Assembly: GCA_002720635.1 (NCBI GenBank)
Contig: PBJD01000022.1
Span: 1 to 32,714, forward strand
DNA from: Flavobacteriales bacterium
GTDB lineage: Bacteria; Bacteroidota; Bacteroidia; Flavobacteriales_C; GCA-002722245
Reading direction: 5' to 3'
Length of the DNA: 32,714 nt
The position numbers and the translations under genes are program-made. Of the stretch, positions 1 through 32,714 are shown one piece after another. Below the pieces are notes generated by a model. That model made no database searches. It was given only the letters and a program-made list of their open reading frames with translations, and was not told the origin of the DNA. Position 1 is the stretch's first letter, and each line of letters begins with the position of its first letter.

Positions 1-552
1 ACCTTCACTTTGTACCTCAACGGCGTTCAAACGAATCGCTAATTCCGGCATATTAATCGTTGCTGACATAACCAGAATTCTTAAATCCTGACGTAAAACA
101 CTTTGAACCTCTTTAGTAAAAGCCATGGCTAAATCAGCATGAATACTGCGCTCATGAAATTCATCAAATATAATTAGCCCTGTATCTTCCAACGAATTGT
201 CTTGATGAATTAATCGGGTTAAAATTCCTTCTGTGACTACTTCTAACCTCGTTTTTTTTGATATTTTCTGTTCAAATCGAATTCGGTAGCCCACTGTTTC
301 GCCCACCTGCTCTCCCATCATATCAGCCATTCGTATTGCAACAGTTTTTGCCGCCAACCTGCGAGGTTCCAACATAATAATTTTCTTCCCTTTTAACCAC
401 TGTTCCTCCAAAAGCGCAATGGGAAGCAAAGTACTTTTTCCTGCTCCTGTTGGTGCCTTGATAATCAATGTGTTTCGATTATTCAGCCCCTCTTTAACTT
501 CTGGAATTACTTCAGATACAGGTAAATTGAAATGGTTATACGTGAATGACAT
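1..552 (-). CDS. hrpB: ATP-dependent helicase HrpB-like (DEAH-box), N-terminal part; continues past the window edge
   Basis: Minus-strand frame open from the window edge (so absent from the ORF track). Reads MSFTYNHFNLPVSEVIPEVKEG..LIIKAPTGAGKSTLLPIALLEEQWLKGKKIIMLEPRRLAAKTVAIRMADMMGEQVGETVGYRIRFEQ..VVTEGILTRLI..GLIIFDEFHERSIHADLAMAF..LVMSATI: Walker A, DEFHER and SAT helicase motifs. Confidence 0.88.
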   Translation of the reverse strand, partial: MSFTYNHFNLPVSEVIPEVKEGLNNRNTLIIKAPTGAGKSTLLPIALLEEQWLKGKKIIMLEPRRLAAKTVAIRMADMMGEQVGETVGYRIRFEQKISKKTRLEVVTEGILTRLIHQDNSLEDTGLIIFDEFHERSIHADLAMAFTKEVQSVLRQDLRILVMSATINMPELAIRLNAVEVQSEG

Positions 553-618
553 TGTTGCAAAGGTCGACAATTATTTGATTTTCCTTTTGCAAAAGTATTT
601 TTACTAAAAGGAATTCAA

Positions 619-635
619 ATGCAACGCTGTTGCAT
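619..635. promoter_or_regulatory. Perfect palindrome ATGCAAC-GCT-GTTGCAT, candidate Fur/Zur-family operator
   Basis: 7-bp inverted repeat with a 3-nt centre, 28 bp upstream of the likely ATG (664) of a Fur-family regulator. Confidence 0.5.
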
Positions 636-663
636 ATATATTTATTTATGTATTTTTACCTTA

Positions 664-1080
664 ATGAGCGAGTTTAAAGAAATACTAAAAAAACACGGTT
701 TAAAATTCACCGAAAACCGAAAAGTGATTTTAGAACAATTTGTTTGTAAGAATTACGCATTGTCATATAGTGAAATTGATTCTCTGATTCAAAAAAAACT
801 GGACAAGGTTACAGTTTACAGAACTCTAAAATCATTCGAAGAAAATGGAATTATTCACCAGGTAATTGATGGAAGTAACCAAATAAAGTATGCTTTGTGC
901 AATTCTGCATCATGCTCATCCAATCATCAGAACGACGCGCACATCCATTTTAAATGCGATCACTGCGAAAAAACGTATTGCTTGAATGATATCCCTACGC
1001 CTGAGCTGGTCTTACCGAAAGGATACTCAATTGCGAAACAAAACGTTTTTGTTCAGGGTAGATGCCATAATTGTTGATTC
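664..1080 (+). CDS. Fur-family transcriptional regulator (Zur/PerR-like)
   Basis: ORF 619..1077 with likely start ATG 664 (MSEFKEILKKHGLKFTENRKVILEQF). Fur winged helix (DKVTVYRTLKSFEENGIIHQV), HIHFKCDHCEKTYCL and C-terminal GRCHNC zinc-binding cysteines. Confidence 0.88.
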
Positions 1081-1125
1081 TGTAATCAGACTAAAAGATT
1101 ACTTCAAATAGAGGTGAAAACAAAC

Positions 1126-2295
1126 TTAAGTAGAATCGCGAAAAGAGATCTCTGAAACAATAGGATAATGATCACTCAGCTCTTTTTTTACCAAATGAAA
1201 ACATTTGGTTTGTAAGTCAGGAGAAGTCATTATATAATCAATTCTCATAAATGGATAACCGCTTGTGTGCGTTACGCCTAGTCCCCTTCCTGAAACAAGG
1301 AATCCATCAGTTAAATGATTGGATAATTTATCATAAACAAAAGATATCGGTATCTCATTTAAATCACCACAAAGTATAACAGGATAGGGACTATTGACAA
1401 TTTGATCATTAACTAATTCAACTTGTTTAGCTCTTTTCTTAAATCCTTCATTTAATGTACTCAATAAATCCTTTGTTTTAATAATATTTATAGTTTCAAT
1501 AGTACTGTCTTTAAGCCCCCTTATGTATTTATAATGCTCTTTACCCAATTCAAAACTTTGAAGATGCACATTTAAAACGCGAACCGTATCATTACCTTTT
1601 TTTAAGTCGCTTATTAAAACTCCATTATTTTTTGAGTTTTTAAATGCAAAAAATTCTTTGTAGACAATTGGAATTTTTGAAAATGTAGCCATTCCGTAAT
1701 GATTTCCTTTCTCTTTAAAACTGTAAAAGTCATTTACGTACTTATAGCCTTGTTTTTTTCTAAATTCTTTTTTTGTTTTATATCTTCCTGATGGTTGATT
1801 AAAAAATTCTTGAAAACAAATTACATCTGGATTTTCAAATCGAATTGATTTATATATACTATCCAGTATTAAGCCTTTATCTTTTCTTTCCTCCCATTCA
1901 GCCCATTCCTCTCTTTTAATCCAGTTATACACATCGAACAATCTGACGTTATAACTCATTACACGTATGTCACCACTCTTCTGTAGAAAATTTAACGCAT
2001 ACGTGTCTTTCAGTCCAAAAAGTCCAATCACTAAAAACCCACCTGAAATAAGCCAATATTTCTTTTTATAAAAAACCAGAAACAAATAGGACATATTCAG
2101 TAACAACCAAAGTGGAGCAGAATAGGCAATAAATGGTGCTAAACTAAATGTATCAGGAGATATTTTTGTTATAAATAATCCAAGAACAATCATTGCTCCG
2201 GAAAACCAGTAAACAAATTTGAATGTCTTTTTTATAATTTTTTTCAACTTTTGTAATTCGACCGCAAAAATAAAGCTTCTAGAGTCTTGATACAA
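1126..2295 (-). CDS. Endonuclease/exonuclease/phosphatase family protein with N-terminal transmembrane segments
   Basis: RVMSYNVRLFDVYNW, ICFQEFF, CGDLNEIP, LSDHYPIVSEI: EEP-fold catalytic motifs after hydrophobic helices. Confidence 0.85.
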   Translation of the reverse strand: MYQDSRSFIFAVELQKLKKIIKKTFKFVYWFSGAMIVLGLFITKISPDTFSLAPFIAYSAPLWLLLNMSYLFLVFYKKKYWLISGGFLVIGLFGLKDTYALNFLQKSGDIRVMSYNVRLFDVYNWIKREEWAEWEERKDKGLILDSIYKSIRFENPDVICFQEFFNQPSGRYKTKKEFRKKQGYKYVNDFYSFKEKGNHYGMATFSKIPIVYKEFFAFKNSKNNGVLISDLKKGNDTVRVLNVHLQSFELGKEHYKYIRGLKDSTIETINIIKTKDLLSTLNEGFKKRAKQVELVNDQIVNSPYPVILCGDLNEIPISFVYDKLSNHLTDGFLVSGRGLGVTHTSGYPFMRIDYIMTSPDLQTKCFHLVKKELSDHYPIVSEISFRDST

Positions 2296-2341
2296 TTAAT
2301 GGTGAAGATTTTTCAACTGATGATAAGAGATTAAATAAAAA

Positions 2342-3241
2342 TCAATCTACTATACTATCCCTGATACTGGTGGTTTTAGCTTGAATTTTTTTGAACAATT
2401 CCTCAGATATATCAACTTTTAAAGTTTTTATCACTCTTGCTTTTTCAACTGTTTTAGTTGCAGGTTCATAATGTAAATGAACGTTATCAAAAATACTTTC
2501 AAGCTTGCTCAATTTAGATATTAACGAACTAAATTGTTTGTCATTACAATCTTCCAACATTTTAACTAAATTTGACAATGCAGGTTTTTGTTCTCCAATT
2601 TTTTCCCATATAACTGACGCGTGATTTGAATCCGTTTCTAAATTTACAGCAATGTACAATCCCTCCAACCAGGCTCCAGCTAAAATTGCCTTGGCTATAA
2701 TTGGCCTTTCATTATCCTGCAAATACAAATCAGTATCTACATAGGTTGACGAAACAATATCAATTAATGAATCTTTATTACTCATATTCTCCTCCAAACG
2801 CATCATAACCTCTTCAGTAAAGACACCTTGAATATTTAACTCTTCAGAGATGGCTTGGGCAGAACCCATAAATTTCAGAGCCTCCTGAGGATAATCAAAC
2901 ATACTTGTAAAGCTTAAATCAGCAAAATAAACGCCTAGATTTAACGCTCTGTTGTAGTCCGTAACGTAATTTGAAACAGAATTCGGGTTATTCAATATTT
3001 CCACATCATAAATTGCTTTTGTTTGATGTAAAATGTCGGCCATTTCAACTGGCGAAGGAACGGAATAAACAACTTTTGAAGCATTTTTCAACTCCTTTAA
3101 AACTCTGGCAGAAACAATTCTTTCTTCCTCTTCGAAAGAAGTTTCTTCTTCAGTAAACATATCTAATGATCGATTATCTTGATTATCTTCCCCGCAAGCT
3201 AAAACTAGAATTACTACAATTGAATAAATTAGTTTTTTCAT
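2342..3241 (-). CDS. Conserved lipoprotein of unknown function
   Basis: Signal peptide and lipobox (MKKLIYSIVVILVLAC) followed by the acidic stretch GEDNQD. Confidence 0.65.
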   Translation of the reverse strand: MKKLIYSIVVILVLACGEDNQDNRSLDMFTEEETSFEEEERIVSARVLKELKNASKVVYSVPSPVEMADILHQTKAIYDVEILNNPNSVSNYVTDYNRALNLGVYFADLSFTSMFDYPQEALKFMGSAQAISEELNIQGVFTEEVMMRLEENMSNKDSLIDIVSSTYVDTDLYLQDNERPIIAKAILAGAWLEGLYIAVNLETDSNHASVIWEKIGEQKPALSNLVKMLEDCNDKQFSSLISKLSKLESIFDNVHLHYEPATKTVEKARVIKTLKVDISEELFKKIQAKTTSIRDSIVD

Positions 3242-3336
3242 AAATATCCAGATATTAAGATTTATTTACTTTATTTGAACAATATTGTTACGTTTAATCA
3301 TCTGTAAATCTATTATAATTTCCTTAAACTAAAGCG

Positions 3337-3355
3337 GTATAAAACTATTTTATAC
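3337..3355. repeat. Perfect inverted repeat GTATAAAA-CTA-TTTTATAC
   Basis: 8-bp arms with a 3-nt centre, in the divergent intergenic region between a lipoprotein gene and a GT2 gene. Confidence 0.5.
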
Positions 3356-3461
3356 ACACTCTGTAAAAATCAACAAAACGGATAAGGTTTTAACTTGATA
3401 AACATAGTATTTAGATTATTAATAAGCCCTATTTAAGTTAGAAAACAAAAAGTTTAGGATA

Positions 3462-4280
3462 ATGCTTAATTTTGTTGAAATGTCACAAGAGTCACTTGAC
3501 GTTTTAAAAAAAAGTATGTCTAGAATTTCAGCAGCTATAATAACCTACAATGAAGAAAAAAATATCGAAAGATGTATATCTTCTCTTGTTAATGTTGCGG
3601 ACGAAATTGTTGTAATTGATTCCGGATCAGAGGATAAAACACGAGAAATCGCGTTAAAACTTGGGGCTAAAGTTATCATAAATAAATTTGAAGGGCATAT
3701 TCAACAAAAGAATTTTGCCATAACTCAAACATCAAATGAGTGGATAATTTCATTAGATGCCGATGAAGCCTTATCGAATGAGTTAAATAAGTCTATTGTT
3801 AAAATAAAAAGAAAACTAGAAGGAGACGGTTATAAATTCAACAGATTGACTAACTATTGTGGGAAATGGATAAAACATTGTGGATGGTATCCGGATACAA
3901 AACTTAGGCTATTTAAAAAAGGTAAAGGAAGTTGGAGAGGAAAAAATCCACACGACAAATATATTTTAGATAGTGGAAAAGAAATTTATTTAAACGGGGA
4001 CATACTTCATTATACTTTTTATGAAGTAAGTGAGCACAAAGCACAAATTAAAAAGTTCTCGGAAATTTCGGCTCAATCACTTTTTGAATTAAATAAAAAA
4101 TCAAACTGGACCATAATTATTGGAAAAACTATTTTTAAATTCATTCGAAATTATTTTTTAAAACTTGGGTTCCTGGATGGAATTACGGGTTTCCACATAT
4201 GCAGATTATCCGCACACGCAACATATTTAAGGTATTATAAACTTCTAAAACTGCAGAAAAACAATGTCCAAACTTCCTAA
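3462..4280 (+). CDS. Family 2 glycosyltransferase (WaaE/KdtX-like LPS core type); probable start near 3516
   Basis: ISAAIITYNEEKNIERCISSLVNVADEIVVIDSGSEDKTREIALKLGAKVI..QQKNFAI..WIISLDADEALS: GT-A nucleotide-binding and DxD-like motifs. Confidence 0.85.
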   Translation: MLNFVEMSQESLDVLKKSMSRISAAIITYNEEKNIERCISSLVNVADEIVVIDSGSEDKTREIALKLGAKVIINKFEGHIQQKNFAITQTSNEWIISLDADEALSNELNKSIVKIKRKLEGDGYKFNRLTNYCGKWIKHCGWYPDTKLRLFKKGKGSWRGKNPHDKYILDSGKEIYLNGDILHYTFYEVSEHKAQIKKFSEISAQSLFELNKKSNWTIIIGKTIFKFIRNYFLKLGFLDGITGFHICRLSAHATYLRYYKLLKLQKNNVQTS

Positions 4281-5362
4281 TGTGCTGCATATCTCAACAC
4301 CAAAAAGTTGGCGAGGAGGTGAACAGCAAGTGGCCTACCTATATGAAGAGCTGGAGCAAAAAGGAATTACTCAATATATTCTTTGCAGAAAAAATAGTGC
4401 AATGGCCAAAAGAGGAAAATCTAAAGGTTGGAATATTATAGAATGTCGTAAAACGATTGCAGTTGATCCATTTTTTGCTCGAAAAGTAAAATCAGTATGT
4501 AAACAAAAACAAATAGATATTGTTCACGCCCACGATTCTCATGCTCATTCATCTGCAGTTATATCTGCTTCTTTATTCGCCAACACAACCCCTATAGTAG
4601 TAAGTAGAAGAGTTGATTTTGCAATTAGCAGAACCTCCATAAAAAAATACAACCACAAAAATATTAAGCGTATTATTTGTGTATCTGAAGCTGTAAAAAA
4701 ATTAACCGAACCCGATATTAAAAATAAGTCTGTTTTAAAAACCATCCACTCAGGAATTGATTTAAGTAAATTTTCATTAACCGAAAAAAAAAACTGAAAA
4801 ACTTCGTAAAGAATACAATATTCCTGATGATATTCCTTTAATAGGCAATGTGGCTGCCATCGCACCGCATAAAGACTATTTTACATTTATAAATACAGCA
4901 GAAGAACTGATAAAAAGAAATCTGGAAGCGAAATTCTTTATTATTGGAACAGGTCCATTGGAAGAGGAAATCAAAAAATATTGTGCTCAAAAACAACTTG
5001 ATAAACACATTATTTTCACCGGTTTCAGAACTGACATAAAAGAAATATTACCTGAACTTACTGTATTTTTAATCACAAGTGAAACAGAAGGTTTAGGCAC
5101 TTCTATTATCGATGCTTTTGCCTGTAAGGTTCCCGTTGTAGCAACTCGAGCAGGCGGAATTCCCGAGATCGTTAAACATGAAAAAAGTGGTTTATTGGCT
5201 GATGTAAAAGATGCAGGTGAACTAGCAAATCAGATTGAACGAATTTTAAGCGGAAATTTAGACAAAAAAAAAATAATTGAAGGTCAGCAAAGAATATTAC
5301 AAAATTTTTCAAAATCCGTGACCGCTGAAAAAACATTACTCGAATATCTTTCAATACAATAA
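4264..5362 (+). CDS. Family 4 glycosyltransferase interrupted by a frame change at an A10 run (ORFs 4264..4797 and 4850..5362)
   Basis: First ORF carries the GT-B N-domain (HISTPKSWRGGEQQVAYLYEELEQKG); the next frame carries the C-domain (NVAAIAPHKDYFTF..FIIGTGPLEEEI..IIFTGFRTDIKEILPELTVFLITSETEGLGTSIIDAFACKVPVVATRAGGIPEIV). Removing one A from 4784-4793 joins them as ..SLTEKKTEKLRKEYNIPDDIPLIGNVAAIAPHK.. Confidence 0.82.
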
Positions 5363-5418
5363 GCAAATAATTCATTTTTTAAAAATCTCCTGATTTAAAA
5401 CTACATTAGCTGCGAAAT

Positions 5419-5438
5419 CTTTCCACAATCTATCCACA
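5419..5438 (+). promoter_or_regulatory. Two DnaA-box-like 9-mers (CTTTCCACA, CTATCCACA) 11 bp apart
   Basis: Tandem TTTCCACAATC / TATCCACAATA; the second differs from TTATCCACA by one base, the first by two. Confidence 0.3.
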
Positions 5439-5464
5439 ATAGGTTTTTGGGCTGAATGAGTTAT

Positions 5465-5472
5465 TATATTTG
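5465..5472 (+). promoter_or_regulatory. Bacteroidota-type -7 box TATATTTG
   Basis: Exact TAnnTTTG, 15 bp upstream of ATG 5488. Confidence 0.5.
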
Positions 5473-5487
5473 CCTAAAATCAATGCT

Positions 5488-5865
5488 ATGACAGTAAATT
5501 TTAACATTCATGCAGCTGAATGGGAGTTTGAAGAGGAATTACCTTTTGATATTGTTACCGTAAAGGATGAAACCGGAGATTTCAATCTGCCTCTTTACGA
5601 TAAAGATGATCATGAAACAGCAACAGTAACGATGAAAAACTGCAGGATTATTGAACTTATTGGTGATGATGAATCATTTCTCGTTGTTATTGAAAAAGCA
5701 TTGATTAAGGAAGAAAATATTTTTGATGTCGAAAATACCGACCGCGTTTTTGAGTTTGTCCTGCACCCGGATTTACCTCTTTGGAAAGAAGGTGAAGATA
5801 TTGGTGTATTTTATAGTTGGAAAAACCTTCCTGAAAGTTTAAAAGAAATGAAATTTGGTAAATAA
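5488..5865 (+). CDS. Conserved hypothetical protein
   Basis: ORF with TTG at 5470; more likely start ATG 5488 (MTVNFNIHAAEWEFEEELPFDIVTVKDE). Confidence 0.65.
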   Translation: MTVNFNIHAAEWEFEEELPFDIVTVKDETGDFNLPLYDKDDHETATVTMKNCRIIELIGDDESFLVVIEKALIKEENIFDVENTDRVFEFVLHPDLPLWKEGEDIGVFYSWKNLPESLKEMKFGK

Positions 5866-5871
5866 AAAATT

Positions 5872-6276
5872 ATGGATTCAGTAAAAGATATTCACGCATT
5901 AATCGGCTTTGTAGAAAAGTTTCACGATTCCTTTGGAATTTCAAACAATTATGAACCTACAACTCAACTTTCTCAACAAGATATTCAACTTCGTTTTGAT
6001 TTATTGAAAGAAGAGAATGAAGAATACATTAACGCTGCAAAAAGTGGAGATATGGTTGAGGTAGCTGACGCACTTGGTGATTTAATGTATATTCTTTTTG
6101 GTACAATTATGAAACACGGTATGCAGCATAAAATTGTTGAAGTATTCGAAGAAATTCAAAGAAGTAACATGAGCAAATTAGGGGAAGATGGAAAACCAAT
6201 TTACAGAGAAGATGGAAAAGTTTTAAAAGGCCCCAATTACTTTAAGCCAAATATCAAATCGATTTTAAATCAATAA
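5872..6276 (+). CDS. MazG/PRA-PH-like nucleoside triphosphate pyrophosphohydrolase
   Basis: All-alpha NTP-PPase-like pattern: LRFDLLKEENEEYINAAKSGDMVEVADALGDLMYILFGTIMKHGM..VFEEIQRSNMSKL. Confidence 0.82.
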   Translation: MDSVKDIHALIGFVEKFHDSFGISNNYEPTTQLSQQDIQLRFDLLKEENEEYINAAKSGDMVEVADALGDLMYILFGTIMKHGMQHKIVEVFEEIQRSNMSKLGEDGKPIYREDGKVLKGPNYFKPNIKSILNQ

Positions 6277-6304
6277 TACAAATGATTTTTTCGTTTATAC
6301 TGAT

Positions 6305-6769
6305 ATGACAACCTTTTTTAGATATTTTACTCTTTTAGTTGCCGTTATTTCTTTGGAAAGCTGCATCGCTTTTAAGGACCTGGAATTCAAAGGGATATCA
6401 AACCACAAGATAGAAGAAATGTCTTTCAAAAATGGAATTAAACTAAATCTGGGGGTAAAACTGGCCAATCCTAATTGGTTTGCCATAAAGGCCAAAGGAG
6501 GAGAGATAAAGGTAAAAGTAAATGGTATTAACTTAGGTAAATTTAAAATGACCAGACCCGTCAGAATACCCAAAAAGAGCGATGGAATTCTGGAAATTGG
6601 CATTGAATCCAAACTTAAAAATCTGCTTGGTGGAGGATTGCTATCCTTAATCTCTATTGCATCAAAAGGCGGCAAACTAAAATTAGAACTTGAGGGACAT
6701 GTTCATGCTGCAGCACTTGGATTATCTAAAAAAATTAAAGTTTCAACAACAGAATACATAGGGCTTTAA
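6305..6769 (+). CDS. LEA type 2-like small lipoprotein
   Basis: Lipobox-like LESC; a single LEA2-like domain (GIKLNLGVKLANPNWFAIKAKGGEIKVKVNGINLGKFK). The antisense ORF 6295..6675 is unsupported. Confidence 0.65.
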   Translation: MTTFFRYFTLLVAVISLESCIAFKDLEFKGISNHKIEEMSFKNGIKLNLGVKLANPNWFAIKAKGGEIKVKVNGINLGKFKMTRPVRIPKKSDGILEIGIESKLKNLLGGGLLSLISIASKGGKLKLELEGHVHAAALGLSKKIKVSTTEYIGL

Positions 6770-6859
6770 CACGTACACAATTAAACGTACTATAAAATAC
6801 GTATTTAACCGTAATATTTTTTTACATTTAATCGCCTGTTTTAAGTATGACTCCTCCCT

Positions 6860-7111
6860 ATGAAAAATTTAGAAGGTTTAGTAGAAAAATATATAAAAGA
6901 ATGCAATCCTGAATTCACTACTATAGATGACCTGATTATAAAAGAAATGCATGATGAACCCTTAAGTAATAATCAACTGAAGGCAATTCAAAATTTTTAC
7001 AGAATGCGTATTAAATACTTAACATCTGCAGTTAACGAAACTAAGTTTTCCAAAATGACATTTTTAGTACGATTGGCGGCAAACTTAGTTCCGTACAAAG
7101 ATTTCATTTAG
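6860..7111 (+). CDS. Small hypothetical protein (83 aa)
   Basis: Complete ORF, tail-to-tail with pgk with a 4-nt overlap. Confidence 0.5.
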
Positions 7112-8298
7112 TTTAAAATCGCATCAACACCCGGAAGAACTTTTCCTTCCAAAAGCTCTAATAATGCTCCTCCCCCTGTAGAGATATAAGAAACTTGATC
7201 TGCCAACCCATACTTATTTATTGCAGCAACAGAATCTCCCCCCCCGATTAAAGTAAATGCTCCATTTTTTGTTGCCCGAACAACTGAATTAGCAATTGCT
7301 TTTGTTCCTTCACCAAAAGCATCTAATTCAAAAACACCTACGGGACCATTCCACAAAACTGTTCCTGATTTTTCAATTACATCACCAAAAATCTTTCTTG
7401 ACTCGGGGCCACAGTCTAAACCTTCCCAACCGTCAGGAATTTTGCCAGCAGTGGCAACTTGGGTATTCGCATCATTAGAAAAATTATCAGCTACTATTGA
7501 ATCAACCGGTAAATATATATTAACTCCTTTTTCTTCAGCTTGTTTCAAGACATCAAGAGCAGTTTCTAAAAAATCATCCTCTACAATTGAATTTCCTATT
7601 TTACCGCCTGTTGCTTTTGAAAAAGTATACCCCATTCCGCCCCCAATAATCAAATTATCGACTTTACTTAGCATTTGTGTGATAATTTGAATTTTTGAAG
7701 ACACTTTTGACCCTCCCATAATTGCAGTCAAAGGTCCTTTTCCGGATTTAATTGCCTTATCAATACTTTCCAGCTCTCCAGCCAGTAAAAGTCCAAACAT
7801 TTTATCATTAGGAAAAAATTTAGCCACTATAGTTGTAGATGCGTGTGCTCTATGCGCAGTTCCAAAAGCATCATTAACATAACAATCAGCAAGTTGAGAT
7901 AATTGTTTAGCAAATGCTTCATCACCAGCGGTCTCTTCTTTATAAAACCTTAGATTTTCCAGTAAAAGCACTTCTCCTGAATTTAACTCAGATGCAACTT
8001 TATCAACGTCTGTCCCAACGCAGTCCGATATAAATTTAACCTCAACACCTAAATTTTCAGAAACACTTGATACAATATGCTTCAGAGAGAATTTATCTTC
8101 GGGGCCATTCTTGGGTCTGCCAAGGTGAGACATTAAAATAGCACTTCCTCCTTTCTCTAAAATAGTCTTTATTGTGGGAACTGCGGCTTTGATTCTTGTA
8201 TCGTCACTAACATTAAAATCCTCATCCAAAGGGACGTTAAAATCAACTCTAACAATTGCTTTCTTTCCTGAAAAATCATACTCTTTTACACTACTCAT
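7108..8298 (-). CDS. pgk: Phosphoglycerate kinase
   Basis: [89 protein letters not shown]. Confidence 0.98.
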
Positions 8299-8476
8299 AT
8301 TGATTAAAATGTTTCTTTTATAAAAAAATGCTTAACGATTTCAGATCAAATTTAAATAATCTGTTTGGGAATAACTTACGATTACTAATTTAACTTAAAT
8401 AAAAAAACAAAAAACATTCTTCATAAGGTCAGGTCAGATATGCTTTAAATGCCACCGATTAATTGATTGGAAACTT

Positions 8477-8484
8477 TATCTTTG
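8477..8484 (+). promoter_or_regulatory. Bacteroidota-type -7 box TATCTTTG
   Basis: Exact TAnnTTTG ending 7 nt before ATG 8492. Confidence 0.45.
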
Positions 8485-8491
8485 AGATTAT

Positions 8492-9625
8492 ATGTTATTC
8501 AAAGATGTAATCGGACATAACGACACAAAACTGAAGCTGATTAAAAGCGTTCAAAAAAAAAGGATCAGTCATGCTCAATTATTTCTGGGAATAGAAGGAA
8601 GTGGAAATTTTCAATTAGCATTAGCTTATGCTCAATACATAAATTGTGTAAATCCCGAATCTACTGATTCATGCGGTAAATGTTCCAGCTGTATTAAATA
8701 TAAAAACAAACAACATCCAGATCTCCATTTTTTTTATCCTTCAGCTGTTGGAAATGAACTAAAAAAAGACCCCTCCAGTAAAAAACTCATAAAACCCTGG
8801 GTTGATTTTTTAAATAAAAAAGAATATTTCACCTTAAACGATTGGATGAACCACATTGGTGCAGGAGAAAAATTATCTCAGCTAAATGTATTGGATAGTC
8901 AAGATATACTTAGAACGGTTTCTTTAAAAACCTTTGAAGCCAAATTTAAAGTAATAATTATTTGGTGGCCAGAACGCATGAATATATTTTGTTCAAATAA
9001 AATATTAAAAGTTTTAGAAGAACCAAACCCTAACTCTGTTTTCCTGTTGGTAGGATATAATACTGATGAACTTTTATCTACTATAACATCAAGAGTTCAA
9101 ATCATTAAAACAGGAAGATTAAGTGATAATGAAATTATAAAAGGATTAATTAAAAAAGAAGGAATTCCTGAAGATCTGGCCCAATCTATTTCCACATTGG
9201 CGAATGGAGATTTTTCAAAAGCATCAGACCTGGTAAACACCCCTGAAAGCAAGGAACAGTTTATTGATCTTTTTCAAAACTGGATGCGTATTTGTTATTC
9301 TGCTGATTTTTTAAAAATTGACAAATGGATTAATGAAATTGATAAACTAGGTCGAATTGCCCAAAAAAACTTTTTAGAATATGGATTAAAAATGTTCAGA
9401 GAGTGTCTGATTTACAATTACGTTAATCCAGAAATAAACCGTTTAAACGAAAGAGAAAAAAAATTCAATGCAAATTTTGCCAGGTTTATACACGGGGGAA
9501 ATATTCTTGAAATTATAGATGTTTTTGAATATACTCATACAGCTATCGGAAGAAATGCAAACAGAAAGATAGCATTCATGAACCTTAGTTTAAATATTTG
9601 TAATCTCCTTAAATCAAAACCTTAA
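8492..9625 (+). CDS. DNA polymerase III delta'-like subunit (AAA+ clamp loader)
   Basis: DVIGHNDTKLKLIKSVQKKRISHAQLFLGIEGSGNFQLALAYAQYINC, zinc module CGKCSSCIKYKNKQHPDLHFFYP, ILKVLEEPNPNSVFLL, SRVQII. Confidence 0.9.
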   Translation: MLFKDVIGHNDTKLKLIKSVQKKRISHAQLFLGIEGSGNFQLALAYAQYINCVNPESTDSCGKCSSCIKYKNKQHPDLHFFYPSAVGNELKKDPSSKKLIKPWVDFLNKKEYFTLNDWMNHIGAGEKLSQLNVLDSQDILRTVSLKTFEAKFKVIIIWWPERMNIFCSNKILKVLEEPNPNSVFLLVGYNTDELLSTITSRVQIIKTGRLSDNEIIKGLIKKEGIPEDLAQSISTLANGDFSKASDLVNTPESKEQFIDLFQNWMRICYSADFLKIDKWINEIDKLGRIAQKNFLEYGLKMFRECLIYNYVNPEINRLNEREKKFNANFARFIHGGNILEIIDVFEYTHTAIGRNANRKIAFMNLSLNICNLLKSKP

Positions 9626-9693
9626 TTATTTAACGAACCAAATTGAATTTTTCACTTAAACTCAAAATTATTATTCAATAGCATTTAAACAAC

Positions 9694-10746
9694 ATGATCA
9701 TATTGTTTGCTGGAAAATACACGGGAGAGTACAATAGAGATAAAATAATTTTCGAAGGTTTACAAAAACGAAACGATGTTAAAATCATTGAATATAAATT
9801 CAACAGAAAAAAAGATTTTAATCGAGAAAAATTCTCCACCCTTAACAAACAATGTGATATAATATACTGCCCTTGCTTTTCTCATAAATTTGTAAGACTA
9901 ATTAAAAAAAACGCCACAAAACCAGTTGTTTTTGATCCACTCATCTCTAATTATTTAACAAAGGTTTTCGACTATAAAAATGTTACAAGACGATCTCCGA
10001 GAGCATTTAGAAATTATCTTAAGGATAAGATGGCATTTAATGCTGCCGATATACTTATAGCAGATACAGAGCAACACAAGACATACTATCACAAAACATT
10101 TGGAATCTCTCTCGAAAAAATTCACATACTTCCTGTTGGAGCAAACACATCATTATTTAAACCAATAAAAAGGAAACCTAACCACCCTCTAATAATTGGA
10201 TTTTATGGAGGATTTATACCATTGCAAGGAACAAAATTCATTATTGAAGCAGCGAATATTCTAAAGAAAAATACTTCGATTTATTTTAAACTAGTCGGCA
10301 CGGGATTTGAATATGAAAAAATGCAACAACTGGTTGGGGATTTAAATCTTAAAAATGTTCATTTTGAAGGTTGGATCAGTTACAATGAACTACCCGAAAA
10401 AATTTCAAAATTTGATATTTGTCTGGGAATTTTTGGAGACACAATAAAAGCAAATTTAGTCATCCCAAATAAAATTTACCATTATGCAGCCATGGGTAAA
10501 CCCATTATAACAAAGAACTCTGAGGCTATTAAAGAAATTTTTACAGAAAATAAAAACATCAAACTTGTAAATAATAATGGCAAAGATATAGCTGAAAAAA
10601 TTTTAGAAGTCGCAGAAAATTCAGATAAACAAAATGAGCTTGGTAAAAATGCGAGAAAACTTGCTGAAGCAGAATTTAATGAAAATAAAATTGCAGAAAA
10701 ATTAGTTGCTATTTTTAAAACGATTCAAGCAAAAAAAAGCATTTGA
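9694..10746 (+). CDS. Family 4 glycosyltransferase
   Basis: GT-B pattern: MIILFAGKYTGEYNRDK..LPVGANTSLFKP..IIGFYGGFIPLQGTKFIIEAA..FKLVGTGFEYEKM..GNARKLAEAEFN. Confidence 0.85.
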   Translation: MIILFAGKYTGEYNRDKIIFEGLQKRNDVKIIEYKFNRKKDFNREKFSTLNKQCDIIYCPCFSHKFVRLIKKNATKPVVFDPLISNYLTKVFDYKNVTRRSPRAFRNYLKDKMAFNAADILIADTEQHKTYYHKTFGISLEKIHILPVGANTSLFKPIKRKPNHPLIIGFYGGFIPLQGTKFIIEAANILKKNTSIYFKLVGTGFEYEKMQQLVGDLNLKNVHFEGWISYNELPEKISKFDICLGIFGDTIKANLVIPNKIYHYAAMGKPIITKNSEAIKEIFTENKNIKLVNNNGKDIAEKILEVAENSDKQNELGKNARKLAEAEFNENKIAEKLVAIFKTIQAKKSI

Positions 10747-10784
10747 AAGACACTTTTTTATCTTTTTAAAAAAAATAAATTTTC

Positions 10785-11531
10785 TTAATTGAATTCTCTT
10801 ATATATGCCTCTATCGCTCCCGTCATAGAGGGAGCATTTGGTGCAGGTGCAGCTATGTTTATTTCCAAACCAGCATTCAGTGCCGCCTTTTTAGTTGTTT
10901 CACCAAAAACAGCAATCCTTGTATCATTCTGTTTAAACTCAGGGAAATTTTTAAATAAAGATTCAATTCCTGCTGGACTGTAAAACACCAAACAATCGTA
11001 AAATACATTTTCCAAGTCACTTAAATCACTAACAACTGTTTTGTAAAGAATTACTCTTTGATAATTAATTTCCGCAGCTTTAAGCTGTTTAGGGATTACA
11101 TCTTTTAAAATATCTGAAGATGGCAATATGTATTTTTCGGACTTATGCTTTTTAATCAATTCCATTAATTCCGTAAATCTTTGACGACCATGAAAAATCT
11201 TCCTCTTTCTGTAGACCACATGTTTTTGCAAATACAAAGCAACAGCTTCAGAAACACAAAAATACTTCATGGAATCAGGAACGGAATATCTTATGTTTTC
11301 ACAAATTCTAAAAAAATTATCTACTGCTGTTCGAGATGTTAAAATAACAGCCGTAAAATCAGAAAAGTTTATTTTTTGTTCACGAAATTCTTTTGTATCA
11401 ACTCCTTCTACGTGAATAAAAGATCTAAAATCAACTGTAACATCGTGCTTGTCACTCAACCCAAAAAAAGGTGATTTATTATTTTCTGGTTTTGGCTGTG
11501 AAACCAAAATAGATTTAATTGCTTTCCCCAT
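10785..11531 (-). CDS. hemD: Uroporphyrinogen-III synthase
   Basis: HemD-like: KSILVSQPKPE..FTAVILTSRTAVDNFFRI..CLVFYSPAGIESLFKNFPEF..RIAVFGETTKKAALNAGLEINIAAPAPNAPSM. Follows DUF4271, as commonly seen in Bacteroidota. Confidence 0.88.
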   Translation of the reverse strand: MGKAIKSILVSQPKPENNKSPFFGLSDKHDVTVDFRSFIHVEGVDTKEFREQKINFSDFTAVILTSRTAVDNFFRICENIRYSVPDSMKYFCVSEAVALYLQKHVVYRKRKIFHGRQRFTELMELIKKHKSEKYILPSSDILKDVIPKQLKAAEINYQRVILYKTVVSDLSDLENVFYDCLVFYSPAGIESLFKNFPEFKQNDTRIAVFGETTKKAALNAGLEINIAAPAPNAPSMTGAIEAYIREFN

Positions 11532-11543
11532 TAATTTTAATTT

Positions 11544-12251
11544 TTACTGAGTTAAAATGCTCAATATTGGATCCGAAAAAACCTTAATTACCAATGCAAC
11601 AGGCAAAATTTCGAGGGTGCAAATATACAAAAACGAGTAAAAATATGGAATATTTCCACCCTTAATTCCTAACAAAAAACCATTTTTACACCTTAAAAGC
11701 AGGTAAAAACAAGAAATAGAAACAATAATCATTAAGGAAATTTCCTTTAAAGGGAGACTAAAATTATATAGTATTAAAAATGGAAATAAAATTAAGCCAT
11801 ATACCTTGTCTTTAGCTCCTAGCTGCCTCAAAGACAGATCTGTTAAACGCTCTTGATGAAAAACCTTACCAATTAATTTCCTGATAATATATTTGATTAT
11901 AAATAAAAGACCAACCGTTCCGAACGATAAAAAGACCCCTCCCGCAGTTTTGGGAAAACTAATATAAGTTGAATCAAATGAAAGAAAATTGAAAACCAGG
12001 ATAGTCAATACAAAAAGAAAAAAAATAGTTAACCATATTCCAGCCTTTTTATTCCTGTTAGATTCTGAAATGTTATTTTCATTCAGATTTTTTGGACTAA
12101 TGCTCGCCAATAATATTTTACTGATATAAGATCGGAAGCTATAAGAAATAAAAACGAGAAGTAAGAAAAGTAATAAAAAGCTAACTCCAATTATTGGACT
12201 AACAAAATCTTCGCGAACCAAAGGTTCTTTTATTTGATTAAGCTCATTCAT
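11544..12251 (-). CDS. DUF4271 integral membrane protein
   Basis: Multiple hydrophobic helices; directly upstream of hemD. Confidence 0.75.
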   Translation of the reverse strand: MNELNQIKEPLVREDFVSPIIGVSFLLLFLLLVFISYSFRSYISKILLASISPKNLNENNISESNRNKKAGIWLTIFFLFVLTILVFNFLSFDSTYISFPKTAGGVFLSFGTVGLLFIIKYIIRKLIGKVFHQERLTDLSLRQLGAKDKVYGLILFPFLILYNFSLPLKEISLMIIVSISCFYLLLRCKNGFLLGIKGGNIPYFYSFLYICTLEILPVALVIKVFSDPILSILTQ

Positions 12252-13145
12252 CTATAAACTGAAAAAACGAGAAATTCTAAATCCCAATTTAAATTCGCCA
12301 TCTCCCCAGGAATCAGATTCAGTATCTAACAAATCCTGAAAAATTAATCCCGATGAATTGGATAAATTAATATGAAAAACATGTCCGCCCGTTTCCAGTT
12401 CAATACCACATGAAAGCGGGTGATCATATTTATAATTAATACTGTTTCTTAATTCTCCTAAAGTATTATTATACTCTCCAACAACAGAAAGCTTCCTGGT
12501 TATTCGATAACGAGCACCACAACCTATACTAAATAAATCATTCACCTCTTTAAGTCCATTAAAACCAACGGATTGAACAACTAAATTCTGATGATAATGA
12601 GATACACTGAACAACACTGAAAGTTTATTATTTAATTTGCTACCGATGATCACTTGATTAATGAATGAAAATCTATGCGCAATTTTGGAGAAATTTCCAC
12701 TCGGATCTCTTTTAGGAGTAAACGCAGTATTACTTAAAATTACAGCAGTAATCGGTGTGGATCCTTTTTTTTGTTTTAAGAATTTATACTTCAGCAAACC
12801 ATCAATATTTTCATTGGTTTTACTTCTCCCGATACCAATCTGAAATTCTTCTGTAACACCATAATCAAAAGAGAATCTAATATTAGAAGCCCTGTCCAGC
12901 CCAAAAAGAGAGTGACCTCCCCCTGATTGTCCTCCAATATTCCCAAATCGATGAGATATTTTAAAATCGAGCACACCTTTTCGTTCTGTTTCGGTTGTAT
13001 ATGAATTTATAAGCATTGGAGATTTCCATGTTGAACGAACAAAAGAAACTTCATTATCTGCCTCAGCTTCAAGAATAGCCAGCATATCGTTTTGTCCAAA
13101 GGAAATTTTCGAACAAAATAAAAACACCAATAAAAACCTAATCAT
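12252..13145 (-). CDS. DUF5777 family beta-barrel protein
   Basis: Signal peptide; ETERKGVLDFKISHRFGNI..LFGLDRASNIRFSFDYGVTEEFQIGIGRS..; coupled by a short overlap to the YceI gene. Confidence 0.75.
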   Translation of the reverse strand: MIRFLLVFLFCSKISFGQNDMLAILEAEADNEVSFVRSTWKSPMLINSYTTETERKGVLDFKISHRFGNIGGQSGGGHSLFGLDRASNIRFSFDYGVTEEFQIGIGRSKTNENIDGLLKYKFLKQKKGSTPITAVILSNTAFTPKRDPSGNFSKIAHRFSFINQVIIGSKLNNKLSVLFSVSHYHQNLVVQSVGFNGLKEVNDLFSIGCGARYRITRKLSVVGEYNNTLGELRNSINYKYDHPLSCGIELETGGHVFHINLSNSSGLIFQDLLDTESDSWGDGEFKLGFRISRFFSL

Positions 13146-13687
13146 TTAGACACAACCTCTTGATATTCAATATAAACCGTTACTTCAACGACCTCTGCAA
13201 TACTTTTAATTTTTATGGAAGGAATTTTAATTCCATGGTCTGCCACCTGAATGGCAAATTTCGCCTCTACACTTACTTTTCCGTCCTTAACAAGGATTTG
13301 ACCTTTAATTTCCCGATTTTTTTCAACACCATGAATCTTAAGTACGCCCTTTACAGTTACAGGATAACTGCCATCGTTTTTGATATCAAAATCGCCTATT
13401 ATATCTCCATTTAAAGTTGCTTTTGGAAATTTATCCGATTCAATATAATCTTCATTGAAGTGTTCTTGCATCATTGGATTTTTAAAAATGAATGTATTTG
13501 GCTTCATCAAAACCACAATTTTTTTCTCGGCTGCATTAAATACTGATTTACTCTTTTTGCTTTCAGCATAAATATCTTCCAAAGGAGCATCCGATAAGAA
13601 ACTAATTTTTGAAGTTGTAGATTGAAACAATTGTCCATTGGCAAACAGAGAACCTAAAATCAAAATTAATCCTAAAATATTTTTCAT
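13142..13687 (-). CDS. YceI-like protein
   Basis: Signal peptide; TSKISFLSDAPLEDIYAESKKSKSVFNAAEKKIVVLMKPNTFIFKNPMMQEHFNEDYIESDKFPKATLNGDI: YceI-like fold pattern. Confidence 0.8.
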   Translation of the reverse strand: MKNILGLILILGSLFANGQLFQSTTSKISFLSDAPLEDIYAESKKSKSVFNAAEKKIVVLMKPNTFIFKNPMMQEHFNEDYIESDKFPKATLNGDIIGDFDIKNDGSYPVTVKGVLKIHGVEKNREIKGQILVKDGKVSVEAKFAIQVADHGIKIPSIKIKSIAEVVEVTVYIEYQEVVSK

Positions 13688-13736
13688 TATTATAATTTAC
13701 TTGGTTAAATAGCAAAATAAAAACTTTTTAAAAAAA

Positions 13737-13753
13737 TTGGCATTTATTGCCAA
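13737..13753. repeat. Inverted repeat TTGGCA-TTTAT-TGCCAA
   Basis: 6-bp arms with a 5-nt centre in the divergent yceI/kinase intergenic region; a further half site TTTGCCAAATTTA lies about 40 bp away. Confidence 0.45.
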
Positions 13754-13874
13754 ACTCTTTTAATACAAGAATCCTCAAGTCAATTTCTTTGCCAAATTTA
13801 CGCCTAACAAAGAGATAAGTTAAACAATTAATTTATGATTTTTATTTGTTTCTTTAACAAAGAACAATCATGCT

Positions 13875-16793
13875 ATGAAAAAACATAATTTTAGTGACCT
13901 TTTTGAAGGATCCGGTGAGGGCATCATAATTACCAATAATAAGACCGAAATTGTTTATCATAACTCAATTATTCTGGAAATGCTTCCAAATCTTCCAAAG
14001 GCTCCTTTAAAAAGTGATTTCAATAATTTAATCAATTTAGACTGCGTATTTGATCAGGAAATAAGTTATAATTTGTTTGAGCTCGATCATCTTATATTCG
14101 CAACAAAAAGTAAGTTTTCAATAGAAAAACAAAATTATTTCCTGTTCAGAGTTAAAACATCTGATAAGGATTCTGTTGAACGAAGACTTTCTTTTTTCCT
14201 TAATAATATTGATGAAATAGTATACACGGAGAAAATAATAAAAAATGAACGAGAAAGTGTTGGCTACATAAGTAAAGGGATTGAAAAAATAACCGGAATT
14301 TCAGCTGAAGAAATGATCCTTCAAAATAAACTTCCCTTTGAATTTACATGTAATTCTGATAAGGAAAAACTAAACGAATTCATAATCAAAGTAAACCTTA
14401 CCAAAGAACCGGGAAAACATCAATTCAGAATACAAAACAAATTCAAAAAATTCAACACCTGGGTTGAATTATCTATTTATCCTCAAATTTCAAAAGAAGA
14501 TGATCATTTTGCCAATTTTGGTGTAATAAGAGATATTTCAAAAGATATTGAAGCTGATCAATTACTTCGACAAAGTGAGCTTAAGCATCGCTTGCTTTTT
14601 AGTGAAGCAAACGATGCCATTATAATTTTTAAAGATGTTGAAATGGTTGATTGTAATGAGAAAACTCTTTCAATGTTTAATGCCCGAGGATTTATCGAAA
14701 TAGCAGGAAAAAAGCTCTACGAATTAATGCCTGAAAAACAACCCAATGGTGAAGATTCCATTTTAAACTACCATTATCACATGCAAAATGCTTTAGCAGG
14801 TGAATCACAATTCTTTTATTGGCGTCATTCGAAATTAACAGGAGAACAGTTTGACTGTGAGGTAAGTATTAATAGTTTTACCGTAGAATCCGATTCCTAT
14901 GTTCAGGTTATCGTCAGAGACATTACCCAGAGAAAGATTGCTGAAGAACAAAAAAATCAATCAATAAAAAGTTATTTTGAAATCTTCAATTCAAGCTCTG
15001 ATCTTATCTTTATAGTTGACAGTCAAGGAAAGGTTATTGATGTAAATCAAACTGTTTTAAACACATATGAAACACCTAAAAACTCAATTGTAGGAGAGTT
15101 TTTTGAGCAGTTAGGTGAATTAAAAATCATCAACGAAGATGATTTAATGAAAATAGGAAAAGCATGGGCCGGAGAACCTCAAAAATTTGAATGGCATTGC
15201 AAAACAAGTAGTGGAAGCAATATCCCTCTTGAAATGATTCTTCATCCAGGAACTTATTTTGGAAAAGAAGTAATTATAGCAAGTGGAAGAAACATAAGTG
15301 AAAGGCTGGAATACGAAATGATTATGAAAGAGAGTGAATCCCGATTCAGGACACTCGCTTCCCATGCTCCAATTGGTATCTTTCTAACAGACAAGCAAGG
15401 AAATGCTGTTTATGTTAATGACAAATTAAAAGAAATAGCTTACTATCCCAGTGTTGATGGATTCATGGAAAATTGGTTGTCAAAAATTCATCCTGAGGAT
15501 CGTGGAAAAATTCAAACTCATATTAATCTTACTCAAAAAGATAATCATCAGCAATATGAATACAGGATAGTCCCCAAAAAAGGAAATGAGCGATGGGTGA
15601 AAGTTCAAGTCAACTTACTTAAAGATACCAGTGATGAAGTAATTGGTCGTGTAGGTACAATAGAAGATATCACCAAAGAAATTAAATCCGCTAAAATTGC
15701 AAAAGAGGCAGAAAAAGATAAATTAAGGGCTGAATTTGCTGAGGAAACAACCAGAAAACTTCAAAAAGAAATTGATGAAAGAATCGCTGCCGAAGAAGAA
15801 TTAAAATCTGCTAAGGAATTGAACCAATATATTATTGATTCATCAACGGATATGATTATTGCAACAGACATAAATGGTAAAATAACAGAGTTTAATCAAG
15901 CTGCAACAGAAGGATTTGGATATACTACATCAAGTATAATTGACACTCCTGTCAACCCTCTTTTCGCTAAGGACCTAAACCGTGAAGAAATTCTAGAGCG
16001 TGTTTTAAACGATGGAAAATGGAGTGGAGAAGTCCTTTGCAGAAGAGCAGACACTTCAACTTTCATAGGGTACCTTTCTGCATCTATTCTTTCAGGCCCT
16101 GAAAAAGAAGCTATAGGAACTATGGGGGTTTTAAGAGATATTACTGAACTTAAAAAAGCTGAAGAGGAACTTAAAAACAACATTCATCAGAAAGAAATTT
16201 TACTTAAAGAAGTACATCACCGTGTTAAAAATAATTTACAAGTAATTAGCTCTATATTAAATCTTCAGACTGGTTATATTAACGATGAGGATACATTGGA
16301 TGTTATTCGAGAATGTCAAGACAGGATAAAATCAATGGCTTTTATCCATGAAAGTTTATATCAAAAAGAAGATTTTGCAGAAGTAAATTTTGCGGAGTAT
16401 TTGCACAATCTTTGCAACAATATTTTATACTCCTATATGACACCAAACAGAAATATTAAATTGGATTTTGATATTGAGGATATATCCCTATCTTTAGACT
16501 CAGCTATTCCATGTGGATTAATAGTTAACGAACTGGTTTCCAACTGTTTTAAGTACGCGTTTAAGGATTTAAAAAATGGAGATATAAAGGTAACACTGAC
16601 CAAAAATAAAGACAATAACAAACTCCTTATTGTGCACGATTCTGGTATAGGGCTACCTGAAGATTTAAATATTAAAACTAATGATTCATTAGGTTTACAA
16701 TTAGTTTGGATGTTAGTCGATCAAATTGATGGAGAAATTAAATATGAATATGCTTCTGGAAGTAAATTCATTGTTAACTTTAAACGAGATTAA
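13875..16793 (+). CDS. Multi-PAS sensor histidine kinase, HisKA_2/HWE type, no obvious transmembrane segment
   Basis: Repeated PAS/PAC modules (YVQVIVRDITQRKIAEEQ, VIIASGRNISERLEYE, IGRVGTIEDITKEI, IGTMGVLRDITELKKAEEEL), then LLKEVHHRVKNNLQVISSILNLQ and HATPase (PCGLIVNELVSNCFKYAF, HDSGIGLPED). Confidence 0.93.
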   Translation: MKKHNFSDLFEGSGEGIIITNNKTEIVYHNSIILEMLPNLPKAPLKSDFNNLINLDCVFDQEISYNLFELDHLIFATKSKFSIEKQNYFLFRVKTSDKDSVERRLSFFLNNIDEIVYTEKIIKNERESVGYISKGIEKITGISAEEMILQNKLPFEFTCNSDKEKLNEFIIKVNLTKEPGKHQFRIQNKFKKFNTWVELSIYPQISKEDDHFANFGVIRDISKDIEADQLLRQSELKHRLLFSEANDAIIIFKDVEMVDCNEKTLSMFNARGFIEIAGKKLYELMPEKQPNGEDSILNYHYHMQNALAGESQFFYWRHSKLTGEQFDCEVSINSFTVESDSYVQVIVRDITQRKIAEEQKNQSIKSYFEIFNSSSDLIFIVDSQGKVIDVNQTVLNTYETPKNSIVGEFFEQLGELKIINEDDLMKIGKAWAGEPQKFEWHCKTSSGSNIPLEMILHPGTYFGKEVIIASGRNISERLEYEMIMKESESRFRTLASHAPIGIFLTDKQGNAVYVNDKLKEIAYYPSVDGFMENWLSKIHPEDRGKIQTHINLTQKDNHQQYEYRIVPKKGNERWVKVQVNLLKDTSDEVIGRVGTIEDITKEIKSAKIAKEAEKDKLRAEFAEETTRKLQKEIDERIAAEEELKSAKELNQYIIDSSTDMIIATDINGKITEFNQAATEGFGYTTSSIIDTPVNPLFAKDLNREEILERVLNDGKWSGEVLCRRADTSTFIGYLSASILSGPEKEAIGTMGVLRDITELKKAEEELKNNIHQKEILLKEVHHRVKNNLQVISSILNLQTGYINDEDTLDVIRECQDRIKSMAFIHESLYQKEDFAEVNFAEYLHNLCNNILYSYMTPNRNIKLDFDIEDISLSLDSAIPCGLIVNELVSNCFKYAFKDLKNGDIKVTLTKNKDNNKLLIVHDSGIGLPEDLNIKTNDSLGLQLVWMLVDQIDGEIKYEYASGSKFIVNFKRD

Positions 16794-16801
16794 TTAGTAA
16801 T

Positions 16802-17566
16802 ATGGCAAATACCAAGGTATTTATTTTAGAAGATGAAAACATTGTGGCAAAAGACATTGAACAAAGTCTTAAAAAATTAGGATATGATGTTGTTGGTGTA
16901 GCCTCTTCTGGAGAAAAAGTAAAGGAACTTTTAAATGAAGGATTAAAACCAGAAATCTTCTTGATGGATATTATGATAAAAGGAGATATGGACGGTATAG
17001 AAGTTGCAGAATATGTAAAAGAAAAGTATAATCTACCTGTTATTTTCTTAACCGCATATGCTGATGAAAACACACTCTCAAAAGCAAAAATAACCGAGCC
17101 TTACGGTTATATTTTAAAACCATTCAAAGAAATTGATTTACATACTACAATTGAAATGGCATTGTATAAACATCAAAAAACAGCTGAGATGAAAAAAGAG
17201 CTTGATGTTTATTCAACTCTTGTTAGCGAATCCAAGAACGGAAAAGACTATATTTTTGTAAAAAACAAAAGTAGATTAATCAAAATAAGTGTAGAAGACC
17301 TATTTTATGTTGAAGCATTAAAAGATTATGTAAACTTTCATTCTCGTCATGGAAAATATACAATTCACAGTACCATGAAAGATGTAGAATCAAAATTACC
17401 TGCTAAATTTTTCGCTAGAGTACACCGATCATTTATCGTTAATTTAGATAAAATCCTATCTATAGAACACGTTAACGGAAGACTTCAACTTGAAGGGTTA
17501 GAAAAATCCGTTCCTATCGGCGGATCATATAAAGATGAACTTTTAGAAAAATTCAACCTGTTATAA
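16802..17566 (+). CDS. LytTR-type response regulator
   Basis: REC domain (VFILEDENIVAKDIEQSL..FLMDIMIKGDMDGIEVAE..PVIFLTAYAD..GYILKPF) and LytTR domain (LIKISVEDLFYVEALKDYVNFHSRHGKYTIHSTMKDVESKLPAKFFARVHRSFIVNLDKI). Confidence 0.94.
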   Translation: MANTKVFILEDENIVAKDIEQSLKKLGYDVVGVASSGEKVKELLNEGLKPEIFLMDIMIKGDMDGIEVAEYVKEKYNLPVIFLTAYADENTLSKAKITEPYGYILKPFKEIDLHTTIEMALYKHQKTAEMKKELDVYSTLVSESKNGKDYIFVKNKSRLIKISVEDLFYVEALKDYVNFHSRHGKYTIHSTMKDVESKLPAKFFARVHRSFIVNLDKILSIEHVNGRLQLEGLEKSVPIGGSYKDELLEKFNLL

Positions 17567-17573
17567 TACTCTA

Positions 17574-18866
17574 TTATATTTTATCTAACAGATACTGTTT
17601 AAACTCATTAAAATCCGGTTTAATCAAAGTCGCAACTTTATCTCTTCTCATATATTCCTGGAGCCTTTCAGGCACATCAATCTTTTGACCAATCACTGGT
17701 TCAACAACATCTCCAAATTTAGCAGGATGTGCCGTTTCCAAGACAATACCTTGAACATCATTTGATTTTTGGTATTCTTTTACCGCCATATAGCCAATAA
17801 CTCCATGAGGTTCCATAAGATATCCCGTTCTGGAGATTACATCTCTCATACCTTCTTTTGTTTCCTCATCACTAAAAGCGTATCCCACCATTGACTCTTT
17901 TACCTTTTCCCAATCCCCTCCATGCAATTCCAATATTCTTACAAAATTGGACGGGTCACCAATATCCATAGCATTGGAAATCGTTGGAATAGATGGGCGA
18001 GCTTTGTAGATCCCCGTTCTTAAATATTCTGGAACCACATCGTTGGCATTTGTTGCTCCAATAAATCTAGCGATAGGAAGGCCCATTTGTTTAGCAAACA
18101 TACCCGCAGTTAAGTTTCCAAAATTCCCTGACGGGCAAGAATAAACGACAGGTTTCGTTTTATCTTCCAATTGCTCGTATGAACCAAAATAGTAAAATGA
18201 TTGTGGTAAGAAACGAGCAACATTAATTGAGTTAGCAGAAGATAATTTCATAGCTGCTCTTAATTCAGGATCATTGAACGCCTGTTTAACCATTGCCTGA
18301 CAGTCATCGAATGATCCTTCGACCTCTAAGGTAGAAATGTTCTGCCCCATTGTGGTAAGTTGCTGCTCTTGAATTTTAGATACTAACCCTTTCGGATAAA
18401 GGATTACAACGTCAATTCCTTCCACTCCCAGAAATCCAGAAGCAACAGCTGATCCAGTATCACCAGAAGTAGCCACAAGTATCGTTATCTTTTCTCCGCT
18501 CTCCTGAACAAAATGTGATAAACATCTTCCTAAAAAACGTCCGCCTACATCTTTAAAAGCACAAGTTGGACCATGCCATAATTCCAGGGAGTAAACATCC
18601 TTTTCAACCTCAACAATTGGCAAAGGGAAATTTACAGTTTCAGAAACAATTCTTTTTAAATCTGAATCAGGTATTTCACCATCGACAAACCTTTTTGCAA
18701 CTTCATATCCCAGCTCCTCAACAGAAGCTCCGGAACCAATTAATCCCTTTGGTAACTCATCAATTCTCTCAGGAAAATATAACCCACCGTCAGGGGCCAA
18801 TCCTCTTATTACAGCATCCTTAAAGGATACTTTTTCAGAATTTTTTCTTGTACTGTAGTATTTCAT
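17574..18866 (-). CDS. thrC: Threonine synthase
   Basis: MKYYSTRKNSEKVSFKDAVIRGLAPDGGLYFPE, LELWHGPTCAFKDVGGRFL, ILVATSGDTGSAVASGF, YSCPSGNFGNLTAG. Confidence 0.97.
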   Translation of the reverse strand: MKYYSTRKNSEKVSFKDAVIRGLAPDGGLYFPERIDELPKGLIGSGASVEELGYEVAKRFVDGEIPDSDLKRIVSETVNFPLPIVEVEKDVYSLELWHGPTCAFKDVGGRFLGRCLSHFVQESGEKITILVATSGDTGSAVASGFLGVEGIDVVILYPKGLVSKIQEQQLTTMGQNISTLEVEGSFDDCQAMVKQAFNDPELRAAMKLSSANSINVARFLPQSFYYFGSYEQLEDKTKPVVYSCPSGNFGNLTAGMFAKQMGLPIARFIGATNANDVVPEYLRTGIYKARPSIPTISNAMDIGDPSNFVRILELHGGDWEKVKESMVGYAFSDEETKEGMRDVISRTGYLMEPHGVIGYMAVKEYQKSNDVQGIVLETAHPAKFGDVVEPVIGQKIDVPERLQEYMRRDKVATLIKPDFNEFKQYLLDKI

Positions 18867-19792
18867 TACCCTATAACTTTAGCCCCTTCAGAATTAACCT
18901 GAGAAACATGAATTTCGAAATCAACGCCATATTGAGTATACACATCACCCATTGCCGCCTTTACTTTATTTGCGGTTTCTTCCCCTTTAGACAAACCAAA
19001 AATAGAAGGTCCAGAACCTGAAATAGAACAACCTAAAGCCCCAGCTTCAATAGTTGCCCTTTTAACTTTTTCATAACCGGGTATAAGAATTGAACGAATT
19101 GGCTCAATAACAACATCTACTAATGATCGCCCTATTAAATCATAGTCTTCAGAATATAATCCCGCAACTAAACCTCCAACATTACCCCATTGAGTAATTG
19201 CTTTGGAAAGATCAATACCTCCCTTTAAAACTCTACGAGCATCCCTTGTCTTTACCTCCAGTTGAGGATGAATAACTGTCGCCCAAAGCTCTTTTGGAGA
19301 ATCTATTTTAATAATATCCAAAGGTTCGTAAGACCTTACCAAAGTAAAACCACCACAAATTGAAGGTGCTACATTATCCGCATGCGCGACACCAGTTGCA
19401 CAACGTTCTCCTTCCATTGCAAACTTAACCAACTCTTTTTTTGTGAAAGGAGTTCCTAATAATTCATTTACAGCAACTACTGCAGCTGCTGAACTGGCTG
19501 CTGAACTTCCAATTCCACTTCCTGGCTTTACGCCTTTAGTTAATTCGATTTCAAAACCTTGATCAGATCCTAATTTATCCAAAAGTGCTTTCACTGCCAC
19601 TCCAGCTACATTTTTATCAGCTGCAAGAGGCAAATTTTCCGCATTATGACAAGCAGTAATTACAATATCGTTTTTATTAGTTTTTGTAACCAACGCCTCA
19701 TCACCCGGGTAATCCAAGGCCAAACCTAAAACATCGAAACCACATGCTACATTAGCAACAGTTGCTGGGGCAAATACTTTTAACTGATTCAT
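18866..19792 (-). CDS. thrB: Homoserine kinase
   Basis: KVFAPATVANVACGFDVLGLALDYPGDE, KPGSGIGSSAASSAAAVVAVNELLG, GALGCSISGSGPSIFGL: GHMP kinase. Confidence 0.97.
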   Translation of the reverse strand: MNQLKVFAPATVANVACGFDVLGLALDYPGDEALVTKTNKNDIVITACHNAENLPLAADKNVAGVAVKALLDKLGSDQGFEIELTKGVKPGSGIGSSAASSAAAVVAVNELLGTPFTKKELVKFAMEGERCATGVAHADNVAPSICGGFTLVRSYEPLDIIKIDSPKELWATVIHPQLEVKTRDARRVLKGGIDLSKAITQWGNVGGLVAGLYSEDYDLIGRSLVDVVIEPIRSILIPGYEKVKRATIEAGALGCSISGSGPSIFGLSKGEETANKVKAAMGDVYTQYGVDFEIHVSQVNSEGAKVIG

Positions 19793-19795
19793 TTT

Positions 19796-22228
19796 TTAAT
19801 AGTTAGCAATTCTTACAATGTCCGCAAAAACCCCTGCGGCAGTGACTCCCGCTCCTGCCCCCGCTCCTTGAATAACCATGGGTTGTGAAACATACCTATC
19901 TGTATACAATGCTACTGTATTATCAGTTCCTTGCAAATTATAAAATGGATGAGTTGAGTCAACGGCTTGCAATTCAACAGTTGCTTTTCCATCCTCATAC
20001 TTAGCAATAACTCTTAATTTTCTATCTTCAGATTGAGCATTTCCAACCATTTGTCGGAAAGTTGATTCGTCATTCTTTAACAACTGGAAAAAATCTTCCA
20101 CAGTATCTACTTCGAAGCAAGCTTTAGGAAGAATATCTTTTACCTCTATATCATCAAATTCCATTTTAATTCCTGCTTCACGAACCAGAATTAATATTTT
20201 ACGTTTAACATCCACGCCTGATAAATCTATTCTTGGATCTGGCTCAGTATACCCTTCCGTTTTTGCCTGCATTACAACATCATGAAAAGTATTACTTCCA
20301 TCATATGTATTGAAAATAAAATTTAATGATCCAGAAACTGTAGCCTCTATTTTTTGAATTCGATCTCCAGAATGAACCAAATCGTTAATGGTCCCAATTA
20401 CCGGAAGACCTGCTCCAACATTTGTTTCATACAAAAACTTAACATTATTCTTCAAACATATTGCTTTAAGTTCTTGATATAATTCATAATCCGAAGAGCA
20501 AGCAATTTTATTTGCAGTAACAACATTAATATTATTTTCCAACGCTGTTTTATATACTGATGCAATTTCATAATTTGCCGTACAGTCAACAAAAACAGAA
20601 TTTCTTAAATTTAATTCAGAAATTTTATCAATTAAAATATCTTTCTCAAAAGCATCTGAAGAAGCATCCACTTTATCTTGCCATCCATCAAGATCAATTC
20701 CTTCAGAATCCAGCAACATCTTTTTTGAATTTGCCAGCCCAGCAACACGAACTACAATATTTGAATTTTTCTGTAACACTTTTTGTTGTTGCTTTACCTG
20801 CTCAACTAAAGTTCCTCCAACATTACCTACACCAACCACAAAAAGGTTGAGCACTTTGTTTGATCCTTCAAAATGGTTTTCATGAAGTACATTTAATGCT
20901 TTTTTAACATCTTTTTCTTCTATCACTGCCGAAATATTTCTCTCTGATGATCCTTGAGCAATAGCTCTCATATTTACTCCATTACTTCCAAGTGTGTTAA
21001 ACATTTTTCCACTCACATTAACCTGTCCACTCATCTTTTCACCAACTAAGGCAATAACCGACAAACCAGTTTCAACTCTTGGACTATTAATTTTTCCTGT
21101 TTGAATTTCAAACTCAAATTCTTCTTTAACCGCATCAACCGCAAGGGTTATATCTTCTGGGTTAATTGCAAATGATATTGAATGCTCAGATGATGCCTGA
21201 GTAATTAAAATAATATTCACTTTCGCTTTGGAAAGAGCACCAAATAAACGAGCTGATATTCCAGGAATACCAATCATACCGGAACCACTTAAACTCGCAA
21301 GAGCTATCTTGTCAATTGAACTAATCCCTTTAATCGGCATACCTTCATCAGCACTTGCAGTAATTAAGGTACCTTGATCTTCTGGAGAAAAAGTATTTTT
21401 AATTTTTAGAGGAATTCCTTTTTTGTAAACAGGCAAAATTGTTGGCGGATAAATAACCTTCGCTCCAAAATGAGAAAGCTCCATAGCTTCCTTATAAGAA
21501 GCAAACTTGACCGGGAATGCAGATTTCACCTTCCTTGGATCCGCAGTATACATACCGCTAACGTCGGTCCATATTTGTAATTCAGCAGCATTTGATCCTG
21601 CTGCAAACAAAGCGGCAGAGAAATCAGACCCACCTCTTCCCAAAGTAGAAGTTACTCCCTCCTCTGTAGAAGCTACAAAACCAGGAGCAACAAATACATT
21701 TGAACTGCTCGACTCAAAAAATTCTTGAATTTTTTTATAAGTTCTGTCATACAAAACAGTAGCTCCTCCAAATTCAGTATTAGTTGATATCAATGATTTT
21801 GAATCGACCAATTCGGCTCCAATGGATTTACTAAGTAAAATGGACGAGAGTGATTCTCCAAAACTAACAATATAATCAGATGTTTTAAGAGACAGCTCTC
21901 TAACAAGATAAACTCCATTTAATATATCTTCTAATTGGTTTAAAAGAACTTTAACATTAGCAATCACTCCACTTTGCTGATCAATTGTAATTAATTCCCG
22001 AATCGCATCGAAATGTTTGTTTTCGATTTTTTTTACAATTTCTTTATACGAACCATCTCCATTCGCAGCTAATTGACTTGCAGCTAAAAGTTTATTGGTG
22101 ACTTGCGTCATAGCTGAAACAACTACAATTATCCTATCATCTTTTGCCTCATTAGCAATTATATTTTTCACCTTTTTGATAGATTCTGCTGTCCCTACAG
22201 ATGTTCCTCCAAATTTTAAAACCTTCAT
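19796..22228 (-). CDS. thrA: Bifunctional aspartate kinase/homoserine dehydrogenase
   Basis: MKVLKFGGTSVGTAESI, ACT region, then LNLFVVGVGNVGGTLVEQVKQQ and ETNVGAGLPVIGTINDLVHSGD of homoserine dehydrogenase. Confidence 0.98.
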   Translation of the reverse strand: MKVLKFGGTSVGTAESIKKVKNIIANEAKDDRIIVVVSAMTQVTNKLLAASQLAANGDGSYKEIVKKIENKHFDAIRELITIDQQSGVIANVKVLLNQLEDILNGVYLVRELSLKTSDYIVSFGESLSSILLSKSIGAELVDSKSLISTNTEFGGATVLYDRTYKKIQEFFESSSSNVFVAPGFVASTEEGVTSTLGRGGSDFSAALFAAGSNAAELQIWTDVSGMYTADPRKVKSAFPVKFASYKEAMELSHFGAKVIYPPTILPVYKKGIPLKIKNTFSPEDQGTLITASADEGMPIKGISSIDKIALASLSGSGMIGIPGISARLFGALSKAKVNIILITQASSEHSISFAINPEDITLAVDAVKEEFEFEIQTGKINSPRVETGLSVIALVGEKMSGQVNVSGKMFNTLGSNGVNMRAIAQGSSERNISAVIEEKDVKKALNVLHENHFEGSNKVLNLFVVGVGNVGGTLVEQVKQQQKVLQKNSNIVVRVAGLANSKKMLLDSEGIDLDGWQDKVDASSDAFEKDILIDKISELNLRNSVFVDCTANYEIASVYKTALENNINVVTANKIACSSDYELYQELKAICLKNNVKFLYETNVGAGLPVIGTINDLVHSGDRIQKIEATVSGSLNFIFNTYDGSNTFHDVVMQAKTEGYTEPDPRIDLSGVDVKRKILILVREAGIKMEFDDIEVKDILPKACFEVDTVEDFFQLLKNDESTFRQMVGNAQSEDRKLRVIAKYEDGKATVELQAVDSTHPFYNLQGTDNTVALYTDRYVSQPMVIQGAGAGAGVTAAGVFADIVRIANY

Positions 22229-22257
22229 TTCTATTTTTTTAAATTGTTTCGAACTGC

Positions 22258-22270
22258 GCGCCTAAGGCGC
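22258..22270 (-). repeat. GC-rich hairpin GCGCC-TTA-GGCGC in the thrA 5' leader
   Basis: Perfect self-complementary arms about 30 nt upstream of thrA ATG. Confidence 0.5.
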
Positions 22271-22290
22271 AAAAATATTGAATTATGTCG

Positions 22291-22312
22291 TGACTAAATA
22301 ACGATTTAGTCA
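22291..22312 (-). repeat. Hairpin TGACTAAAT-CGTT-ATTTAGTCA in the thrA 5' leader
   Basis: Perfect 9-bp arms around a 4-nt loop. Confidence 0.6.
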
Positions 22313-22345
22313 GAAATAACGATAGTAGTATATTATATGTGAAAA

Positions 22346-22432
22346 TTACGCCCCAAAAGGGGTGATAATAGCGATAGCGATAGTGGTAATTATCGATGTG
22401 TTTTGAATTGTATTTATGCTATTATTTCTCAT
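22346..22432 (-). CDS. Putative thr operon leader peptide MRNNSINTIQNTSIITTIAIAIITPFGA
   Basis: Minus-strand ATG AGA AAT AAT AGC ATA AAT ACA ATT CAA AAC ACA TCG ATA ATT ACC ACT ATC GCT ATC GCT ATT ATC ACC CCT TTT GGG GCG TAA. 5 Thr and 8 Ile in 28 residues; stop overlaps a CCCCTTTTGGGG hairpin; upstream of thrA. Confidence 0.78.
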   Translation of the reverse strand: MRNNSINTIQNTSIITTIAIAIITPFGA

Positions 22433-22440
22433 TTACATCT

Positions 22441-22448
22441 CAAATATA
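22441..22448 (-). promoter_or_regulatory. Bacteroidota-type -7 box TATATTTG for the thr leader
   Basis: Exact TAnnTTTG on the minus strand, 8 nt before the leader ATG. Confidence 0.5.
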
Positions 22449-22495
22449 CAAAGAAAAACCAAATTAAATGTAAACCGTAAATTAGCTATTCATTA

Positions 22496-23233
22496 ATGCG
22501 CAGAAAAATCACCATATTATTTTTCATGTACTCTCTAATATTTTCGGGATGTTCTCCAAAATTTCATGACAGTTATAGCGGAAAAGGAGACGGAAGAAGC
22601 TATAAAATCAGGTTTAATGATTCCTACGGAGGAGGAAGTGGGAGAAGAAGCCAACTGGGATATAAAGATTCATACCGTGGTAGAACTGGTGGACGAAAAA
22701 ACCAAATGCGCTATCGAGATGCATACAGCGGACAAGCAGGTGGACGAAGAAGCCAAATGAGGTTCAGGGACACATACAGTGGAGTAACAGGTGGACGAAA
22801 AAATCAAATGCGATTCAGAGATTCTTATGGTGGAAGTAGTGGACGAAAAAATCAACACGGATTTAAAGATTCTTACGGAGGGGAAAATGGACGAAAACGA
22901 CAACATGGTTTCAGGGATTCTTATGGAAGTAAAAGTAAAGGCAGAAAAGGACAACTTGGATTTAAAGATTCCTACAGCTCTGCTAACTCCAGAAAATTAA
23001 ACTCAAAATTTAAAGATTCATACAGTTCAAATAATTCGAGAAAATTAAACTCAAAATTTAAAGATTCATACAGCTCAAAACAAATCGGTAATTCTGAAAG
23101 CAAAAGTATTATTGGAATTAAATTCAAACTATTTAAAAAACGGGATAGTTATAACTCTCCCTCCAAAAAACATAAAATTCCCAAAAAAAAGAAAAAAATA
23201 AATCGTTCAACTCGATTTGAAGGAATGAAGTAA
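22496..23233 (+). CDS. Basic repeat lipoprotein with tandem DSYxG..GRKxQxxF repeats
   Basis: Signal peptide and lipobox (MRRKITILFFMYSLIFSGC) then units such as DAYSGQAGGRRSQMRFR, DTYSGVTGGRKNQMRFR, DSYGGSSGRKNQHGFK, DSYSSNNSRKLNSKFK. Confidence 0.82.
   Translation: MRRKITILFFMYSLIFSGCSPKFHDSYSGKGDGRSYKIRFNDSYGGGSGRRSQLGYKDSYRGRTGGRKNQMRYRDAYSGQAGGRRSQMRFRDTYSGVTGGRKNQMRFRDSYGGSSGRKNQHGFKDSYGGENGRKRQHGFRDSYGSKSKGRKGQLGFKDSYSSANSRKLNSKFKDSYSSNNSRKLNSKFKDSYSSKQIGNSESKSIIGIKFKLFKKRDSYNSPSKKHKIPKKKKKINRSTRFEGMK
22568..23158 (+). repeat. In-frame tandem repeats of 48-51 bp (about 10 regular and 2 degenerate units)
   Basis: DSY/DAY/DTY at 16-17 aa spacing. The final units starting at 22964, 23012 and 23060 have an exact 48-bp period and share AGAAAATTAAACTCAAAATTTAAAGATTCATACAG almost identically. 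Confidence 0.85.
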
Positions 23234-23289
23234 TATGAAGAATATATTTTGATTTATAAGATAGTTGAATAATTGCTTAATTTAGAGGT

Positions 23290-23799
23290 ATGAAATCAAC
23301 AACTGCAAAAAGCACTTTTGCTTCAGCAACACACATCGTTTTGCCAAACAATACAAATACCCTGGGAAACTTAATGGGAGGACAACTTTTAAACTGGCTT
23401 GACGTTATTGGCGCAATAAGCGCTCACAGACATTGCCGAAGAGTAGTTGTTACTGCATCCGTTGGAAAAGTTGCTTTTCAAAAACCTATAAAACTGGGTG
23501 ATATTGTAACACTTGAAGCAAAAGTTTCAAGAGCATTTACTTCAAGTATGGAAGTTGTAATGGATGTTTGGGTTGAAGATCATATAACAGGTGATAAAAA
23601 AAGACACAATGAAGCTATTTTCACCTTTGTAGCGGTAGATCAAATTGGACGCCCAATTGAAGTCCCGGAGTTAATTCCAGAATCAGATCAAGAAAAAGAG
23701 CGTTATAAAGGAGCGTTAAGAAGGAGACAACTTAATTTGATTATGGCTGGAAAAATGTCTGCAAAAGACGCTATTGAACTAAAGTCCTTATTTCAATAA
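23290..23799 (+). CDS. Acyl-CoA thioesterase (hotdog fold)
   Basis: IVLPNNTNTLGNLMGGQLLNWLDVIGAISAHRHCRRVVVTASVGKVAFQKPIKLGDIVTLEAKV. Confidence 0.93.
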   Translation: MKSTTAKSTFASATHIVLPNNTNTLGNLMGGQLLNWLDVIGAISAHRHCRRVVVTASVGKVAFQKPIKLGDIVTLEAKVSRAFTSSMEVVMDVWVEDHITGDKKRHNEAIFTFVAVDQIGRPIEVPELIPESDQEKERYKGALRRRQLNLIMAGKMSAKDAIELKSLFQ

Positions 23800-23814
23800 A
23801 CTTAGGATAAAAGG

Positions 23815-24654
23815 ATGAAAAAAAATCAAGATGAAAAAAGATCCCTTTGGCAACGGTTAAAAGTTCGCTACCACCTATCCATCGTTAATAAAAATTTATT
23901 TCTTGAAGTTTACAGTAGAAATATTTCCCTTGGAAGATTAATTCTTTTGATAACGGCAAGCACTCTTTCCGTAAGTTTACTTACTTATTTAATAATAGCT
24001 TTCACACCCGTTAAATCCTATATAATTCCGGGTTATGAATCCGCATCAGATCATGCTTATTTAATAGAAAACACCAAACAACTGTTCAGACTTCAAAAAA
24101 AAGTTCAAAGTAAAATTGAATACAGTTTAAAACTCGATTCTACCTTTCAAGATTTTGGAATTCCACTTGACTCTATAAACAACGCAACATTTGAAAAGGT
24201 AAATTTAGAGGCAAGAAATAATGAATTATTACCCGATGGATTTATCAATCTCTCCTTTTCAGAAGAATCGAAATCTTTAGCCTATTTTCATTTTTTCAAA
24301 CCAATTACAGGACTTATATCAAAAGAATTAAAAATAAATGAAGGTCATAATGGAATAGATATCGTGGCTGAAAAAAATGCCGGTGTAAAGAGCACTTTAA
24401 ATGGAAAGGTCATTTTATCGGCATGGACAGTAGAAACAGGACATGTTATTGCCATCCAACACAGCAATGATTTAATTAGTGTTTACAAACATAATTCTGT
24501 TTTATTAAAAAAAGAAGGAGCCATTGTCAAAGCAGGAGAGGTAATTGCTATTGTTGGAAATAGCGGAAAATTCACAACAGGACCTCATTTACATTTCGAA
24601 ATATGGTTTAAAGGCTCTCCCTTAAACCCAGAGGAAGTAATTAATTTTGAATAA
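23815..24654 (+). CDS. M23 family metallopeptidase, membrane-anchored
   Basis: TM segment, then GHNGIDIVAEKNAGVKSTLNGKVILSAWTVETGHVIAIQHSNDLISVYKHNSVLLKKEGAIVKAGEVIAIVGNSGKFTTGPHLHFEIWFKGSPLNPEEVI. Confidence 0.92.
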   Translation: MKKNQDEKRSLWQRLKVRYHLSIVNKNLFLEVYSRNISLGRLILLITASTLSVSLLTYLIIAFTPVKSYIIPGYESASDHAYLIENTKQLFRLQKKVQSKIEYSLKLDSTFQDFGIPLDSINNATFEKVNLEARNNELLPDGFINLSFSEESKSLAYFHFFKPITGLISKELKINEGHNGIDIVAEKNAGVKSTLNGKVILSAWTVETGHVIAIQHSNDLISVYKHNSVLLKKEGAIVKAGEVIAIVGNSGKFTTGPHLHFEIWFKGSPLNPEEVINFE

Positions 24655-24690
24655 AAAACCATTAACAACAAATACCACAATTAAACAAAA

Positions 24691-25185
24691 ATGAATTGCC
24701 CTTCTTGCTCAAAAAAAATCAACCCAAAAGCTATAAGATGTCCATATTGTAAAACTGTATTGGTATCTAAAGAAAAATTTTCCGAAACGGTAAAAAAGCG
24801 AAAAGAAAAATCCTTGGAGACAGAAAAAAAAGACTTTATTAAGTCTGGAAGAAACACATTGTTGATTGTTGGCGGTTTAAATATAATCCCACTATTCATT
24901 TATCTTTCTCAAGGAGATGATCTGTCAGCAATTATTCAAGGCATTATTGCTGGAATTTTCTTAGGACTAGGTTTGTTAGCCACAAAGGCTCCATATGCAG
25001 CTTTACTCTCAGGGATAATTGTATATCTATTGGTAATAGGCCTCTCAGCACTTGCAGATCCAGAAAGTATTGTTAAAGGTATCTTTGTTAAAATAATTGT
25101 TATTTATTATCTCTTTAAAGGTATGCTTGCAGCCAATAAATTCAAGAAAAAATACAAAAACAAAGACATACTTGATGCTGCTTAA
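24691..25185 (+). CDS. Zinc-ribbon membrane protein of unknown function
   Basis: N-terminal CPSCSKKINPKAIRCPYC, then several hydrophobic helices. Confidence 0.65.
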   Translation: MNCPSCSKKINPKAIRCPYCKTVLVSKEKFSETVKKRKEKSLETEKKDFIKSGRNTLLIVGGLNIIPLFIYLSQGDDLSAIIQGIIAGIFLGLGLLATKAPYAALLSGIIVYLLVIGLSALADPESIVKGIFVKIIVIYYLFKGMLAANKFKKKYKNKDILDAA

Positions 25186-25262
25186 AAATAAATTTTAATC
25201 CAACCAAAGAACACATTTAAAAGAGCCTATAACGAATATTACATATTGGATAAAGACACGAT

Positions 25263-27056
25263 TTAAAAGTAAATCAGCTTTAAAATGATAAGTGTCGACA
25301 CCATGAACAAGGCTGTTAAAGGAAATCCAAATTTAAAGTAGTCCTTGAACTTATATCCACCCGGACCATATACCATTAAATTGGTTTGATATCCAATGGG
25401 AGTTAAAAAAGTTTTAGAACCCGCAAAAGCAACACAAAAAAGAAAAGGTTTGTAATCATAACCCTTTAATTCTGCAAAACTTAAAGCAACTGGAAGAATT
25501 ATAGAAACCGCGGCAATATTGGTCATGTATGCAGCCAGTAAATTGGTAATTAAATATACACCCGCTAAAATCCCCATTATACCCAAGGGTTCCAGTATAG
25601 TCAATCCTTCGGTTGCTATAAACTTAGCAGCGCCACTTTTGTCCATAGCCACACCTATGGAAAGAGCACCCCCCATTATCGCTATTAAATTAATATTAAT
25701 AGCTCGCTTTACCTCACCAAACAAAACAACTCGCGTTAACAATAAAAACACAAATAGAAGTAAAAGTGACTGAAAAAGACTCAATAAACCAAGTGCAGGA
25801 AGAAGAATAGCAATAACTGTTGAAATAATTAATGAAGTTGACTTCTTTCCATCAATATCTTGTAATTGGCGAACATTGGAAATCAACGTAACTTCTTTTG
25901 CCTGAGCTATTCTTTTATAAAAATCATGTCCTGCTACACATAACATCATATCTCCTTTTTGCAGAGTCATCTCACCTATTTTACCGTACAATTTCTCACC
26001 ATCTCTTCTTACTGCAATAATAGCCGCATCAAATTTAGCTCTAAAATCAGTATCTTTTATTTTCTTCCTTGATAAGGATGAGTTATAAGGGACAATCACC
26101 TCAACCACTTCTTTTTTACGCTGTAATTTTTCCAGATCATTAGGCATCTCCAAGCCCAGATCCAAATTCACGATATCGGCAATATTATCAGTTTCTCCGG
26201 CAAATATTATATAATCTCCGGCACGCATAATCTCCTTTGGCCCGGGAGCTGTTCTTACCTTATCGGGACGAACAATTTCAACTAAATAAAGTCCTTTTAA
26301 ACTTCTTAAATTTGACTCTCCGATTGTTTTTCCAACTAAAGGAGATTTTTCCGTTACTAATAAATCAACTAAATATTCTCTTTTGTTTTTATGAAAATTG
26401 GAAATCATACCTGTATTGTCAGGAAGAATCTTTTTGCCAAAAATTAAAATATATACTATTCCGATCAATACAAGAGGAGCCCCTATTTGAAAAAAAGAAA
26501 ACATAGTAAGTCCTGCAGAAGGACCAATTTCACCAACTACAATACTATTAGCAATTAAATTAGTAGATGTCCCTATAAGAGTTAGCCCGCCACCCATTAT
26601 TGCGGCAAAAGATAGTGGGATTAATAATTTTGAGGGAGAAATATTATTCTTTTTTCCCCAATCAACAACATAAGGTAATAATAATGCAACCAATGGAGTG
26701 TTATTCATAAACCCTGAAAAAAGAGATACGTAAGCAGTCATTTTAAAAGTGAATTTGAAATAACCTTTTGTTTTCAAGAATAAATTCTGAAAGATATTTT
26801 CAATTACCGGACTCCTTTTTAAGAATTGGCCTATAACCAATAACATTATAATAATTGCTACCTGTTCATCAGCAAAGGACGACAGCACATCATTGGTTGT
26901 TATAATACCCGGAAATACCAAAAGTCCAACGGCACCCAAAAAAGTAATAGAAGTATTGTAAATCTCCCGATACAAAAAAATAATTGTTAGCAGAACTACT
27001 CCAATTACGTAAATGTGGATTCCTAAATCGCTAATATATTCACTCAATTGAAACAT
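25263..27056 (-). CDS. SLC13-family permease with TrkA-C (RCK_C) domains
   Basis: Two membrane halves (FMNNTPLVALLLPYVVDW; GTSTNLIANSIVVGEIG; TPIGYQTNLMVYGPGGYKFKDYFKFG) flanking two RCK_C-like stretches (PLVGKTIGESNLRSLKGLYLVEIVRPDK; KIKDTDFRAKFDAAIIAVRRDGEKLYGKIGEMTLQKGDMML). Confidence 0.92.
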   Translation of the reverse strand: MFQLSEYISDLGIHIYVIGVVLLTIIFLYREIYNTSITFLGAVGLLVFPGIITTNDVLSSFADEQVAIIIMLLVIGQFLKRSPVIENIFQNLFLKTKGYFKFTFKMTAYVSLFSGFMNNTPLVALLLPYVVDWGKKNNISPSKLLIPLSFAAIMGGGLTLIGTSTNLIANSIVVGEIGPSAGLTMFSFFQIGAPLVLIGIVYILIFGKKILPDNTGMISNFHKNKREYLVDLLVTEKSPLVGKTIGESNLRSLKGLYLVEIVRPDKVRTAPGPKEIMRAGDYIIFAGETDNIADIVNLDLGLEMPNDLEKLQRKKEVVEVIVPYNSSLSRKKIKDTDFRAKFDAAIIAVRRDGEKLYGKIGEMTLQKGDMMLCVAGHDFYKRIAQAKEVTLISNVRQLQDIDGKKSTSLIISTVIAILLPALGLLSLFQSLLLLFVFLLLTRVVLFGEVKRAININLIAIMGGALSIGVAMDKSGAAKFIATEGLTILEPLGIMGILAGVYLITNLLAAYMTNIAAVSIILPVALSFAELKGYDYKPFLFCVAFAGSKTFLTPIGYQTNLMVYGPGGYKFKDYFKFGFPLTALFMVSTLIILKLIYF

Positions 27057-27242
27057 AAATCACCGACAAAGTTAGCAATACTAATAAAAGTAATTTTTAA
27101 CCTGTAAATTTTCCGGTGTAAAGGCCCTATATATTTAAATTAAGTTTGTTAATAACTTGTCAATAAACCAGTTGAAAAAGAAGACTTTTTATTTGTAATT
27201 TCTACTAGTTAAAATATTTATCTTTATCATCTTACTGATGAA

Positions 27243-28343
27243 ATGAATATTCGTTTAGAAAAAATAGCAAAAGAGCTTCTTATTGATTATGACTGTGTCA
27301 TTATTCCCGAATTTGGTGGATTCATAACGCATTACAGACCCGCTCTACTTGAGCCGAATAAAAACATAATACTTCCTCCTGGCAAAAGTGTATCATTTAA
27401 TTCAAAACTTTGTAAAAATGATGGTTTACTTGCACAAAATGTCGCCTTAAAAACAGGATTGAATTATAATGACGCCTTAAAAGCTATTCAACTCAAAGTT
27501 CTTTTTTGGGAAAATGAATTAGAAAAATCCAAATATTTAGAACTGGAAGGGCTTGGATCTTTCATATTAAACGAAGAAGAAAATTTGGTTTTTGAGCAAT
27601 TTAACGAAACAAATTTTTCCTGTGATGCTTTTGGTTTAACAAATGTGCATGCGTCGCCAATAGAAAGAGTCGGTCTTACACAAAGAATTGAACGTGGTTT
27701 AGATCAAAAAAAGGCATCACCAAAGATTATAAAGACAATTAGAATCACAAGTGCAGCTGCTGCGGTAATTCTGTCGGGAATTTTTATAGGTTTTCAATTA
27801 ACGAAAAGTTATACAACCGAAAATTTAAGTTTAAGTTTTACGCCTGTTATTAAAAGTGATACCCCCAAAAAAAGTGTTGATAAAAAAACGATTGAGTTTG
27901 TTAAGCCAAATACAAATCAGAAGGAATATAAAGAATTCGGAGAAGTACTTACCAAAGAAGATGTTCAATGCTTCAAGGACTATGGACATTTAAAAGAACC
28001 TGAAAATCTCAAAAAGATAAAAGAAATTCAAGCAGAAAAAGCAATTATTGAGGCCAAATTTAATTCCATAAAAAAAATAAATCCAGCAGATAAAATAAGT
28101 AAAACTCCACAGGAACCTAAATTTCACGTAATAGCTGGTTGTTTTGGTGTTGAAGCGAACGCAACCAAGATGGTTAAAAAACTCAAAAATGAAGGTTTTA
28201 AAGATGCTCGACTAGCCGGAAAATCAAAATCTGGATTACTTCGAGTTTCTTATGGCTCATATCATAAAAAAATTGTGGCTCTTAAAGCACTTGCAAAAGC
28301 AAAATTATCTCATAATGTAAACGCATGGTTAGCTAAAGACTAA
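27243..28343 (+). CDS. HU-CCDC81-like and SPOR domain membrane protein
   Basis: N-terminal IAKELLIDYDCVIIPEFGGFITHYRPA..LNYNDALKAIQ..LEGLGSFILNEEENLVFE; TM TSAAAAVILSGIFIGFQL; C-terminal FHVIAGCFGVEANATKMVKKLKNEGFKDARLAGKSKSGLLRVSYGSY. Confidence 0.83.
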   Translation: MNIRLEKIAKELLIDYDCVIIPEFGGFITHYRPALLEPNKNIILPPGKSVSFNSKLCKNDGLLAQNVALKTGLNYNDALKAIQLKVLFWENELEKSKYLELEGLGSFILNEEENLVFEQFNETNFSCDAFGLTNVHASPIERVGLTQRIERGLDQKKASPKIIKTIRITSAAAAVILSGIFIGFQLTKSYTTENLSLSFTPVIKSDTPKKSVDKKTIEFVKPNTNQKEYKEFGEVLTKEDVQCFKDYGHLKEPENLKKIKEIQAEKAIIEAKFNSIKKINPADKISKTPQEPKFHVIAGCFGVEANATKMVKKLKNEGFKDARLAGKSKSGLLRVSYGSYHKKIVALKALAKAKLSHNVNAWLAKD

Positions 28344-28537
28344 CTTTTCGCTGGCAAAACTCTCTAAATTAATCGTTAATTAGTTCATTAATCAAAAAAT
28401 CTTATTTCGATTTATAGACATAAAGCAAATATTTATTTGTAAAACCTGATTTTTAATTACTTTTTACACATTTAAAAAAAAACAACAGAATTATATTTTG
28501 ATAATTATGTTTCTTTATGTGAATAGGCAAATTTTAT

Positions 28538-28568
28538 TTTGAACAACTCTAATTCTATACTATCTTTG
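28538..28568 (+). promoter_or_regulatory. Bacteroidota-type promoter TTTG-N19-TATCTTTG
   Basis: TTTG at 28538-28541 and TATCTTTG at 28561-28568, about 114 nt upstream of the DAHP synthase ATG. Confidence 0.65.
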
Positions 28569-28682
28569 TGCACGCTATTTTAAAAATGGTTAGAAGCGTG
28601 AATAAACTTAATTGATAAATCTCAAAGTCAAAACAGTGTTTATACTGCGTAGCCATTCATATTTTGAATAAATTTTTAGATA

Positions 28683-29789
28683 ATGAGTTTGGATAATATT
28701 AAAAGAATTAAAGATTGGGGATTAGGAATAAAAGATCATATGATTGTTTCTGGCCCTTGTAGTGCTGAAACTGAAGAGCAGGTATTGAGTACGGCCAGAG
28801 AAGTTTCGAAAGATGGAAGAGTCAATGTACTTAGGGCAGGTATATGGAAGCCAAGAACAAGACCTGGTTCTTTCGAAGGAATTGGAGAGGTTGGTTTAGA
28901 ATGGCTAAATAAAGCAAAGGCAGAAACTGGATTATTAACCGCTACTGAAGTTGCAAATGCTGCTCATGTTGAAGCATGTTTAAAAGCAGGAATTGACATC
29001 TTATGGGTTGGTGCAAGAACCACAGTAAACCCTTTCTCTGTTCAGGAAGTAGCTGATGCTTTGAAAGGTGTTAACATTCCTGTACTTGTAAAAAACCCCA
29101 TTAATCCGGATTTAAGTTTATGGCAAGGAGGGTTGGAGCGAATTGCTTCTGCCGGTATCACAAGGTTAGCTGCCATTCACCGAGGGTTTTCTACTTATGA
29201 AAAAACACCATTCCGAAATTTACCAAAATGGGACATGGCTATTGAAATGATGAGAAAATTTCCTCAAATAGATATTATAAACGACCCGTCACACATTGCA
29301 GGGAATAGAGACCTGTTGCCTTATGTATGTCAAAAAGCAATTGACTTAAACATGGAAGGGTTAATGATTGAATCTCATATTTCCCCATCAGTAGCATGGT
29401 CAGATGCCGCCCAGCAAGTTTCACCGAGTGGTTTAACCGAATTATTAGACAGTTTAACCTTTAGGCAGGAATCCGTAGAAACAGCAGATGCAAATCAACT
29501 GGACTCATTGAGAAAAGAAATCGATGAACTGGATGATGATATTTTCCAAAAAATTGCATCGAGGATGAACGTGGCAGACCAGATTGGAAAATACAAAAGA
29601 GACAATAGTGTTACTATTTTGCAAGTTGATCGATGGGAAGAAATTGTTAATAAAAGAGTTTCATTAGGTGTTGCTATGGGATTAGATGATAATTTTGTCA
29701 AAAATTACTTGAAATTAATTCACAAAGAATCTATACGCCGTCAAAACCTCGTAATGAATGAGGTTCAAGCTGAGTTGGCTGGAAAATAA
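28683..29789 (+). CDS. Bifunctional 3-deoxy-7-phosphoheptulonate synthase/chorismate mutase
   Basis: HMIVSGPCSAETEEQVLSTA..VLRAGIWKPRTRPGSFEGIG..DPSHIAGNRDLLP then the chorismate mutase helix LRKEIDELDDDIFQKIASRMNVADQIGKYKRDNSVTILQVDRWEEIVNKRV. Confidence 0.96.
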   Translation: MSLDNIKRIKDWGLGIKDHMIVSGPCSAETEEQVLSTAREVSKDGRVNVLRAGIWKPRTRPGSFEGIGEVGLEWLNKAKAETGLLTATEVANAAHVEACLKAGIDILWVGARTTVNPFSVQEVADALKGVNIPVLVKNPINPDLSLWQGGLERIASAGITRLAAIHRGFSTYEKTPFRNLPKWDMAIEMMRKFPQIDIINDPSHIAGNRDLLPYVCQKAIDLNMEGLMIESHISPSVAWSDAAQQVSPSGLTELLDSLTFRQESVETADANQLDSLRKEIDELDDDIFQKIASRMNVADQIGKYKRDNSVTILQVDRWEEIVNKRVSLGVAMGLDDNFVKNYLKLIHKESIRRQNLVMNEVQAELAGK

Positions 29790-29802
29790 ACCATTAGTAA
29801 TT

Positions 29803-29833
29803 AAAAAAGGCCAGGATCTCCTGGCCTTTTTTT
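29803..29833. terminator. Bidirectional intrinsic terminator AAAAAAGGCCAGGATCTCCTGGCCTTTTTTT
   Basis: GC-rich stem AGGCCAGG/CCTGGCCT flanked by A and T tracts between convergent DAHP synthase and ruvB. Confidence 0.92.
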
Positions 29834-29864
29834 GTTTGATTATCATAGAAAATTCAGATTCTAA

Positions 29865-30890
29865 TTAAGAAAACAAATCCCCTTGAGATCCTCTAAAATT
29901 AATCCCTAAATGTTTATAAGCTTGTTCGGTAGCCTCTCTTCCTCTTTGTGTTCTATTAATAAACCCTTCTTTAATTAAAAAAGGCTCATATACCTCTTCA
30001 ATGGTTCCTGCGTCTTCACCAACAGCAGTTGCTATTGTATTTATGCCTACCGGACCGCCTTTAAACTTGTCTACAATGGTTGCAAGAATCTTAATATCCA
30101 TATCATCAAGACCATTTTCATCAACATTCAGTGCTTTCAAAGCATTATTGGTTACTTTCATAGTTATTGTGCCATCACCTTTTATTTGAGCAAAATCACG
30201 CAATCTTCTTAATATAGCATTTGCAATTCTTGGTGTACCCCTGCTTCTTCTCGCAATTTCAAAAGCAGCATCTTCATTGATAGGAACATTTAACAAATGT
30301 GCAGAACGTAATATAATTAAGTGCAACAATTCTGCATCATAATATTCCAGCCTGCAATTAATTCCAAAACGGGCTCTAAGAGGAGATGTTAACAATCCCG
30401 AACGTGTTGTAGCACCAATTAAAGTAAAGGGCTCCAAACCTATTTGAACGGTCCTGGCATTTGGTCCTGAATCAATCATTATATCAATTTTGTAATCTTC
30501 CATAGCTGAGTAAAGGTATTCCTCAACTACAGGACTCAATCGGTGAATTTCATCAATAAACAAGACATCTCCTTCTGCTAAATTGGTAAGAAGACCTGCC
30601 AGATCTCCTGGTTTATCAAGCATTGGACCAGAGACCAATTTGATATTGCTACCCAGTTCATTAGAAATGATATTCGCTAATGTCGTTTTACCCAAACCAG
30701 GGGGGCCATGCAATAAAACGTGATCCAAAGCCTCTTCTCTTTTTAAAGCTGCTTGAACAAACACAGATAGATTATCCAATACTTTTTTTTGACCGGTAAA
30801 GTCTTCAAACGTTTTTGGGCGAAGAACTCTTTCAAATTCTACTTCAGGACTTGATAGATTTTCTCCCGAAGGATCTAGTGCTTCATTCAT
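29865..30890 (-). CDS. ruvB: Holliday junction branch migration helicase RuvB
   Basis: [105 protein letters not shown]. Confidence 0.99.
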
Positions 30891-30922
30891 TGGTCATACT
30901 TAGTTATTGTTCTTAACATCTA

Positions 30923-31648
30923 CTATTGATACTTTCTGGATAATAATGATTGTAACTTCTGATAAGGTTCTTCATCTAATAACCAACTTCGCTTTTGAGC
31001 AACCTCTGTCAGCTTATCCTTAGCTTCAGTTAATGAGACACAATTGTTCAACTCCTCGATTGTTTTTAAAAACTGTTCCGTATTGCCATCGAAAAGTTCA
31101 TTTGTGAATAAAAATTTTTCATTGATTCCAATAGCACTGTTTAAATTCTCAATTTTTTTGCGTGCTAATTTTGCGGCCAAACTATTGTCTTCTTCCTCTT
31201 GAGAATCATAAAGTAAACCAGAGGAATTTGATGATATAGCAGATGTAATTTCATTCTCCAATTGCTCAACAATTTCTTCGTGAGAGGGTATATCATCTAT
31301 AGTTTGTCTATCTTTTTCTATTTTCGGTTTTTCTGCCTGAGTATACTCCAAAGCTTCGTTAAACCCTTCTTCTATTTCGTGTTCAACTTCTACAGAATTA
31401 GAAACCTCAGGTAAAGGCTCTTTTTCTTGTAATTGAATTTCTAATTGCTCACTCTTTTTATTCTGTTCATCAAACAAAACATACGATAAAATAACAGAGC
31501 CCTCATGGAGTTCTCTAGCATCTTGAATCAACTCTCTTAACAAAGATTTGTTTACACTTCCTCCTAAGCTTTCTATTTTTGCCAAATTAGTATTGATGGC
31601 TTTTTGATTTGTTTTTAATTGCTGAATAACTTCTAAAAAACTGCTCAT
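30923..31648 (-). CDS. Conserved hypothetical acidic/coiled-coil protein
   Basis: Complete 241-aa ORF with a Glu/Gln-rich middle segment and helical termini. Confidence 0.65.
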   Translation of the reverse strand: MSSFLEVIQQLKTNQKAINTNLAKIESLGGSVNKSLLRELIQDARELHEGSVILSYVLFDEQNKKSEQLEIQLQEKEPLPEVSNSVEVEHEIEEGFNEALEYTQAEKPKIEKDRQTIDDIPSHEEIVEQLENEITSAISSNSSGLLYDSQEEEDNSLAAKLARKKIENLNSAIGINEKFLFTNELFDGNTEQFLKTIEELNNCVSLTEAKDKLTEVAQKRSWLLDEEPYQKLQSLLSRKYQ

Positions 31649-31906
31649 AACAAAACGGTTGTTTAATAAATTTAACTTTTAATTCCCATATATAGCATCC
31701 AAACCACAAGTGAGTATTCACTTATTCAAGTTAACAAAGTAAACTATTCAGTTGAAATTTCAGTTCAAAATTAGCCGAACCAACATTCAAAACTTCATTA
31801 TAATTGTTATATCCAATAGCATGCCAACTCAATAATCTAGTCAGTATTGTTAATTTTTGAAAATAGTATGATGGAATAAAAAAGAAAAAGTATAGAACCT
31901 TAAAAA

Positions 31907-32407
31907 CTATTTGCTCTCGTTTACAATATAGTTAATCTTTAAGGCGGAAGCGTCTCTTAACTCCTCTTTTACCTCACTGACAATTCCTAGTTTTGTTTTT
32001 TTATCAACCTTTAAGCAAACTACCATTTTTTTTGCTTTCGAGGCTCCAATTTGAGGATCAACTTCAGAATAGCTCGCTTTAATACTAGCTCTTTTTTCAT
32101 CCAGAAACATTCGAATATCCTTTTTGCTTTTTATAGCATCATTGAGCTGTATTGACGTTTTATCTCCATAGGTTTTCTGTAAAGACTTTACAGGTACTCC
32201 CAACTGAATATAGGCAGTAGGGGTTTTATCTTCCAACTTACCTGTTTCAGAGGCAGTCGGCAGTTTTACCATTACACTGGCTTCATTGTCTTTAGATTTT
32301 GTAGCTACCATAAAAAAGAACAAAAGCATGAATACAATGTCCGGTAGGGACGCTGTCGAGATACCGGGCTCTATTCTTTTCTTCTTGCCGTCGTCGAATT
32401 TAGACAT
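31907..32407 (-). CDS. ExbD/TolR-family biopolymer transport protein
   Basis: GISTASLPDIVFMLLFFFMVATKSKDNEASVMVKLPTASET: single N-terminal TM with ExbD-type motif. Confidence 0.9.
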   Translation of the reverse strand: MSKFDDGKKKRIEPGISTASLPDIVFMLLFFFMVATKSKDNEASVMVKLPTASETGKLEDKTPTAYIQLGVPVKSLQKTYGDKTSIQLNDAIKSKKDIRMFLDEKRASIKASYSEVDPQIGASKAKKMVVCLKVDKKTKLGIVSEVKEELRDASALKINYIVNESK

Positions 32408-32421
32408 ATTTATTTTCTTTT

Positions 32422-32714
32422 TTATTGAACTACCGGTGCTTCGGAAATATTTTCTTTGTACACCATTTTCAACATTTCTCTTTCTTGCAGAGTCAGGTCT
32501 TCCCAGCCTCTATTCAAAACTTTCTTAGCTAAATCGCTTCTTAATGCAGTATACGCTCGCTTTAAATGATCCTTGAGAAGAATATACGTATCATACTCAG
32601 CTCCCTGAGTAGCCTGCATATTTACAACGTGCTCTGATTTCCTAAAGTCATCTCCAAAAACCTGCAGAGCTTTTAACCTTAATTCAGATTTTCTTAACTT
32701 TCTTTTGGCAGAAG
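32422..32714 (-). CDS. C-terminal part of a second ExbD-family protein; continues past the window edge
   Basis: Frame is open upstream of the listed ATG: SAKRKLRKSELRLKALQVFGDDFRKSEHVVNMQATQGAEYDTYILLKDHLKRAYTALRSDLAKKVLNRGWEDLTLQEREMLKMVYKENISEAPVVQ. Resembles the tail of Bacteroidota ExbD proteins paired with another ExbD. Confidence 0.75.
   Translation of the reverse strand, partial: SAKRKLRKSELRLKALQVFGDDFRKSEHVVNMQATQGAEYDTYILLKDHLKRAYTALRSDLAKKVLNRGWEDLTLQEREMLKMVYKENISEAPVVQ

Follow-up and report, generated by a model that had tools for sequence, protein, structure and literature searches.

A conserved Thr/Ile-rich leader ORF and RNA hairpin upstream of thrA in Bacteroidota as candidates for leader-based control of thrABC

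The principle of a leader in which the ribosome serves as the sensor is known from Escherichia coli, and control by leader peptides has been studied best in Proteobacteria and Actinobacteria. Bacteroidota use promoters of their own and rely little on Shine-Dalgarno sequences. A short open reading frame (ORF) upstream of thrA in a Flavobacteriales bacterium raises the question of whether the threonine operon of this organism is under such control and, if so, by which step the position of the ribosome would affect the operon. The window, i.e., the whole stretch of 32,714 nucleotides analyzed here, stems from a draft genome of 1.95 Mb that is 77.8% complete; for the order to which the organism belongs, our data set contains ten genomes from two genera of a single family.

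The preliminary description of this DNA had pointed out a Thr/Ile-rich ORF at 22346-22432 on the reverse strand, and this ORF was recovered letter for letter. It has 28 codons and encodes MRNNSINTIQNTSIITTIAIAIITPFGA, in which 13/28 residues are Thr or Ile (8 Ile and 5 Thr), and its stop codon lies 117 nt from the ATG of thrA at 22228. As had also been remarked, it is absent from the first-stage ORF track owing to its length. The identity of the downstream genes, all on the same strand as the ORF, is borne out by family matches: thrA, for the bifunctional aspartokinase/homoserine dehydrogenase I (19796-22228; NF006959, 1016 bits), is followed by thrB for homoserine kinase (18866-19792; NF002288/TIGR00191) and thrC for threonine synthase (17574-18866; TIGR00260), and together they form a complete operon. 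The biosynthetic operon is thus preceded by a short ORF in which codons for the products of its own pathway are frequent. A divergent ORF of 245 aa on the forward strand (22496-23233) contains imperfect repeats of 48-51 nt, i.e., about 16-17 residues each, and has no match in Pfam.

The four remaining genomes of the genus all have a leader at the equivalent position, where it reads MKKGSITSTQKSTIITIIATAIITPFGA, MISKNILLISATTTVIAIAIITPFGV, MPNNSTNIIQIKATISIIAVAIITPIGV and MPNNSTNIIQIKATMFINATAIITPIGV (loci L002-L005). In 5/5 members of the genus, the peptide has diverged, with the frame, the length (26-28 codons) and the ending AIITP(F/I)G being kept. For a wider comparison, 238 non-identical thrA upstream regions were assembled from 80 loci from genome contigs, three genome surveys and 80 further stretches; this set is rich in Flavobacteriaceae and its members are not independent. 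The best short ORF in each region was scored by its number of Thr and Ile residues per 12 residues, and first-order Markov copies and the reverse strand served as controls. A score of 7 or more was reached in 63% of the 238 regions, versus 0.8% of the Markov copies and 0% on the reverse strand; at the level of the ORF in the window, i.e., at least 9 in 12, these numbers were 24% versus 0.02% for the Markov controls. Because the peptides differ greatly, relatedness alone is insufficient to account for this excess. Such leaders were seen before thrA across the Flavobacteriia and in other Bacteroidia, at a distance from thrA that ranges among relatives from about 50 to 190 nt. In the upstream regions of monofunctional aspartokinase genes of the same genomes (L006, L007, L014-L018), no such leader was found, with scores of 2 to 6 of 12. 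A comparison of the thrA upstream regions of relatives had been proposed as a check in the preliminary description, and its outcome was clearly favorable, with a leader in the whole genus, in Flavobacteriia and in other Bacteroidia and with a promoter box ahead of it. One result counts against control by a leader: in the sister genus (L009-L013), thrA has a different upstream region with neither leader nor hairpin, and this genus has lost the leader or never had it. Immediately 5' of thrA, these five loci have a TATTTTCG box in place of the leader.

The promoter box in the window is TATATTTG, a predicted -7 box at 22441-22448 on the reverse strand that conforms to the sigma-A consensus of Bacteroidota, TAnnTTTG. 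In Flavobacterium psychrophilum, this consensus sits at -12 to -5 (PMC9723704). Transcription is predicted to start at about position 22436, 4 nt 5' of the ATG of the leader. Among the loci with a leader, TAnnTTTG was found 5' of it in 164/182, versus 17 expected, mostly 4-22 nt before the ATG; 3' of the stop codon of the leader, it was found in 24 loci versus 12.5 expected. By these boxes, here and in the 164/182 loci, the leader is predicted to lie within the transcribed 5' region. A second TAnnTTTG box, TATTTTTG at 22270-22277 on the reverse strand, is part of the block AATATTTTTGCGCCT, which is invariant in all five members of the genus, and its distance to thrA is 48-49 nt in 4/5 of them and 93 nt in L003. 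It may be a promoter whose transcripts bypass the leader, and it counts in that respect against control by the leader.

RNA folding predicts that the leader ORF ends in a hairpin, CCCC-UUUU-GGGG (hairpin 1; 22351-22362, reverse strand), which is followed directly by the stop codon UAA at 22348-22346. A hairpin of this type, with the conserved form ACCCY-loop-RGGGGU, was present as ACCC..GGG in the leader region of 191/238 loci. In 186/191, the open leader reads its ACC as a Thr codon, in a constant frame, and in 176/186 the stop codon is located at one of three offsets from the first A of the hairpin, i.e., at 6 nt, which is in the loop (79 loci), at 12 nt (33 loci) or at 15 nt (64 loci). The same hairpin is translated in different clades as TP, TL, TPLG, TPFGV or TLWGY, each followed directly by the stop. 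Since the C-termini vary while the hairpin persists, the end of the leader is conserved as RNA and not as peptide. In the five codons that precede hairpin 1 (-1 to -5), the share of Thr is 56-70%, and it has dropped to about 5% by codon -28. Thus, the Thr codons and the stop are positioned such that stalled or finishing ribosomes would overlap the conserved hairpin: judged from the size of its footprint, a ribosome at these Thr codons would cover the 5' arm, whereas the whole hairpin would be covered by a ribosome at the stop codon. The sequence of hairpin 1 is too conserved to tell whether its arms covary. In another family of Bacteroidia (L117, L118), thr leaders end in ACGGG-GUGA-CCCGU, a hairpin made of other bases that likewise has the stop in the loop. 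The leaders of L117-L121 end in TTG or ITG before the stop, which is located in the loop of a stem of this type, and in some of them a CGCCCC further 3' could pair with GGGGUG.

The hairpin is followed by a peculiar linker. In the window, the conserved motif ACATATAAT, of the type (C/T)ATAT, is found 10 nt 3' of hairpin 1 (22332-22340, reverse strand), and in 149/191 loci this motif occurs 8-14 nt past the last G of the hairpin. The 20 nt 3' of hairpin 1 contain 3.6% G and 18.4% C, which gives a C/G ratio of 5.1, versus 0.97 upstream of the promoter.

Further structure is predicted on both sides of hairpin 1. Inside the leader ORF (22365-22425, reverse strand), RNA folding pairs 22425-22415 with 22376-22365, enclosing a hairpin of 22395-22391 with 22382-22378. 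This stem between the start and the end of the ORF is predicted in all five members of the genus in spite of their different sequences, and in 97 non-redundant loci the 72 nt 5' of hairpin 1 have a more stable fold than their codon-shuffled counterparts (mean z -1.12 +/- 0.12). The stem lies 5' of the regulatory codons and reaches into them; it perhaps provides a synchronizing pause. Downstream, the AU-rich hairpin 2, UGACUAAAU-CGUU-AUUUAGUCA (22291-22312, reverse strand), has no U-run directly 3' of it. One of its pairs is changed on both sides in L004 and L005, from C-G to U-A; over the five sequences of the genus, covariation was not above that in shuffles. Hairpin 3, GCGCC-UUA-GGCGC (22258-22270, reverse strand), is conserved in the genus, and both hairpins 2 and 3 stop short of the start of thrA in the predicted fold.

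The specificity of this arrangement for thrA was assessed with a covariance model of 44 positions, R1, which comprises hairpin 1 and the G-poor linker. The 18 sequences used to build it came from other families, and the genus studied here contributed none. The parts that define the element, i.e., an ACCCY-loop-RGGGGU hairpin, a G-poor linker and a YAUAU motif before thrA, are all found in the window. The R1 match at 22326-22369 on the reverse strand (28.7 bits) is the sole match in the genome, with a genome-wide E of 0.12, which is weak on its own. Genome-wide searches also gave matches at thrA in three other members of the genus, and L002 matched in a smaller search. In a Flavobacterium-type genus, 39/61 genomes had one match each, and at E up to 0.5 no genome had more than one; compared with the positions of thrA, these matches fall just 5' of that gene, one genome (G287) being left out of this reading since its thrA match was partial. 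No R1 match was obtained in the upstream regions of the monofunctional aspartokinase genes of the same genomes. Among known RNA families, Rfam at the gathering threshold had no match in the window and ten loci, the T-box and known riboswitches included. RF00506 (Thr_leader) gave no match at E up to 5, and RF01692 (Bacteroid-trp) gave none in the window, in its genome or in 20 relatives. A match to S15-Flavobacteria at 22226-22277 was weak (20.8 bits against 46.5) and was taken as chance. In the genome of the window, a search for the His-leader pattern of five consecutive His codons was negative as well. Judged by its sequence, the thr leader element is an RNA element that is distinct from the E. 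coli version and has no Rfam family.

The leader, its codon placement, the promoter box, the hairpin, the linker and the specificity for thrA are supported by the sequence. Because the leader is conserved and is combined with a promoter box, suitably placed codons, an RNA hairpin and specificity for thrA, control by a leader is well supported, and we consider it highly probable that thrABC is under cis-acting leader control responsive to Thr and Ile, the output step being excluded from this statement. We infer that the leader is translated and that ribosomes stall on it. Transcription would begin a few nt 5' of the ATG of the leader, and a ribosome would translate the leader behind RNA polymerase, reading how much charged tRNA-Thr and tRNA-Ile is available. 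When Thr or Ile is short, the ribosome would stall at the codons before hairpin 1 and cover its 5' arm, and the hairpin would stay open. When both are plentiful, the ribosome would leave after reaching the stop codon, which lies within the hairpin or just past it, hairpin 1 would form behind RNA polymerase, and the polymerase would stop or dissociate in the G-poor tract downstream, keeping thrABC low. The direction of this response would be that of E. coli thrL, from which it is taken by analogy.

How the hairpin would act on expression is a separate matter. The preliminary description had proposed the architecture of enterobacterial thrL, in which stalling controls termination; the leader, the promoter and the placement of the codons agree with this proposal, whereas a canonical hairpin with U-run and a pairing of the G-run of hairpin 1 with the linker, as an antiterminator, do not emerge. 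In the scan of the window, the stretch from the leader to thrA was devoid of canonical terminators, which counts against control by the leader, and among 123 non-redundant loci hairpins with U-run 3' of the leader were not in excess over shuffles. The organism seems to use canonical terminators, e.g., at 29803-29832 in the same scan. That terminator follows a gene for a fusion of DAHP synthase and chorismate mutase type II (28683-29789, forward strand). In non-redundant loci, the G-run formed weaker pairing with its own linker than with shuffled ones (z +0.41 +/- 0.09), and own linkers reached -3.76 kcal/mol versus -4.35 kcal/mol for the linkers of other loci, from which it follows that competition with hairpin 1 is avoided. 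In this lineage, a mutually exclusive pair of antiterminator and intrinsic terminator, which marks the classical trpL/thrL class, was not found; our claim is one of leader-based control, not of membership in that class.

Nevertheless, a classical four-segment attenuator as in trpL and thrL, with a 1:2 hairpin, a 2:3 antiterminator and a 3:4 terminator formed by hairpin 2, deserves serious consideration as an alternative for the output step only. As its logic requires, segment 1 adjoins the Thr codons, and the stop is located within segments 1-2. The region of hairpin 2 has a more stable fold than shuffled sequence (mean z -1.11), the two-sided pair change mentioned above lies in this hairpin, and the textbook form exists in Mucilaginibacter (see below). 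The G-run also pairs slightly better with the 5' arm of hairpin 2 than expected (-3.43 against -3.11 +/- 0.09 kcal/mol), but this small excess was seen in a set of 127 partly related loci, and the stretch at 31-60 nt showed none in the non-redundant set, where pairing of the G-run with the downstream stretch was at the level of chance. With a hairpin 2 that lacks a U-run, no excess of hairpins with U-run, a G-run that avoids the linker and covariation within the range of shuffles in five sequences, we regard this option as possible, with the balance of evidence somewhat against it.

Slightly less probable, and also an alternative for the output step only, is Rho-dependent attenuation in the strict form, in which completed translation of the leader would let hairpin 1 close and expose the G-poor, C-containing linker to Rho, unless a stalled ribosome prevents this. 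The base composition of the linker given above, its avoidance of structure and the failure to find a canonical terminator are as expected, but the tract is short relative to a typical rut site, it is not obvious how a ribosome stalled upstream would shield the linker, and the depletion of G may merely spare hairpin 1 from competitors. We also considered a hairpin-stabilized pause at a fixed spacing; it was rejected because the spacing of the linker motif is not constant, with starts mostly at 9 or 11-13 nt.

Since antitermination pairing of the G-run is unsupported and terminators with U-run are not enriched, the output that we prefer, although it is unproven, is that RNA polymerase pauses in a hairpin-dependent manner or is released by Rho in the exposed linker; it is ranked, with low certainty, before a weak AU-rich terminator and before control of translation. 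In its most specific form, this preferred output would be a leader device particular to Bacteroidota that dispenses with an antiterminator/terminator switch: a single small hairpin carrying the stop codon and a nearly G-free, structure-avoiding linker with a conserved YAUAU-AUCC would couple the position of the ribosome directly to pausing of RNA polymerase or release by Rho. This is a tentative proposal, which we put no higher than the classical alternative; if true, such a device would be a widespread RNA family absent from Rfam.

Control of the translation of thrA rather than of transcription, via mRNA folding or reinitiation, is improbable. It would fit with the lack of a terminator and with the presence of hairpins between leader and thrA, but hairpins 2 and 3 fall short of the start of thrA and the spacing between leader and thrA varies widely among relatives, as described above. 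Moreover, the 117 nt between the stop of the leader and the ATG of thrA far exceed the peak at 11-14 bp reported for the distance of leader genes in Bacteroidetes (PMC4833913), a distance that we consider too long for reinitiation at thrA. A functional small protein as the product of the ORF is very unlikely: its length and frame are kept, but, apart from these, only the richness in Thr and Ile and the residues encoded by the hairpin are, the C-termini are clade-specific and arise from different stops, and NCBIfam has no match. A chance run of Thr and Ile in AT-rich DNA, in which Ile codons are common, can be dismissed with near certainty, as it is refuted by the Markov and reverse-strand controls, by conservation and by the association with promoter and hairpin.

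What is new here is an element that is specific for thrA and widely conserved, for which a covariance model is now available and which includes small genes that are unannotated in many genomes. It offers a clear test of the coupling of transcription and translation in Bacteroidota and would make it easier to infer how metabolism is regulated in lineages that have not been cultured.

Whether leaders of this type had been described in the phylum was left open in the preliminary description, and the answer is a partial yes. The abstract of a 2004 article by Vitreschak et al. reportedly mentions candidate attenuators in Bacteroidetes/Chlorobi. The Bacteroid-trp motif, which is presumably a leader-type attenuator, shares with the element in the window that it is a cis-regulatory RNA of Bacteroidetes, but its RF01692 model, as stated above, has no match here. 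That motif is known in Bacteroidetes as a cis-regulatory RNA, and its name implies trp genes (PMC2864571). In F. psychrophilum, which belongs to the same class of bacteria as the organism studied here, amino-acid operons were reported to show strong clues of upstream attenuation by leader peptides; the main text mentions neither thrA nor threonine, and leader sequences and an RNA family are absent from it (PMC9723704). In Bacteroides thetaiotaomicron, small ORFs in long 5' UTRs resemble leader peptides (PMC7366714). For a thr leader of Bacteroidota, the literature searched yielded no description, only general statements and the one trp motif.

Within the phylum, a counterpart was found in Mucilaginibacter (L087, L096), where a Thr/Ile-rich leader, MTINNTTITTIITTGINLGGR, precedes thrA like the one in the window. 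There, the leader ends in GGAGGAAG, which is able to pair with CUUCCUCC; the latter forms the 5' arm of a strong terminator with U7. This pair of terminator and antiterminator shows that the classical layout of a thr leader attenuator does occur in the phylum. The Mucilaginibacter leaders have this textbook switch and no ACCC..GGG hairpin of the type found in the window, whereas in the lineage of the window the switch was not found. The enterobacterial thrL (RF00506), finally, is similar in that a short Thr/Ile-rich ORF is located between the promoter and thrABC and its regulatory codons abut the end hairpin. The leader in the window shares no sequence resemblance with it beyond the richness in Thr and Ile and, unlike thrL, has no canonical GC-rich terminator with U-run; its hairpin is of the ACCCY..RGGGGU type, with the stop codon in the loop or immediately 3' of the hairpin.
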